DNA from: Streptantibioticus rubrisoli
GTDB taxonomy: Bacteria; Actinomycetota; Actinomycetes; Streptomycetales; Streptomycetaceae
Direction: 5' to 3'
NCBI RefSeq assembly: GCF_024436055.1
Contig: NZ_JANFNH010000012.1
Span: forward strand, 1 to 64,000
Length of the DNA stretch: 64,000 nt
Shown: positions 1-64,000 of the stretch, in pieces
Position numbering within the stretch: the stretch's first letter is position 1
How the letters are laid out: each line of letters begins with the position of its first letter
Program-made: the position numbers and the translations under genes
Notes under the pieces: generated by a model
Databases searched by the model: none
Told to the model about the DNA's origin: nothing
What the model saw: only the letters and a program-made list of their open reading frames with translations

Positions 1-7
1 GCCGTGA

Positions 8-45
8 GGGGCGGGTGGGCGGGAGGTCCCCCCTCCACCCGCCCC
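8..45 (-). terminator. Stem-loop terminator after glycerate kinase
   Basis: A perfect 11-bp stem (positions 8-18 pair with 35-45, GGGGCGGGTGG / CCACCCGCCCC) starts 19 nt beyond the glycerate kinase stop codon. The loop can pair further. There is no clear U-tract, which is usual for Streptomyces. Confidence 0.6.
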
Positions 46-63
46 ACACGGCGGTTGACGGGG

Positions 64-1212
64 TCACTTCACCGGCGACAGGAAGTCGTCGGCGATCCGC
101 TGGGCCACCCGCTCCAACAGTGGTCCCGCCTCCGCGATGCACCGCAGGACGTCCGGCTCCAGTTCGGTGAGCGGGTAGGCGCGACGGATCCCCGCCGCCG
201 CCAGCTCCGCGGGCGGCAACGTCAGCCGCCCGCAGACCGCGACGACCTCGACTCCCCGGGCCCGCGCCGCCTGCGCGACGCCCGCGGGGGCCTTGCCGTG
301 CAGGGTCTGGGCGTCGAGCGAACCCTCCCCGGTGATCACGAAGTCGGCCCGGGCCAGCGCCTCGGCGAAGCCCAGCAGCTCGAACAGCACCTCGACCCCG
401 GGCCGGAACGCCGCCCCCAGACCCACCAGCGCCCCGTACCCGATGCCGCCCGCCGCACCCGCGCCCGGCGCCTCAGCGGCCTGGACCGCGCGAGCGCCGA
501 CCGCCTCACCCAGCACCCGCACATACCGCCCGAGCGCGGCGTCCAGCGCCTCGACATCGGCCGCACAAGCGCCCTTCTGCGGGCCGTAGACAGCCGCGGC
601 GCCCTTGGGGCCGCGCAGCGGGTTGTCCACATCGCTGGCCAGTACGACCTCCGTGTCGGCCAGCCGTGGCTCAAGCCCGCTGAGGTCGGCCGTGGCGAGC
701 GCGGCCAGCGCGGCGCCGCCGGGCCCGACCGGCTTGCCGTCCGCGTCGGTGAACGCCGCACCGAGGGCGGCCAGCATTCCGGCCCCACCGTCCGTCGTGG
801 CGCTGCCGCCGACCCCGAGCACGAGGGTGCGCGCTCCGGCGTCCAACGCGGCGCGCAGCAGCTCCCCGGTGCCGTACGTGGTCGCGGTGAGCGGTGCGAA
901 GACGCCGACCGGCAGGTGCCGCAGGCCCGACGCCTCGGCCATCTCGACGACGGCAACGGTGTCGCGCAGCGCGTAGGCCGCGGTCACCGGATCGCCCAGT
1001 GGCCCGGTCACCCGTGCCGTACGCCGTTCGAACCCGGCGGCGACCGCCGCGTCCACCGTGCCGTCGCCCCCGTCGGCGACCGGCAGGAACTCGACGCGCA
1101 GGCTGGGCACGGCCCGGTGCAGGCCGGTGGTGAGGTGCTGGGCCACTTCGGCGGCCGTCAGTGACCCCTTGAACTTGTCCGCGGCGATCAGCACGCTGCG
1201 AATTTCTGCCAC
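64..1212 (-). CDS. Glycerate kinase (GlxK family)
   Basis: This gene encodes a 382-residue kinase that phosphorylates D-glycerate, the usual exit from glyoxylate, tartronate semialdehyde or hydroxypyruvate metabolism into glycolysis. The sequence shows the family N-terminus ADKFKGSLTAAE, the glycine-rich GVGGSATTDGGAG segment near residue 135 and the C-terminal VITGEGSLDAQT motif. The length is normal for the family. The start is GTG at 1212, with GGAG about 9 nt upstream. It stands alone: a terminator lies downstream and a 645-bp gap separates it from the divergent conflict-type operon. The allantoin/glyoxylate region about 50 kb away could supply its substrate through glyoxylate, but that link is inference. 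Confidence 0.93.
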   Translation of the reverse strand: MAEIRSVLIAADKFKGSLTAAEVAQHLTTGLHRAVPSLRVEFLPVADGGDGTVDAAVAAGFERRTARVTGPLGDPVTAAYALRDTVAVVEMAEASGLRHLPVGVFAPLTATTYGTGELLRAALDAGARTLVLGVGGSATTDGGAGMLAALGAAFTDADGKPVGPGGAALAALATADLSGLEPRLADTEVVLASDVDNPLRGPKGAAAVYGPQKGACAADVEALDAALGRYVRVLGEAVGARAVQAAEAPGAGAAGGIGYGALVGLGAAFRPGVEVLFELLGFAEALARADFVITGEGSLDAQTLHGKAPAGVAQAARARGVEVVAVCGRLTLPPAELAAAGIRRAYPLTELEPDVLRCIAEAGPLLERVAQRIADDFLSPVK

Positions 1213-1857
1213 CTTTGCACTCTCCAGGAGTTAAGTCGCGCCGCTTCGGACCTTATCCGCCCGATGCTTCGCTGCCCATGGTCACCGCCGACAAGCCGCC
1301 CTCTGCGGAGGCATATATCCCGACATAGCGATAGAACGGGAGCGCCCTGGCGCGCGCTGTCGTGGCCGAGGGCGCGCTCGGCGAGGAGTCGCCGGACACC
1401 GGGCCCGCGGTACCGCGCGCCATCGGCGTGCTGTCCACATTCGGCTGGCTCTTCGTGATCTCCACCGAGTTCCTTCCCGGTCCTGGCCCCGGTGATCGCT
1501 CCCGCCGCGCGGTTCACGACAGCCGCGCGGCGCTGACGCCGCGGTCGCGACGTCTCTCCGGCATCCCCCGAAATCTCCTGACACGCGCGGCGTCCCGGGC
1601 GCCCGACCGCGCACCGGTGCGCTCCCTGGGCGCTGACAACTACGCCCCGCCCCTGGGCACTTGACGTACCACGCCCCCACGCCAGAAGAGACTTGCCCAG
1701 CCCAAACCCCGTGGCGACAGCGAGCAACTCCACCGGCGTGCCCCGGCGCACACAACCGCCACGACCCGTGACCCCCAGCCCACAATCCGCCTGAACGGCA
1801 CCTCGCGTTCGGCCAAAAACCAGCGCCGACCGGCGCGTTCATCGGCACAATGGGTGC
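1213..1857. other. 645-bp intergenic region, mostly non-coding
   Basis: This gap lies between the divergent glycerate kinase and Trypco1-type genes. It holds one weak small-ORF candidate (1253-1465, minus). The AT-richer patch near 1310-1340 could contain a promoter, but I cannot define a box with confidence. I see no RNA gene and no recognisable repeat here. Confidence 0.5.
1253..1465 (-). CDS. Possible small hypothetical protein (70 aa)
   Basis: This short reading frame starts with GTG. A good ribosome binding site (GGGAAGGA, about 5 nt spacer) precedes it, and most third codon positions are G or C, although this weakens in the second half. The product is polar, with no membrane segment or motif that I recognise. 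It lies upstream of and co-directional with glycerate kinase. It could be a real small gene, a relic, or a chance ORF in GC-rich DNA. I do not assign a function. Confidence 0.25.
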   Translation of the reverse strand: MEITKSQPNVDSTPMARGTAGPVSGDSSPSAPSATTARARALPFYRYVGIYASAEGGLSAVTMGSEASGG

Positions 1858-2253
1858 GTGCCGCAATACGCCGAGATACAACTCGACCCCAACACCTCCG
1901 TGCGCCTGGAACTCGCGCCGGTCGGCGTGCCCCCGCAACCCGCTCCCGCACCCGGCCCCGAGGCTGACGCCGCTGACCTGCCCGACGGCATCAGCGGGGC
2001 GGTGCCCGTCGGCCGGGCGGGCGCCGCCTCGGAGCTGACCTCGGAGGCGCTGCGGTTCACCCTGCGCCCGCTCGGCCCGCTGCTCCAGGAGGTGCATGAC
2101 TCGGTCAGCGCCATCAAGAACCCGCCACAGGAGATCAGCGTCGAGTTCGGCGTCCAGATCGGCCAGGACCTCAAACTCGGCATCGTCGGGGCCCGCGGGC
2201 GCGCGAGTCTGACGGTCACGGCTTCCTGGCAGGTCGGTCAGGATTCGGAGTGA
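1858..2253 (+). CDS. Trypsin-co-occurring (Trypco1 / CU044_2847-type) protein
   Basis: This 131-residue protein resembles the small family that accompanies trypsin-like proteases in actinobacterial vWA-MoxR-VMAP systems. The C-terminal half carries the conserved-looking core EISVEFGVQIGQDLKLGIVG followed by a short beta strand (ASLTVTASW). The N-terminal half has a beta region and an Ala/Pro-rich stretch. The GTG at 1858 has no visible Shine-Dalgarno sequence, and a CACAAT element lies 7 nt ahead of it, so the mRNA may be leaderless. The stop is 6 nt before the protease gene, so the two are surely co-transcribed. Known role: only co-occurrence. Inferred role: adaptor, inhibitor or specificity partner of the protease. 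Confidence 0.8.
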   Translation: MPQYAEIQLDPNTSVRLELAPVGVPPQPAPAPGPEADAADLPDGISGAVPVGRAGAASELTSEALRFTLRPLGPLLQEVHDSVSAIKNPPQEISVEFGVQIGQDLKLGIVGARGRASLTVTASWQVGQDSE

Positions 2254-2259
2254 GCACCT

Positions 2260-4437
2260 ATGGGGTGGTTCCGGTACCTCGGCGCGGATGACTCGGCCGG
2301 TGTGCACGACGCCTTCGTCTCCGTCTTACGGGAGAGCGATCAGCGGGCCGCCGGTGGCGGTGTGCTGCTCACCGAGCGCCATCTGCTGACCTGCGCCCAT
2401 GTGGTCAACGTGGCGCTGGGCAAGGAGCTGTTGGCGTCCGCCGATCCGGGTCCGGTGCGGATCGGGACCGTCTTCCCCGGCAGCGGCTCGCGGGTGCCGC
2501 AGGAGGCGCGGGTCGCCCACTGGGTGCCGCCCCGGCGCACCGGCGGCGGGCTGGACTGGAGCGGCGACCTCGCCGTCCTGGAACTGGACGCTCCCGCGCC
2601 GGTGGTGCCGCCGCGCTGGTCGGAGATGGTGCCGGGGCAGGGGGTGCGCGCCTGGCACGGCGGCGGGCACACGGCCACGTTCGTCGAGGTCACGGTCAAG
2701 GAGTGCGACGGCTGGATCGGCTACGTCGACGGTGAGCTTTCCGGCGCGGCGATCGGCCCCGGCTACAGTGGCGGCCCGCTGTGGTCGGAGCGCGAGGGCG
2801 CGTTCGTGGGTCTGGTCGCGGCCCAACTGCGCGCGCCCGACGGCCCGTTGGCCGCGCACCATGTGGTGCGGCGCGGTTGGGCGATCCCCTGGCAGGCGGT
2901 CCGTGCGGAACTGGAGTCCGCGGGCGCCGGGCCGCTGCTGGCGGCGGCGCAGGACACCGGGGACGCCGAGCGCGTACCGCACCAGTTGCTGCCGCCGCTC
3001 GCCGCGCTGCTGAGCGACCCGGCGGAGCGTACCGACAAGGCCCGGCGGCTGGCCGAGCAGTGCGGACTGCACGCCCTGGACGACGGTTCCGCGCCCACGT
3101 ACGAGGAGTTGGCGACGGTACTCGCCGAGTATCCGCGCGCCCTGCCCTCGCTCACCGAGGTGCTCGTGCCGACCGCGCACAGCATCGCGGCCCGCGACGC
3201 CATCGACACCCTGCACGCCAGCGGACCCCTGGCGGTCGGAGCGCGGCTGCTGTCATACGACGAACACCACCATCTGCTCGCCCAGTTGCGGCAGCACACC
3301 AAGACCGACCCGACCCTGCTGTCGTCCGCCGCGCGAGGCGCGCTCGCCTATGCGGAACTGCCGCAGCCGGTACGCGCGGCGCGGATCGCACCGGAGGGCC
3401 TGGAGGCCGCGGTGGACGCGCTGGAGGAACTCGGCGACAGCGGGCGCGTGCCCGACGGCACACCGCGGGTCCCCGCGCTGCTGCGGGTGGCCGAGTACGT
3501 GGCGGCGGCGCTGGACGGCCCGGCCGGTGACGAACTACGCGGCTGGAGCGATCGGGTGGCGACCCGGCTCGGCATCCACCCCGCCGCGTTGGCCGAACGC
3601 CGCAGGGACGCCGACGAGTGGGCGCGCAGCCGCCACGTCGACAGCGGCCGCACCGTCGTCCGGCTCACCCGCCGCCCCGGCGACCCGTCCGGCGCGTACC
3701 GGTGCACGGTGTGGCGGATGGCCCCGGACGGCACCGCGACCCGTGCCTCCACCGGCGAGGACCGCCCACTGAGCGGCGCCGACATCGCCCGCCTGGTGCG
3801 GGACGCCGTCGCGCCGGACGACGCGGAGGCGCCCCTGGTCGAGGTGGTGGTGGACCGCGACGCGCTGCAGTTGCCGGTGGACGAGTGGCGCGAGGCCGAG
3901 CCGGATGACAGCGATCCGTACGGCATCTTCGCCCCGGCGGCGCTCGGCGCCGACTTCCGGGTGGTGCTGCGCTGCCCGGAACTGCGCCGCAGGTCCGCGA
4001 CGGGCGCGGCCGACCTGCGGCGCCGTTGGACCGGGTGCCGTACCGACGAGACGCTGGTGGTGGACGAACTCATCGGCGACGTAAGGGCGTTGAAGGATAC
4101 ACTCAACAGGACACGGCAGCGGTCGACCGGCCGGGTGGTGCTGCACGGCCCTTTGGCCCGGCGGATCCAACTGCTTCAGGTGTGCCTGTTCATGGGCGTC
4201 CCGGTGGTGCTGTGGGACCGGGCGGCTGCCGGGCGGGACGACGGGCGGCATCTGGACGAGATCGACGCCGCGGGCCCGTTGGACTCGCTGCCGGAACGGG
4301 TCAGGGACTTCCGCGTCGATGTGTACGCCGATCCGGAACGCACCGCGCGGCCCTCGCTGGTCTGGGAGGATCCGGACCGGCCGCTTCCAGGTGAACTGTG
4401 GCTGGCGGACCCGGTGGCAATGACGGAGGAGAAGTGA
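2260..4437 (+). CDS. Trypsin-like serine protease fused to VMAP-type C-terminal region
   Basis: This 725-residue protein is the predicted effector of the operon. Residues 1-230 form a trypsin-like domain with a complete triad: His47 in TCAHVV, Asp103 in SGDLAVLEL and Ser170 in GPGYSGGPLW. Residues 240-440 are helical and resemble VMAP middle regions. Residues 450-720 match the vWA-MoxR-associated protein C-terminal domain, including VVDELIGDVRALK and the ending LPGELWLADPVA. There is no signal peptide, so the protease should be cytoplasmic. GGAG lies 9 nt before the ATG. Its last codons overlap the MoxR start (GTGA). In known ternary systems the VMAP protein couples an effector domain to a vWA/MoxR switch; the target and trigger here are unknown. 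Confidence 0.85.
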   Translation: MGWFRYLGADDSAGVHDAFVSVLRESDQRAAGGGVLLTERHLLTCAHVVNVALGKELLASADPGPVRIGTVFPGSGSRVPQEARVAHWVPPRRTGGGLDWSGDLAVLELDAPAPVVPPRWSEMVPGQGVRAWHGGGHTATFVEVTVKECDGWIGYVDGELSGAAIGPGYSGGPLWSEREGAFVGLVAAQLRAPDGPLAAHHVVRRGWAIPWQAVRAELESAGAGPLLAAAQDTGDAERVPHQLLPPLAALLSDPAERTDKARRLAEQCGLHALDDGSAPTYEELATVLAEYPRALPSLTEVLVPTAHSIAARDAIDTLHASGPLAVGARLLSYDEHHHLLAQLRQHTKTDPTLLSSAARGALAYAELPQPVRAARIAPEGLEAAVDALEELGDSGRVPDGTPRVPALLRVAEYVAAALDGPAGDELRGWSDRVATRLGIHPAALAERRRDADEWARSRHVDSGRTVVRLTRRPGDPSGAYRCTVWRMAPDGTATRASTGEDRPLSGADIARLVRDAVAPDDAEAPLVEVVVDRDALQLPVDEWREAEPDDSDPYGIFAPAALGADFRVVLRCPELRRRSATGAADLRRRWTGCRTDETLVVDELIGDVRALKDTLNRTRQRSTGRVVLHGPLARRIQLLQVCLFMGVPVVLWDRAAAGRDDGRHLDEIDAAGPLDSLPERVRDFRVDVYADPERTARPSLVWEDPDRPLPGELWLADPVAMTEEK

Positions 4438-5396
4438 ACGGCAACACCGAAGACGGCGACTGGCGGCTGTTCCGGGGGGACGGCACGGCCCGCGACACCG
4501 TCTTCCCCGAACCGCCGCCCTGGCGCCGGTTCGGCGACGCGTTCCAACAGCAGGCGCAGCGCCCGTACTTGATCGGCCGGGCCCAGTCCGATGTCGTCAA
4601 CGCGGCGCTGCATCTGCGCCGTCCGCTGCTGGTCACCGGCCATCCGGGCACCGGCAAGTCATCTCTGGCCCGGGCCATCGCCCATGAGCTGAAGCTGGGC
4701 AGGGTACTGACCTGGCCGGTCAACAGCCGTTCCGTGCTCCAGGACGCGCTGTACCGCTATGACGCGATCGGGCGCCTGCGCGAGACGGCGCTCCACCGCG
4801 ACCGCGGCGAGCAGTCGCCGGAGCCGGGCATCGGCTCCTTCGTGCGGCTCGGACCGCTGGGCACCGCGCTGCTGCCGAACGACAGACCGCGGGTGCTGCT
4901 CATCGACGAGCTCGACAAAGGCGATGTGGACTTGCCCAACGACCTGCTGGCGGTCTTCGAGGACGGCTCGTACGAGATCCCGGAGCTGGCCAGGCTGCCG
5001 CGTGAGCAGTCCGAGGTCGAGGTGTTCCCGGACGATCCGGACGGCGATCCGGTGCCGGTGGTACGCGGCCGGGTGTGCTGCACCCAGTTCCCGGTCGTGG
5101 TCATCACGAGCAACGGTGAGCGGGACTTCCCACCCGCCTTCCTGCGCCGCTGCGTTCGGCTGGACCTGCCGGACCCGGACGAGGAGCGGTTGCGCGAGAT
5201 CGTCACCGCGCACCTGGGGCAGGACGCCCTGGAGGCGGTGGACGATCTGCTACGGGACTTCCTGGCCCGCCGGGCGCCCGGTGAGCTGGCCACCGACCAG
5301 TTGCTGAACGCGGTGTTCCTGCGCTCCGGCGGGGTCGACCTGAGCGCCGAGGGCCTGTTGGACGCGGTGCTGCACCGGCTCGGCGGGGCGGTCTGA
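4434..5396 (+). CDS. MoxR-family AAA+ ATPase
   Basis: This is a 320-residue AAA+ ATPase of the MoxR type, normally a chaperone-like remodeller working with vWA proteins. Walker A is GHPGTGKSS (about residue 77), Walker B is LLIDELDKGD, sensor 1 is the ITSNGE segment and the arginine-finger region is FLRRCVR. All expected ATPase residues are present. The GTG at 4434 follows a strong GGAGGAG site and overlaps the protease stop codon by 4 nt, so translation is probably coupled. Position between protease-VMAP and the vWA fusion supports a role as the NTP-dependent switch of the system. Confidence 0.9.
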   Translation: MNGNTEDGDWRLFRGDGTARDTVFPEPPPWRRFGDAFQQQAQRPYLIGRAQSDVVNAALHLRRPLLVTGHPGTGKSSLARAIAHELKLGRVLTWPVNSRSVLQDALYRYDAIGRLRETALHRDRGEQSPEPGIGSFVRLGPLGTALLPNDRPRVLLIDELDKGDVDLPNDLLAVFEDGSYEIPELARLPREQSEVEVFPDDPDGDPVPVVRGRVCCTQFPVVVITSNGERDFPPAFLRRCVRLDLPDPDEERLREIVTAHLGQDALEAVDDLLRDFLARRAPGELATDQLLNAVFLRSGGVDLSAEGLLDAVLHRLGGAV

Positions 5397-5401
5397 CCGC
5401 C

Positions 5402-8400
5402 ATGCCCGGGCGGGTACGGCGGGTGCTCGCCGACTGCGGGGTCGATCTGTCGCCGCAGGAGCTGCTGGACGCCCTGTGGTTGGCCCACCGGCTGCCCGCC
5501 GACGCCTCGGCTCCGCTGGCCAGGGCCCTGGCCGCGGCCGAACCCGCGGCGGTGGACAGCGGTTCGGCGGCGGCCACCGAAGCGCCGTCTCCCGCGCGGG
5601 AACACGTGGCGCGAGAGGAGGCGCCACCCGCGCACCCGGGCACCTTGCACGCGAGCGCCACCATGGCGGCTGTCCCCAAGGCGGCGCGGAGCACGCCGCT
5701 GGCCGCACTGGCGGTCCGCGCGCCGGAGGAAAAAGCCCTTGGCGCCGCTGAGTTGCGGCTGGGACGCGCGTTGCGACCGCTCAAGCAGCGGCACCCCGGT
5801 GGCCGCCTGCTGGAGTTGGACGAGCGGGCCACCGCGGACGCCATGGCAGAGACCGGGCTTCCGGACCTGGTACTGCGCCCCGCGGGCGAGCGCCGACTTG
5901 ACCTGGCGCTGGTCGTGGACGACGGCCTGTCCATGCTGCTGTGGCGTCGACTCGCCACCGAGCTGCGGTCGTTGCTGGAGCGGCTCGGTGCGTTCCGCTC
6001 GGTGCGGGTGCACGGGCTCGACACCCGCGCGGTGGGCGAACCGGCGTTGCGCGGGCGCCCGTTCGCTCCCCAGGCGGCTGGTCTGCGCCCGGGGTCGGTG
6101 GCCGACCCGACCGGGCGGACCCTCGTGCTGGTGGTCAGTGACGGTGTGGGCGCGGCATGGCGGGACGGCCGGATGCGCCGACTCCTCGCCCGCTGGGCGG
6201 CGTGCGGGCCGACTGCCGTGCTGCACGCCCTGCCCGCCCGGATGTGGAACACCTCCGGGATCCGCACGGAGGACTGGCAGGTGACGGTGGGCCAGACCTG
6301 GGCGGCCAACCGCACCTGGCGGGTGGCGGATCCGGTACTGCCGCCGGAGCTGGCGCCGTTCGACGGCATGCCCATCCCCGTCCTCGAACCGGAACCCTCA
6401 TCGGTGGCCAGGTGGGCCCGGCTGGTCGCCTCGCCGGGCGGCAGCGAGCTGCTGCCGCTGCTGGCCGACGCGCCCGAGGAGGTACCGCGCCCCGCCGCGC
6501 CGTCCGGGGGCGGTGGTGATCCGGTGCTGCGGTTCCGCAGTGCCGCCTCGCCGGAGGCGTACCGGCTGGCCGCGCATCTGGCGGCGGTCGCACCGGTGTC
6601 GGTACCGGTGATGCGGCTGGTGCAGTCGGCGGTGCCCTGGCGGGCCGAGACCGCGCATCTGGCCGAGGTGTTTTTGGGCGGCCTGATGCGGCGCACCGAC
6701 GGCGGGGGCTGCGGCACCGGGCCGCAGCACCAGACGTTCGACTTCACCGAGGAGGCCCGCAAGATCCTGCTGGACACCGTCCCGGCCGCGGAACTGGCGC
6801 GCACCACCAGCGCGGTGGCCGACCGGCTCGGGGAACTCGTGGGCCGCTCACCCGACTTCCCCGCCTGGTTGTCGCACCCCGGCGGGGTGGACGAGGTGTC
6901 CGGCGCGTCCCAGCCGTTCGCCGAGCTGGACGCACGGCTGATGCGGCATCTGGGCGCGCCTGTGGAGCGACCCGCGTCACGACAACGGCAGACCTGGGGG
7001 CCGCTGGAACCCGACGATCCGCTCGCCGTCGGCCCGTACGCCCTGTACGCGCGCAGCGAAGCCAGCGGGTTCTGCGTGCTCTACCTGGGCCGCTCCGGGT
7101 CGGGGCGGGAAGCGCTGCTGCGGCTACCCCGCAGTCCGGATCCGGCGCGCGCCTACCAACTCATCCGGCGGACGGCCCTGGCGCTGACGCGCATGGGCGG
7201 CCGGTACGCGCCCGCGCTGCGCGACTTCGACCTGGCGCAGCCGCCCTACTGGACGGCGGAGGAACTGCTGGTGGGGCCGTCCGGTGAGCCCGCGCCGCAA
7301 CTGCCCTTCCTGGTACGGGAGAAGGATCCGGCGCCGGGTTCCGCGCTGTGCTACGAACTCAGTTGGGGCCTGGCGCGGGCGGTGGCCCGCTGCCACGACG
7401 CGGGGATGGCGCACTGCGCGCTGGCCCCTTCGTCGGTACTGGTCACCGGGCAGGCGTCGGTACGGCTCACCGGTTGGGCGCACGTGCTCATCGACCCCCC
7501 GGAGAACGAACTGCGGGTGGCCTGCGCCTCCGACGTCTATTCGCTCGGCACACTGCTGATCGCACTCAACTCCCGCTCGATGCCGTGGAGTCCGGCGGAG
7601 GGAGAACTACGCGGCTCCTCGTCCTGGCTGCCCCGGGTGCCCCATCCCGACCTGCGGAAGTTGCTGAGCCGGTGCATCGCGCTGGATCCGCGGACGCGAC
7701 CGACCGCTCATGAGGTGGCGGACGCGTTCGCCGCTCAGCTGCCGGACGGAGCAACCCGGTCGGCGGCACTACGGGAGGCGGTCCCTGAGGACGGGGCCCC
7801 GGCGCCCGTCGTGGAGGCGCCGTCCCCGTCCGCGCGGCTGTGGCTGCCGCAGCGCCGTACCGCCATGGGCAGACAGCTGCAGGAACGGCGACTGGAGCTG
7901 GTCCAGCGTCCGTTGGCCCGCTGCCACCGGATCGTCGTGGTCAGCGCCGTGCGCTTTGCGGGAGCGTCCACGACGGCGCACGCGCTGGGCGCGCTGCTGG
8001 CGTCCGTGCGGGAGAACAGCAGGGTCGTACTGATCACCAACGACCGCAAGTGGTTCGCCGGAAGTGATGCCTCCGGGCTGCGCATCCCGCGGATCGAGCG
8101 CAATCCCGACGGTCCGCTGAGCACGCCGAGGAGCTATCGGGGACTGGTCAACAGCCTGCGCGGCGAGTGCGACATCCTGATCACCGACACGGACGCGGAG
8201 ATGCCACTGCCCGGCGGGCATCTGACGGAATCTCTGGTGGACCAACTGGTCATCGTGGCAGCGCCGTCCAGCAAGCGGAGCGCGGCGGTCGACGCCACGG
8301 ACGCGCTGTTCGACCTGGTCGCCAAGCACGCTTCGGAGCGGCTGGTCGCACAGAGCATCGCCGTCATCTCCCAGCACCACGGCAGTGCGGGGGCGCATCG

Positions 8401-8578
8401 GGATCTGTCGGACCGGCTGCGCGGCCGCTGCCGGGGCTTTGTGAGCATTCCGTCGGACAGCGGTCTGGCAGGCGGGCGCTTCCCCGATCCGGCGCTGCTG
8501 CGGGGGGTGACGCGGGAGCGGTACCTGGATCTGGCGGCGCTGGTCGCGCAGGGCTTCCCGCCGGTTGGTCCTTCGTAG
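5402..8578 (+). CDS. SAV_2336-type vWA / pseudokinase / degenerate ParA-like fusion protein
   Basis: This is a 1058-residue multidomain protein. A short SAV_2336-like N-terminus (1-30) and an Ala/Pro linker precede a vWA-like domain (about 165-285) whose MIDAS segment reads DDGLSM, a weakened DxSxS. A helical middle region follows. Residues 543-776 look like a protein kinase fold, but the catalytic loop reads HCALAPSSVL near residue 671 in place of HRDLKPxN, and the DFG position reads LTGW, so it should be a pseudokinase. Residues 840-1050 resemble ParA/MinD. The P-loop is degenerate (AVRFAGASTT, no Lys), and DILITDTDAE marks the Walker B region. The start has a poor ribosome site and lies 5 nt after the MoxR stop, suggesting coupling. 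Likely role: sensor or scaffold of the system. Confidence 0.8.
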   Translation: MPGRVRRVLADCGVDLSPQELLDALWLAHRLPADASAPLARALAAAEPAAVDSGSAAATEAPSPAREHVAREEAPPAHPGTLHASATMAAVPKAARSTPLAALAVRAPEEKALGAAELRLGRALRPLKQRHPGGRLLELDERATADAMAETGLPDLVLRPAGERRLDLALVVDDGLSMLLWRRLATELRSLLERLGAFRSVRVHGLDTRAVGEPALRGRPFAPQAAGLRPGSVADPTGRTLVLVVSDGVGAAWRDGRMRRLLARWAACGPTAVLHALPARMWNTSGIRTEDWQVTVGQTWAANRTWRVADPVLPPELAPFDGMPIPVLEPEPSSVARWARLVASPGGSELLPLLADAPEEVPRPAAPSGGGGDPVLRFRSAASPEAYRLAAHLAAVAPVSVPVMRLVQSAVPWRAETAHLAEVFLGGLMRRTDGGGCGTGPQHQTFDFTEEARKILLDTVPAAELARTTSAVADRLGELVGRSPDFPAWLSHPGGVDEVSGASQPFAELDARLMRHLGAPVERPASRQRQTWGPLEPDDPLAVGPYALYARSEASGFCVLYLGRSGSGREALLRLPRSPDPARAYQLIRRTALALTRMGGRYAPALRDFDLAQPPYWTAEELLVGPSGEPAPQLPFLVREKDPAPGSALCYELSWGLARAVARCHDAGMAHCALAPSSVLVTGQASVRLTGWAHVLIDPPENELRVACASDVYSLGTLLIALNSRSMPWSPAEGELRGSSSWLPRVPHPDLRKLLSRCIALDPRTRPTAHEVADAFAAQLPDGATRSAALREAVPEDGAPAPVVEAPSPSARLWLPQRRTAMGRQLQERRLELVQRPLARCHRIVVVSAVRFAGASTTAHALGALLASVRENSRVVLITNDRKWFAGSDASGLRIPRIERNPDGPLSTPRSYRGLVNSLRGECDILITDTDAEMPLPGGHLTESLVDQLVIVAAPSSKRSAAVDATDALFDLVAKHASERLVAQSIAVISQHHGSAGAHRDLSDRLRGRCRGFVSIPSDSGLAGGRFPDPALLRGVTRERYLDLAALVAQGFPPVGPS

Positions 8579-8708
8579 ATCCACGCTGGTCAGGGCCGGT
8601 TGTCAGACCCCCGTGCGACGATCTGGGCATCACTTCGAAGTGAGGGAGAACGGGGACGCGGCGGGGTCCGCGCGACGATGGAGGGGGTCACGTCATGCAG
8701 CGCGACAG

Positions 8709-8743
8709 CCTACGGTCCATATACGGCAACCTACGGTCCATAT
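8709..8743. repeat. Tandem direct repeat CCTACGGTCCATAT, 21-bp period
   Basis: Two exact 14-bp copies (8709-8722 and 8730-8743) are spaced by exactly 21 bp, about two helical turns. They lie in the 194-bp interval between the convergent ends of the conflict-type operon and the gamma-glutamyltransferase gene. The rest of this interval shows nothing recognisable. Confidence 0.7.
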
Positions 8744-8772
8744 CCGGCCGCCACCAGTGAGGAGCCGCGGGA

Positions 8773-10581
8773 TCAGCGGCCGACCGCGTACCCCTGCATA
8801 CCGCGGGGGTTGGCGGCGGCGCTGAGCACACCGGTGGCGGGGTCCCGGGCGACGGCGCACAGTCGGCCCTCGGTCCATGACTCGCCGACCGTGACATGGT
8901 GTCCGCGGGCGCGCAGCGCGGCGATGGTCCGCTCCCCCAGGCGAGACTCGACGGTGACGCTGCCGGGCAGCATGGCGCGGGGATGGAACGAGCTGGGGAA
9001 GCTGTCGTTGTGCCAGTTCGGGGCGTCGATGGCGCCCTGGAGGTCGAATCCGCAGCGCACGGCGGGGCGCAGTGCCACGGCGAGGAAGAAGTGCAGGCTC
9101 CACTGGTCCTGCTGGTCTCCGCCGGGAGTGCCGAACGCCAGCACGGGCTGGCCGTCGCGGAGCGCGAGAGACGGGGAGAGGGTGGTGCGCGGCCGTCGGC
9201 CGGGGGTGAGGGAGTTCGGCAACCCCGGCTCCAGCCAGGTCATTTGGAGCCGGGTGCCCAGCGGGAAGCCGAGTTCGGGTACGACCGGGTTGGACTGCAG
9301 CCAACCGCCGCTGGGGGTCGCGGCGATCATGTTGCCCCAGCGGTCGACGACATCGAGGTGGCAGGTGTCGCCGCGGGTCGCGCCGTCGGACGCGACGGTG
9401 GGCTCGCCCGCTCCGGCTACGGCGAGCGGGTCCCAGAGGCGGTCACCGCCTCGTCTGGCGGCGGCACGTCGCGCCTGGCGGGGCAGGCGGGGGGTGCGGC
9501 CGCCGGGGCTGCCGGGGCGCAGGTCGTGCGATGCGGTGTCGCCGACGAGCTGTCGGCGGTCGGATGCGTAGGAGTCGGAGAGGAGGTCGTCCAGGGGGAC
9601 GGTGCCGGGTTGCGCGTCGCCGTACCAGGCCTCGCGGTCGGCCATGGCGAGCTTGGCGCCCTCGATGAGCAGGTGCGGGTAGTCCTCGGTGCCGTAGGTC
9701 AACTCTTCCGGCAGCAGGGCGAGTTGCTGGAGGAAGACCGGGCCCTGGCTCCAGGGGCCGGGTTTGGCGACGGTCCAGCCGTCCCAGTCGTAGGTGACGG
9801 GTTCCTCGTAGGCGGCGGACCAGTTCGCCAGGTCGTCGCCGGTGAGCACTCCGGCGTGCCGTTCGCCGCTGGTGTCGAGGGCGGGGCGGGCGGCGAAGGA
9901 GGCGAGGGCTTCGGCGATGAAGCCTTCGCGCCAGACCCGGCGGGCGGCGTCTATCCGGTTCTCCCGGCTGCCGGGGGCCGCCTCGGCCTCGGCGATGAGG
10001 CGGCGCCAGGTCCGGGCCAGGATGGGGTTCTTCAGGAGCTGTCCGGGGACTGGGGAGCGGCCGTCGGGTAGATAGAGCTGGGCGGAGGTGGTCCATTCAC
10101 GGAGGAACAGTTCGCGTACCGCTTCGACGGTGCCGCAGGCGGCTTCGACGGCGGGGTGGCCTCCTTCCGCGTACCCGATGGCGTGGGCGAGTACGTCGGC
10201 GAGCGGCTTGGTGCCGTGGTCGCGCAGCAGGAGCAGCCAGGCGTCGAAGGCTCCGGGTACGACGGCGGCCAACGGGCCGGTGCCGGGGACGAGTTCGAGG
10301 CCGAGGCCGGTGTAGCGGTCGATCGTGGCGCCCGCGGGCGCGGGACCCTGACCGCACAGTACGCGTACCTCGCCACCCGCGGGCGCGAGGATGATGGGGA
10401 CCTCGCCCGCCGGGCCGTTGAGGTGTGGCTCGACGACGTGCAGTACGAACGCGGCGGCGACGGCGGCGTCGAAGGCGTTGCCGCCGTCCTCCAGTACCGC
10501 CATGGCGGACTGGGACGCCAGCCAGTGGGTGGAGGACACCATGCCGAACGTGCCCTGCAGGGTGGGGCGCGTGGTGAACAT
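8773..10581 (-). CDS. Gamma-glutamyltransferase-family protein (cytoplasmic type)
   Basis: This 602-residue N-terminal nucleophile hydrolase is of the gamma-glutamyltranspeptidase/acylase family. The early GNAFDAAVAAAF motif and the central GDTCHLDVVDRWGN segment are visible; the Thr of TCH is the expected autoprocessing nucleophile. The C-terminal small-subunit-like part includes SPSLALRDG and FGTPGGDQQDQW. No signal peptide is visible, unlike the second family member at 21512-23338. An Arg-rich insertion of about 30 residues precedes the nucleophile. The start at 10581 was chosen because it begins the conserved N-terminus (TFGMVSSTH) just after the stop of the SCP2 gene. The substrate is unknown: glutathione, a gamma-glutamyl compound or an acyl-amino compound are all possible. 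Confidence 0.85.
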   Translation of the reverse strand: MFTTRPTLQGTFGMVSSTHWLASQSAMAVLEDGGNAFDAAVAAAFVLHVVEPHLNGPAGEVPIILAPAGGEVRVLCGQGPAPAGATIDRYTGLGLELVPGTGPLAAVVPGAFDAWLLLLRDHGTKPLADVLAHAIGYAEGGHPAVEAACGTVEAVRELFLREWTTSAQLYLPDGRSPVPGQLLKNPILARTWRRLIAEAEAAPGSRENRIDAARRVWREGFIAEALASFAARPALDTSGERHAGVLTGDDLANWSAAYEEPVTYDWDGWTVAKPGPWSQGPVFLQQLALLPEELTYGTEDYPHLLIEGAKLAMADREAWYGDAQPGTVPLDDLLSDSYASDRRQLVGDTASHDLRPGSPGGRTPRLPRQARRAAARRGGDRLWDPLAVAGAGEPTVASDGATRGDTCHLDVVDRWGNMIAATPSGGWLQSNPVVPELGFPLGTRLQMTWLEPGLPNSLTPGRRPRTTLSPSLALRDGQPVLAFGTPGGDQQDQWSLHFFLAVALRPAVRCGFDLQGAIDAPNWHNDSFPSSFHPRAMLPGSVTVESRLGERTIAALRARGHHVTVGESWTEGRLCAVARDPATGVLSAAANPRGMQGYAVGR

Positions 10582-10583
10582 GG

Positions 10584-11066
10584 TTACGCCCGAGGGATGT
10601 CGAAGTAGGACAGCAGCCCTCCGGCCAGCCGTAGGTCGCCTTGCATCTTCAGCTTGCGGGTGAGGAACAGGGCCGGTCCTGAGGCGTTGCCGGAGGCCAG
10701 CCGGAGCAGTTCCGGCGCGGCCATGGTGAGCGTCAGCCGGGCGGGGCGGTCGGTGCCGTGCGGGGTGACCACGCACCGTCCGTCGGCGATGTACGTCTCG
10801 TAGGTGTCCAGGGCGCCGCCCGCGCCGGTGATCCGCCAGCGCACCAGCGCGGTGCGGTCGCCCGCCTGGGCCGGGTTGAACAGGGTCTCCATGCGGCGGA
10901 AGAGTTCGTCGAGCACCCGCCTGCGGTGCGGCCCGGCCATCACCTCGGCGGTCCTCCTGGCGGGCGTGTCCCGGACGATGCGGGCGAACTCAGCGGACTC
11001 GACGGAGCGCAGATCGAGGGTGCCGAGGTCGAGGGTGCCGAGGTCGAGGTCGTCGCTGGTCGCCAT
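10584..11066 (-). CDS. SCP2 sterol-binding domain protein
   Basis: This 160-residue protein has an SCP2-like lipid-binding fold. The segment ending with RPARLTLTMAAPELLRLASG and the terminal KLKMQGDLRLAGGLLSYF are typical of the family, which carries hydrophobic ligands in a tunnel. The N-terminus begins with a repeated DLGTLDLGTLDL stretch encoded by a near-perfect 15-bp direct repeat (about 11023-11056). The stop codon is 2 nt before the start of the transferase gene, so they form an operon. The AAAGG about 10 nt before the ATG is an acceptable ribosome site. Confidence 0.8.
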   Translation of the reverse strand: MATSDDLDLGTLDLGTLDLRSVESAEFARIVRDTPARRTAEVMAGPHRRRVLDELFRRMETLFNPAQAGDRTALVRWRITGAGGALDTYETYIADGRCVVTPHGTDRPARLTLTMAAPELLRLASGNASGPALFLTRKLKMQGDLRLAGGLLSYFDIPRA

Positions 11067-11146
11067 GGGCGGGCACCTTTCTGACTTCCCGGGAGCCTAC
11101 TGATCGGTAAGGCTAGGAGCCCCCTCCACCTGCCGCAAGACGACCT

Positions 11147-12604
11147 CTACCAACCGTGCGACGGCCGCGCGGAGCCGCCCGCACGGTCCCGCCACAGCGC
11201 CTTCAGCACCGCCCGCGCCGCGTGGTGGCCGGACATCCCGTGCACCCCGGGACCCGGCGGCGTGGCGGCGGAGCACAGGAAGACCGCGGGGTCGCTGGTG
11301 GCGTACGGCACGCGGCGCAGCGTCGGCCGCAGTACGGACCGCAGTCCGGCGGTGGCGCCGCAGGCGTAGTCGCCGCCCACGTAGTTGGCGTTGCGCGCGG
11401 CGAGTTCCGCCGGGCCGCTGATCGCCCGGGCGAGCACCCGGTCCCGGAAGCCGGGGGCGAAGCGTTCCAGCTGCCGCTCGATGGCCTCGGTGGCGTCGCC
11501 GCGCCAGCCATTGGGCACCCGCCCGTAGACCCAGAAGACGTGCTTGCCCTCGGGGGCCCGGGTGGGGTCGAAAAGGCTGGGCTGGGCGGCCAGCAGGTAG
11601 GGGGCCTGCGGTGCGCTGCCGTGCAGGGCGGGCAGCAGTCCGGCCTCGACCTCGCTGATGGTGCCGCCGACGTGGATGGTGCCCGCGCGGGCGGCCTGCG
11701 GGGAGCGCCAGGGCACCGGGCCGTCCAGCGCGTAGTCGATCTTGAATGCGGCGGGTCCGTAGCGGAAGCCGCGGTAGTCCTTGGGCAGCCCGGCGATCCT
11801 GGTGAGCGCGGTGGGCGAGGTGTCGAAGACGTACGCCCGGGCGGGCGGCAGCTCCTTCAGCGAGGTCACGGTGGTGCCGGTGTGGATCGTGCCGCCGAGG
11901 TCCTTGAGGTATCCGGCCAGCGCGTCCGAGATGGCCTGGGATCCGCCGCGGGCCAGCGGCCAGCCGACCGTGTGCCCCGCCAGCAGGAACATCAGCGCCG
12001 CGCCGCCCGAGGACAGGCCGTACAGCGGGGTGCTCAGATGCCCTGCGGCACCGGCGATCAGGGCCCGCGCCGGTGCGTCACGGAAGCGCCGGGCCAGTAC
12101 GGTGGCGGGCAGGCCGCCCAGCATGCCGAACCGGGCGAACAGCAGCGGGCTGCCCGGCAGTCCTGACCACTGAGCGCGCATCACGTCCCGGGCCACCTCG
12201 TCCCAGCGGCCGAGGAACGGGGCGAGCATCCGGCGGTAGGCGCCCGCGTCGCGCGGGCCGAGCGAGGCGGCCGTCTCACCGACGGCACGGGACAGCACGG
12301 CCGCCGAGCCGTCGGGGAACGGATGCGCCATCGGCAGGTCGGGGTGCACCCACCGCAGGCCGTACTTGTCCAGCGGCATCGTCTTGAAGACCGGCGAGCC
12401 GACACCGAAGGGGTGCGCCGTCGAGCACGGGTCGTGCCGGAAGCCGGGCAGCGTCAGCTCCTCGGTGCGGGCGCCACCGCCCACGGTCGGCTCCGCCTCG
12501 AAGACCTCGACCGTCAGCCCGGCCCTGGCCAGCTCGATCGCCGCGGTCAGCCCGTTGGGCCCGGCCCCGATCACTACCGCTTCGGTCGTCGGCGAGTGCG
12601 TCAC
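11147..12604 (-). CDS. Phytoene-desaturase-like FAD-dependent oxidoreductase
   Basis: This 485-residue flavoprotein belongs to the phytoene dehydrogenase/amine oxidase superfamily. The N-terminal Rossmann dinucleotide motif is [15 protein letters not shown], followed by [14 protein letters not shown]. The C-terminal FAD contact is near [16 protein letters not shown]. The start is GTG at 12604: the FAD motif begins 9 residues later, and the long upstream reading frame is only a GC-rich extension. No carotenoid genes adjoin it, so a carotenoid role is not supported. Many relatives in Streptomyces are uncharacterised NAD(P)/FAD oxidoreductases. Confidence 0.85.
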
Positions 12605-12698
12605 GTCACCACAGTGCCAGAGGAGCGTACGGCCGCGCAGAGCGGGGGTCTGCTGGCCACGGCGGCTGTGCCGGGTTGCGGTTCGTCCGGCGGGCCGC

Positions 12699-12733
12699 CG
12701 CGGCAGGCCCGGGGAACCGGGGCCTGCCGCGGT
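12699..12733 (-). terminator. Terminator hairpin after the LLM oxidoreductase gene
   Basis: A perfect 13-bp stem (12699-12711 with 12721-12733) has a 9-nt loop. It starts 6 nt beyond the stop codon of the last gene of the pyrimidine operon, so it should end that transcript. Confidence 0.75.
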
Positions 12734-12738
12734 GCGCG

Positions 12739-13749
12739 TCAAGTCAGGGCAGGGATCACCTCGTTGCCGTAGGCGTCGATCACCGCCTCCCGGGCGTCGT
12801 GCATGGCGTAGAGGGCGAACTGGGTGACGCCCAGGTCGCGTAGGCGGCGGAGCTTCTCCCTGTGGGCCTCCGCAGGACCCAGGAGGCAGAAGCGGTCGAC
12901 CACGGCGTCGGGCACGAAGGCCGTGTCCGGGTTGCCGACGCGGCCGTGGTGGGAGTAGTCGTAGCCCTGCCGTTCCTCGATGTAGGCGGTCAACTCCTCG
13001 GGAATCTCGGCCGAGTGCTCGCCGTAGCGCGCCACCAGGTCGGCCACATGGTTGCCGACCATGCCGCCGAACCACCTCGTCTGCTCACGGGCGTGGGCGA
13101 GCCCCTCCTGCGTCCCGTCGGTGACATAGGCGGGCGCGGCCACGCAGATCCTCACGTCGTCCGGGTCACGCCCGGCGTCCGCGGCGGCCGTGCGCACCGC
13201 CTTGACCATCCACTCGGTGAGGAAGGGATCGGCCAGTTGCAGGATGAAGCCGTCCGCCTCGCGCCCCGCGAGGGCCAGCGCCTTGGGGCCGTAGGCGGCC
13301 ATCCACACCGGCAGTCTGCCGTCCTTGACCCAGGGCAGCCGCAGCGAGGTGCCGTCGACCGCGACCTCCCGGCCCTCCGCGAGTGCGCGGATGACGCGCA
13401 TCGCCTCGCTCAGCGTCGCCAGGGTGTTGGGCTTGCGTCCCGCGACCCGCATCGCCGAGTCGCCGCGGCCGATCCCGCACACCGTGCGGTTGCCGTACAT
13501 CTCGTTGAGCGTCGCGAAGGTGGCGGCGGTGACCTCCCAGGCGCGGGTGGCCGGATTGGTGACCATGGGCCCGACGATCAGCCGCTCGGTGTGTTCCAGC
13601 ACCCTGCTGTAGATGACGTAGGGCTCCTGCCACAGCACGGTGGAGTCGAAGGTCCAGCCGTAGCGGAAGCCGTTCCGCTCGGCGCGGCACATCAGGTCGA
13701 CCACCGCCGAGGCGGGCGGATCGGCCTGCAGGACCAGTCCGAAGTCCAT
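12739..13749 (-). CDS. F420-type LLM-class oxidoreductase (TIGR03842-like)
   Basis: This 336-residue TIM-barrel protein belongs to the bacterial luciferase-like superfamily and is closest to predicted F420-dependent oxidoreductases (MSMEG_2906/CPS_4043 type). Recognisable parts are [12 protein letters not shown] at the N-terminus, the [16 protein letters not shown] cofactor-region motif and [16 protein letters not shown]. Biochemical function in the family is unknown to me. It is the fourth cistron, 11 nt after the dihydropyrimidinase stop, and a hairpin follows it directly. A role in the first, reductive step of pyrimidine breakdown is therefore attractive but unproven. A flavin monooxygenase analogous to RutA is the alternative. 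Confidence 0.85.
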
Positions 13750-13760
13750 CTACCACTCCC

Positions 13761-15176
13761 CTAGTGTCCGGTGAGGTACTGACAGATACCGCGCGGCTGG
13801 TACTGGCCGTGCCCGGCCCGGCCCACGTAGCTGCGGGCGTCGATGACCAACTCGCCGCGTGACAGCACGGTTTCGACCCGCCCGGTGACCCGCTTGCCCT
13901 CGTAGGCCGAGTAGTCGACGTTCATGTGGTGGCTCTCGGCGGAGATCACCTGCTCGGCGTGCGGGTCGTAGACGACCACGTCGGCGTCGGCACCGGGCGC
14001 CAGGGTTCCCTTGCGCGGGTAGAGGCCGAACATCCGCGCGGGGGCGGCGCAGGCCAGCTCGATCCAACGGCGGCGCGTCAACTTCCCCTCCACCACGGCC
14101 TGGTGGAGCAGGTCCATCCGGTTCTCCACGCCCGGCAGGCCGTTGGGGATCCTGGAGAAGTCACCGCGGCCCAGCTCCTTCTGCCCGTAGAAGCAGAACG
14201 GGCAGTGGTCGGTGGAGACCACCGACAGGTCGTCGGTGCGCAGCGCCCGCCACAGCGCCGCCTGGTGCTCCACGGGGCGCAGCGGTGTGGAGCACACGTA
14301 CTTGGCGCCCTCGAAGTCAGGCCTGGCCAGATCGTCGGCGGACAGGAACAGGTACTGCGGGCATGTCTCGCCGAAGACGTCCAGCCCCAGGTCACGGGCG
14401 TGCGCCAGCTCGGCCACGGCCTCGGCGGCGGAGACGTGCACGACGTACAGCGGTGCTCCGGCGACCCGGGCGAGCTGGATGGCGCGGTGCGTGGCCTCGG
14501 CCTCCAGCAGCGCCCTGCGGACTTCCCCGTGGTAGCGGGGGTCGGTGTGCCCGGCGGCCAGCGCCTGCTCCACCAGTACGTCGATGGCGATGCCGTTCTC
14601 GGCGTGCATCATGATCAGCCCGCCGTTGCCCGAGGCGCGCTGCATGGCCCGCAGGATCTTCCCGTCGTCGCTGTAGAACACCCCGGGATAGGCCATGAAC
14701 AGCTTGAACGAGGTGCAGCCCTCCTCGACGAGGAGGTCCATCTCCTTCAGGGTGTGCTCGTTGACGTCGGCGAGGATCATGTGAAAGCCGTAGTCGATGG
14801 CGCACTGCGCATCGGCCTTGGCGTGCCAGGCGTCGAGTCCTTCGCGCAGCGAGTGGCCCACGCTCTGGACCGCGAAGTCGATGATGGTGGTGGTGCCGCC
14901 CCAGGCGGCGGCGCGGGTTCCGGTGGCGAAGGAGTCCGAGGCGAAGGTGCCGCCGAACGGCATCTCCATGTGGGTGTGCGCGTCAACTCCGCCCGGAACG
15001 ACGTACTTTCCGGTGGCGTCGATCGTGCGGTCGGCGCTCCATCCGGCGGCCGCCTGGCTGCCGTGCGCGGCCAGCGCGGCGATCCGGGGGCCCTCGATGA
15101 GGATGTCGGCGTGCACCTCGTCGGCGGCGGTGATCACCAGTCCGCCGCGGATCACGGTACGTGCGGTACGGCTCAT
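13761..15176 (-). CDS. hydA: Dihydropyrimidinase / D-hydantoinase
   Basis: This 471-residue amidohydrolase opens dihydropyrimidine or hydantoin rings to N-carbamoyl amino acids. All metal ligands are visible: His67 and His69 (DAHTHM), the carboxylated Lys158 (CTSFKLF), His191 (MMHAEN), the VHVS histidine and Asp in STDHCPF. Length and motif order match the family well. The ATG overlaps the aminotransferase stop codon by 4 nt (ATGA). It sits between the aminotransferase and the LLM oxidoreductase in an operon that would convert dihydrouracil to malonate semialdehyde. Hydantoin substrates cannot be excluded. Confidence 0.95.
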   Translation of the reverse strand: MSRTARTVIRGGLVITAADEVHADILIEGPRIAALAAHGSQAAAGWSADRTIDATGKYVVPGGVDAHTHMEMPFGGTFASDSFATGTRAAAWGGTTTIIDFAVQSVGHSLREGLDAWHAKADAQCAIDYGFHMILADVNEHTLKEMDLLVEEGCTSFKLFMAYPGVFYSDDGKILRAMQRASGNGGLIMMHAENGIAIDVLVEQALAAGHTDPRYHGEVRRALLEAEATHRAIQLARVAGAPLYVVHVSAAEAVAELAHARDLGLDVFGETCPQYLFLSADDLARPDFEGAKYVCSTPLRPVEHQAALWRALRTDDLSVVSTDHCPFCFYGQKELGRGDFSRIPNGLPGVENRMDLLHQAVVEGKLTRRRWIELACAAPARMFGLYPRKGTLAPGADADVVVYDPHAEQVISAESHHMNVDYSAYEGKRVTGRVETVLSRGELVIDARSYVGRAGHGQYQPRGICQYLTGH

Positions 15177-16528
15177 GGCGTGGCCTTCCCCTCTCGCAGT
15201 CGCTCGGTCGCGGTGCGCAACGCGTCCTGAAGGATCCCGGCGCCCTCCTCGGCCTCGGCGACGGTGAGGGTGAGCGGCGGTGCGACGCGCAGCACGTTGC
15301 CCTCCCTGCCGCCCTTGCCGATCAGCAGTCCGCCTTCCCTGGCGGCCTCCAGCACCGCGGTGGCCGCCTGCGGCGAGGGGTCCTCGGTGCCGGGCGCCAC
15401 CAGCTCCACGCCGAGCATCAGGCCCCGGCCGCGTACCTCCCGTACCAGCGGGGAGGCGGCGGCGATCGCGGACAGCCGGGCGGCCAGCAGTCCGCCGACC
15501 CGGCGGGCGTTGCCCTGGAGGTCGTGCTCCAGTAGGTACTTGAGGTTGGCGAGGGCGCCCGCGGTGGTGACCGGGCTGCCGCCGAACGTCGAGATGGAGT
15601 TGGCGGTGAGGCAGTTCATCACCTCCGCCCGGGCGACGACGCCGCCCATGGACAGGCCGTTGCCGATGCCCTTGGCGAAGGTGAGGATGTCCGGCGGTCC
15701 CGACTGGCTGTGCGCCTGCCAGCCCCAGAAGTGCTCGCCGGTGCGTCCCCAGCCGGTCTGCACCTCGTCGCTGATCCACAGGATGCCACGGGGTGCGAGG
15801 ACTTCGCGGAACGCGGCGAGCAGCCCGTCCGGCGGCGCGGTGAACCCGCCCACGCCCTGGATGGGTTCGGCGATCAGTGCCGCGACCGAGCCGCCTGCCT
15901 GCCCGAGGACGTCCTCCAGGTCGGCGACGCAGGCGGCGATGAACTCGGCGTCGGTGAGCTGGGCGTAGGGGCCGCGGCTGCGGACCGCACCGTGTACGTA
16001 GAGCGTCTGCAGCGGTGACAGGCTCGTCGGCGACCAGGCGGTGTTGCCGGTGACGCCGACGGCGGAGAAGGAGCGGCCGTGGTAGCTGTTGCGCAGCGCC
16101 AGCACCTGGTTGGAGCGGGTGTGACTGGTGGCCAGCAGCAGTGCGGTGTCGTTGGCCTCGGTGCCGGAGGTGGTGAAGAAGACCCTGGCGTCGGGAATGC
16201 CGGACAACCGGGCGATGTGCTCGGCGAGTTCGACCGCGGAGCGGTTCAGGTACAGCGTCGAGGAGTGCAGGATCCTTGCGGCCTGCTCGCTGACCGCCCG
16301 GGTGACCTCGGGCAGGGCGTGCGCGGTCATGGTGGTGAGGATGCCGCCGAAGAAGTCGAGGTACCTGTTGCCTTCCGCGTCCCAGACGTGGCGCCCCTCG
16401 CCGTGCGTGATCTCGATGGGCTGCCGGTAGTACGTGGCGAGCCAGTCGGGCATGACGGCGCGGTGACGGGCGTGCAGGCTGGCGTGGTCGCCGTTGCTGG
16501 GTGCGGATGTTTCGGTCATGGCCGTCAT
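15173..16528 (-). CDS. Class III aminotransferase, probably beta-alanine:pyruvate type
   Basis: This 451-residue PLP enzyme has the class III fold. The PLP-binding Lys is K286 in TFAKGIGNG, the Asp that binds the ring nitrogen is in WISDEVQTG, and STFGGSPVTTA is the conserved segment near the second subunit contact. The start at 16528 lies 5 nt past the stop of the beta-ureidopropionase gene. MTETS nine bases later (16519) is an alternative. Its end overlaps hydA. In this operon the expected substrate is beta-alanine (or 3-aminoisobutyrate), giving malonate semialdehyde. Other omega-amino acids such as 4-aminobutyrate remain possible. Confidence 0.92.
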   Translation of the reverse strand: MTAMTETSAPSNGDHASLHARHRAVMPDWLATYYRQPIEITHGEGRHVWDAEGNRYLDFFGGILTTMTAHALPEVTRAVSEQAARILHSSTLYLNRSAVELAEHIARLSGIPDARVFFTTSGTEANDTALLLATSHTRSNQVLALRNSYHGRSFSAVGVTGNTAWSPTSLSPLQTLYVHGAVRSRGPYAQLTDAEFIAACVADLEDVLGQAGGSVAALIAEPIQGVGGFTAPPDGLLAAFREVLAPRGILWISDEVQTGWGRTGEHFWGWQAHSQSGPPDILTFAKGIGNGLSMGGVVARAEVMNCLTANSISTFGGSPVTTAGALANLKYLLEHDLQGNARRVGGLLAARLSAIAAASPLVREVRGRGLMLGVELVAPGTEDPSPQAATAVLEAAREGGLLIGKGGREGNVLRVAPPLTLTVAEAEEGAGILQDALRTATERLREGKATP

Positions 16529-16533
16529 AACGA

Positions 16534-17376
16534 TCACGGCTCCACAAGGTCGCCGTAGGCGTCTGGCCGGCGGTCCCGGTAGAACGCCCACTGCTGCCTG
16601 ACCTCTTCGATCATCGCGAAGTCGAGGTCGCGCACGACCAGCTCCTCTTCCTTGTCGCTGGCGGTGTCGCCGACGAACTGCCCGCGCGGGTCGACGAAGT
16701 ACGAGGTGCCGTAGAAGTCGTCGTCGCCGTAGATCTCGTGTCCGACACGGTTGATGGCGGCGACGAAGTACTCGTTGGCGACCGCGGCGGCGGGCTGCTC
16801 CAACTGCCACAGGTAGGCGGACAGTCCACGGGAGGTGGCCGACGGGTTGTAGACCAGCTGCGCTCCGGCGAGGCCGAGGGCCCGCCAGCCCTCGGGGAAG
16901 TGGCGGTCGTAGCAGATGTAGACGCCGATCCTGCCGACCGCGGTGTCGAAGACCGGCCAGCCGAGGTTGCCGGGCCTGAAGTAGTACTTCTCCCAGAAGC
17001 CCTTGACCTGGGGGATGTGGTGCTTGCGGTACTTGCCGAGGACGGTGCCGTCGGCGTCGATGACCGCGGCGGTGTTGTAGTAGAAGCCGGTCTGCTCCAC
17101 CTCGAAGACGGGGGCGACGATCACCATCCCGGTCTCGCGGGCCAGCGCGGACATCCGGCGGATGGTGGGGCCGTCGGGGACGGGCTCGGCCCAGCGGTAA
17201 TGCTCGGGCTCCTGGACCTGGCAGAAGTACGGGGCGTTGAAGACTTCCTGGAAGCCGATCACCTTGGCGCCCTGTGCGGCCGCCGCGCGGGCGTGCGCCT
17301 CGTGCTTGGCGATCATCGATTCGGTGTCACCGGTCCAGGTCGCCTGGACCAGTGCGGCGCGTACAACTGTGGCCAT
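16534..17376 (-). CDS. Beta-ureidopropionase / nitrilase-family amidohydrolase
   Basis: This 280-residue nitrilase-superfamily enzyme should hydrolyse N-carbamoyl-beta-alanine to beta-alanine, CO2 and ammonia. The catalytic triad is present: Glu44 (GFQEVFN), Lys118 (YRKHHIP) and Cys155 (VYICYDRHFPE). The segment FWEKYYFRPG is typical of N-carbamoyl amidases. The ATG at 17376 has a strong AAAGGAG site 8 nt upstream. It is the first gene of a four-cistron operon; a 7-2-7 inverted repeat lies 34 bp upstream and the MarR gene is divergent. Confidence 0.93.
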   Translation of the reverse strand: MATVVRAALVQATWTGDTESMIAKHEAHARAAAAQGAKVIGFQEVFNAPYFCQVQEPEHYRWAEPVPDGPTIRRMSALARETGMVIVAPVFEVEQTGFYYNTAAVIDADGTVLGKYRKHHIPQVKGFWEKYYFRPGNLGWPVFDTAVGRIGVYICYDRHFPEGWRALGLAGAQLVYNPSATSRGLSAYLWQLEQPAAAVANEYFVAAINRVGHEIYGDDDFYGTSYFVDPRGQFVGDTASDKEEELVVRDLDFAMIEEVRQQWAFYRDRRPDAYGDLVEP

Positions 17377-17409
17377 TGGGCAGCTCCTTTGACGCGACGT
17401 CACGCAGGG

Positions 17410-17425
17410 GTCTACGTGCGTAGAC
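17410..17425. promoter_or_regulatory. Inverted repeat operator candidate upstream of the pyrimidine operon
   Basis: GTCTACG-TG-CGTAGAC is a perfect 7-bp inverted repeat with a 2-bp centre, 34 bp before the beta-ureidopropionase start. Its place in the leader or promoter of the operon suggests a repressor site. The regulator is unknown. Confidence 0.5.
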
Positions 17426-17563
17426 GGTATGAGCGGCCAGCTCACCGTGACAAGACCGCTGCGCGGGAAAGAAAGCATCCCCGGGGACCGCGGCCCCCGA
17501 ACCCCTCCGCGGACCCGGGTCCCGTGCCCCGCGGACTCCGGACCCACCCCAGATCAACAGGGA

Positions 17564-17589
17564 AACTTGCAAGTTCACCTGTCGATAAT
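17564..17589 (+). promoter_or_regulatory. MarR gene promoter with palindromic operator
   Basis: AACTTGCAAGTT (17564-17575) is a perfect 12-bp palindrome. A GATAAT -10 candidate (17584-17589) follows 9 bp later, 13 bp before the MarR start codon. Such an arrangement is typical of MarR autorepression. Confidence 0.55.
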
Positions 17590-17602
17590 TTACCGTGGGA
17601 GC

Positions 17603-18040
17603 ATGGCACGAAAGGCGGCACACGACACCGACACCGCGACGGAACTGTCCGTGGTCATCGGGCAGTTGATGCGGCGGCTGCGGGCGGAGTCCCCGGAAGG
17701 GGCGCTCACGCCGACGCAGCGATCGGTGATGGGGTGGCTGGACCGCGACGGGCCAGCCACCACCGCGGCACTGGCGCGCGCCGAACACGTTCGTCCGCAG
17801 TCCATGCGGATGACCCTCGGCGCGCTGGAGGAGCAGGGCATAGTGACCCGCGCCCCGCACCCCACCGACGGCCGCCAGGTGGTCTTCTCCCTCACCCCGG
17901 ACGGCCGCAAGGGCCTGACCTCGGTGCGGCACGCCAAGGAGAGCTGGCTCGCCGAGGCCATCGCGGGCGTCCTGGACCCCGCCGAGCGGCGCACCCTGAA
18001 CGAGGCCATCGCGCTGCTGAAGCGGCTAGCCGAGTCGTGA
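17603..18040 (+). CDS. MarR-family transcriptional regulator
   Basis: This 145-residue winged-helix regulator has the family layout: a dimerisation helix, the helix-turn-helix around PATTAALARAEHVRPQSMRM, and the wing TRAPHPTDGRQVVFSLT. The start at 17603 has GGGAG upstream and is 28 nt downstream of a perfect palindrome that it may bind. Its stop overlaps the MFS transporter start (GTGA), so the two proteins are translationally coupled. This is a standard repressor-exporter pair that responds to a small toxic ligand. The divergent pyrimidine operon might also be controlled by it, which is inference. Confidence 0.9.
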   Translation: MARKAAHDTDTATELSVVIGQLMRRLRAESPEGALTPTQRSVMGWLDRDGPATTAALARAEHVRPQSMRMTLGALEEQGIVTRAPHPTDGRQVVFSLTPDGRKGLTSVRHAKESWLAEAIAGVLDPAERRTLNEAIALLKRLAES

Positions 18041-19434
18041 CACGCACCGGAACCCGCACCGCGGCAGCCCGCTCGGGCACCGGTGAACAGGCGGGGTTCG
18101 GCCCGAGGTTCATCACCCCGCTGCTGCTCGGAGCCGTACTGAACCCGGTCAACTCGACCATGATCGCCACCGCGTTGGCGGCGATCGGCACCGATCTGCA
18201 CGTGGGCGCCGCGCAGACCGCCTGGCTGATGGCCTCCCTCTATCTGGCCAGCGCCATCGGCCAGCCCGCGATGGGCCGGTTGGCCGACCTGCTCGGGGCA
18301 CGCCGGGTCTTCCTGGCCAGCCTGGTGCTGGTGTGCGCGGCGGGCGCGGTGGGCGCCCTCGCTCCCAGCCTCGGCTGGCTGGTGGTCTCCCGGATGCTGC
18401 TGGGCCTGGGTACCTCGGGGGCGTATCCGGCGGCGATGGCGCTACTGCGGGCGGAGTCGGAGCGGCTGGACCGTCAGACCCCGCGCACGGTGCTCGGGCT
18501 GCTGTCGCTGGCCGGGCTGTCCAGCGCGGCGGTCGGCCCGGTGCTCGGCGGGGTGCTGACGGCCACCCTGGGCTGGCGGGCGATCTTCGCGGTGAACATG
18601 CCGTTGGCGGTGGTCGCGCTGGCGCTGGCGGCGTTGTGGCTGCCGGGCGGCAGGCCCGCCGGGTCGCCGCGGGCCACGGCGGCGCTCGATCCCGTGGGCA
18701 TCGCGCTGTTCGCCGCCGCGCTCACCGTCACCACGGTGTTCCTGATGCGGCTCGACCACCCGCGCTGGCCGCTGCTGCCGGTGCTCGTGGTCCTCGGTGC
18801 CGTGCTCACCTGGTGGGAGCTGCGCCGTGCCGTCCCCTTCATCGACCCGCGCATGCTGACCCGCAACCGGGCGCTGGCCGCCACCTACCTACGGCACGGC
18901 ATCGCCTATCTGGTCATCTACTGCGTGATGTACGGCTACTCGCAGTGGCTGGAGGAGGCCCATGGCATCTCGGTGTTCGACACCGGTCTGGTGATGCTGC
19001 CGATGTCGGTGGCCGCCGCGGTCTGCTCGCTGCTCGGCGCTCGCACCAAGGGCATCCGGGCCCAGCTCACCCTGGCCGCGGCGCTGCTCGCGGTGGGCAG
19101 CGCGGGGCTGCTACTGGCCGGAGCCCACACACCGCTGGCGGTGGTGCTGCTGATCGGCACGGTCTTCGGCCTGCCGCAGGGCCTCACCTCCACCGGCAAC
19201 CAGGCCGCCGTCTACGTCCAGGCGCCGCCCGGCGGCACCGGCGCCGCGGCCGGACTGCAGCGCACCGCGCAGTACCTCGGCGCGATCGTCGCGTCCAGCC
19301 TGATCGGCCTGTTCTACGGGTCGCGGGCGACCGATGCCGCGCTGCACGGCATGGCCGCCACGGCGGGCGCGCTGAGCGTGCTGCTGCTCGCACTGACCAT
19401 CGCCGACCGGGCGTTGCGCGCCAGACGCCACTGA
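18037..19434 (+). CDS. MFS drug-efflux-type transporter
   Basis: This 465-residue membrane protein has about 12-14 hydrophobic helices. The early segment LNPVNSTMIATAL and the loop GRLADLLGARRVF (MFS motif A) identify a drug:H+ antiporter type member of the major facilitator superfamily, similar to DHA2 exporters. Motif C-like glycine-rich GPVLGGVLTATLGWR follows. The GTG at 18037 overlaps the MarR stop codon. The likely role is export of the ligand sensed by the MarR protein. The substrate cannot be read from the sequence. Confidence 0.9.
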   Translation: MTRTGTRTAAARSGTGEQAGFGPRFITPLLLGAVLNPVNSTMIATALAAIGTDLHVGAAQTAWLMASLYLASAIGQPAMGRLADLLGARRVFLASLVLVCAAGAVGALAPSLGWLVVSRMLLGLGTSGAYPAAMALLRAESERLDRQTPRTVLGLLSLAGLSSAAVGPVLGGVLTATLGWRAIFAVNMPLAVVALALAALWLPGGRPAGSPRATAALDPVGIALFAAALTVTTVFLMRLDHPRWPLLPVLVVLGAVLTWWELRRAVPFIDPRMLTRNRALAATYLRHGIAYLVIYCVMYGYSQWLEEAHGISVFDTGLVMLPMSVAAAVCSLLGARTKGIRAQLTLAAALLAVGSAGLLLAGAHTPLAVVLLIGTVFGLPQGLTSTGNQAAVYVQAPPGGTGAAAGLQRTAQYLGAIVASSLIGLFYGSRATDAALHGMAATAGALSVLLLALTIADRALRARRH

Positions 19435-19482
19435 CCCGGTCATCCCCAACCGCACGACGACGAACGGAAGTAGGCACCGTCC

Positions 19483-20034
19483 ATGCCAGCAACGGCACTT
19501 GACCCCCGGACCGCGCTCGTCCTGATCGACCTGCAGAAGGGCATCGTCGCCCTGCCCTGTGTCCACCCCAGCGCCGAGATCGTGGAGCGCGGCGCGCGGC
19601 TGGCGGCGGCCTTCCGCGCCAAGGGCCTGCCGGTCGTCCTGGTGAACGTCGCGGGCCGCGCGCCAGGCCGCACCGACACGCCGCTGCCGGACCGCGAACT
19701 GCCCGCCGACTGGGCGGAGTTGGTCCCGGAACTGGGTCGGCAGCCGCAGGACATCACCGTCACCAAGCAGCAGTGGGGCGCGTTCCACGGCACGAATCTC
19801 GACCTGGAGCTGCGCCGCCGGGGCGTGACACAGATCGTGCTGGCCGGTATCGCGACCAGCGTCGGCGTGGAGTCCACGGCCCGTGGCGCCCATGAGCACG
19901 GCTACCACGTGACCGTCGCCACGGACGCGGTCACCGACATGAACCCGGACGCCCACCGCAACAGCGTGGAGCGGATCTTCCCGATGCTGGCCGAGACCGA
20001 CAGCACGGAGGCGATCATCAAGCTGCTGGGGTGA
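19483..20034 (+). CDS. Isochorismatase-fold hydrolase lacking the catalytic Cys
   Basis: This 183-residue protein has the isochorismatase-like alpha/beta fold. Asp16 (LIDLQKG) and Lys95 (VTKQQWGAF) fit the catalytic Asp and Lys. The position that is Cys in nicotinamidases and other cysteine hydrolases is Gly128 (ATSVGVESTAR). A Gly here also occurs in true isochorismatases and in some uncharacterised relatives, so the cysteine-hydrolase label is doubtful. It lies 48 nt after the MFS gene and may be co-transcribed with it. A perfect 14-bp hairpin follows its stop. Confidence 0.88.
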   Translation: MPATALDPRTALVLIDLQKGIVALPCVHPSAEIVERGARLAAAFRAKGLPVVLVNVAGRAPGRTDTPLPDRELPADWAELVPELGRQPQDITVTKQQWGAFHGTNLDLELRRRGVTQIVLAGIATSVGVESTARGAHEHGYHVTVATDAVTDMNPDAHRNSVERIFPMLAETDSTEAIIKLLG

Positions 20035-20040
20035 GCGCCC

Positions 20041-20072
20041 GGGTGGGAGTGGGGTTCTCCCCACTCCCACCC
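20041..20072 (+). terminator. Perfect 14-bp hairpin after the hydrolase gene
   Basis: Positions 20041-20054 pair exactly with 20059-20072 around a TTCT loop. The hairpin starts 6 nt past the hydrolase stop codon and 44 nt before the S41 peptidase gene, so it separates the two transcripts. Confidence 0.85.
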
Positions 20073-20115
20073 CGCGTGCTGCCGGGATGTCCCGGCCGGG
20101 CCTGTCGCGGACACG

Positions 20116-21510
20116 ATGGTCCGCATGGTGCACAGGATTCAACACGCGGCCGTCGGACTGGTGGCGCTCGGAGCAGCCGTGGTCCCGGCGGGCTCGGCGA
20201 GCGCCGCGGCGCCCCTGCACGGGGTGTGGCGGATGGACGGCTACGGCACGGTGCTCAGCGTCGAGCACGGTCAGCTCCGCACGTTCCAGACGACGGCCGT
20301 CGGTTGCCTTCCGGGTGAGGTGGCCCAGCAGTCGGGACCACCCGCCAGGGACGGCTCGGTCACATACACGACGTCCCACGAGGACCTCTACACCGTTCGG
20401 CCGTCGGCCCGGCCGGACAGCGCGGCCTTCCAGGTGGCCGGATCTCCGGGCGACCGCGGGCTGCGGCGGATCAGCGCCCTGCCCACCGCGTGCGCGCACA
20501 AGGCGCCGTCCGATCCGGTGGCGGTGTTCGAGACGTTCTGGCGGACCTTCGCGGAGAACTACCCGTTCTTCGCCGCCAAGGGCGTCAACTGGCAGGCGGC
20601 GCACGTCCGTTACCGCCCGCGGGTCAGCGCCCACACCTCCGATGACCAGCTCTTCACCGTCCTGCGGGACATGGTCGCGCCGCTGAACGACGCGCATGTT
20701 CATGTGTCCGACGGGGGCTCCCGGTACTTCGGCCAGGTACGGCCGGGAACGGTGGTGCCCAGCCCGGCGCTCGACGCCAAGGTGAAGGCGTACGTCAAGG
20801 ACCGTGACCTGCGCGGTCGACCGCTGACGGAGTTCGCGGACGGCCGGATCAGCTATGCCGATCTGCCCAGTGGCCTGGGGTACCTGCGCGTCTCCGGTTT
20901 CGGCGGCTACACGGCCGACCGCAACGATCCGTACGCCGCCAACGAGAAGGCACTCGATCAGGCACTGGACACGGTGTTCAGCGCGACGCGGGCAAAGGAC
21001 CTGAAGGGGCTGGTCATCGACCTGCGGGTGAACGGCGGCGGCTCCGACGAACTGGGGCTGCGCATCGCCTCCCGGCTGACGGACCGCCCCTACCTCGCGT
21101 ACGCCAAGCGGCACCGCGACGACCCGGACGACCCGGCCCGGTTCAGCCGACCGCAGCCGATCACCGTGCGCCCGGCCGACGCCCCGCGCTACACCGGCCC
21201 GCTGGCCGTACTGACCGGAGGATCGACCGTCAGCGCCGGAGAGACGTTCACCCAGGCGCTGATCGACCGACCGGGGAAGGTGGTCCGGATCGGTGAGAAC
21301 ACCCAGGGCGTGTTCTCCGACGTCCTGGACCGTGAGCTGCCCAACGGCTGGAGCTTCGGACTGCCCAACGAGGAGTTCCTGACCCGCGACGGGCGGACCT
21401 TCGACGGCCGGGGTGTTCCACCGGACATCCGCGAACCGGTCTTCACCGCCGGGGAGTTCGGCCACCGCCGTGACGCGGCGTTCGACACGGCGGTGGCGCT
21501 GCTGGGCTGA
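20116..21510 (+). CDS. Secreted S41-family peptidase
   Basis: This 464-residue protein has a signal peptide (a short basic start, a hydrophobic stretch and an Ala-x-Ala site near residues 29-33). The C-terminal half has the tail-specific/tricorn-like S41 core: VIDLRVNGGGSDE, then TGGSTVSAGET with the presumed nucleophilic Ser, and IGENTQGVFSD. The N-terminal half resembles the helical region preceding that core in related secreted proteins. The first ATG at 20116 lacks a clear ribosome site; the ATG at 20125 is equally possible. Its stop is 1 nt from the convergent gamma-glutamyltransferase stop. Confidence 0.88.
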   Translation: MVRMVHRIQHAAVGLVALGAAVVPAGSASAAAPLHGVWRMDGYGTVLSVEHGQLRTFQTTAVGCLPGEVAQQSGPPARDGSVTYTTSHEDLYTVRPSARPDSAAFQVAGSPGDRGLRRISALPTACAHKAPSDPVAVFETFWRTFAENYPFFAAKGVNWQAAHVRYRPRVSAHTSDDQLFTVLRDMVAPLNDAHVHVSDGGSRYFGQVRPGTVVPSPALDAKVKAYVKDRDLRGRPLTEFADGRISYADLPSGLGYLRVSGFGGYTADRNDPYAANEKALDQALDTVFSATRAKDLKGLVIDLRVNGGGSDELGLRIASRLTDRPYLAYAKRHRDDPDDPARFSRPQPITVRPADAPRYTGPLAVLTGGSTVSAGETFTQALIDRPGKVVRIGENTQGVFSDVLDRELPNGWSFGLPNEEFLTRDGRTFDGRGVPPDIREPVFTAGEFGHRRDAAFDTAVALLG

Positions 21511-21511
21511 G

Positions 21512-23338
21512 TCAGGGCTTCCCGGACGGCCAGACGACCATGGCCGAGCCGCCGCCGCGGCGTACGGTCTCGGCGGCGGCGACCCACCGGCCGTCCGGCA
21601 GGCGCTGGACACCGGTGGCGGCGCCGATCTCCGGGTTGAGGGTGAAGTGGTGGCCGATCTTCTCCAGCTCACCGCGCAGTGGGCTGTTGTAGAGGCCGGG
21701 CTCCAACTCGGTGTTGGCGGCGTTGCGTTGGCTGGCGCGCGGCGCGGCGATCGCGTCCACCAGCGGCAGCCCGCGGTCGACATGGCCGAGCAGTACCTGG
21801 AGCACGGTGGTGATGATGGTCGCGCCGCCGGGCGATCCGATCGCGAAGTCCGGCCACCCGTCCTTGAGCACGATCGTCGGGGAGATCGAGGAACGCGGAC
21901 GCTTGCCGGGACCCGGCAGGTTCGGGTCGGGGACGGCCGGGTTGGCCGGGGTGAAGTCGAAGTCGGTCAGCTCGTTGTTGAGCAGGAAGCCACGGCCGGG
22001 CACCACGATGCCGCTGCCACCGGTCTGCTCGATGGTGAGGGTGTACTCGACGACGTCGCCCCACCGGTCGGCCACCGTTAGGTTGGTGGTGTTCTGGCCC
22101 TCGTACGTGGTGGGTTCCGCGGTGCCGCCGTGGTCGCAGCCGTGCGACGGGTGGTAGGGGTCGCCGGGCGGCAGCGGGCTGGTGAGGACCGCGTCGGACT
22201 TGATCAGGCAGGCCCGCGAGTCGGCGAACCGGCGTGAGGTCAGGCCGCGGGTGGGCACGTTGACATACGCCGGGTCACCGACCCAGCGGCCCCGGTCGGC
22301 GAAGGCGATCCGGCTGGCCTCGATGAAGTGGTGCAGGTACTGCGCCGGGCTCATCCCGGCGAGGTCGTACCGCTGGAGGATGTTCAGGGCCTCACCCATC
22401 GTGGTGCCGCCCGAGGATGACGGCGCGATCCCGTACACGTCGAGGCCGCGGTACGCCACATGCGTCGGCTGCCGGTACCGCACCCCGTACGCGGCCAGGT
22501 CGGCGGCGCTCAGGTCACCGGGGCGGACCTTGCGGGTCGCGGTCGGGCTCACCGGCGGATGGTGGACGGTGCTGACGATGTCGGCGCCGATGTCGCCGCG
22601 GTAGAGGGCGCCGAGGCCGCGTCGGCCCAACTCCCGGTAGGTGCGGGCCAGATCGGGGTTGGTGAAGGTGGAGCCGACCACCGGCAGCTTGCCGCCGGGC
22701 AGGAACAGCTTGGCGGTGGCCGGGAAGTCGGCGAACCGCGCCTGGTTGGCGGCGGTCTGCTGGCGGAACGTCTGGTCGACGGTGAAGCCGCGTTCGGCGA
22801 TGCGCTCGGCCGGTGCGAGCGACTGGGCCAGTGAGCGGGTGCCCCAGCGGTCGAGGGCGGCCTGCCAGGTGGCGGGGGTGCCGGGGGTGCCCACGGAAAG
22901 GCCGCTGGTGACCGCCTGGTCGAACGGGAGCGGCTTGCCGTTCTCCAGGAACAGGCCGCTGTTCGCGGTGCGCGGTGCGGTCTCCCGTCCGTCGATGGTG
23001 GATATTCGGTGGGTCCTGGCGTCGTAGTAGACGAAGTAGCCGCCGCCGCCGATACCGGCCGAGTACGGCTGGGTCACCCCGAGCGCGGCGGCGGTGGCGA
23101 CGGCCGCGTCCACCGCGTTGCCGCCGTGCCGCAGGACGTCGATGCCGACCGCGGAGGCGTTGGCGTCCACGCTGGAGACGGCGCCGCCGTAGCCGACCGC
23201 GACCGGCGACTTCACCGGGGCGGCGACGGGGGTGCCAGCCGCCGCCGGCGTGCCCGCGGCGAGCGTGGCGAGCACGGCGCCGGTCGCGGCAAGTGCCGTT
23301 ATTCGGCGGCGAGTTGTCGATCCTGCGGCAGGACCCAT
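21512..23338 (-). CDS. ggt: Secreted gamma-glutamyltransferase
   Basis: This 608-residue enzyme has an export signal ending near the repeated Ala-rich region of residues 20-35. It should cleave gamma-glutamyl bonds of glutathione and related compounds outside the cell. The N-terminal segment LRHGGNAVDAAVATAAAL, the GIGGGGYFVYYD motif, the nucleophile region GQNTTNLTVADRWGD (a Thr-Thr-Asn variant of the usual Thr-Thr-His) and the oxyanion-region IGSPGGATIITTV are present. The ATG at 23338 was preferred over the in-frame TTG at 23350 because GGAGG lies 5 nt before it. The promoter region contains three TGACGTG repeats. Confidence 0.93.
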   Translation of the reverse strand: MGPAAGSTTRRRITALAATGAVLATLAAGTPAAAGTPVAAPVKSPVAVGYGGAVSSVDANASAVGIDVLRHGGNAVDAAVATAAALGVTQPYSAGIGGGGYFVYYDARTHRISTIDGRETAPRTANSGLFLENGKPLPFDQAVTSGLSVGTPGTPATWQAALDRWGTRSLAQSLAPAERIAERGFTVDQTFRQQTAANQARFADFPATAKLFLPGGKLPVVGSTFTNPDLARTYRELGRRGLGALYRGDIGADIVSTVHHPPVSPTATRKVRPGDLSAADLAAYGVRYRQPTHVAYRGLDVYGIAPSSSGGTTMGEALNILQRYDLAGMSPAQYLHHFIEASRIAFADRGRWVGDPAYVNVPTRGLTSRRFADSRACLIKSDAVLTSPLPPGDPYHPSHGCDHGGTAEPTTYEGQNTTNLTVADRWGDVVEYTLTIEQTGGSGIVVPGRGFLLNNELTDFDFTPANPAVPDPNLPGPGKRPRSSISPTIVLKDGWPDFAIGSPGGATIITTVLQVLLGHVDRGLPLVDAIAAPRASQRNAANTELEPGLYNSPLRGELEKIGHHFTLNPEIGAATGVQRLPDGRWVAAAETVRRGGGSAMVVWPSGKP

Positions 23339-23457
23339 GCGTACCTCCAAGCGAACGACAGGGCCGGGAGCCTACCGGCGGGACAGGAGCGACGACAGGG
23401 GGGCGGCGGCCGCCGCGGTGATGTTTCGTCCGGCTGTAACGTTCCGCGCCCTTGGGT

Positions 23458-23498
23458 CACGTCAGGTCGGCACCTCACGTCAGGCCGACGCCACGTCA
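23458..23498 (-). repeat. Three TGACGTG direct repeats upstream of ggt
   Basis: CACGTCA (TGACGTG on the minus strand) occurs at 23458-23464, 23476-23482 and 23492-23498, spaced 18 and 16 bp, in the interval that must contain the ggt promoter. The third copy overlaps the ZIP stop codon. A regulator-binding array is plausible. Confidence 0.55.
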
Positions 23499-24248
23499 AC
23501 TCGCCATCGCGATGACCAGCCACATGAACCCGGCGCCCGCGAGCGTGCACAGCAGCGTGGACAGCGAGGGGTGCGGGCTGTGTGCCTCGGGCAGGATGTC
23601 GCAGGTGGCGAGATAGCACAGGAACCCGGCGAAGAACCCCAGGTACAGCCCGAGCACGCCGCGTGGGAGGGTGACGCCCAAGGTGGTGGCGGCGCCGACG
23701 ACGGGCGCCACGGCATCGCAACCGAGCAGGGCGAAGGTCCGACGGCGGTCGTTCCCGTACAGCCAGGTGACCGTGTAGGTGTTGAAGCCGTCCGCGAAGT
23801 CGTGGGCGATGACGGCGAGCGCCACCACCGCGCCGACGGTCGCCCCGGTCTGGAAGGCCGCGCCGATGGCGAAGCCGTCCATGACGCTGTGTGCGATCAG
23901 GGCGCTCGCCGCGGCGATCCCGAGGGCCCGCGGCGGCGCGCGGTCGTGCCGGTAGCGGTGGGTGTGGGCGGCGTACTCGCCCTCGTGGGCACGGCGGACG
24001 GCGACCGCGCGCTCCGCGGTGTGGATGGCGAGGAAGCCCGCGACGAACAGCAGCAGCGCAGCGGGTACGCCGAACACGTTCGCCGGTTGGGCGCGGAGGG
24101 CCTCCGGCAGCAGGTCGAAGCCGACCGCGCCCAGCATCAGCCCGGCGGCGAACCCCAGGACGAGATGGCGGCGATCCCCGATGCGGTGTGCCACCGCGCC
24201 GCCGAGCAGGGTCATCCAGAACGCGCCCACAGCGACCATTACTGCCAT
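23496..24248 (-). CDS. ZIP-family metal transporter
   Basis: This 250-residue membrane protein has about eight hydrophobic helices. Characteristic metal-site residues of ZIP transporters are present: IAHSVMDGFAIGAAF in the helix IV equivalent and VIAHDFADGFNTYT in the helix V equivalent, both with conserved His and Asp. A His-containing loop (AHTHRYRHD) lies between helices, as is common for ZIP proteins. It should take up Zn or another divalent cation across the cell membrane. The ATG at 24248 has only a weak ribosome site; ATG at 24239 is an alternative start. Confidence 0.88.
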   Translation of the reverse strand: MAVMVAVGAFWMTLLGGAVAHRIGDRRHLVLGFAAGLMLGAVGFDLLPEALRAQPANVFGVPAALLLFVAGFLAIHTAERAVAVRRAHEGEYAAHTHRYRHDRAPPRALGIAAASALIAHSVMDGFAIGAAFQTGATVGAVVALAVIAHDFADGFNTYTVTWLYGNDRRRTFALLGCDAVAPVVGAATTLGVTLPRGVLGLYLGFFAGFLCYLATCDILPEAHSPHPSLSTLLCTLAGAGFMWLVIAMAS

Positions 24249-24300
24249 GGGGTCATGATCCGGCCACGCCGGGGGGTCGGCGCTCGGGCGTGGGCCGTAT

Positions 24301-24349
24301 GGGCGGCGCGGCGGCTACTGATGCGTGGGTACGGCCTGCCGCGCCGCCC
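24301..24349 (-). terminator. Terminator hairpin after the TfoX-C gene
   Basis: GGGCGGCGCGGC (24301-24312) pairs perfectly with 24338-24349 across a 25-nt loop. The hairpin begins 8 nt past the stop codon of the TfoX-domain gene and precedes the ZIP gene. Confidence 0.65.
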
Positions 24350-24356
24350 GGATGGG

Positions 24357-24608
24357 TCAGTCGAAGACGCGCGAGGCGAGGGTGGCGCGCTCCTCCTGCG
24401 GGATGGAGGTCCAACGGGTGCCGCGGATGGCGCCTTCGAGCGCGAAGAGGGTGTGACCGCGGGCGTCCTCCGGCAGTTCCGCGCTGATCTTGGCGTACGC
24501 CGCCTCCGCGCCGAGCCGACGCAGTTCCGCCGCGTCGCACACCCCGGCTTCGCGCAGCCGGTCGGCGAGGATCGCACCGATGTTGGGGAGTTTCTCCAGG
24601 GATTCCAT
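24357..24608 (-). CDS. TfoX C-terminal-domain protein
   Basis: This 83-residue protein consists of the TfoX/Sxy C-terminal domain: LEKLPNIGAILADRLREAG is a helix-hairpin-helix-like start, and the rest matches ELRRLGAEAAYAKI and ALEGAIRGTRW. In proteobacteria this domain is joined to an N-terminal half in competence regulators; stand-alone copies are common in actinobacteria and their role is not established. The start at 24608 was chosen because GGGAGA lies 6 nt upstream and it begins directly with the domain. A terminator hairpin follows. Confidence 0.88.
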   Translation of the reverse strand: MESLEKLPNIGAILADRLREAGVCDAAELRRLGAEAAYAKISAELPEDARGHTLFALEGAIRGTRWTSIPQEERATLASRVFD

Positions 24609-24797
24609 GTCGTATCTCCCGGTCTGGGTGGTTCGCGGGGTCCTCTGCGCCATGATGCCCGGCTCCGGGCCCGATCCCGTGGATGCGGGGCCGACCTGAC
24701 GCCCGATCCGGCGGTCTTGTCGGGCGTCGGCGAGTACGGCAGCGTACGGGCGACGGTGATCACAAGTGCTCATGGATGATCAGGAGAGGGCGATTCG

Positions 24798-26579
24798 ATG
24801 GCACGGACCAGACGAGAGCGGTCACTTTCCGGCGGGCGACGGTTGCCTTTCGGGCGACCGCTGTCCTTGTGGCCATTACTGTCCCTTTGGCCGTTACTGG
24901 CCGCGCTCGGTGCCGCGGCGGCGCTGGCGCTCGGCGGGCTGAGCGCGCCCGCCTCGGCCGCGGCGGCACCGGGACCGCGTTCGAACCCGGCGGTGGACTA
25001 CCAGGATCCGGTGTCCGCCCTGCCGCCGGTCAGCCGCCCGGCCACCCGGCACTGCACGGTGGAGGTGATGCGCCATGACTTCGGCGACAACCTCGCCGAT
25101 CCCCCGTTCAGCACCACCGTCACACCGCCCAGCCGTTGCGCGGGTCCGTGGACGAAGGTCGTCATGGACTGGTCGGGCAGCGTCAAGGGCCGCCAGTACG
25201 ACCGGCTCGCCGGGGTGTGGCTGGGTGGCGCGGAGATCTTCCGCACCAGTACGGCCGAGCCTGACGAGGACGGCGTCAACTGGCATGTCGACAAGGACAT
25301 CACCGAGTTCATCCCGCTGCTGAGGAGCCCTCAGCAGCTCCAGGTGGAGCTGGGCAACGTGGTCAACTCCACCTACACCGGCGTCTACCACATGCGGCTG
25401 AGCTTCACCTACTACCTGGCCGACGCCCGGCATCCGGCCGCGCGCACCGCCGACCAGGTGATACCCGTCGACCGGCACGACCCTAAGAGCGCGCCCTGGT
25501 TCGAGCTGGGCAAGGGCCAGTCGGCGACCACCTCGGTGTCGCTCCCGGCCAATCTGACCCGGGCCCGGCTGGAGCTGTACGCGCGCGGCGGCGGGTGCGA
25601 CGAGCAGTGGTTCACCGCCGTACCGGACGACCTGGCCAGGACCGCGCCCGACTACCTGTGCGGCGGCGGTCCCTACCGTGAGGTGCTGGTCTCGGTGGAC
25701 GGCCGTCCGGCCGGGCTGGCACAGCCGTATCCCGTGGTGTACTCGGGCGGCATCGTGCCCACGCTGTGGCGGCCGATCCCGGCCATCGACCAGTTCCGCA
25801 CCGAGGCCTACGACCTCGACCTGACCCCGTTCGCCGGTCAACTCGCCGACGGCAGGCCGCACTCGCTGACCATCACCCCGTATGACGCCAACGACACCTG
25901 GACGGTGGGCGGTTCACTGTTCCTGGACACCGACCACGGCCGGTCCCACACCGGCGGCGCGGTCACCGCGGACTCGCTGGGCGCGGCCCCTCGGGTGGCG
26001 ACCACGCAGACCAAGCGGGCGGACGGCGGTACGGATGTCGCGGTGGACGTGCACCGCGACTGGTCGATCAGTGGCTATGTCGACACTTCCGGTGGACGGG
26101 TGGTGACCACCGTCGAACAGCACCTCGGGTACCGCAACACCGACGCGGTCTCCAAGACCGGCCAGCGGCAGGTGGTGCGCCAGACGGACACCGGGGCCAC
26201 CACGGTGCGCACCGCTGGTCCCGGCCGCGACCAGCGGACCGCCGTGCGGCACTCCTGGGCGTACCCCATCGACGTGGACAGCGACGCGGTCTCCAACGTC
26301 GACTACAACAACTACGACCTGCGCGCGGCGGTGACGCAGGGGCGCACCGAGACGGACGCCGTACGGTCCGGCCGCGGTGGCTGGCACGTCACGGCCGTCT
26401 CGGACGACCGGCTGACCGCCACGGGTGAACTCGCCCGCAAGGCCGGGGCGGTGCTGACGGCGGACGGCACGTCCGTTGAGCACTATCGGGGTGCGGACGA
26501 TTCCGGGTTCTGCTACGACCGTCTGCTACGTGCCGCGCACGGGTGGATCACGTCGGACTCGGGCGGGCTCTGCGGGTAG
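24798..26579 (+). CDS. Secreted peptide-N4-asparagine amidase A-like protein
   Basis: This 593-residue protein begins with a long signal peptide (basic start, hydrophobic stretch, Ala-Ser-Ala-Ala site near residue 53). The middle matches the PNGase A family (Pfam PF12222): WTKVVMDWSGSVKGRQYDR, VWLGGAEIFRTSTAEP, YAVSGG-like YPVVYSGGIVPTLWRPI and the TITPYDANDTWTVGGSLFL region. The plant enzymes remove N-glycans from glycopeptides. Bacterial copies are presumed to release glycans or act on Asn-linked conjugates outside the cell. The C-terminal 180 residues form a beta-rich extension that I cannot name. AGGAGAGGG precedes the ATG by a good distance. It stands alone. Confidence 0.88.
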   Translation: MARTRRERSLSGGRRLPFGRPLSLWPLLSLWPLLAALGAAAALALGGLSAPASAAAAPGPRSNPAVDYQDPVSALPPVSRPATRHCTVEVMRHDFGDNLADPPFSTTVTPPSRCAGPWTKVVMDWSGSVKGRQYDRLAGVWLGGAEIFRTSTAEPDEDGVNWHVDKDITEFIPLLRSPQQLQVELGNVVNSTYTGVYHMRLSFTYYLADARHPAARTADQVIPVDRHDPKSAPWFELGKGQSATTSVSLPANLTRARLELYARGGGCDEQWFTAVPDDLARTAPDYLCGGGPYREVLVSVDGRPAGLAQPYPVVYSGGIVPTLWRPIPAIDQFRTEAYDLDLTPFAGQLADGRPHSLTITPYDANDTWTVGGSLFLDTDHGRSHTGGAVTADSLGAAPRVATTQTKRADGGTDVAVDVHRDWSISGYVDTSGGRVVTTVEQHLGYRNTDAVSKTGQRQVVRQTDTGATTVRTAGPGRDQRTAVRHSWAYPIDVDSDAVSNVDYNNYDLRAAVTQGRTETDAVRSGRGGWHVTAVSDDRLTATGELARKAGAVLTADGTSVEHYRGADDSGFCYDRLLRAAHGWITSDSGGLCG

Positions 26580-26586
26580 GCGCTCC

Positions 26587-26669
26587 GGGCTCCGCTGGGT
26601 GGGCGGGGGCTCGGCTGGATGGGGGGAGGGGCTCCGCTAGGCGTGCGGGGGGCTCCGCTGGGTGGGTGG
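26587..26669. repeat. Four imperfect 20-22 bp G-rich tandem repeats
   Basis: Units beginning GGGCTCCGCT (or a close variant) start at 26587, 26607, 26629 and 26650. They lie right after the PNGase A-like gene. The G-runs could form quadruplexes or hinder polymerase. The remaining bases up to 26778 show nothing else clear. Confidence 0.6.
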
Positions 26670-26778
26670 CGATAGGCCGTCGATCGTCTGCGGCACGGTT
26701 GTGGCTGGTCGCGCCCACGCGGCGGAGCCGCACATGAACACAGCCCCGCGACCCTTCAGGGCGCCGCCAACCGCACCC

Positions 26779-27222
26779 TCAATGGCCTTCGGCCGCCTCG
26801 GCGTGGACCTGGGCCAGTTCCGGAGTGCCCCCGGTCGCCCAGGCGTGGCCCGCGGCGACCACGTCGATCTCCCGGCCGGAGGCCAATCGCACCACAGGAC
26901 GGCCGTTCGGCCAGATCTGCCAGACGGCGCCGGGCACACTGCGCACGATGACCGTGCCGAGGTACAGCCCGGCGTCGTTGCCGAGCCAGGAGAGGTTGTC
27001 CGGATCGTCCCGCCACTGCGGCGGCAACTGGTCGAGGGCCGCCAACGAGGCCGCGGTGTCGTCGAGTTCGACCCCGGCCGCCGACGCCTGTTCCCGCAAC
27101 AGCTCGCACTCCGAGAGCAGTTCCGCGACACCTTCCTGGTCGACGGTGCCCGGGGCGGTGACGGACACGCCACGCGCGGTGCCGTGCCGCTTGCGCCATC
27201 TGTCGAAGAACGAGATATCCAT
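26779..27222 (-). CDS. Hypothetical protein (DUF6278-like)
   Basis: This 147-residue soluble protein starts MDISFFDRWRKRHG and resembles a small Streptomyces family of unknown function that I recall as DUF6278; that naming is uncertain. It has an acidic, Leu-rich helical N-terminal half and a beta-rich C-terminal half (LYLGTVIVRSVPGAVWQIWP). No signal, membrane segment or catalytic motif is visible. Codon use fits its neighbours. It lies 48 nt downstream-facing from the cupin gene on the same strand. Confidence 0.75.
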   Translation of the reverse strand: MDISFFDRWRKRHGTARGVSVTAPGTVDQEGVAELLSECELLREQASAAGVELDDTAASLAALDQLPPQWRDDPDNLSWLGNDAGLYLGTVIVRSVPGAVWQIWPNGRPVVRLASGREIDVVAAGHAWATGGTPELAQVHAEAAEGH

Positions 27223-27270
27223 ACCGACAGACTGGCACCACCGGTCCGGGCGCGACGTCAGACGCGGCGA

Positions 27271-27642
27271 TCAGATACGGACGCTGTACGCCTTGCGCAG
27301 CGTCTCGTGCACCGTCCATGTCGTCCGGTCGCCCTCGCGCAGCACGCACACATCGCCAGGGCCCACCTCGAACGTCGGGCCGTCCGCCACCTCGATCGTG
27401 GCCCGGCCGCTGAGCACCACGAACATCTCGTCGGCCTCGGTGTCGGTGACCGCTCCCGGGGTGATCTGCCAGATGCCGTGCGCCCGGGTGCCGTCCGGTG
27501 ACTCCCACAGGACGGCGCCGGTCGCCTCGGGAGTGCCGGAGACGATCTGTGCCGGATCGAGCGGTTCCGGCGACAGTTCGGCGGCGGCGATGTGCAGGGC
27601 GAAGCTGGGCACGAGGGGACGGCCCGGGTCAACGGCGGTCAT
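27271..27642 (-). CDS. Cupin-domain protein
   Basis: This 123-residue protein is a single small beta barrel of the cupin type. The first motif region is HGIWQITPGAVTDTEADEMFVVLSGRA and the second is VGPGDVCVLREGDRTTW. The metal-binding His residues of classical cupins are mostly replaced, as in the cupin_3-like (EutQ/UGlyAH-like) group. A metabolic role is likely but no substrate can be inferred. The ribosome site is weak. Confidence 0.82.
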   Translation of the reverse strand: MTAVDPGRPLVPSFALHIAAAELSPEPLDPAQIVSGTPEATGAVLWESPDGTRAHGIWQITPGAVTDTEADEMFVVLSGRATIEVADGPTFEVGPGDVCVLREGDRTTWTVHETLRKAYSVRI

Positions 27643-27729
27643 GGCCGCTCAGCGTACGCGGGTGGGCCGCGGCGCCGGGGCGGCACAGTGTGTGCGCTCC
27701 GGTACCCGTCCGTACAGGTCGTAAAGCGG

Positions 27730-28515
27730 CTACAGCTCCAGGTCGACCACGACCGGGGCGTGGTCGGAGGCGCCCTTGCCCTTGCGCTCCTCGCGGTCCA
27801 CATAGGCGTCGCCGACTGCCTTGGCGAAGGGCGCGTTGCCGTAGACCAGGTCGATGCGCATGCCCTTGTTCTTGGGGAAGCACAGTTCCCGGTAGTCCCA
27901 GTAGGTGAACGGCCGGTCGTACTTCAGCGGGCGGGGCACCACGTCGGACAGGCCGGTCTCGCGCAGTGCGGCCAGCGCGGCGCGCTCCGCCGGGGTGACA
28001 TGGGTCAGCCCCTCGAAGACCGACGAGTCCCAGACGTCGTCGTCGGTGGGGGCCACGTTGTAGTCACCGAGGACGGCGAACGGCCGGTCCCCGCCCGCGT
28101 CGTCGGCGACGGCCCGCCGCAGCGCCTCGAACCAGAGCAGCTTGTAGTTGTAGTGGTCATGGCCGACCTCCCGGCCGTTGGGCACATACACCGACCACAC
28201 CCGCACCGCGCCGCAGGTGGCCGCCACCGCGCGCGGCTCCTGGCTGCCGTCGTAGTCCGGGCCGTCCGGCAGGCCGAGCACCACGTCCTCCAGCCCGACC
28301 CTGGACAGCACCGCGACGCCGTTCCACCGGCCGTTCGCGTTGACCGCCGCTTCGTAGCCCAGCTCGCGCAGCTGGTCGGAGGGGAACTGCTCCGCCGTGC
28401 ACTTGGTCTCCTGTATGCACAGCACGTCCGTGCCGCTGTTCTCCAGCCAGGCCAGCAGCCGCGGCAGGCGGGCGGTGATCGAGTTGACGTTCCAGGTCGC
28501 GATGCGCAGTGCCAT
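27730..28515 (-). CDS. xthA: Exodeoxyribonuclease III (AP endonuclease)
   Basis: This 261-residue enzyme of the EEP superfamily cuts DNA at abasic sites and degrades 3' ends in base excision repair. Motifs in order: ATWNVNSI, IQETK with the metal-binding Glu, the VYVPNG tyrosine motif, LGDYN with the catalytic Asp-Asn pair and the final SDHAPVVVDL. All catalytic residues are present. The ATG at 28515 begins directly with the conserved MALRIATWNVNS. The upstream TTG/GTG extension was discarded. It is preceded by the metallo-hydrolase gene on the same strand, 39 nt away. Confidence 0.95.
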   Translation of the reverse strand: MALRIATWNVNSITARLPRLLAWLENSGTDVLCIQETKCTAEQFPSDQLRELGYEAAVNANGRWNGVAVLSRVGLEDVVLGLPDGPDYDGSQEPRAVAATCGAVRVWSVYVPNGREVGHDHYNYKLLWFEALRRAVADDAGGDRPFAVLGDYNVAPTDDDVWDSSVFEGLTHVTPAERAALAALRETGLSDVVPRPLKYDRPFTYWDYRELCFPKNKGMRIDLVYGNAPFAKAVGDAYVDREERKGKGASDHAPVVVDLEL

Positions 28516-28554
28516 GTCCCGCAATCTACCGCCCGCCACTGACAGGCCGGACGG

Positions 28555-29202
28555 CTACGCCAGTTCCACGCTCTCCCCCGGCACGATCCTGCGGTGCTCG
28601 GCCCCGCCGATACCCGGGCCGGACGGTCCCAGGTTGCGGTTGTAGACCCCGTGCCCGGCGTCGTTCAGCAATCCGTCGTGGATCGAGTAGGCCTGTCGCG
28701 GACCGACCTCGCGCAGGTAGTCGACGACCTCCGAGAACTTGTTCCACGGAGCGTGTACCGGGAGCAGCAGCGTGCTGACGCTCTTGTCCGGCACCGTGAG
28801 CGCGTCGCCGGGGTGGAACAGCGAACCGTCCACCAGGAAGCCGATGTTGGTGATGCGCGGCAGGTCGGGGTGGATGACGGCGTGCAGTTCACCGTGCACC
28901 TCGATGTCGAAGCCCGCCGCTTGGAAGGTGTCGCCGTTGCCCACCGTGTGCACCCGCCCGGGGAAGGCGGCGGCGATCCGGTCGACGACGCTGCGCAGGG
29001 TCCAGATCTCGGCGGCCGGGTTGGCGTCGAGCGCGGCCCGCAGCCGGTCCTCGTCGAAGTGGTCGAGGTGCTCATGGGTGACCAGGATCGCGTCGGCGCC
29101 GACCGCCGCGTCCTGCTCACTGAAAGCGCCGGGGTCGATGACCAGGGTCTGCCCGCCCTTCTCCAGCCGGACGCAGGCGTGACCCTTCTTGGTCAGCTTC
29201 AT
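28555..29202 (-). CDS. MBL-fold metallo-hydrolase
   Basis: This 215-residue protein is a compact metallo-beta-lactamase-fold hydrolase of the UlaG-like group. The metal motif is THEHLDHFDEDR; further ligands are in the AVIHPD, FHPGDA and SIHDG segments. The start at 29202 has GGGAGA five nt before ATG. The substrate is unknown. It may be co-transcribed with xthA. Confidence 0.88.
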   Translation of the reverse strand: MKLTKKGHACVRLEKGGQTLVIDPGAFSEQDAAVGADAILVTHEHLDHFDEDRLRAALDANPAAEIWTLRSVVDRIAAAFPGRVHTVGNGDTFQAAGFDIEVHGELHAVIHPDLPRITNIGFLVDGSLFHPGDALTVPDKSVSTLLLPVHAPWNKFSEVVDYLREVGPRQAYSIHDGLLNDAGHGVYNRNLGPSGPGIGGAEHRRIVPGESVELA

Positions 29203-29316
29203 GGTTGTCTCCCCTGTCAAGCCGTCCCGGGAACCGTTTCCCCAACATCATTTCACCGGGGCGCGGTCAGACCACGGCCCTGGCGGGGCGAGCCGATCCG
29301 GGTATCCGGCGAACCC

Positions 29317-30732
29317 TCAGCGGGGCAGTTGGGCGACCTCCCTGATGACCCGCTGGGCCACGGCGAGGGCGGAGCGGGCGGCGGGCACGCCGCAGTAGAC
29401 GGCGGTCTGCATCAGCACCTCCTTGATCTCGGCGGGCGACAGGCCGTTGCGCAGTGCCGCGCGGACATGGAAGGCCAACTCGTCCAGATGGCCGCCAGCG
29501 ACGAGCGCGGTGAGGGTGACGCAACTGCGGGTCTTGCGGTCAAGACCCGGCCGGGACCAGATCTCGCCCCAGGCGTAGCGGGTGACGAAGTCCTGGAAGT
29601 CCGCGGTGAGTTCGTCGGCTTCGGCCGCGGCCTGGTCCACGTGCGCGTCGCCGAGCACCTCACGGCGGATCCGCATGCCGGTGTCGTACGGGTCGGGCCG
29701 CTGCCCAGGCACGGCGGCTGACGGCTCGGGCACTACGGTCGGCGCCGCGGGCGGCGCCATCGGCGACGCGGCGGGCGGGGCGGCGTTCGGCGCGGCCGCC
29801 GGGGCGACGTTCGGCGCGGGTGCCACCGGCGGCGGGGGTACCGGCGCCGCGGGCGGCGGGGTGGTCAACGGCGCCAGTGCCGGGGCGGCGGCCGGGTGCG
29901 GCGGCGTGGGCTCGACGGGCGGCCGGAACGGGGGCGGGGTGGGCGTGACGGCACGGTCCTGCCAGGCGGTGGAAAGGTGCCGGACCACCAGATCGGTGAA
30001 CGCCCTCGGCTGCTCCACCGGAACCAGGTGGGCGGCACCGGGCACCACCGCGAGCCGGGCGTCGGGGATGCCCGCGACCAGTGCGCGGGCCTCGGCGGGC
30101 GGTGTGGCCTGGTCCTCCGCACCGGCCACGACCAGCGTCGGGACGGCGACCCCGGCGAGTTCCGCCCGTACGTCATGGGTGGCCAGTGCCTCACAGGCGG
30201 CGATGTAGCACTCGGCGTCGGTGGTGCGCACCATCTGCACGCCCCACTCGACGATGGACGCCTGTGCGGTGCGGAAGGCCGGGGTGAACCAGCGCTCCGG
30301 GGTGGTCTGGGCGATCTGGGCGAGTCCACCGGACCGCACGACGACCCCGCGCTGCCGCCAGCCGTCGGGGGTGTCGAAGCGTGCCGCCGCGGAGACCAGG
30401 ACCAGCGAGGCCACCCGGCACGGGCTGCGCAGCGCCAGGTCGAGACCGATGGCACCGCCGATCGAGCAGCCCGCGTAGCCGAACCGCTCGACGCCGAGGC
30501 CGTCGAGGGTGGCCAGCAGCCGGTCGGCCAGCTCGCCGACGGAGGGCGCGGGTTCCGCGGGGGCGCCGCCGTGGCCCGGCAGGTCGAAGCGGAGCACCCG
30601 CCAGTGCGCGGTCAGTTCGGGTATCTGCCGGTCCCACATGTGCCATGTGGTGCCGAGGGCCGGACCGAGCACGAGTACGGGGGCGTCCTGCGGGCCTTCG
30701 ATCCGGTGCTGGAGGGTCTTCGGGTCAGTCAC
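29317..30732 (-). CDS. pcaL: PcaL-type fusion: enol-lactone hydrolase plus carboxymuconolactone decarboxylase
   Basis: This 471-residue fusion would catalyse two successive steps of the protocatechuate branch of the beta-ketoadipate pathway. Residues 1-262 are an alpha/beta hydrolase with Ser in AGCSIGG, Asp in AGAEDQA and His in GAAHLVP. Residues 348-471 are the carboxymuconolactone decarboxylase domain (GGHLDELAFHVRAALRNG). The fusion is known in Streptomyces. Here an unusually long Pro/Ala/Val-rich linker of about 85 residues joins the halves, and no other pca genes lie nearby. The enol-lactonase assignment is therefore plausible rather than certain. Confidence 0.8.
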   Translation of the reverse strand: MTDPKTLQHRIEGPQDAPVLVLGPALGTTWHMWDRQIPELTAHWRVLRFDLPGHGGAPAEPAPSVGELADRLLATLDGLGVERFGYAGCSIGGAIGLDLALRSPCRVASLVLVSAAARFDTPDGWRQRGVVVRSGGLAQIAQTTPERWFTPAFRTAQASIVEWGVQMVRTTDAECYIAACEALATHDVRAELAGVAVPTLVVAGAEDQATPPAEARALVAGIPDARLAVVPGAAHLVPVEQPRAFTDLVVRHLSTAWQDRAVTPTPPPFRPPVEPTPPHPAAAPALAPLTTPPPAAPVPPPPVAPAPNVAPAAAPNAAPPAASPMAPPAAPTVVPEPSAAVPGQRPDPYDTGMRIRREVLGDAHVDQAAAEADELTADFQDFVTRYAWGEIWSRPGLDRKTRSCVTLTALVAGGHLDELAFHVRAALRNGLSPAEIKEVLMQTAVYCGVPAARSALAVAQRVIREVAQLPR

Positions 30733-30791
30733 CCGGCCACGCTATCGAGGGAGCGGAATGAGCCGTTCAGCACCCCCGTGCCGGGCATGCC

Positions 30792-31337
30792 TCAGCGGAA
30801 GGTTGTGGTGGAAACGAGGTAGACGGCCGGTTTGTCGGGGTTGTCGAGGTTGACGGTGATCCGGTGCTCGGGCTTGTCGCCGTGGCCGGGCAGGGTGGCG
30901 CCCGCCCAGTCGTGTGCTGGCGAGAACTTCCAGCCGACCCGCTGGGACTGGTCGGCGGTGATGGTCACCGCGCCGCCCTTCAGGTCCTCGCGCCCCGCGC
31001 CCAACTGCGCCAGGAACGTGTCCAGTCCACCCGCGGTGGTGGTGAACTGTACGTAGAGCGAGCTGGTTTGCCACGCGTTGGACTCGAAGTAGGCGACCTT
31101 GGTGGCGTTGTACGGAATCGGCACCTGGTAGATGCTGCGCTGGGTCCGGGCGGGCCAGTCGTCCACCAGACCGGCCATCTCGGCCTTCAGCGACTTGGCG
31201 CCGTCGGTGTCCCGGCTCTGCACGGCGGCGACCGCGCCGTAGCCGGACGGGATCACGATCAGCAGGGCGACCACGATCCACTGCACCCAGCGGCGCCGTC
31301 CCCGCGGATGCCCGGTGGTGGCGGAGGTGGGAATCAT
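30792..31337 (-). CDS. Membrane-anchored hypothetical protein at the end of the ABC/ROK operon
   Basis: This 181-residue protein has a basic N-terminus followed by one hydrophobic helix (VQWIVVALLIVIPSGYGAVAAV). The rest should face outside. It does not resemble a family I can name. The ATG overlaps the ROK stop codon (ATGA), so it is the last cistron of the gntR-ABC transporter-ROK operon. A role at the cell surface in sugar uptake is possible. Confidence 0.78.
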   Translation of the reverse strand: MIPTSATTGHPRGRRRWVQWIVVALLIVIPSGYGAVAAVQSRDTDGAKSLKAEMAGLVDDWPARTQRSIYQVPIPYNATKVAYFESNAWQTSSLYVQFTTTAGGLDTFLAQLGAGREDLKGGAVTITADQSQRVGWKFSPAHDWAGATLPGHGDKPEHRITVNLDNPDKPAVYLVSTTTFR

Positions 31338-32530
31338 CGTGCGTCCTCCCGGCCGCGCGGCACCAGCCGTGTGCCGAGCCCGGCGCGCTCGTAGCGTTCG
31401 ACCCGCCGCCGGTTGGTGCGGCGGAAGCGGCGGGCGATCAGCCGGGCCAGGTCCGCGGCGCCCACCATGCCCGCCTCTGGCCCGAGTTCGGCCTTGACGA
31501 TCCGGGCCTCCGGCCGGTAGCCGCGACCGGTCAGGGTACGCCGGAAGGCGTCCCTGGCCGGGCCGATCAGCAGGTCGTCGGCGGCGCTGACGCCTCCGCC
31601 GATGACGAAGCAGGACGGGTCGAGCGCGGCGGCCAGGTTGGCGATGCCGACGCCCAGCCACTGTCCGATGTCCTGGAACAGCTCGACGCACATCGCGTCG
31701 CCCTCGCGGGCCAGCTCGGTGATCAGCGGACCGGTGATCTCGCTGACGTTGCCGCCGACCCGGTCGATGATCGCCTGCGCCACCGGGGAGTCCGCGGCGG
31801 CCAGTTCGCGAGCCTCGCGCACCAACGCGTTGCCCGAGCTGTACTGCTCCCAGCAGCCGCGGTTGCCGCACGGGCAGCGGTGCCCGCCGGGCACCACCTG
31901 CATATGGCCGAACTCGCCCGCGACCCCGTACCGGCCCCGCTTGACCTGGCCGTCCTGAAGGATCGCGCCGCCGATGCCGGTGCCCAGCGTGATCATCACC
32001 AGGTCGTCCGCGCCGCGCCCGGCGCCGAACCGCCACTCCGCCCAGGCCGCGGTGTTGGCGTCGTTGTCCACCATCACCGGCACCAGCAGCCGCTCGGCGA
32101 GCTTGTCCCGCAGCGGTTCGTCACGCCAGGACAGGTGCGGTGCGAACAGCACCCGGGAGCGGTCGGCGTCCACCCAGCCCGCGGCGCCGATACCCACGGC
32201 GTGCACGTCATGCCGCTCGGACAGATCGAGCACCAGCTCGACGATGGTGTCCTCGACCACCTTGGGGCTCTTGGACTTGTCCGGGGTCTCGGTGCGCAGC
32301 TTCTCCAGGATGTTGCCGTCGGCGTCCACGACGCCCGCCATCACCTTGGTGCCGCCGATGTCGATGCCCACCGTGGGCACCCGGGGCGCGGTGAGATGGG
32401 AGCGGCGTTCGCGGCGGCCGACGGTCTGCAGGACGGTGGCTCGCGCCGCGCCCCTACGGTGGACGCGTTCGCGGTAGGCGCTCAAGGGGTCTCTCCGGGT
32501 CGGGGGCTCTACTGGGCGATTCTGCCTCAT
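31334..32530 (-). CDS. ROK-family sugar kinase (glucokinase-like)
   Basis: This 398-residue kinase has the ROK ATP-binding signature [14 protein letters not shown] (about residue 53), the sugar-binding [14 protein letters not shown] with catalytic Asp, the ROK signature around [21 protein letters not shown] (the CxCGxxGC zinc motif) and a C-terminal ATP region [12 protein letters not shown]. The first 50 residues are an Arg-rich extension with no domain I recognise. It overlaps both neighbours by 4 nt. In this operon it may phosphorylate the imported sugar or a derivative. Inositol is normally handled by oxidation first, so a second sugar is possible. Confidence 0.9.
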
Positions 32531-33327
32531 GCGCGGTCCGGTGAGCGAAGGCCGTCCGGTCGGCTCAGCTCATGGCTGAGCTGTTCCAGCTCGCTGCCGC
32601 CCGCCATCTGGCGGGTCAGCTCCTCCAGGGTGATCTCCGCCTTGGTGTGGCTGCCCGCCATCGTGCCGCGCTTGAGCAGGACGAAGCGGTCGCCGACCAG
32701 GTGGGCGTGGTGCGGGTTGTGCGTGATGAGCACCACGCCGAGGCCCGCGTCACGTGCCGCGGCCAGGTACTTGAGCACCACGCCGGACTGCTTGACGCCG
32801 AGCGCCGCGGTCGGCTCGTCCAGCACCAGGGCCTTCGCGCCGAAGTACACCGCGCGGGCGATCGCCACGCACTGCCGTTCACCACCGGACAGGGTGCCGA
32901 TGGGCTGGTCCACGTCGCGCAGGTCGATGCCCATCCGCAACAGTTCGGCGCGGGTGGTCTCGCGCATCGTGCGCACGTCGAGGCGCCTGAGGGGGCCGCG
33001 GCCCTTGCGCGGCTCGGAGCCGAGGAAGAAGTTCCGCCACACCGGCATCAGCGGGACGACCGCCAGGTCCTGGTAGACGGTGGCGATGCCGCGGTCCAGG
33101 GCCTCGCGCGGTGAGCCCAGCCGGACCTCCTCGCCCTCGATCCGGTAGCTGCCGCCGTCGTGCTGGTGCAGCCCGGCGACGATCTTGATGAGGGTGGACT
33201 TGCCCGCGCCGTTGTCGCCCAGCACACAGGTGATCTCCCCCGCGCGCACGTCGAGGCAGACGCCTTCGAGGGCCTTGATGTTGCCGTAGAACTTGCTGAT
33301 GCCTTCCAGCTCGACCAGTGGCGTCAT
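32527..33327 (-). CDS. Sugar ABC transporter ATPase (copy 1)
   Basis: This 266-residue single nucleotide-binding domain energises the adjacent permease. Walker A is GDNGAGKST, the signature is LSGGERQ and Walker B is [10 protein letters not shown]. Most ribose-type sugar ATPases carry two such domains; this one has one, as in FrcA-like transporters. The ATG at 33327 overlaps the permease stop. It is a close paralogue of the ATPase at 43372 (shared [12 protein letters not shown] and [15 protein letters not shown] segments). Confidence 0.92.
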
Positions 33328-34355
33328 GTGCTGGCCTCCGCGCGTTTGCGTACCCAGTGGTTGAGCAAGGTGGCGAGCAGCAGCATCGCCCCGAGGAAGA
33401 ACTTGAACCAGTCGGGGTTCCACTGGGCGTAGACGATGCCCTTGCTGGTCATGCCGAAGATGAACGCGCCCACGGCCGAGCCGATCGCCGAGCCGTAGCC
33501 GCCGGTCATCAGGCAGCCGCCGATGACGGCCGCGATGATGTAGAGCAGTTCGTTGCCGACGCCCTCACCGGACTGCACCACGTCGAACGAGAGCAGCAGA
33601 TGCTGGCCGGAGATCCAGGCGCACAGCGCCACCGCCATGTAGAGGCCGATCTTGGTGCGCGCCACCGGAACGCCGACCGCCCGGGCCGCGTCGGCACCAC
33701 CGCCCACCGCGAACACCCAGTTGCCCGCCCGGGTGCGCAGCAGCACCCAGGTGGCGACCGCCACCAGGGCCAGCCACCACACGATGGTGACCTGCAGGTC
33801 GACCGAGCCGATGGTCAGGTGGGAGGCGAACACCGCGCGGGCGGAGTCGAAACCCTGCATGTCGGAGATGCTCTTGGTGGCCACCGTGCCGCTGATCAGC
33901 TTGGTGCAGCCCAGGTTGAGTCCAGTGAGCATCAGGAACGTGCCGAGGGTGATGATGAAGCTCGGCAGCCTGGTGCGGGTCAGCACGAACCCGTTGAAGA
34001 ACCCGATGGCCAGCGTGACCAGCAGGGAGACCCCCACGCCCACCCAGACGTTGGCGGTCATCTGGTAGCTGAACATCGAGGAGAACAGCGCGGAGGTGGT
34101 GACCATCACCCCGGCCGACAGGTCGAACTCCCCGCCGATCATCAGCAGCGCCACCGGCACCGCCATGATCCCGATGGTCGACGAGGCGTACAGCACGGTG
34201 CCTAGGCTGGACGGCTGGAGGAACGAGTCGGCGACGAAGGAGAAGAAGAGGAACACCGCGACCGCCCCGACCACCGAGCCGAGTTCGGGCCGGGCCAGCA
34301 GGCGGCGCGGCAGCGAGCGCCGCACCAGGCGCTCGTCGAGGGTGGCCTGGGTCAT
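33324..34355 (-). CDS. Sugar ABC transporter permease (copy 1)
   Basis: This 343-residue integral membrane protein of the ribose/xylose/inositol type has about ten helices. The conserved [10 protein letters not shown] segment and [20 protein letters not shown] (cytoplasmic loop contacting the ATPase) are clear. The C-terminus [20 protein letters not shown] matches the second permease. The start at 34355 overlaps the binding-protein stop by 4 nt. Together with its neighbours it would import myo-inositol or a related sugar. Confidence 0.92.
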
Positions 34356-35362
34356 CGGGTCCCCCGCTGGGTGTACTGGCGCAGCGCGTCCGCGTCGTCC
34401 CTGGTGACGATCTGCGGGCCGGTGAGCACCGGCTTGCCGCCGCCGAGGGCGTCGCGGTTGTACTTGTACAGCCACATCAGGTCCACCGCCTCGTACCCCT
34501 GCAGGTACGGCTGCTGGTCGACGGCGAAGCCGAGGCTGCCGTCGGACAGGCCCTGGGCGACCTGGGCGTTGAGGTCGAAGGTGTCGATCTCGGCGCTGCT
34601 GCCCGCCTGTTGCCTGGCCTTGACCGCGGTGGCGGCGAACGGCGCGCCGAGGGTGACCACGGCGTCGACCGACTTGTCGGACTGCAGCTTGGCCTGGAGC
34701 GCGGACTGCACGTCGGGCATGTTGGTGCCGTTGACGTAGAGGTTCTCCACGGTGCCGTGGAAGGACTGCTTGACTCCGGCGCAGCGCTGCTCGTGGCCGA
34801 CGTTGCCCTGCTCGTGCAGTACGCACAGGGCGTGCTTCCTGCCGCGCTTGTCGAGCTCGTCACCGACCGCCTGCCCCGCGATGGTCTCGTCCTGGCCGAC
34901 GTGGGTGAGGGCGCCGAACGCCTTGGACTGGTCGGCGCCGGAGTTGATGGTGATCACCGGTATTCCGGCCCGCTCGGCCTTGGCGACCACGTCCTTCATG
35001 GCGTCCGGCTTGGCCAGGGTGACGATCAGCCCGTCGACGTGCTGGTCGATGGCGGCCTGGACCAGTTGCGCCTGCTGGTCGCTCTGGTCGCTGGCGGAGT
35101 ACAGGAAGTTGACGTTGTCCTTGACGGAGGCCTGCTTGGCGCCGTTCTGGACGATGTCCCAGAAGGTGTCCCCGGCGCCGGAGTGGGTGACCATCGCCAC
35201 CGTCCACCGCGGGGTGGTGACCGCCTTGCCGTTCGCGGCGGCCTGCTTGGCCCGTTCCTCCGCGCGCAGACCCCCGGTGCTGCTGCACCCCGTCACGGTC
35301 GCGGCCATCACGGCCGTCATGATCGCGATGAGCGCGCACAGCCGCCTTTCCACCCTCGCCAC
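34352..35362 (-). CDS. Sugar-binding lipoprotein (copy 1)
   Basis: This 336-residue periplasmic-binding-type lipoprotein has a signal peptide and a lipobox VTGC (Cys near residue 26). The mature part is the ribose-binding-like fold: VAMVTHSGAGDTFWDIVQ, VDGLIVTLAKPDAMK, VVTLGAPFAATAV and FAVDQQPYLQGYEAV. It is closely related to the lipoprotein at 41280. The gene lies 67 nt after the GntR gene. The ligand should match the catabolic genes around it, that is inositol or a related polyol. Confidence 0.92.
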   Translation of the reverse strand: MARVERRLCALIAIMTAVMAATVTGCSSTGGLRAEERAKQAAANGKAVTTPRWTVAMVTHSGAGDTFWDIVQNGAKQASVKDNVNFLYSASDQSDQQAQLVQAAIDQHVDGLIVTLAKPDAMKDVVAKAERAGIPVITINSGADQSKAFGALTHVGQDETIAGQAVGDELDKRGRKHALCVLHEQGNVGHEQRCAGVKQSFHGTVENLYVNGTNMPDVQSALQAKLQSDKSVDAVVTLGAPFAATAVKARQQAGSSAEIDTFDLNAQVAQGLSDGSLGFAVDQQPYLQGYEAVDLMWLYKYNRDALGGGKPVLTGPQIVTRDDADALRQYTQRGTR

Positions 35363-35429
35363 TGCTTCCTTCGCCTTCCTCGGGGACCCGCCAGCCGTCC
35401 ATTGTCCCTGACGCGGCGGAAACCCGAGA

Positions 35430-36230
35430 TCAGGGGCGTACCAGCAGCTGGAACTCGAAGGCGTAGCGGGAGGCGCGGTAGATGTGGGTGCCGTACTCCA
35501 CCGCCCTGCCGGTGTCGTCGTAGGTGGTGCGCTGCATGGTCAGCAGGGCGGCGCCCTCGGGCTCGGTGAGCTGCTCGCCCTCCTCGGCGGTGGCGTTGCG
35601 GGCGCCTACCGCCTGGCGGGCGCTGTGCAGGGTGATGCCCGCGGCGCGCATCAGCCGGTACAGGCCGGTCTCCTCAAGGCGTTCGCTGTCCAGTTCCAGC
35701 AGCTGCGCGGGCAGGTAGTTGCACAGGTACGCCATCGGCTCGCCGTGGGTGAGGCGGAGCCGTTCGATCACCTGGATCTCGCTGCCCTCGGCGACCCCGA
35801 GGGCGGCGGCGACCTCGGCGGAGGCGGGCTCGGTCTCGTTGCGCAGCACCCGGGTGGCCGGGCTCTGCCCGGCGGCCTGGAGGTCGTCGTACAGGCTGCT
35901 CAGTTCCAGCGGGCGCTTGACCTGGCTGTGCACCACCTGGGTGCCGATACCGCGGCGGCGGACCAGCAGGCCCTTGTCGACCAGGGACTGGATGGCCTGG
36001 CGGACGGTCGGCCGGGACAGGCCGAGCCGCCCGGCCAGTTCGATCTCGTTGCCCAGCAAAGAGCCCGGGGCGAGTCGGCCGTGCTCGATGGCGCTCTCCA
36101 ACTGCTGGGCGAGTTGGTAGTAGAGCGGCACGGGGCTCGACCGGTCCACCGCGAAGTCAAGGCTTACGGGCTCAGGCTTGGGCACGGGCCGAGAATATCC
36201 ATCGGTAAAGCTGACAGGAAAGTCTGACAT
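35430..36230 (-). CDS. GntR/HutC-family regulator (candidate inositol repressor)
   Basis: This 266-residue regulator has a winged helix (residues about 35-100: SLLGNEIELAGRLGLSRPTV, VRRRGIGTQVV) and a UTRA effector domain (about 115-260, ending GTHIYRASRYAFEFQL). The start at 36230 was chosen by conserved length and an AGGAC-like site; a GTG one codon earlier is possible. It is embedded between iolD and the ABC transporter genes, so it is probably the local sensor of an inositol intermediate. TGTCCTGACA just upstream (36236-36245) resembles palindromes in the iolC/transporter divergent promoter, which suggests autoregulation. Confidence 0.9.
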   Translation of the reverse strand: MSDFPVSFTDGYSRPVPKPEPVSLDFAVDRSSPVPLYYQLAQQLESAIEHGRLAPGSLLGNEIELAGRLGLSRPTVRQAIQSLVDKGLLVRRRGIGTQVVHSQVKRPLELSSLYDDLQAAGQSPATRVLRNETEPASAEVAAALGVAEGSEIQVIERLRLTHGEPMAYLCNYLPAQLLELDSERLEETGLYRLMRAAGITLHSARQAVGARNATAEEGEQLTEPEGAALLTMQRTTYDDTGRAVEYGTHIYRASRYAFEFQLLVRP

Positions 36231-36235
36231 CACAT

Positions 36236-36245
36236 TGTCCTGACA
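36236..36245. promoter_or_regulatory. Candidate GntR operator, copy A
   Basis: TGTCCTGACA is a 10-bp near-palindrome located 6-15 bp before the GntR start codon. It fits a consensus TGTCATNACA with one difference. Confidence 0.4.
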
Positions 36246-36297
36246 TGTTCCCTGGGCAGGGTCCCGATCGGGGAGGGCATCTCGGCCCTGACGGCGG

Positions 36298-38178
36298 TCA
36301 CAGGTGGTGGCGCCGGGTCGCCAGCTGCCGTTCGTACTCCTCACGTGCCTTGACGGCGGCGGGCCGGGTCGCGGTCTCGGCCACCGGCACGTCCCACCAC
36401 GCCTCGGCACCCGGTGTGGTCGGTGCGCGGCCCGCGGCAGTCTCGGTCTCGACGTACACACACGTCGGCCGGTCCGAGGCGCGGGCGGTGGCGAGGGCGG
36501 CGCGCAGTTCGCGGACGGTCGCCGCGCGGATCACGTCCATCCCCAGGCTGGCGGCGTTGGCGGCCAGGTCGACCGGCAGCGGTTCGCCGTCGTAGGAGCC
36601 GTCCTCGGACCTGAACCGGTAGGCGGTACCGAAGCGTTCGGCGCCGATCTGCTCGGACAGCCCGCCGATGGAGGCGTAGCCGTGGTTCTGGATCAGGACG
36701 ATGTTGACGCCCACGCCCTCCTGGACGGCGGTGACGATCTCGGTGGGCATCATCAGATACGTGCCGTCCCCCACCAGCGACCACACCGGCCGGTCCGGCG
36801 CGGCCAGCCGCACGCCGATCCCGGCGGGGATCTCGTAGCCCATGCAGGAGTAGCCGTACTCCAGGTGGTACTGGCGCGGGGAGCGGGCCCGCCACAGCTT
36901 GTGCAGGTCGCCGGGGAGCGAACCGGCCGCGTTGATGATCACGTCCTCGTCGCCCACCACCGAGTCCAGCGCGCCCAGCACCTGGGTCTGGGTGGGCCGG
37001 GCGTCCTCGTCATCGGCCGCGTAGGCGGCGTCCACGATCCGCTCCCAACGGGCCTTGCCGGTACGGTACTCGGCCTCGTACGACGCATCGACGCGGTGGC
37101 CGCCGAGGGCCTCGGTGAGCGCCTGGAGTCCGGTACGGGCGTCGGCGACCAACGGGATGCCGCTCAGCTTGTGGGCGTCGAAGGCGGCGACGTTGAGGTT
37201 GACGAAGCGCACCGCGTCCGCCGCGAACAGGGTGCGGGAGGCGGTGGTGAAGTCGGTGTACCGGGTGCCGACGCCGATCACCAGGTCGGCGGTGCGGGCC
37301 AGTGCGTCGGCGACCGCGGTGCCGGTGTGGCCGATGCCGCCCACGTCGCCCGGGTGGTCGTAGCGCAGCGAGCCCTTGCCCGCCTGGGTGGAGGCCACCG
37401 GGATGCCGGTGGCGTCGACCAGCGCCCGCAGCGCCTCCTCCGCCTCGCTGTGGTGGACGCCGCCGCCCGCCACGACCAACGGCCGCCGGGCGGCCCGGAT
37501 CGCGCTGACCGCCGCCGCCAGCTCCACCGGGTCGGGGGCCGGGCGGCGCACCCGCCACACCCGCTCCGCGAAGAACTCCTCGGGCCAGTCGAACGCCTCG
37601 GCCTGCACGTCCTGCGGCAGCGCCAGGGTGACCGCGCCGGTCTCGACCGGGTCGGTGAGCACCCGCATCGCCTCCAGCGCCGCCGGGATCAGCGCCGCCG
37701 GACGCATCACGCGGTCGAAGTAGCGGGAGACCGGCCGCAGCGTGTCGTTGACCGAGACGTCCCCCGCGTACGGCACCTCCAGTTGCTGCAGCACCGGGTC
37801 GTTGGCGCGGCTGGCGAAGATGTCGCCGGGCAGCAGCAGTACCGGGATGCGGTTGATGGTGGCCAGTGCCGCGCCGGTGACCAGGTTGGTGGCGCCCGGG
37901 CCGATGGAGGTGGTGACCGCCTGGGTGGACAGCCGGTTGGACTGCCGGGCGTAGCCGACCGCCGCGTGCACCATGGCCTGCTCGTTGCGGCCCTGCAGGT
38001 ACGGCATCGCGGACCGGCCGGACTCCAGCAGCGCCTGCCCGAGCCCCGCCACGTTGCCGTGCCCGAAGATTCCCCAACAGGCACTGATCAGCCGGGACTT
38101 GCGGCCGTCCCGCTCGGTGTACTGGTGGGCCAGGAACTCCACCAGGGCCTGGGCGACGGTGAGCCGTCGTGTGGTCAT
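36298..38178 (-). CDS. iolD: 3D-trihydroxycyclohexane-1,2-dione hydrolase
   Basis: This 626-residue thiamine-diphosphate enzyme opens the ring of the dione formed from scyllo-inosose, giving 5-deoxy-glucuronate. The layout is that of acetolactate-synthase-like proteins. The N-terminal PYR domain contains YLQGRNEQAMVHAAVGYARQ and SIGPGATNLVTGAA. The C-terminal PP domain has GDGTYLMMP and NIVLIQNHGYASIGG. The start at 38178 overlaps the iolB stop (ATGA). Length matches the family. GntR lies 67 nt beyond its stop. Confidence 0.95.
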   Translation of the reverse strand: MTTRRLTVAQALVEFLAHQYTERDGRKSRLISACWGIFGHGNVAGLGQALLESGRSAMPYLQGRNEQAMVHAAVGYARQSNRLSTQAVTTSIGPGATNLVTGAALATINRIPVLLLPGDIFASRANDPVLQQLEVPYAGDVSVNDTLRPVSRYFDRVMRPAALIPAALEAMRVLTDPVETGAVTLALPQDVQAEAFDWPEEFFAERVWRVRRPAPDPVELAAAVSAIRAARRPLVVAGGGVHHSEAEEALRALVDATGIPVASTQAGKGSLRYDHPGDVGGIGHTGTAVADALARTADLVIGVGTRYTDFTTASRTLFAADAVRFVNLNVAAFDAHKLSGIPLVADARTGLQALTEALGGHRVDASYEAEYRTGKARWERIVDAAYAADDEDARPTQTQVLGALDSVVGDEDVIINAAGSLPGDLHKLWRARSPRQYHLEYGYSCMGYEIPAGIGVRLAAPDRPVWSLVGDGTYLMMPTEIVTAVQEGVGVNIVLIQNHGYASIGGLSEQIGAERFGTAYRFRSEDGSYDGEPLPVDLAANAASLGMDVIRAATVRELRAALATARASDRPTCVYVETETAAGRAPTTPGAEAWWDVPVAETATRPAAVKAREEYERQLATRRHHL

Positions 38179-39080
38179 CGCTCTTGCGCTCCTTTGGAAG
38201 CGGCGGGATACAGGGGGAGCCGGGGGTCGACGGGCTGGCCGGCCCAAGTGCCGCGGATCCAGGCGTGGTCGGGGTGGTCGCAGATCAGCCACTCCCGCTC
38301 GGCGCCGGGACCGGCCATCACGTTGAGGTAGTACATGTCGTGGCCGGGTGCGGCGATCGACGGCCCGTGCCAGCCGTCGGGGATCAGCACGGTGTCGCCG
38401 TGGCGCACCTCGGCGAGCACGTCCGGGCCGACGCCGTGCCCGGAGGGGGTCACCCGCTGGTAGCCGACGCCCGGCGTGCCGTGCGCGGCGGCGATCTCGA
38501 AGTAGTAGATCTCCTCCAGTTGGGACTCCTGGCCCGGACGGCATTCGTCGTGCTTGTGCGGTGGGTACGAGGACCAGTTGCCGCCGGGGGTGAGGACCTC
38601 CACGGCGATGAGCCTGTCGCACTCGAACACGCCTGCCGCGGCGAAGTTGTTGACCTGGCGGGAGCAGTTGCCGGTGCCGCGCAGTTCCACCGGCACGTCC
38701 TCGGCGGGTCCGTAGCGGGCGGGCAGCCTGCGCTCGCAGCGAGCACCGGTGAGGGCGAACCGGCCGCCCGCGCCGCTGGCGATCTGGGCGTGCGCGTCGC
38801 GCGGCAGATAGGCGAAGTCGGTGACGGAGCTGAACACGCTGTCCCTGCCGCGCAGTTCGAAGGCGCGTCCCTCGGTCACCACGGTGCAGCCACCGCTGAG
38901 CGGCAGCACGATCCACTCGCTGTCGCCGGTGGCCAGCGAGTGCGAACCGCCCGGCGGCAGTTCGAGCACCCGCAGTGCGGAGTAGCCCCAACCGGCTCGT
39001 TCGGGGTCGATGTCCACCGTGTACGGGCCGTCGGCGGTGCTTGCGGCGGTGCGGTGGAATTCCTGGGAGTCGCAGGTCAT
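38175..39080 (-). CDS. iolB: 5-deoxy-glucuronate isomerase
   Basis: This 301-residue protein is a double cupin that isomerises 5-deoxy-glucuronate to 5-dehydro-2-deoxygluconate in inositol catabolism. The C-terminal barrel has the diagnostic YPPHKHDE motif, then LEEIYYFE and MYYLNVMAGP. The ATG at 39080 has AGGAG upstream; the TTG nine bases earlier is rejected. The Cgl0159-type gene is 31 nt upstream and iolD overlaps its stop. Confidence 0.95.
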   Translation of the reverse strand: MTCDSQEFHRTAASTADGPYTVDIDPERAGWGYSALRVLELPPGGSHSLATGDSEWIVLPLSGGCTVVTEGRAFELRGRDSVFSSVTDFAYLPRDAHAQIASGAGGRFALTGARCERRLPARYGPAEDVPVELRGTGNCSRQVNNFAAAGVFECDRLIAVEVLTPGGNWSSYPPHKHDECRPGQESQLEEIYYFEIAAAHGTPGVGYQRVTPSGHGVGPDVLAEVRHGDTVLIPDGWHGPSIAAPGHDMYYLNVMAGPGAEREWLICDHPDHAWIRGTWAGQPVDPRLPLYPAASKGAQER

Positions 39081-39111
39081 GGTTCTCAAGTCTCCTGACC
39101 GCTGGGCGGGT

Positions 39112-39990
39112 TCACAGCAGTCCGACGGCGGTGTCGACGGCGGCCTCCACGCTGCCGCGCGCCGGGTACAGCAGTGAGCGGCCGACGACCAGGCCCTGCA
39201 CGGTGGGCAGCCGCAGCGCCTTGCGCCACTTCTCGTACAGCCCCTCCTGGTCCCGGCCGACCTCTCCGCCGAGCAGTACGGCGGGCAGCGTGGAGGTCTC
39301 CATGACGGCGGCCATGTCGTCCACGTTCTCGGTGACCGGCACCTTCAGCCAGGTGTAGGCGGAGGTTCCGGCGAGGCCGGAGGCGATGGCGATGGATCTG
39401 GTGACGGCCGCCGCGCTCAGGTCGTTGGTCACCTTGCCGCCCACCCGGCGGGAGATGAACGGCTCCACGAAGACCGGCAGCCGCCGCTCGGCCATCTCGT
39501 CGATGGTCCGGGCGGTGGAGTACAGGGTGCTCACCGACCCGGCGTCGGCGTAGTCGAGGCGCAGCAGCAGCTTGCCCGCGTCGAAGCCCAACCGGGCGAT
39601 GTCCTGCGCGCGGTGGCCGGTGAACCGGTCGTCCAGCTCGAACGAGGCTCCGGCCAGGCCGCCGCGGTTCATCGAGCCCATCACGACCTTGCCGTCGAGC
39701 GCGCCGAGCAGCAGCAGGTCCTCCAGGATGTCGGCGGTGCCCAGCACCCCGTCCACACCGGGCCTGGCCAGCGCGGTGCACAACCGTTCCAGCAGGTCGA
39801 CCCGGTTGGCCATGGCCAACTCGTACTCACCAACGGCGAGCGCGCCGCGCGCCGGATGGTCGGCGGCGATGATCATCAGCCGACCGCTCGGTCCTATCAG
39901 AGGCCGACGGACCCTGCGCGCGGCGGCTTCGGCGATGGCCTCGGGGTGCTGGGTGCGCACCTTGACGAGGTCGCTGATGCTGATGCTCAA
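39112..39990 (-). CDS. Cgl0159-family (beta/alpha)8 aldolase-like protein
   Basis: This 292-residue TIM-barrel protein matches the Cgl0159 family, known from the Corynebacterium inositol operon and related to class I DeoC/LacD aldolases. Recognisable parts are LMIIAADHPARGAL at the N-terminus, LDGKVVMGSMNRGGL, AGKLLLRLDYADAG and YTWLKVPVTENVD, where the Lys may be the Schiff-base residue. It sits between iolC and iolB. The inferred function is cleavage of 2-deoxy-5-keto-gluconate-6-phosphate, a substitute for IolJ. Confidence 0.85.
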   Translation of the reverse strand: MSISISDLVKVRTQHPEAIAEAAARRVRRPLIGPSGRLMIIAADHPARGALAVGEYELAMANRVDLLERLCTALARPGVDGVLGTADILEDLLLLGALDGKVVMGSMNRGGLAGASFELDDRFTGHRAQDIARLGFDAGKLLLRLDYADAGSVSTLYSTARTIDEMAERRLPVFVEPFISRRVGGKVTNDLSAAAVTRSIAIASGLAGTSAYTWLKVPVTENVDDMAAVMETSTLPAVLLGGEVGRDQEGLYEKWRKALRLPTVQGLVVGRSLLYPARGSVEAAVDTAVGLL

Positions 39991-40020
39991 GGGGTGCTCG
40001 CTTTCACGTGGGGCAGTGGG

Positions 40021-40977
40021 TCAGCCATGCGCGAGGAGGTCCTCGACCTCGGACTCGGTGGGCATGGCGGAGGAGCAGGCGAGCCGGGCGGCGACCAGCG
40101 CCCCGGCGGCGTTGGCGTACCGCATCACACGGTCCAACTCCCAGCCGGCGAGCAGCCCGTGGCACATCGCGCCGCCGAACGCGTCGCCCGCGCCGAGGCC
40201 GTTGACCACCTCCACCCGCACCGGCGGCACCTCGGCGGACCGGCCGTCGCGATGCACGGCCAGCACGCCCCTGGGCCCCTGCTTGACTACCGCCAGTTCT
40301 ACTCCTGCCGCCAGCAGGGCGCGGGCGCAGGCCCAGGGCTCGCGGACGCCGGTGGCGACCTCGCACTCGTCGAGGTTGCCGACCGCGACGGTCGCGTGTG
40401 CCAGCGCCTCGGCGTAGTACGGACGCGCTGTCTCCCTGGCGTCCGGACCGTCCCAGAACATCGGCCGCCAGTCGAGGTCGAAGACCGTGGTGCCGCTCTT
40501 GCCGCGGGCGCGCAGCGCGGTCAGGGTGGCCGAGCGGCTGGGCTCGGCGCACAGTCCGGTGCCGGTCATCCAGAAGACCCGGGCCGCACGGATGGCGTCC
40601 AGGTCGAGTTCGGCCGGGTGGATCTCCAGGTCGGGGGCCTTGGGCTGGCGGTAGAAGTACAGCGGGAAGTCATCGGGCGGGAAGATCTCGCAGAAGGTGA
40701 CCGGGGTGGGGTACCGCTCGACCGGGGTCACCCAGCGGTCGTCCACCCCGAACTCCTTCAGCGCCTGGTGGACGTAGGTGCCGAACGGGTCCTGCCCGGT
40801 GCGGCTGATCACCGCGCTGCTCCGGCCGAGCCGGGCGGCGGCCACCGCCACGTTGGTCGCCGAGCCGCCCAGGAACTTGCCGAAGGTCTCGACCTGCGGC
40901 AACGGCACGCCGGTCTGCAGTGGATAGATGTCCACCCCGACCCGGCCCATCGTGATCAGGTCGTACGGCTCGGTCAT
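40021..40977 (-). CDS. iolC: 5-dehydro-2-deoxygluconokinase
   Basis: This 318-residue PfkB/ribokinase-family kinase phosphorylates 5-dehydro-2-deoxygluconate. The early GRVGVDIYPLQTG and LGGSATNVAVAAARLG motif, and the C-terminal VNGLGAGDAFGGAMCHGLL motif with the catalytic Asp, are complete. The second ATG (40977) was chosen because GAGGAG is 8 nt before it and only 2 nt before the first ATG (40983). It is the first gene of the minus-strand inositol operon. Confidence 0.95.
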   Translation of the reverse strand: MTEPYDLITMGRVGVDIYPLQTGVPLPQVETFGKFLGGSATNVAVAAARLGRSSAVISRTGQDPFGTYVHQALKEFGVDDRWVTPVERYPTPVTFCEIFPPDDFPLYFYRQPKAPDLEIHPAELDLDAIRAARVFWMTGTGLCAEPSRSATLTALRARGKSGTTVFDLDWRPMFWDGPDARETARPYYAEALAHATVAVGNLDECEVATGVREPWACARALLAAGVELAVVKQGPRGVLAVHRDGRSAEVPPVRVEVVNGLGAGDAFGGAMCHGLLAGWELDRVMRYANAAGALVAARLACSSAMPTESEVEDLLAHG

Positions 40978-41066
40978 GGGCATGGCTCCTCGTGGTCCGT
41001 CATGCGCCGGTCCGAACGCCCGGCCGAGTCAGGTCTAACGGCTGCGCGCGGCCATTGTCAACGCTT

Positions 41067-41076
41067 TGTCATTACA
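41067..41076. promoter_or_regulatory. Candidate GntR operator, copy B
   Basis: TGTCATTACA lies in the 302-bp divergent region between iolC and the plus-strand transporter operon. A related half site (TGTCAACGCT, 41056-41065) is next to it. Confidence 0.45.
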
Positions 41077-41153
41077 TTCGAACGTCCTAACCCCGACGGA
41101 GCCCTCACCCCGTCACGTTGGCGTTATCCCGTCGTTACGTCGAGATGAACTGA

Positions 41154-41163
41154 TGTCATAACA
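41154..41163. promoter_or_regulatory. Candidate GntR operator, copy C
   Basis: TGTCATAACA lies 5 bp before a TTGACA -35 candidate of the plus-strand operon. It differs from copy B at one position. Confidence 0.45.
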
Positions 41164-41168
41164 AACCC

Positions 41169-41197
41169 TTGACAGGGCCCTCGGTACGAGGTTGGCT
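41169..41197 (+). promoter_or_regulatory. Candidate promoter of the plus-strand inositol operon
   Basis: TTGACA (41169-41174) is followed after 17 bp by TTGGCT (41192-41197), about 80 bp before the binding-protein start. The -35 is consensus and the -10 is weak. Confidence 0.4.
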
Positions 41198-41279
41198 CCG
41201 CTGTGCAACGGGCCGTGTTGCCCCGATCCGCCTTCCCTCCCCGCAGCTCCCCCTTCCCCGCAGCGAGGTATCAGGACCG

Positions 41280-42290
41280 ATGGAAAGTTCCGCCACACCC
41301 CGCAGAGCAGCCGCCCTCGCCGTACTGGCGGCGAGCACCCTCATCCTCGCCGGATGCGCCAGCAGCTCCGGCGGCAAGAAGGCCGCAGACACCGCCGACG
41401 GCATATCGGCGGGCCACGCCAACACCCCCCGGATGAAGGTCGCGATGATCACGCATCAGGCCCCGGGCGACACCTTCTGGGACCTGGTGCGCAAGGGCGC
41501 CCAGGCCGCCGCCGCCAAGGACAACGTCCAACTCGTCTACTCCTCCGACCCCAACGCCGCCAACCAGGCCAACCTGGTGCAGAACGCGATCGACCAGAAG
41601 GTCGACGGCATCGCGGTGACCCTGGCCAAGCCCGACGCGATGAAGAACGCGGTGGCCAAGGCCGAGCAAAGCGGCATCCCGGTGGTCGGCCTGAACTCGG
41701 GCATCGACGTCTGGAAGCAGCAGGGCCTGCTGGAGTACTTCGGACAGGACGAGAGCATCGCGGGCCAGGCGGTCGGCGACAAGCTCAACCAGCTCGGCGC
41801 CCACCACGTCGTGTGCGTCGTCCACGAGCAGGGCAACGTCTCGCTGGAGGACCGCTGCGCGGGCGTGAAGAAGGACTTCAAGGGCACCACCGACCTGCTG
41901 TACGTCAACGGCCAGGACATGCCGTCGGTGAAGGCGACCATCACCGCCAAGCTCCAGCAGGACCACTCGATCGACGAGGTGGTCACCCTCGGCGCCCCCT
42001 TCGCGCTCACCGCCACCCAGTCGGTCTCCGACGCGGGCAGCAAGGCCAAGGTGGCCACCTTCGACCTCAACAAGGACCTGGTGTCCGCCGTGCAGGACGG
42101 CAAGGTCCAGTTCGCCGTCGACCAGCAGCCGTACCTGCAGGGTTACCTCGCGATCGACGCGCTGTGGCTCTACAAGAGCAACGGCAACTACAGCGGTGGC
42201 GGCACCGCCCCGGTGCTGACCGGCCCGGCGTTCGTGGACAAGGGCAACGTCGCGGCCATCGCCAAGTTCGCGCGGAACGGGACCCGGTGA
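41280..42290 (+). CDS. Sugar-binding lipoprotein (copy 2)
   Basis: This 336-residue lipoprotein has a signal peptide with lipobox LAGC (Cys near residue 23). The ribose-binding-like core includes VAMITHQAPGDTFWDLV, VDGIAVTLAKPDAMK and VDQQPYLQGYLAIDALW, all very close to copy 1 at 34352-35362. The start at 41280 begins the signal peptide directly; a GAGG element lies about 11 nt upstream. It leads the plus-strand operon, whose later genes encode inositol dehydrogenases, so the expected ligand is myo-inositol or an isomer. Confidence 0.93.
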   Translation: MESSATPRRAAALAVLAASTLILAGCASSSGGKKAADTADGISAGHANTPRMKVAMITHQAPGDTFWDLVRKGAQAAAAKDNVQLVYSSDPNAANQANLVQNAIDQKVDGIAVTLAKPDAMKNAVAKAEQSGIPVVGLNSGIDVWKQQGLLEYFGQDESIAGQAVGDKLNQLGAHHVVCVVHEQGNVSLEDRCAGVKKDFKGTTDLLYVNGQDMPSVKATITAKLQQDHSIDEVVTLGAPFALTATQSVSDAGSKAKVATFDLNKDLVSAVQDGKVQFAVDQQPYLQGYLAIDALWLYKSNGNYSGGGTAPVLTGPAFVDKGNVAAIAKFARNGTR

Positions 42291-43366
42291 TGACGATGAC
42301 CCAGCAGGCCGCGTCGGCGGCCGACGCGCAGTCGGCCCCCGTACCGCCCAGTACCGACGGCCGAACCGCCCAGCGCTCACCGGCTCGCAGACTGCTGGCC
42401 CGGCCGGAGGTCGGCGTGGCGGTCGGCGCCATCGCCGTGTTCCTCTTCTTCTTCGCCGTGGCACCGACGTTCCGGCAGGCCGACTCGATGGCCACGGTGC
42501 TCTACCAGGCCTCGACCATCGGCATCATGGCGCTGCCGGTGGCGCTGCTGATGATCGGCGGCGAGTTCGACCTGTCAGCCGGGGTCGGGGTGGTCAGCTC
42601 GGCACTGACCGCCAGCATGATCAGCTACCAACTCACCCAGGACGTCTGGGTGGGCGTGGTCGTGGCGCTGGTGTTCTCGCTGGCGGTCGGCGCGTTCAAC
42701 GGCTATCTGCTGGTGAAGACCGGACTGCCGAGCTTCCTGGTCACACTGGGCACCTTCCTGATGCTCCAGGGACTCAACCTGGCGGTCACCAAGCTGATCA
42801 CCGGCAATGTCGCCACCGACTCGATCAGCGACATGAACGGGTTCAACCAGGCCAAGGCGGTCTTCTCCTCCGACATCACCATCGCGGGGGTGTCGGTCAA
42901 GATCACCGTGTTGTGGTGGCTGGTCTTCGCCGCCCTCGCCACCTGGGTACTGCTGCGCACCAAGTACGGCAACTGGGTCTTCGCCGTGGGCGGCAACAAG
43001 GAGAGCGCGCGGGCGGTCGGCGTACCGGTGACGTTCACCAAGATCACGCTGTTCATGGCGGTGGGCTTCGGCGCCTGGTTCGTCGGGATGCACCAGCTGT
43101 TCGCCTTCGACACCGTGCAGTCGGGTGAGGGCGTCGGCAACGAACTGCTCTACATCGCCGCCGCGGTGATCGGTGGCTGTCTGCTCACCGGCGGCTACGG
43201 CTCGGCGATCGGCACGGTCATCGGCGCGTTCATGTTCGGCATGGTCACCCAGGGCATCGTCTACGCCGACTGGAACCCCGACTGGTTCAAGCTGTTCCTG
43301 GGGGTCATGCTCCTGGGCGCCACCCTCATCAACCTGTGGATCCGCCGTCAGGCCACCCGGAAGTGA
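42290..43366 (+). CDS. Sugar ABC transporter permease (copy 2)
   Basis: This 358-residue membrane protein is a paralogue of the permease at 33324. It has a 35-residue soluble N-terminus rich in Ala/Gln/Ser and then about ten helices with [29 protein letters not shown] and the terminal [18 protein letters not shown]. The ATG at 42290 overlaps the lipoprotein stop (TGATG), and GTG three bases earlier is possible. Confidence 0.93.
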
Positions 43367-43371
43367 TCACC

Positions 43372-44223
<852 letters not shown>

Positions 44224-44294
44224 TCACCAGGGCGCCTCGCCCCCTGACCTTCGTTCTTGACCCCGCCCCTGAACCGGCAAGGAGAGCACCGCAG

Positions 44295-45209
44295 ATGACC
44301 ACCAGCTCCGCCCCCGTACTGGACCGCATCCGGGTCGGTTCGGCACCCGACTCCTGGGGGGTGTGGTTCCCCGACGACCCGCAGCAGGTGCCCTGGACCC
44401 GGTTCCTGGACGAGGTCAGCCAAGCGGGTTACGAGTGGATCGAGTTGGGGCCGTACGGCTATCTGCCCACCGACCCCAAGCGGCTCACCGACGAACTCGC
44501 CCGCCGCTCGCTGAAGGTCTCCGCCGGAACCGTGTTCACCGCGCTGCACCGCGGCCCGGCGGTCTGGGACGCCACCTGGACGCACGTCGCCGAGGTCGCC
44601 GAGCTGACCCAGGCGATGGGCGCGCGGCACCTGGTGGTCATCCCGTCCTTCTGGCGGGACGACAAGACAGCCGAGCTGATCGAGCCCAGCGAGCTGACCG
44701 GTGAGCAGTGGGGCCATCTGACCACCGGCATGGAGCGGCTCGCCCACGAGGTACGGGAGCGCTACGGGCTGGACATCGTGGTCCATCCGCACGCCGACAC
44801 CCACATCGACACCGAGGAGCATGTCGTCCGCTTCCTCGACTCCACCGACTCCGACCTGGTCAAGCTGTGCCTGGACACCGGCCACTACGCCTACTGCGGC
44901 GGTGACAGCGTCAAGCTGATCCACACCTACGGCGAGCGGATCGGCTATCTGCACCTGAAGCAGGTGGACCCCGACATCCTCACCGACGTGATCGCGAACG
45001 GGGTGCCGTTCGGCCCCGCGGTGAGGCGCGGCGTGATGTGCGAGCCGCCGCGCGGAGTGCCGGAGCTGCCCCCGGTGCTGGAGGCGGCGCAGGGCCTCGG
45101 CGTGGATCTCTTCGCGATCGTGGAACAGGACATGTATCCGTGTCCCGCGGACCAGCCACTGCCGATCGCCCAGCGCACGCGGCGTTTCCTCCGCTCGTGC
45201 GGGGCCTAG
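44295..45209 (+). CDS. IolE/IolI-like sugar phosphate isomerase/epimerase-fold protein
   Basis: This 304-residue AP-endonuclease-2-like TIM barrel belongs to the group containing inosose dehydratase (IolE) and inosose isomerase (IolI). The start VGSAPDSWGVWFPDD, VHPHADTHIDTEE, CLDTGHYAYCGGD and IVEQDMYP supply the usual metal ligands (Glu, Asp, His, Glu). Since no other dehydratase is present in the locus, the IolE function (2-keto-myo-inositol to the dione used by IolD) is the better guess. AAGGAGA lies 7 nt before the ATG. It follows the transporter genes closely. Confidence 0.87.
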   Translation: MTTSSAPVLDRIRVGSAPDSWGVWFPDDPQQVPWTRFLDEVSQAGYEWIELGPYGYLPTDPKRLTDELARRSLKVSAGTVFTALHRGPAVWDATWTHVAEVAELTQAMGARHLVVIPSFWRDDKTAELIEPSELTGEQWGHLTTGMERLAHEVRERYGLDIVVHPHADTHIDTEEHVVRFLDSTDSDLVKLCLDTGHYAYCGGDSVKLIHTYGERIGYLHLKQVDPDILTDVIANGVPFGPAVRRGVMCEPPRGVPELPPVLEAAQGLGVDLFAIVEQDMYPCPADQPLPIAQRTRRFLRSCGA

Positions 45210-45325
45210 CCCCCGCCGGGCGGGCCGGAGCGGCGACAACGGGTTCCACGGGGGCAACCCCCCGGATCCCGCTCTCCTGGCCCCCGACAAGCAACCCGTA
45301 GGCCCCGGAAGGACGAACCAGAGCA

Positions 45326-46339
45326 ATGCACAACACACTCGGCGTAGCCGTGATCGGTACCGGACGGATGGGGGCCGACCATGTGCGCCGTATCGACGAA
45401 GTGACCAGCGGAGCGCGCGTCGCCGCCGTGGTGGACATCGACGCCGACCGCGCCAAACGCATCGCCGACCGCATCGAGGGGTGCACCGCCTACACCGACC
45501 CGGCCGCCGCCATGGCCGCCCCCGCCGTGGACGCGGTGCTGATCGCCTCCCCGGGACCGGCGCACGAGGCCGCGCTGCTGGCCGCGTTCGAGCGCGATCT
45601 GCCCGTGCTGTGCGAGAAGCCGCTCACCCCGGACGCGGCCTCCACGCTGCGGGTGCTTGAGGCCGAGCAGCGGCTGGGGCACCGCAGGGTGCAGGTCGGC
45701 TTCATGCGCCGCTACGACGCGGAGTACCTGCGGCTGAAGTCGCTGCTGGCCGGGGGCGAGCTCGGCCGCCCGCTGATGGTGCACAACCGGCACCGCAACG
45801 CCTCCACCCCGCCCGGCTTCACCAACGCCATGCTGATCAACGACTCGGTCGTGCACGAGATGGACACGACCCGTTGGCTGCTCGACCAGGAGATCACCGC
45901 CGTCACCGTGCTGCGCCCGACCCCGTCCGGCAACGCGCCGGAGGGCCTGGACGACCCGCAGTTCGTCATCTTCGAGACGGACGGCGGCGCGCTGGTGGAC
46001 ACCGAGATCAACGTCAACTGCCGCTTCGGCTACCAGGTTCAGGCCGAGGTGGTCTGCGAGCGCGGCACCGCGCGGATCGGCGAGGCGCACTCGCTGCTCA
46101 CCAACACCGAGGGCCGTTGGGGCGGCAGCATCGCCCCGGACTTCGTGGAGCGGTTCGAGGAGGCGTACGACCGCGAGGTGCAGAGCTGGGTCAACGCCAC
46201 CCGGCGCGGCGAGGTCGTGGGTCCCAGCGCCTGGGACGGCTACGCCGCGGCGGCGGTCTGCGAAGCCGGGGTGCGGGCGCAGACCGAGGGCCGCAGGGTG
46301 CCGGTGGAGATGATCGAACGCCCGGCGCTGTACCGCTGA
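45326..46339 (+). CDS. iolG: Inositol 2-dehydrogenase-type Gfo/Idh/MocA oxidoreductase
   Basis: This 337-residue NAD-dependent oxidoreductase has the nucleotide motif [14 protein letters not shown], the conserved CEKPLTP with the catalytic Lys, and the [11 protein letters not shown] motif with the substrate-binding Asp/His region. It closely resembles inositol 2-dehydrogenases, which oxidise myo-inositol to scyllo-inosose. The gene follows the IolE/I-like gene after 116 nt, and a GGGGG-CAA-CCCCC hairpin lies in that gap (about 45250-45275). A GGAAGGA ribosome site lies 12 nt before the ATG. Confidence 0.9.
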
Positions 46340-46373
46340 ACTCCCCTGACGGCACACCTGATTGAGGACCGCC

Positions 46374-47381
46374 ATGCGAATCGGACTTGTGGGCACCGGC
46401 CGGATCGGCTCGTTCCACGCCGAAGCCCTGCGAGCACTGCCCACCGTGAGCGAGTTGGTGGTGGCCGACGCCGATCCGGCCCGGGCCGTCGAGGTCGCCG
46501 CACGCGTCGGGGCCCGGGCGACCGGGTCGGTGGACGGCCTGTTCGCCTGCGGGGTGGACGCGGTGGTGATCGCCTCGGCCACCTCGGCGCACGCCGAGCT
46601 GATCACCCGCGCCGCCCGCGCCGGTCTCCCGGCGTACTGCGAGAAGCCCATCGCGCTGGACCTGGCGGGCACGCTGCGCGCGCTGCACGCGGTCGAGGCC
46701 GCCGGAACCATGTTGCAGATGGGCTTCCAGCGGCGCTTCGACGCCGGATACCTGGCCGCCCGCGCCGCCTACCGGGACGGAAGGCTGGGCCGGGTGCACA
46801 CCATCCGGGCCGTCACCTCGGACCCCGCTCCGCCGCCGCCGGAGTTCCTGCCGCTGTCCGGCGGGCTGATCAGGGACTGCCTGGTGCATGACTTCGACGC
46901 GGTGCGGTGGCTGACCGGTCGCGAGGTGGTGGAGGTCTTCGCCCGCGGCTCGGCCGGTGGCGCGGCGTTCTTCCGCGAGGCGGGCGACGTGGACACCGCC
47001 GCCGCCCTGCTCACCCTGGACGACGGCACCCTGGTCACCGCGACGGCCACCCGCTACAACGGCGCGGGCTATGACGTGCGGATGGAACTGTCCGGTGAGC
47101 GGGAGCAGTTCGTCGTCGGCCTGGACGACCGCACCCCGTTCACCTCCGCGGAACCCGGCGGTCCGGCGGGACCGGAGCGGCCGTGGACCGGATTCCTCGA
47201 GCGCTTCGAGAGCGCCTACCGGGCGGAGTTGGCCGCGTTCGTCGAGGCCGCCGCGGGCCGGGCCGCCAACCCCTGCTCGGGGCGCGAGGCGCTGCACGCC
47301 CTGCTGGTCGCCGAGGCGTGCGAACTGTCCCGGCTGGAGGGCCGCCCGGTGCAGTTGGAGGAGATCGCCAAACAGCTGTGA
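46374..47381 (+). CDS. Second Gfo/Idh/MocA-family dehydrogenase
   Basis: This 335-residue oxidoreductase is a distant paralogue of the preceding gene: GLVGTGRIGSFHAEAL at the nucleotide site, YCEKPIALD with the catalytic Lys and CLVHDFDAVRWLTG. It may act on another inositol isomer (scyllo- or D-chiro-inositol) or on a different sugar. GAGGA lies 7 nt before the ATG. It is the last gene of the plus-strand operon, which ends at a perfect hairpin 5 nt further on. Confidence 0.9.
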   Translation: MRIGLVGTGRIGSFHAEALRALPTVSELVVADADPARAVEVAARVGARATGSVDGLFACGVDAVVIASATSAHAELITRAARAGLPAYCEKPIALDLAGTLRALHAVEAAGTMLQMGFQRRFDAGYLAARAAYRDGRLGRVHTIRAVTSDPAPPPPEFLPLSGGLIRDCLVHDFDAVRWLTGREVVEVFARGSAGGAAFFREAGDVDTAAALLTLDDGTLVTATATRYNGAGYDVRMELSGEREQFVVGLDDRTPFTSAEPGGPAGPERPWTGFLERFESAYRAELAAFVEAAAGRAANPCSGREALHALLVAEACELSRLEGRPVQLEEIAKQL

Positions 47382-47385
47382 AGGA

Positions 47386-47412
47386 GAGGAGGGGGACGCC
47401 GTCCCCCTCCTC
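47386..47412. terminator. Bidirectional terminator between convergent genes
   Basis: A perfect 12-bp stem (GAGGAGGGGGAC, 47386-47397, with 47401-47412) and 3-nt loop lies 5 nt after the dehydrogenase stop and 8 nt from the convergent glutathione peroxidase stop. It probably serves both. Confidence 0.8.
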
Positions 47413-47419
47413 CTCGCGC

Positions 47420-47911
47420 TCAGCTGGGCAGCAACTCCTCGATCGCGGCCGCGAGTTCCTCCGACTCCGGGTCGGTACGCGGCCGGAACCGTGCGGCCAC
47501 CGTACCGTCGGGGGCGATCAGGAACTTCTCGAAGTTCCACTGGACGGGTCCCGCCTCGCCCTCGGAGTCGGCGAACCGGGTCAGTTCGGCGTACAGCGGC
47601 TGCTGGTCGGCCCCGTTGACGTCGGCCTTCGCGTAGAGCGGGAAGCTCACACCGTAGGTGGAGGAGCAGAAGGTCTCGATCTCCTCGGCGGTACCCGGCT
47701 CCTGGCCGCCGAACTGGTTGCAGGGGAAGCCGAGGACCGTGAAGCCACGATCGCCGTAACGCTTGTGCAGGCGCTCAAGGCCCGCGTACTGCGGGGTGAG
47801 ACCGCACTTGGAGGCGACGTTGACGATGAGCAGCGCCTTTCCCCGATGGTCGGCGAGCGAGCCGGGCTCACCGGCGAGGGTGCGCAGCGGAATGTCGTAG
47901 AGGTTGGCCAT
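47420..47911 (-). CDS. Glutathione peroxidase-family peroxidase (Cys type)
   Basis: This 163-residue thioredoxin-fold peroxidase reduces hydroperoxides. The active-site motif NVASKCGLTPQY has Cys instead of selenocysteine; GFPCNQFGGQEP and VQWNFEKFLI supply the other catalytic Gln, Trp and Asn. The Cys in FPCNQ fits a thioredoxin-dependent mechanism with resolving Cys. The start begins with MANLYDIPL, as usual. The P450 gene upstream on the same strand ends 9 nt before it. Confidence 0.93.
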   Translation of the reverse strand: MANLYDIPLRTLAGEPGSLADHRGKALLIVNVASKCGLTPQYAGLERLHKRYGDRGFTVLGFPCNQFGGQEPGTAEEIETFCSSTYGVSFPLYAKADVNGADQQPLYAELTRFADSEGEAGPVQWNFEKFLIAPDGTVAARFRPRTDPESEELAAAIEELLPS

Positions 47912-47920
47912 GCCGCGATA

Positions 47921-49135
47921 CTAGGACCTCCCATCGGGCGTGAACCGAACCGGCAACCGCCGCGGGCCGCGGATCAGCATGCCGTCCCGCCAGGCCAGGG
48001 CCGCCGGGTCGGCGTCCAGGGCGAGGTCGGGGCAGCGCTCCAGCAGCGTGCGGATGGCGATCCGGGCCTCCAGCCGGGCCAGCGGCGCGCCCAGGCAGTA
48101 GTGGATGCCGTGGCCGAAGGCGATATGGCCACCGGCGGGTCGGCGGATGTCGAAGCGGTTCGGCTCGGGGAAACGGTCCGGATCGCGGTCCGCGTCGGCG
48201 AGCGCGACCAGCACCAGTTGCCCGTCACCGGGGATGACCGTGCCGCCCACCTCGCAGGGCTCGGTGGTGAAGCGGTACGTCGGGGTCTCCACCGGGCCGT
48301 CCCAGCGCAGCATCTCCTCCACCGCGTTGTCGATCAGCGTGAAGTCGGCGCGCAGCGCGGCCAGTTGGCCGGGGTGGGTGAGCAGGGCCAGTACGCCGTT
48401 GGAGATGAGGTTGACCGTGGTTTCGTGCCCCGCGACCAGCAACAGCCAGGCGGTGCCGCGCAGTTCGTCGGGTGAGAGCCGGTCACCGTCCTCGTCGGTG
48501 GTGCGGATCAGCGCGCTCATCAGGTCGTCGCCGGGGTGCCGCCGTTTGCCGTCCAGCAGCCGCTCCAGGTAGCCGGTCAGCTCCTGCGCCGCCGCGGACC
48601 GTACGGCGGGGTCGGTGGCCGACAGCGCGGTGTTGGACCAGTCGCGGAACGCCACCCGGTCGAGCGTCGGCACCCCGAGCAGTTCGCAGATCACCGAGAT
48701 CGGCAGCGGGAACGACAGCGACTCCACCAGGTCGGTCCGGCCGTCCGGTGCGGTCAGCATGGTGTCCAGCAGGCCGTCGGTGATCTCCTGGACCCGCGGG
48801 GCCAGGCCCTGGACCCGGCGCGTGGTGAACTCCCTGACCACCAGCTTGCGCAGCCGGGCGTGGTCCGGCGGATCGGAGTTGAGCATGTGCGGCCCGGCGG
48901 CCGGGCTGGTGAGCGGGAAGTCGGCGGCGGCCATCTTCCACTGCTTCGACAGCCGCGGATCGGTCAGCGCGGCGCGTCCCGCCTCGTAGCCGACGACCAG
49001 CCATGCCTCGGCGCCCTCGGGTATTCGCACCCGGTGCACCGGACCGCGTTCGCGCAGCGCCGCGTAGACCGGATAGGGGTCGCGGACGAAGTCCTCGCCC
49101 AACGCGGCCAGATCGATCACTTCGTGTTCCCCCAC
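47921..49135 (-). CDS. Cytochrome P450 monooxygenase
   Basis: This 404-residue soluble P450 of the CYP105/107-like actinobacterial type hydroxylates an unknown small molecule using reductase partners that are not in the window. The oxygen-binding helix has LLVAGHETTVN, the ExxR motif is EEMLR, and the heme ligand is in FGHGIHYCLGAPLAR. The start is GTG at 49135 (GTG at 49138 is the alternative), with GAGAGGG just before. No ferredoxin gene accompanies it. Metabolic role unknown. Confidence 0.92.
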   Translation of the reverse strand: MGEHEVIDLAALGEDFVRDPYPVYAALRERGPVHRVRIPEGAEAWLVVGYEAGRAALTDPRLSKQWKMAAADFPLTSPAAGPHMLNSDPPDHARLRKLVVREFTTRRVQGLAPRVQEITDGLLDTMLTAPDGRTDLVESLSFPLPISVICELLGVPTLDRVAFRDWSNTALSATDPAVRSAAAQELTGYLERLLDGKRRHPGDDLMSALIRTTDEDGDRLSPDELRGTAWLLLVAGHETTVNLISNGVLALLTHPGQLAALRADFTLIDNAVEEMLRWDGPVETPTYRFTTEPCEVGGTVIPGDGQLVLVALADADRDPDRFPEPNRFDIRRPAGGHIAFGHGIHYCLGAPLARLEARIAIRTLLERCPDLALDADPAALAWRDGMLIRGPRRLPVRFTPDGRS

Positions 49136-49220
49136 CACACGCCCTCTCTTCCGGAACTCGCGACAGGCTAACGTCCAACAAGGGTCCGGCGAACGGCAGT
49201 TGTGGCCGAACCCAGGCTGC

Positions 49221-49847
49221 TTACTCCACGGGCTCGGCGATACGGCCGAGCAGGTCGGCCACCCGCTTGGCCACCGTCTCCCGGTCGCCCTCCACCAGCG
49301 GGGCGCCCAGGCCGCACGCCACCGCACCGGCGGCGAGCCATCGCGGTGCGGTCTGCGGGGTGATGCCCGCGGCGGGCAGCATCGGCGCCTGCGGCAGTAC
49401 GGCACGGACGTCCGCCAGCCAGTCGGGTCCCACGGCGGAGGCGGGGAACACCATGACCGCGTCGGCGCCCAGTTCCATGGCGCGCACGATCTCGTTCACC
49501 GTCGCCGCGCCGGGGAAGACCGGTATCCCGTAGCGGTGCCCGGTGGATATCACCTCGGGGTCGAGGTTCAGCGCGGTCAGGAAGCGGGCCCCGGCGTCGA
49601 CCGCCATCCGGGCCGAGGCACCGTCCAGCACCGTGCCCGCCCCGATGATCGCCTCGTCACCGACCTCGCGCACCAGTGTGGTGACCGCCTCCAGCGCGAA
49701 AGGAGTGGTTAAGGAGATCTCCAAGGTGGTGATCCCGGCGGACAGCAGGGTGTCGGCCATCCCGGCGGCATGGTCGTAGCTGTCGGCGCGGATGGTGGCG
49801 AGGATCCGCTGGGCCAGCGCGGCCCGAGTGATCTCCCAGCGGTACAC
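49221..49847 (-). CDS. eda: KDPG/KHG aldolase
   Basis: This 208-residue class I aldolase cleaves 2-keto-3-deoxy-6-phosphogluconate (and 4-hydroxy-2-oxoglutarate). The fold shows ITTLEISLTTPFALEAV with the catalytic Glu and GAGTVLDGASARMAVDAGARF. The Schiff-base position in the usual FPG motif is worth noting: the segment reads PVFPGAATVNEIVRAMELGA with FPASAVGPDWLAD after it, where many relatives carry Lys (FKxFPA). Here the residues are VMVFPASA. The aldolase may be altered in activity, or the Lys may be supplied elsewhere. A 19-bp inverted repeat lies 54 bp upstream. Confidence 0.82.
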   Translation of the reverse strand: MYRWEITRAALAQRILATIRADSYDHAAGMADTLLSAGITTLEISLTTPFALEAVTTLVREVGDEAIIGAGTVLDGASARMAVDAGARFLTALNLDPEVISTGHRYGIPVFPGAATVNEIVRAMELGADAVMVFPASAVGPDWLADVRAVLPQAPMLPAAGITPQTAPRWLAAGAVACGLGAPLVEGDRETVAKRVADLLGRIAEPVE

Positions 49848-49900
49848 GGCGGTTCGCCGTCCTTTCCTGTTCGGCCCAAGGGCTGGTGGTCGCCAAGAGC

Positions 49901-49919
49901 CGGTCCCCTAGAGGGACCG
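49901..49919. promoter_or_regulatory. Inverted repeat upstream of the aldolase gene
   Basis: CGGTCCC-CTAGA-GGGACCG is a perfect 7-bp inverted repeat with a 5-bp centre, 54 bp before the aldolase start. It is a candidate operator for this gene. Confidence 0.5.
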
Positions 49920-50070
49920 CCTCTTCGAGAAGGCTAGCGGTCGCCACCGACAACGCCCCGGCCGGAAACGGCCCGCGGCGGCCCGGCCGCACGGACCCGG
50001 CCGCCTCCGTCGTACGTCCAACGGCCCCTGCACGCACGGGAGTTCCCGGCACCGGCGGCCGCCTGCCGCG

Positions 50071-51756
<1,686 letters not shown>

Positions 51757-51848
51757 GTTCTGACACCGCAGGTCCGCGCCATCGTGGTTGCTCGCCGTCG
51801 CGGCGGAAAACCATTTGGGGGCAAGCCCCACCCCCCGGGGCGGGCCTC

Positions 51849-52961
51849 CTACAACCGCGCGGCGCGTTCGCGCAGGCGCGTCGCGCCGGTCTCGGTGAGA
51901 GAACCGTACAGACGCAGCCGGGCCACGCCACCGTCGGGGAAGATGTCAAGGCGGACGTGGGTCGCCGCCGGTGCGGCCACCACGAAGCGGTGCACCGTGT
52001 CCGGCTGGAGCCGGGTACGCGGCAGGATCTCGAACCACTCGTCGGGGTTGGACGCCGCGTCCAACCCGTGAAGCGCCGCCCAACCGGCCGAGTTGCCCTT
52101 GTAGCAGCCGGTGTCGATCTCCACGGCGCGGATCTCGGCGTGCTCGGTGAGCCGGTAGCGCACCCAGTCATGGGCCTTGTCGCGGCGCCGCCGGGTCTCC
52201 CAGCCGTCGTCCATCTTGCGGGAGCGGCCGGGCAGGATGGTGTTGACGGGCGGCGAGTAGAAGCGGTCGGAGGCGTCCTCCGCGGTGCCGCCGTTCTCCA
52301 GCGCGACCACGTCGAAGGTGCCGAGCACGGCGAGCCACTCGGGGTCGGGCACGACCTCGCCGTACACCCGCAGCCGGGCTATGCCGCCGTCCGGATGCTG
52401 GTTGAGCCGCAGGTGGGTGAAGCGGCGTTCGGTGTCCACCTCGAAGGCGTTGGCGGCGTGCCCGCCGACGGGGGTGCGCGCGACGACCTCGGTCCACCGG
52501 GTGGACGGCGCCAGCAGTTCCTCGGGCGACGCGGACAGCGGCGCGGTGGTGGCCTCGACGCTGACGCTCTGCGGGTAGTTGCCGCGGAAGTGCGCGGTGT
52601 CCACGACGATGCCGCGGATCACACCGGGCGCGCCGAGCCGTATCAGCGCCCAGTCGTGGTCGGCGTCCACCGGATGCGGGCTGTCCGCGCCGGTGCCGCG
52701 GCGGCGGCGGGTCTCCCAGCCGTCCATGACCTTGCCCTTGTGCCCGAAGTGCTCGGGGTCGAACACGGGGCGCTCGGGCACCAGCAGGTTCTCCCGCTCG
52801 GCGAAGAACTCGTCGCTGGCGGCGATGACCCCGGCACCGAGGCGGCGGTCCGCGAGGTCGGCCAGGTGGTCGAACGGAACCTCGGCAGCGCGGTAGTCGG
52901 CATACGGATCGCCGCCACCGTACGGCTTGGCGTCGCCGGTGAAGCGAGTGACCTGCGTCAT
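51849..52961 (-). CDS. alc: Allantoicase
   Basis: This 370-residue enzyme hydrolyses allantoate to urea and ureidoglycolate. It is made of two homologous beta-sandwich repeats: each has a [13 protein letters not shown] / [12 protein letters not shown] motif and a following HDWALIRLG / HDWVRYRLT strand, then a [11 protein letters not shown] / [11 protein letters not shown] motif. The family layout and length fit well. The ATG at 52961 overlaps the allantoinase stop (ATGA). It converges with the GH1 gene; a GC-rich imperfect hairpin is possible between them (about 51815-51840). Confidence 0.95.
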
Positions 52962-54319
52962 GCATGCTCCTTGTCGTGTTCGCGTGCGAGCAGCCGCCCG
53001 CGGGGTCGGGCGGTCACCCCGTGGTCGGCGATGAGCTGTCCGCGCAGCCAGGTGGCGCGCACCACGCCGTGCAGGGTGCGGCCCGCGTAGGCGGTGACCT
53101 GGTTGCGGTGGTGCAGGGCCGCGGGGTCGACGGTGAAGGTCTCCTCGGGGGCGAGCACCGCGAAGTCGGCGTCCCGGCCGGGCGCGATGGCCCCCTTGCG
53201 GCTGAGCCCGACGAGCCGCGCGGGACCGGTGGACATCCAGTGAGCCACGTCGCTGAGGGTGTGGCCGCGCCGCCGGGCCTCGGTCCAGATGGCGGGCAGT
53301 GAGAGCTGGAGGGAGGAGATGCCGCCCCACGCCTGGCCGAAGTCGCCGCCCTCCGGGCGCTTGAGCTCGACGGTGGCGGGCGAGTGGTCGGAGACCACGC
53401 AGTCGATCGTGCCATCGGCCAGTCCCCGCCAGAGCGCGTCCCGGTTGTCCGCCTCGCGGATCGGCGGGCAGCACTTGAACTCCGTCGCGCCGTCGGGGAC
53501 TTCCTCCGCCGTCAGCGTCAGGTAGTGCGGACACGACTCGGCGGTGACCCGTACCCCGTCGCGCCTGGCGGCGGCGATCAGCGGCAGCGCGTCGCTGGAC
53601 GACAGGTGCAGTACGTGCACCCGTGCGTCGAGCCGCCGGGCGAGCGCGACCAGCCCTTCGATGGCGGTGTTCTCGGCGGTGCGCGGCCGGGAGGCCAGGA
53701 AGTCGGCGTACTTCGGTCCGTGCGGCTGGGGGGCCGAGTCGATCAGCTCCGGGTCCTCGGCGTGCACGATCAGCAGTCCGCCGAACGAGGCGATCTCCCC
53801 CATCGCCGCCTGGAGTTCGGCCGGGGAAAGCTGCGGGAACTCGTCCACGCCCGAGTGCAGCAGGAAGCACTTGAACCCGAACACCCCGGCGTCGTGGAGG
53901 GGTTGGAGGTCCTTGACGTTGCCGGGTACCGCACCGCCCCAGAAGCCGACATCGACGTGGACCTTGCCGAACGCGGTGCCGCGCTTGGTGGCCAGCGCCG
54001 CCGGTGTGGTGGTGGGCGGAACGCTGTTGAGCGGCATGTCGATCAGCGTGGTCACGCCACCAGCCGCGGCGGCGCGGGTGGCCGTCTCGAAGCCCTCCCA
54101 TTCGGTGCGGCCCGGGTCGTTGACGTGGACGTGGGTGTCCACGAGACCGGGCAGCAGCGCGTCGTCTCCGACGTCCACCAGCCGGGCCCCGCCGGGCACC
54201 CGCGCCTCGTACGGCAGGACGCCGGTGATCCGTCCGGCGCTGACCGCCACCGCGGCCGGGCGCTCTCCTTCGGGCGTGACGACCCGCGTCGAACGCAGCA
54301 CCAGTTCCACGTCGGACAC
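52958..54319 (-). CDS. allB: Allantoinase
   Basis: This 453-residue amidohydrolase opens the allantoin ring to allantoate. Metal ligands: HVHVND at the N-terminal site, the carboxylated Lys in [11 protein letters not shown], His in VHAEDPE, His in VLHLSSS and Asp in VVSDHSP. The sequence also has [10 protein letters not shown], typical of the family. It precedes allantoicase with a 4-nt overlap. The promoter lies in the 289-bp divergent interval shared with the IclR gene, and contains TTCAAC/GTTGAA repeats 30-58 bp upstream of its start. Confidence 0.95.
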
Positions 54320-54348
54320 GCGCTCCCCTCCTCCACCCTCAGAGACTT

Positions 54349-54377
54349 TTCAACGTTCTGTTGAACGCACTGTTGAA
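54349..54377. promoter_or_regulatory. TTCAAC-N5-GTTGAA operator candidate upstream of allantoinase
   Basis: TTCAAC (54349-54354) and GTTGAA (54360-54365) form an inverted repeat; a third GTTGAA (54372-54377) repeats it in direct orientation at 12 bp. The group lies 30 to 58 bp before the allantoinase start. Confidence 0.5.
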
Positions 54378-54453
54378 CGAATCTTCATCCGTCGAGCAGG
54401 GAGCGTCAAGAGCGCACCGAAGGGACAACCGGGGTCGCGGAGCAGGTTCAGCC

Positions 54454-54492
54454 GATTCCACAAAACGGAATCCACTTTCCGTGAAGTAGAAT
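54454..54492 (+). promoter_or_regulatory. IclR gene promoter with overlapping inverted repeats
   Basis: Two overlapping inverted repeats lie here: GATTCC-N7-GGAATC (54454-54472, containing the 15-mer TTCCACAAAACGGAA) and ACGGAA-N6-TTCCGT (54465-54482). A TAGAAT -10 candidate follows at 54487-54492. A bound regulator would cover the -35 zone of the IclR promoter. Confidence 0.55.
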
Positions 54493-54608
54493 GTAGCAAC
54501 CGCCAGTCGTCAGCCCACCGCCAGTGATCGCAGCGGCGGTGAACGGTAGGCTGCGGTACTGCCGACGGGCTGCCACCCGGAGGCCCAGCGGCTTCGAGAG
54601 GACCGGAC

Positions 54609-55418
54609 GTGCCGTCGATCAGCTCCAGCAGCTCCGCCCACACCCCGAGCGCGGCCAAGGCGCCCAACGGGGGCACCGGTGGCGTGCAGTCACTGGAGCG
54701 CGCCTTCGACCTGCTGGAGCGGATGGCCGACGCGGGCGGCGAGGTGGGGCTCAGCGAGCTGTCCGCCAGCAGCGGGCTGCCGCTGCCGACCATCCACCGG
54801 CTGATGCGCACCCTGGTCTCCTGCGGCTACGTCCGCCAACAGCCCAACCGCCGCTACGCGCTCGGCCCGCGGCTGATCCGGCTCGGCGAGAGCGCCTCAC
54901 GGCTGCTGGGCACCTGGGCCAGGCCGTACCTGGCGGAGCTGGTCGAGGCCACCGGGGAAACGGCGAACATGGCGCTGCTCGACGGCGACGAGGTCGTCTA
55001 CGTGGCACAGGTGCCCTCACGCCACTCGATGCGGATGTTCACCGAGGTCGGCCGACGGGTGCTGCCGCACTCCACGGGCGTCGGCAAGGCGCTGCTCGCG
55101 AACGTACCGGCGGACGAGGTGCGGGCGCTGCTGGCGCGCACCGGGATGCCCGCGGCGACCGAGAAGACGATCACCGATCCCGACGCGTTCATCGCGGAGC
55201 TGGAGCGGATCCGGGCCGCGGGGTACGCGGTGGACGACAACGAACAGGAGATCGGCGTGCGCTGTCTGGCGGTGCCGGTGCCGGACTCGCCCACGGCCGC
55301 CGCCATCTCGATCTCGGGTCCGGCGGGGCGGGTCACCGAGGCGGCGCAGGAGCGGATCATTCCGGTACTGCGGGACATCGCCCGGCAGTTGTCGGCCGCC
55401 CTGGCCCGATCCGCCTGA
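54609..55418 (+). CDS. allR: IclR-family regulator (AllR-like)
   Basis: This 269-residue regulator has an N-terminal winged helix-turn-helix (GLSELSASSGLPLPTIHRLM) preceded by a Ser/Ala-rich tail, and a C-terminal effector domain with GRRVLPHSTGVGKALLA and the GVRCLAVPV segment. It is divergent from allantoinase, and in Streptomyces the IclR protein beside these genes acts as the allantoin-pathway repressor; that role is inferred here from position. The ligand there would be allantoate or glyoxylate. The start is GTG at 54609 with AGAGGA 7 nt upstream. Confidence 0.88.
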   Translation: MPSISSSSSAHTPSAAKAPNGGTGGVQSLERAFDLLERMADAGGEVGLSELSASSGLPLPTIHRLMRTLVSCGYVRQQPNRRYALGPRLIRLGESASRLLGTWARPYLAELVEATGETANMALLDGDEVVYVAQVPSRHSMRMFTEVGRRVLPHSTGVGKALLANVPADEVRALLARTGMPAATEKTITDPDAFIAELERIRAAGYAVDDNEQEIGVRCLAVPVPDSPTAAAISISGPAGRVTEAAQERIIPVLRDIARQLSAALARSA

Positions 55419-55451
55419 GGAATCGCCGATCCGCCTGAGGAATCGGGCCGG

Positions 55452-55784
55452 TTACGGCGCGACGCCCCACGGCGGCACGGTCGGGCGGGGAGCGGGCGGC
55501 CCGAAGAGGTCTATGGCGTTGCGCAGTTCACGTACCGCCGGGGAGAGCGCGCTGACCGAGCCCAGCGCGCCGGTGATGAGCAGCAGGGAGTAGCGCAACC
55601 GGTCCGCCGCGGGTGCCCCGGTGGAGGTCTGGCCGTCCAGTGCGGTCAGTTCCTCCTCGGCTATCTCGCGGTCGGACAAGTGGCCGCGGTAGCCCGCCAG
55701 TTCGCGGCGCAGCCGGGTGACGGCGGTGCGCAGCTCCGCCACCCGCGGGTCCTCCGGACCCACCCCGGTCCCATCGTTCGACAC
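55452..55784 (-). CDS. Hypothetical protein (DUF5955-like)
   Basis: This 110-residue protein is a helical, acidic, soluble protein resembling a Streptomyces family of unknown function (as I recall, DUF5955). The middle is two predicted amphipathic helices (RVAELRTAVTRLRRELAGYR and AEEELTALDGQT) followed by ALGSVSALSPAVRELRNAID, and it ends with a Pro-rich tail. GTG at 55784 was chosen because GGGGAG is close upstream; the longer reading frame has none. It converges with the IclR gene. Confidence 0.72.
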   Translation of the reverse strand: MSNDGTGVGPEDPRVAELRTAVTRLRRELAGYRGHLSDREIAEEELTALDGQTSTGAPAADRLRYSLLLITGALGSVSALSPAVRELRNAIDLFGPPAPRPTVPPWGVAP

Positions 55785-56043
55785 TAGGCACTCCCCTTCG
55801 AGCGCAGTAGGCCGGACCAGTAAAGGCGACGCTCCGCACACCGCGCCACACGGAGCGCTAAATACGTCCTAAAAACCTTGGCGCGCAGGGCAATTCGCGG
55901 CCTTGCGCACCGGGAATCTCACGCACGGTCGCATATTCCGGGCACCGCACTCACTCGCCGTCACGTCGTGTGATCGTCCATCACATTCCTGTTCCCCGCC
56001 TCGCACACAGGTCTGCCGTTTTCACGCCGGGCCGGAAAGGGGT

Positions 56044-56700
56044 ATGCAGGGGGTCATGGTGGAACATAACGGCGCCGCTCCCCCGGTGCCCGGTCTGGTG
56101 CTGGCCGCCGGGACCGGGCGGCGGCTGGGCGGCCGCCCCAAGGCCCTGCTGCCCTTCCGCGGCGGCCTGCTGGTGGAGCACGCGGCACGGGTCCTGCGGG
56201 AGGGCGGCTGCGCCCCGGTCCATGTGGTGCTGGGCGCCGCTGCGGCGCAGGTACGGGAGCGGGCCACAGGGCTCGGGGGGTGCGTCCTGGTCGACAACCC
56301 GGACTGGGCGCGCGGCATGGGCTCCTCGCTGCGCGTCGGGCTGGAGTCGCTCGCCCCGCTGGGGGCGCCCGCGGTACTGGTCGGACTGGTGGACCAGCCG
56401 GGCATCGGGCCGGATACCGTCGCCCGGCTCCTCGCCGCGGCCGCGCCGGTGTCGCCGGGCACCCTGGCCGCCGCCGGATACCGGGGGCGGCGCGGCCATC
56501 CGGTGCTGTTCGGCGCCGACCACTGGCCCGCGATCGCCGCCTGCGCGACCGGCGACCAGGGCGCCAGGGCGTATCTGAAAAGCCACGAGAGCAGCATCAC
56601 ACTCGTCGAATGCGGGGACATCGCCGCGCCCTACGACATCGACACCCCCGCCGACCTGCGGCTCCTCTCGGACGATCTTCCCAGCGCGGAAACGGGCTGA
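56044..56700 (+). CDS. MobA-like nucleotidyltransferase (molybdopterin cytidylyltransferase type)
   Basis: This 218-residue Rossmann-like transferase carries the diagnostic LAAGTGRRLGGRPKALLPF at the N-terminus, DNPDWARGMGSSLRVGL and VGLVDQPGIG. This is the MocA-type pattern, where CMP is attached to molybdopterin for enzymes of the xanthine dehydrogenase family. Such an enzyme would start the purine pathway; its structural genes are not in the window. The start at 56044 has AAAGGGG just before it; ATG at 56056 is an alternative. Purine-pathway assignment is from context. Confidence 0.82.
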   Translation: MQGVMVEHNGAAPPVPGLVLAAGTGRRLGGRPKALLPFRGGLLVEHAARVLREGGCAPVHVVLGAAAAQVRERATGLGGCVLVDNPDWARGMGSSLRVGLESLAPLGAPAVLVGLVDQPGIGPDTVARLLAAAAPVSPGTLAAAGYRGRRGHPVLFGADHWPAIAACATGDQGARAYLKSHESSITLVECGDIAAPYDIDTPADLRLLSDDLPSAETG

Positions 56701-56737
56701 TCCGCACCCCTGCACCGGGTGCCACAAACCGTTGATC

Positions 56738-56752
56738 TTCCACTATGCAGAA
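56738..56752. promoter_or_regulatory. Possible AllR-type site upstream of malate synthase
   Basis: TTCCACTATGCAGAA shares 11 of 15 positions with TTCCACAAAACGGAA in the IclR promoter. It lies 140 bp before the malate synthase start. An ACTATGC direct repeat with 11-bp period overlaps it (56742-56759). Confidence 0.45.
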
Positions 56753-56892
56753 ACTATGCTCCACGCAGCAGAAGCCTCGGCTGGCCGCACACCTCGCCGG
56801 GGCCGCCCTGCCGCCGTACCCACGATGCACGGCACCCCGTGCCGCCACCGCGCCACCGCCGCACACGGTCCGCGCGGGAAGGAGTGACCGCC

Positions 56893-58506
<1,614 letters not shown>

Positions 58507-58526
58507 GGAGCTGAGTTGGTGGTGCG

Positions 58527-59441
58527 TCAGCTGTCGTACAGCCGGACGATCCGGTGCATGCCGAGGAAGGCGTGCGGCGCACCGCCACCGTCGTCGGGGA
58601 CGAAGCACAACAACGCGTAGGTGCCGCGCCGCAGATGGCGCGGGTGCACCAGCACGGTGCGGCCGGGCGCGATGGCGCCGAGCCCGGACGGCTCACCGAC
58701 GAAGGGGGACGGTCCCGGCACCGGGCCGTGCGCCAGCGCGTCGAAGTACCGGGTCAGCTCGGCGTCGCTGGTGCCGGGCCGGACGCGTTGGATCTGCATC
58801 TCGTGGATCTCGGTGGAGATGTTGTGCACCAGGAAGGTGCCGTGGGAGCTGTCCACGTCCTGCGGGCGGAAACGCGGTCCGGCCCCGGTGTCCACGGCGA
58901 GGACCCGTCCGGTCGGGGTGCGCCGCAGCGGTCCGTAGCGGCAGGGGCCTTGCAGCCGTACCGCCTCCAGTTCGGCGTCGGCGCTGGGGTGGCGGCGGAA
59001 CGCGGTGAGGTCCAGCAGGTAGACCCAGCCCGCGGTGATCGCCTCGGTGAACTCCACCGGCACCCGGCGGGTGACGTAGGCACCGCCCAGCGCCTCGGCC
59101 TCACCCCGTACCGCGTGGATACCGGCGGCCGCGGTGCGCGGATCGCGGCTGACCGCGTTCACCAGGTCCGCCAGCACCCGCTGTGGCCGCACTCCGCGCT
59201 TGGGCCGGAACAGTTGGAGCTGCCGCCCGCGCTGGTCGCCCGTGCGCACCCGGAACGTGACGTTTCCGCAGCGGTGGTGGCGGGGCGCGCGGACGCCCGA
59301 GCGGCTGATGCGTACGTCGACGCCGTGGTATCGGTGCACTGGGCGCGCGCAGACGAGGTGGGCTCCGGCGAGGATGGCGGCCACCGCCAGCGCGGTGGCT
59401 GTCGTGGCTTCGGCCGCACGCCGCCATGGCTTCCTTCGCAT
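58527..59441 (-). CDS. Secreted or anchored hypothetical protein
   Basis: This 304-residue protein has a basic start and one hydrophobic helix (about residues 12-32) that is a signal peptide or anchor. The rest is predicted beta-rich with Arg/His-rich segments. The C-terminal part (GRTVLVHPRHLRRGTYALLCFV, then AFLGMHRIV) resembles cupredoxin-like C-termini, but typical copper ligands are not clearly complete. I cannot name the family. It lies between malate synthase and the NCS2 permease and converges with the former. Confidence 0.75.
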   Translation of the reverse strand: MRRKPWRRAAEATTATALAVAAILAGAHLVCARPVHRYHGVDVRISRSGVRAPRHHRCGNVTFRVRTGDQRGRQLQLFRPKRGVRPQRVLADLVNAVSRDPRTAAAGIHAVRGEAEALGGAYVTRRVPVEFTEAITAGWVYLLDLTAFRRHPSADAELEAVRLQGPCRYGPLRRTPTGRVLAVDTGAGPRFRPQDVDSSHGTFLVHNISTEIHEMQIQRVRPGTSDAELTRYFDALAHGPVPGPSPFVGEPSGLGAIAPGRTVLVHPRHLRRGTYALLCFVPDDGGGAPHAFLGMHRIVRLYDS

Positions 59442-59613
59442 GGGCGAACCCCTTCTGGTGTGACTCGCGCCACATCAGAACACCGGCCGGGGCGGATGCC
59501 AATCAGCCATGCGGGCGGACTTGCGACCGCCCCCACCGGAAATCCGCCGCGGCGGCGAACACCCCCGCACCGTGGCCCGGCGGTGCCGAACCCACCGCGA
59601 CCAGCCCGAGGCG

Positions 59614-60984
59614 CTACGCGGCACCCGAGGACACCGGCTCGCCGATCGGCTCCACTCGCGCAGCCGGTTTGCGGCCCAGGTGGTGGAAGACCGTGTTGAG
59701 CACGACCGCCACCAAACAGCCCATGCTGACACCGGAGTTGAGCACGATCCGCAGATGCGGGTCCACCCCGTCGTAGAAGTCGGGGGCGACGATCGGGATG
59801 ATGCCGCCCCCCAGGGCGACGGCCATGATCAGCAGGTTGTCGCCGTCGTTCAGATCCGCCTCGGCGAGCGTCTTGACGCCGCTGGCGGCCACCGTGCCGA
59901 ACAGCACGATGCCCGCGCCGCCCAGCACCGGCCCCGGCACCAGGGCGATCAGCGAGGCCAGTACCGGACACAACCCCATCACGACCAGGATGAGTCCACC
60001 TGCCGCGACCACGAACCGACTGCGCACCCGGGTGATCGCCACCAGGCCGATGTTCTGCGCGAAGGCGCTGTTGGCGAAGCCGTTGAAGACCGGGCTGACC
60101 GCGCTGCCGAGCATGTCGGCGCGCAGCCCCGCCGCCAGCACCGCCTCGTCCGCGGGCTTTTCGACCACCTTGCCCAGCGCCAGGATGTCGGCCGTCGACT
60201 CGGTCAGACAGACCAGTATCACCACGCACATCGAGACGATCGCCGGTAGCTGGAACTGCGGCGCGCCGAAGTGGAACGGGGTCGGAAAGCCGATCAGGCC
60301 CGCCCTGCCGAGCGGGCTGAAGTCGGTGACGCCGAACGGGATCGCGATCAGGGTTCCCACGACGAGTCCGATGAGCACCGCGATCTGCTGGAGGAACCCG
60401 TTGAGCATCCGCCGCAGGACGAGCACGACGACCAGGGTGATGACGGCCAGCGCGATGTCGGAGGCGCTGGCCGCGGGATGCGCGGGATCGTTCCCCGCGA
60501 CCCAGCCGATGGCCACCGGCAGCAGCGAGACGCCTATCAGGGTGATGACCGAGCCGGTTACGACCGGCGGGAAGAACCGGACGAGCCTGCCGAAGTACGG
60601 GGCGATGAGGAAGCCGAGGGCCGCGGCGACCATCACCGCGCCGAACATCACCGGCAGGCTGTCGCGGTGCGGTGTGGTGCCGGCGATCGCCACCAGCGGT
60701 GCCACCCCGGCGAAGGAGACCCCGTTGACGAACGGCAGTCTGGCCCCGACCTTCCAGAAGCCGAGGGTCTGCAACAGCGTGGCGATGCCCGCCGTGAACA
60801 GGCTGGCCCCGACCAGGAAGGTCAACTGAGCGCCGGACAGCGCGCACGCCTTGCCGACCACCAGCGGTGGTGCGACCACACCGGCGTACATGGCGGCGAC
60901 ATGCTGCAGTCCGCTGGTGACGAGCTTGAGTGGGGGAAGGGTCTGGTCGACCGGATGCCTGCGCTGTGCTGGAGCTGGGACCAC
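59614..60984 (-). CDS. NCS2 family nucleobase permease (xanthine/uracil type)
   Basis: This 456-residue membrane protein is a nucleobase:cation symporter-2. About 12-14 helices are visible. Family motifs include LQHVAAMYAGVVAPPLVVG near the start, the conserved NGVSFAGVAPLVAI region and the family signature near GFANSAFAQNIGLVAITRV. It likely imports xanthine, urate or another purine for the neighbouring enzymes. The start is GTG at 60984: AGGAGGAG is 4 nt upstream; the reading frame further upstream crosses a hexamer repeat and a terminator. It is transcribed apart from the deaminase. Confidence 0.9.
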   Translation of the reverse strand: MVPAPAQRRHPVDQTLPPLKLVTSGLQHVAAMYAGVVAPPLVVGKACALSGAQLTFLVGASLFTAGIATLLQTLGFWKVGARLPFVNGVSFAGVAPLVAIAGTTPHRDSLPVMFGAVMVAAALGFLIAPYFGRLVRFFPPVVTGSVITLIGVSLLPVAIGWVAGNDPAHPAASASDIALAVITLVVVLVLRRMLNGFLQQIAVLIGLVVGTLIAIPFGVTDFSPLGRAGLIGFPTPFHFGAPQFQLPAIVSMCVVILVCLTESTADILALGKVVEKPADEAVLAAGLRADMLGSAVSPVFNGFANSAFAQNIGLVAITRVRSRFVVAAGGLILVVMGLCPVLASLIALVPGPVLGGAGIVLFGTVAASGVKTLAEADLNDGDNLLIMAVALGGGIIPIVAPDFYDGVDPHLRIVLNSGVSMGCLVAVVLNTVFHHLGRKPAARVEPIGEPVSSGAA

Positions 60985-61054
60985 GGTGCTCCTCCTGTCG
61001 GTTGCGCGCTCTCGCGCGGGTTTCAGGGAGGTGGTGCGGGTCGAGGGGTTGCGC

Positions 61055-61090
61055 GTTGCGGTTGCGGTTGCGGTTGCGGTTGCGGTTGCG
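61055..61090. repeat. Six perfect tandem copies of GTTGCG
   Basis: Six exact 6-bp units (CGCAAC on the minus strand) lie 71-106 nt before the permease start codon and just after the deaminase terminator. The copy number could vary by slipped-strand replication and change promoter or leader spacing. Confidence 0.85.
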
Positions 61091-61100
61091 GGCAGAAAAT

Positions 61101-61142
61101 GCGCCGCCCCCTGCCGTGACCATCCCGGCACGGGGGCGGCGC
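61101..61142 (-). terminator. Intrinsic terminator after the deaminase gene
   Basis: On the minus strand an 11-bp GC stem, extended by five pairs past one bulged base, is followed by ATTTTCTG. This fits an intrinsic terminator, 48 nt after the deaminase stop. Confidence 0.8.
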
Positions 61143-61189
61143 TGCCGACCGGGGACCGTCCTCCTCGGTCGGTGTCTCGATGAGAGTTG

Positions 61190-62593
61190 TCAGCCGGTGA
61201 GCCCGGCGATCCTCGCCAGGCGCTGGGTCTCGGCGCGGGTCGAACGGGCGATGGCGTCCTCGTCGACGGTGACCAGACGGCCGTGCTCGACCACCGGCTT
61301 GCCGTCGGTGAGCAGCAGGGTCAGCGGGGCGGCGGCGCCGAGGACCAGCGCCGCGACGGGATCGGCGATGGAGGAGTGGAGCACACCGTTGAGCTTCCAC
61401 AGCGCCAGGTCGGCGAGCTTGCCCGGCTCGATGGAGCCGATCTCGCGCTCCCGGCCGAGCACCCGGGCGCCGCCCATGGTGCCCAGCCGTAGCGCCTGAC
61501 GGGCGTTCAGCGCCTTCTCGCGGTGCGCGCCGAGCCGGTTGATCAGCAGGGCGTTGCGCAGTTCGGTGCCCAGCTCGCCGGACTCGTTGGAGGCGGTGCC
61601 GTCCACACCGAGGCCGACCGGCACTCCGGCGGCCAGCATGTCGGGCACCCTGGCGATTCCGGCGGCCAGCCGGGCGTTGGAGGACGGGCAGTGGGCGACG
61701 CCGGTGCCGGTCTCGGCGAACTTGTCGATGTCGGAGTCGTTCATGTGGACGCAGTGCGCCATCCACACGTCCTCCCCCAGCCACCCGGTGGACTCCAGGT
61801 AGTCGGTGGGGCCCATGCCGAACAGCTCGTGGCAGAACTTCTCCTCCTCCACCGTCTCGCTGCCGTGGGTGTGCAGCCGTACCCCCCGCGCTCGGGCCAA
61901 CACCGCTGCCTCACGCAGGAGTTCGGTGGAGACCGAGAACGGTGAGCAGGGCGCGACGCCGATCCGCAGCATCGAGTCGAAGGACGGATCGTGCCAGCGG
62001 TCGATCGCCTCCTCGGTCGCGGTGAGCGCGTCCTCGGTGGTCTCGACGGCGAAGTCCGGGGGCAGGCCGCCGTCGGACTTCCCGCGGTCCATCGAGCCGC
62101 GGGTCGGGTGGAACCGCACCCCCATCTCGGCCGCGGCGCGGATCTCGGCGCCGAGCAGATCGCCCGTACCGCGCGGGAAGACGTAGTGGTGGTCCATCGC
62201 GGTGGTCACCCCGGACAGCGCCAGCGCGGCCAGTGAGCCCTGGGCGGCCGCGTACACCATCGCCTCGTCGATGCGGGCCCACACCGGATAGAGGGTGACC
62301 AGCCAGTCGAACAGGTTGCAGTCCTGGGCCAGGCCGCGGGTGATCCACTGGTAGAAGTGGTGGTGGGTGTTGACCAGGCCGGGGGTGAGCAGATGGCCGT
62401 CGGCGTCGATCCGCCGCACCACCTGGTCCAGCCCGGTGGGAGCGGGGCCTGCGCCCACCGACTCGATGCGGTTGCCCGCGATGACCACATGGCCGCGGGC
62501 GTACTCGGTGTCGTCCTGGTCAACGGTGGCGATGGCACAGTTCTCGATGACGATGCGCGCCGTCGCGCCGCCTTGGGCTGCCGATGCTGCCAT
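61190..62593 (-). CDS. 8-oxoguanine / guanine deaminase-type amidohydrolase
   Basis: This 467-residue enzyme is a cytosine-deaminase-like amidohydrolase close to 8-oxoguanine and guanine deaminases. Metal site: GLVNTHHHFYQW near residue 75, LHTHGSETVEEE, MAHCVHMNDSD and VGLGVDGTASNE. It would make xanthine or urate from guanine or 8-oxoguanine. The start at 62593 has GAGGAA upstream; the longer frame (from 62629) has none. It is placed between uricase (same strand, upstream) and the NCS2 permease. Confidence 0.88.
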   Translation of the reverse strand: MAASAAQGGATARIVIENCAIATVDQDDTEYARGHVVIAGNRIESVGAGPAPTGLDQVVRRIDADGHLLTPGLVNTHHHFYQWITRGLAQDCNLFDWLVTLYPVWARIDEAMVYAAAQGSLAALALSGVTTAMDHHYVFPRGTGDLLGAEIRAAAEMGVRFHPTRGSMDRGKSDGGLPPDFAVETTEDALTATEEAIDRWHDPSFDSMLRIGVAPCSPFSVSTELLREAAVLARARGVRLHTHGSETVEEEKFCHELFGMGPTDYLESTGWLGEDVWMAHCVHMNDSDIDKFAETGTGVAHCPSSNARLAAGIARVPDMLAAGVPVGLGVDGTASNESGELGTELRNALLINRLGAHREKALNARQALRLGTMGGARVLGREREIGSIEPGKLADLALWKLNGVLHSSIADPVAALVLGAAAPLTLLLTDGKPVVEHGRLVTVDEDAIARSTRAETQRLARIAGLTG

Positions 62594-62729
62594 GGTGGTT
62601 CCTCGTTGTCGTGTGTTGGCGGTGGGCACGGCATGGCCCTGGGGATTTGAGTGCCGGAGCCGGGCGGGGCGGTCGAGGAGGCCGCCCCACCCGTCGGGCG
62701 CTCCGGGTGCCGAGTGTGCTTGTGGTCTG

Positions 62730-63653
62730 TCAGAGGTTCGTCATGTCCACCGGTATCCGGGCCTCGACGCCGTCACGCAGCACGGTCGCCTCGATCAGGC
62801 CGTACGGGCGGTCGGCGGCGAAGTACACCTCGTTGTCGTTCTTGAGGCCGAACGGTTCGAGGTCCACCAGGAAGTGGTGCTTGTTGGGCAGCGAGAAGCG
62901 GATCTCGTCTATCTCGGAGCGGCTGTTGATGACGCGTGAGCCCATCTGGTAGAGCGTCTGCTGCAGTGAGAGGCTGTACGTCTCCGCGAAGGCCTGCAGT
63001 ATGTGCTTCCTGGCCTGCGCGTAGGAACGCTCCCAGTTGGGCGCGCGGTCCTCGTCGCTGGTCCAGTTGTAGCGCCACCAGGCGCTGACGTCGGTGGCCA
63101 GGATGCGGTCGTGGGCTTCCTTCAGGGTGGTGTACTTGTCCTTCACATAGCCCCAGAACTCCGAGTGGGTGGAGTTCAGCACGGTGAGGTCCTTCAGCCC
63201 GGCCAGCACCTCCCACCTGTCGCCGTCGAAGGTGATCTGGGCGGTGCGGACCTCCTGGCCCTTGCGGACGAAGGAGTGCTTGACCTCGTCGGCCCCGATG
63301 AAGCGGGAGTTGCCGTCGGTGGTCTCGATCCGCTCCCAGGCGTACTCCTCTATCCGGATGCGCGCCCGCTTGATCGGTTCCTGGCTGGTGACGAAGTGCC
63401 GGGCGAGATGCATGCCGAACTGCTCGGCGGAATCGATCCCGTGCTCCTTCGCGAAGGCGAACACGGTGTTCTTGGTGGTGTCGGTGGGCAGTACGTTGGC
63501 GTTGCTGCCGGAGTAGTGGACCTCGTCCATGTCGCCGGACAGGGCCACGGAGACGTTGAGGTCCTTGATGTGGTGGGTGTCGCCGTCCCGCGTGATCCGT
63601 ACGACGCGGTTCTCCGCTTTGCCGTACTGGTTCTGGCCGAGAATCGTGGGCAT
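62730..63653 (-). CDS. Urate oxidase
   Basis: This 307-residue cofactor-free uricase converts urate to 5-hydroxyisourate. The two tandem T-fold repeats include the N-terminal LGQNQYGKAENRVVRI with catalytic Lys, DTTKNTVFAFAKEHGI with catalytic Thr, VLNSTHSEFWGYVKDKYT and LPNKHHFLVDL. The ATG at 63653 is 5 nt beyond the hydrolase stop, with GGGAG about 10 nt before. Oddly, no transport signal is present, so it acts in the cytoplasm. It follows the hydroxyisourate hydrolase gene and precedes the deaminase. Confidence 0.96.
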   Translation of the reverse strand: MPTILGQNQYGKAENRVVRITRDGDTHHIKDLNVSVALSGDMDEVHYSGSNANVLPTDTTKNTVFAFAKEHGIDSAEQFGMHLARHFVTSQEPIKRARIRIEEYAWERIETTDGNSRFIGADEVKHSFVRKGQEVRTAQITFDGDRWEVLAGLKDLTVLNSTHSEFWGYVKDKYTTLKEAHDRILATDVSAWWRYNWTSDEDRAPNWERSYAQARKHILQAFAETYSLSLQQTLYQMGSRVINSRSEIDEIRFSLPNKHHFLVDLEPFGLKNDNEVYFAADRPYGLIEATVLRDGVEARIPVDMTNL

Positions 63654-63658
63654 GTCTG

Positions 63659-64000
63659 CTAGCTCCCTCGGTAAACGGAGTAGCCGAACGGGTTGAGCAG
63701 CAGCGGTACGTGGTGGTGCTCGCCCGGTCGTACGGCGAAGGTGACCGTCACCTCGGGGAAGAACGGACCGCTGTCCCGATTCGCGGGGGCGTCCTGCTGC
63801 GCATCGGCTTGCTTCTTCTCGAAGTACGGCTCGACCTCGAAGAGAAGCCGTACATGGGTGGTGCCCTCGGGGAGGGCGGGCAGGTCCTTGCAGCGCCCGT
63901 CGGCGTCCGTGGTGGAGGCGCCGTGCCCGGTCCACGCGGCGTTGCCGCCACGGCGGACCGACAGCCGCACGGGCACGCCCTCGGCCGGGCGGCCGATGCT
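63659..64000 (-). CDS. 5-hydroxyisourate hydrolase (partial)
   Basis: The start lies beyond the window; 113 residues are visible. This transthyretin-like enzyme hydrolyses 5-hydroxyisourate, the uricase product. The visible N-terminal end (IGRPAEGVPVRL) and the C-terminal signature YSVYRGS are typical, as is HHHVPLLLNPFGYS with the catalytic His. The stop is 5 nt before the uricase start, so the two are co-transcribed. Its residues between about 45 and 75 contain a Lys/Gln/Asp-rich insertion (EKKQADAQQDAPANRD), longer than in most relatives. Confidence 0.92.
   Translation of the reverse strand, partial: SIGRPAEGVPVRLSVRRGGNAAWTGHGASTTDADGRCKDLPALPEGTTHVRLLFEVEPYFEKKQADAQQDAPANRDSGPFFPEVTVTFAVRPGEHHHVPLLLNPFGYSVYRGS

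What the first reader, a model, noticed from the sequence alone, without database searches (positions are those of the whole stretch)
5402..8578. One protein with vWA, pseudokinase and a Lys-less ParA/MinD-like domain
The catalytic loop HCALAPSSVL replaces HRDLKPxN, the DFG motif is LTGW, and the C-terminal P-loop lacks the Lys (AVRFAGASTT). Both nucleotide-binding modules appear dead or altered at once in a single protein, which suggests a sensor of nucleotides or of active kinases/ParA proteins rather than an enzyme.
Basis: partly seen in the sequence, partly recalled or inferred. Interest (0 to 1): 0.72.

Follow-up and report, generated by a model that had tools for sequence, protein, structure and literature searches.

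The report
Dead kinase-ParA effector of VMAP system
The protein is the variable, enzymatically dead end-piece of a known type of bacterial conflict system, and its two dead modules look like degenerate copies of two working proteins of the same cell, a propeller-type protein kinase and a ParA-like ATPase linked to type VII secretion.

Summary
The 1058-aa ORF at 5402-8578 carries a vWA core (SAV_2336_NTERM, 408 bits), a kinase-fold domain with HRD->HCA, catalytic Lys->Ala, DFG Asp->Gly and beta3 Lys->Arg, and a ParA/MinD-fold domain with both P-loop lysines lost. Structure models are confident; the closest solved folds are PknA/PknB and FlhG/ParA. It is not a lone oddity: it is the last gene of a complete VMAP ternary system (Trypco1, trypsin-VMAP, MoxR, vWA). 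Kaur et al. 2020 already described vWA components ending in an inactive kinase plus an inactive MinD/ParA, so this is a new member of a known kind. What I add: the ParA module comes from one resident family, the SCO5717-type ATPase, whose gene lies beside T7SS EccB in a related genome. The effector profile scores 317 bits on this genome's own SCO5717 protein and at most 41 on its other ParAs. In one relative the module is 87% identical to SCO5717, keeps the P-loop and nests inside that clade. The pseudokinase's best intact relative in the genome is a PQQ-propeller kinase. The ParA module is under strong purifying selection; the pseudokinase evolves 3-4 times faster than the vWA core. Most likely role: non-catalytic binding effector. 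Function is untested.

The parts
1858..2253 (+). Trypco1 (trypsin-co-occurring domain 1) protein, 131 aa
   Evidence: PF19493, 60.5 bits, cutoff 24.6
2260..4437 (+). VMAP component, 725 aa: trypsin-like peptidase, VMAP-M0, VMAP-C; trypsin His/Asp/Ser motifs (TCAHVV, DLAVLEL, GYSGGPL) read from the sequence
   Evidence: PF20028 127 bits, PF13365 43.5 bits, PF19916 26.8 bits; motifs in translation
4434..5396 (+). MoxR-type AAA ATPase; longest ORF starts at 4398, but GTG at 4434 overlaps the VMAP stop (GTGA), the likely start. Walker A GHPGTGKS and Walker B LLIDELD intact; N-terminal WRLFRG and PPWRRF match the VMAP-system MoxR motifs WxhapG and PsWRxa
   Evidence: PF07728 31 bits, translation, motifs from PMC7159879
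5402..8578 (+). vWA/effector component, 1058 aa (the finding)
5453..6844 (+). SAV_2336 N-terminal domain: helical N-terminal extension, linker, vWA domain with both metal-site Asp regions (VVDDGLS, VVSDG), C-terminal extension
   Evidence: NF041121 407.8 bits, cutoff 200, residues 18-481
7019..7771 (+). pseudokinase domain, residues about 540-790
   Evidence: AF2 model pLDDT 90.5; Foldseek top PknA/PknB E 9e-12; Pfam Pkinase 29.8 bits, just below the 31.7 cutoff
7121..7123 (+). beta3 Lys replaced by Arg574 (Arg in 76 of 85 aligned family members)
7412..7441 (+). degenerate catalytic loop HCALAPSSVL (for HRDLKPxN)
7466..7477 (+). LTGW in place of the strand leading into DFG (Asp->Gly, Phe->Trp)
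7883..8557 (+). Lys-less ParA/MinD-fold domain of SCO5717 type, residues about 828-1052
   Evidence: AF2 model pLDDT 85.6; Foldseek FlhG/ParA/ParF/Soj E 1e-7 to 1e-5; BLAST to resident SCO5717 protein 29% identity, E 3e-23
7946..7975 (+). degenerate deviant Walker A AVRFAGASTT (for LKGGVGKTTT)

Best explanation
This is the vWA component of a VMAP ternary conflict system. Shown by sequence: four genes in the VMAP-system order, a vWA core, and a C-terminal tail made of a pseudokinase and a Lys-less ParA. Shown by comparison: the ParA module belongs with the SCO5717 ATPase family that every surveyed streptomycete carries, and the pseudokinase resembles a resident PQQ-propeller Ser/Thr kinase. Inferred: the complex sits off; VMAP senses an invader; MoxR uses ATP to remodel the vWA protein; the trypsin domain may cut the tail free; the tail then acts by binding, not catalysis, occupying partners of the resident kinase and SCO5717 ATPase (dominant-negative) or baiting invader proteins aimed at them (decoy). 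My odds: VMAP-system identity 0.97, non-catalytic tail 0.85, mimicry of the resident parents as the mode of action about 0.5.
For: System; all 76 related loci with enough flank carry VMAP, MoxR and vWA genes in this order on one strand, 73 of 80 also Trypco. Dead modules; of 69 family members with a ParA module none has an intact kinase triad and only 3 keep the Walker A Lys. Folds; profile search without the two intact kinases still finds StkP/PknB at 1e-16. Provenance: effector-ParA profile scores 317 bits on the genome's own SCO5717 protein, at most 41 bits on its other ParA-like proteins; L044 is 87% identical to SCO5717 and nests inside that clade with support 100/93; SCO5717 family assignment 47.6 bits, cutoff 35; resident propeller kinase L167, 28% identity, E 1e-19. 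Constraint: ParA dN/dS 0.12-0.22, vWA 0.13-0.16, pseudokinase 0.41-0.52. Published precedent for the architecture and the decoy idea: PMC7159879.
Against: No experiment shows what any VMAP effector does. Common descent from a resident protein does not prove that the module still touches that protein's partners. The ParA module of this genus is only 29% identical to SCO5717, so interfaces may have changed. In a subfamily (17 of 69) the HRD and DFG Asp persist and 3 of 69 keep the P-loop Lys, so loss of activity is not universal. Proteolytic release is inferred from the trypsin domain alone; no cleavage site was identified.
Confidence: 0.55

Rival explanations
1. The two dead modules are scaffolding or regulatory parts of the complex itself: the pseudokinase and Lys-less ParA hold the VMAP-MoxR-vWA assembly off or set its geometry, and do not mimic anything.
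For: The Lys-less ParA module is as constrained as the vWA core within the genus, as a structural part would be; pseudokinases commonly act as scaffolds (general knowledge).
Against: The same vWA core carries quite different tails in relatives (alignments end near residue 520 in L008 and L011-L015; 17 of 80 loci without a ParA-like tail), so the core does not need this tail; the pseudokinase evolves 3-4 times faster than the core.
Confidence: 0.22
2. Nucleotide or ligand sensor: one or both modules still bind ATP/GTP (or another ligand) without hydrolysis and report the energy or signalling state.
For: Beta3 Lys is replaced by Arg in 76 of 85 members rather than by random residues, and the P-loop Gly854 and Thr857 persist in 60 and 58 of 63, so the pocket regions are not free of constraint.
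Against: Both P-loop lysines are lost and 32 residues after strand 2 are deleted in this genus; in the pseudokinase the catalytic Lys, HRD Asp and metal-binding DFG Asp are all gone.
Confidence: 0.12
3. An atypical but active enzyme: the domains use other residues for catalysis, as some former pseudokinases do.
For: Fold retained with high confidence.
Against: Every canonical catalytic and metal ligand of the kinase and the P-loop Lys of the ParA are replaced, and the replacements vary freely between relatives at catalytic Lys and Asn positions, unlike a new active site.
Confidence: 0.05
4. Decaying pseudogene tail without function.
For: Active-site residues are lost.
Against: Open frame in all relatives with alignable tails, dN/dS of the ParA module 0.12-0.22, codon-position GC normal.
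Confidence: 0.02

Closest known systems
VMAP ternary systems (vWA-MoxR subsystem 1) of Kaur, Burroughs, Iyer, Aravind, eLife 2020, PMC7159879
   Same: Gene order VMAP-MoxR-vWA, Trypco/trypsin variant, MoxR N-terminal motifs, vWA with metal-site Asp, variable C-terminal effectors; [quoted passage not shown]
   Different: Nothing structural.
NCBIfam NF041121 SAV_2336 N-terminal domain proteins
   Same: Residues 18-481, 407.8 bits against a cutoff of 200
   Different: The model covers only the vWA part, not the tail
SCO5717 family growth-regulating ATPase (NF041021; resident copy in locus L035)
   Same: Full-length homology over the ATPase domain plus the preceding ERxxxLELxxxPL segment
   Different: Window protein lacks the SCO5717 N-terminal domain, both P-loop lysines and 32 residues after strand 2
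PknB-type actinobacterial Ser/Thr kinases, especially the resident PQQ-propeller kinase L167
   Same: Kinase fold and N-terminal DPxxxGP start
   Different: All catalytic residues lost, no propeller

Membership tests
VMAP ternary system | VMAP gene, then MoxR gene, then vWA gene, same strand | tested here: met
   2260-4437, 4434-5396, 5402-8578 all +
VMAP ternary system | VMAP-C domain | tested here: met
   PF20028 127.3 bits, cutoff 27
VMAP ternary system | MoxR N-terminal motifs WxhapG and PsWRxa | tested here: met
   WRLFRG and PPWRRF in the translation, motifs
VMAP ternary system | vWA with conserved Asp at the ends of strands 1 and 4 | tested here: met
   LALVVDDGLSM and LVLVVSDGVG, conserved in the relatives listed
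VMAP ternary system | C-terminal effectors that differ between relatives | tested here: met
VMAP ternary system | role in biological conflict (anti-invader) | not testable with these tools
   Predicted in PMC7159879 from variability and context; no assay known to me
Protein kinase fold | bilobal kinase fold | tested here: met
Active protein kinase | beta3 Lys, HRD Asp, catalytic Lys, DFG Asp | tested here: not met
   Arg, Ala, Ala, Gly
ParA/MinD (SIMIBI) fold | Rossmann-type SIMIBI fold | tested here: met
   TM-scores 0.54-0.73, moderate because of the deletion
Active ParA/MinD ATPase | deviant Walker A KGGxGK[ST] with both lysines | tested here: not met
   VRFAGAST; both lysines absent
SCO5717 family ATPase | SCO5717 N-terminal domain NF041021 | tested here: not met
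   No hit in the window protein; resident L035 protein hits at 47.6 bits
SCO5717-type ATPase domain lineage | closer to SCO5717 than to other ParA/MinD of the genome | tested here: met
   317 bits against at most 41 bits for the effector profile; tree

The most novel reading that the evidence does not exclude
VMAP systems of streptomycetes repeatedly capture a piece of the cell's own SCO5717 ATPase, whose gene sits beside type VII secretion genes, inactivate it, and keep it under purifying selection as a releasable dominant-negative or decoy that shuts off or guards SCO5717-dependent growth or secretion during infection; the linked pseudokinase does the same for a propeller kinase.
Probability: 0.2. 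Interest if true: 0.65.

Novelty: new member of a known kind. Interest (0 to 1): 0.33.

Why it matters
The architecture itself is published, so the finding as given is not new. The useful gain is that the ParA-like effector can be traced to one named resident family with an active copy in the same genome, which turns the general idea of 'inactive copies of cellular enzymes as decoys' into a concrete test with known candidates: SCO5717 and a PQQ-propeller kinase. The series from an intact, 87% identical copy (L044) through an intermediate one (L141, KSGIGKTT) to the Lys-less form in the window offers natural material for asking when and why activity is lost.

Tried and rejected
Sequence-only Pfam search does not detect the ParA domain of the window protein at all, even at E 10, and detects the kinase only below cutoff; alignments of relatives and structure prediction were needed. 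One family-wide search failed on the server and was repeated with 150 genomes. The opposite strand over the ORF and the overlapping ORFs were considered: the 534-aa and 489-aa minus-strand ORFs overlap the codon-biased gene and carry the usual high-GC shadow-ORF character; not pursued. The kinase profile included two intact kinases, so it was repeated without them; the hit remains. Literature search for SCO5717 in the open library found nothing. Pseudogene reading rejected by dN/dS. SL051 (locus L051) is a SCO5717-like protein with GGTGRTT; not followed. The statement that all members are dead was tested and is false: see L044, L106, L141 for the P-loop Lys and 17 of 69 for kinase Asp residues.

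Full report
Observation. HCALAPSSVL, LTGW and AVRFAGASTT are at residues 671, 689 and 849. Two homologous proteins with intact kinases (L092, L122) fix the columns: beta3 Lys is Arg574, HRD Asp is Ala673, catalytic Lys is Ala675, DFG Asp is Gly691. The resident SCO5717-type ATPase (KGGVGKTT) fixes the P-loop: both lysines are lost (Val850, Ala855), and a 32-residue stretch after the second strand is missing.

Folds. With alignments of relatives, AlphaFold2 gives a kinase-region model with mean pLDDT 90.5 whose best solved matches are M. tuberculosis PknA and PknB (E 9e-12, TM about 0.7), and a ParA-region model with mean pLDDT 85.6 whose matches are FlhG, ParA, ParF, Soj and MinD (E 1e-7 to 1e-5, TM 0.54-0.73). 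Sequence profiles agree: kinases StkP/PknB at 1e-16 even after leaving out the two intact kinases, and MinD, ParA and BY-kinase domains at 3e-7 to 1e-5 for the ParA region.

Context. The gene is the last of four on the same strand: a Trypco1 protein (1858-2253), a VMAP with trypsin, VMAP-M0 and VMAP-C domains (2260-4437), a MoxR AAA ATPase (likely 4434-5396, GTGA overlap with the VMAP stop, read from the sequence) and the vWA protein (SAV_2336_NTERM, 407.8 bits). This is the VMAP ternary system of Kaur et al. 2020 (PMC7159879), including the MoxR motifs WxhapG and PsWRxa (WRLFRG and PPWRRF here). Of 80 related loci in named genomes, all 76 with enough flank have VMAP, MoxR and vWA in that order on one strand. 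The genome holds a second VMAP system whose vWA protein has a different tail with no Pfam match (L030).

What was already known. [quoted passage not shown] The finding is a member of that published set.

What is added here. First, the source of the ParA module. The profile of effector ParA modules scores 317 bits on the genome's own SCO5717-family ATPase and at most 41 bits on its other ParA-like proteins. All 150 genomes surveyed in the family have a match to the effector profile, in most of them to its ParA part alone, as a SCO5717 protein would give. In a related genome the SCO5717 gene is next to T7SS EccB, with EccC further along the contig. Second, capture happened more than once: in the tree, L044 sits inside the SCO5717 clade (support 100/93, 87% identity to a SCO5717 protein) and the tree needs three label changes among effectors. 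Third, loss of activity is gradual: of 69 members with a ParA module, L044, L106 and L141 keep the Walker A Lys, while none has all three kinase catalytic residues; 17 keep two of them. Fourth, constraint differs: between this genome and two sister species the dN/dS is 0.12-0.22 for the ParA module, 0.13-0.16 for the vWA core and 0.41-0.52 for the pseudokinase. Three sequences and a simple counting method (Nei-Gojobori), so the ranking is firmer than the values. Fifth, the best resident relative of the pseudokinase is an intact PQQ-propeller Ser/Thr kinase (L167), which agrees with the published origin.

Mechanism. Shown: operon, domains, dead residues, provenance of the ParA module, purifying selection. 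Inferred: that the complex is off until VMAP senses an invader, that MoxR remodels the vWA protein, that trypsin may free the tail, and that the tail works by binding. The inference follows the published model. I favour mimicry of the resident parents (dominant-negative or decoy), at about even odds; an internal scaffold is the main rival. A nucleotide sensor is less likely because the pockets are where residues were lost, though the near-universal Arg for the beta3 Lys (76 of 85) shows that the site is not free to drift.

Verdict. Observation confirmed, interpretation partly supported, architecture known. Interest is modest for the finding as given and somewhat higher for the traced parent.

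Noticed in passing
L044 (effector ParA of genome G144), L141, L106: VMAP-system vWA proteins whose ParA module still has the Walker A Lys (KGGVGKTT, KSGIGKTT, PEAGKAV) while the kinase next to it is already dead; L044 is 87% identical to a SCO5717 ATPase, a recent capture.
   Followed up: partly
L092:6645-7544, L122:6654-7592: Relatives of the same vWA core with catalytically intact kinases (HRDLKP, DFG) and no ParA module, so active kinase tails also exist on this scaffold.
   Followed up: no
L109:7506-8348, L133:7518-8360: P-loop region carries a five-residue insertion that looks like a tandem repeat (YHYGGRVYSGRA, YHYGGRVYNGRA) in an otherwise AYHYSGRATT-type module.
   Followed up: no
L051 (genome G070): SCO5717-like protein with GGTGRTT in the P-loop (Lys to Arg); not established whether it is a VMAP component or a stand-alone degenerate paralogue.
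   Followed up: no
L030:3652-10414 (G000 contig C6): Second VMAP ternary system in the same genome (vWA 455 bits, VMAP-C 122 bits); the tail of its vWA protein has no Pfam match.
   Followed up: partly
window 7121-7123 and family alignment: The beta3 Lys of the pseudokinase is Arg in 76 of 85 family members, a conserved replacement rather than drift; reason unknown.
   Followed up: no
window 64-1212 (-), 8773-10776 (-), 12739-13749 (-), 13761-16547 (-): Flanking genes are ordinary metabolism: glycerate kinase, gamma-glutamyltranspeptidase, F420-dependent oxidoreductase, dihydropyrimidinase.
   Followed up: partly
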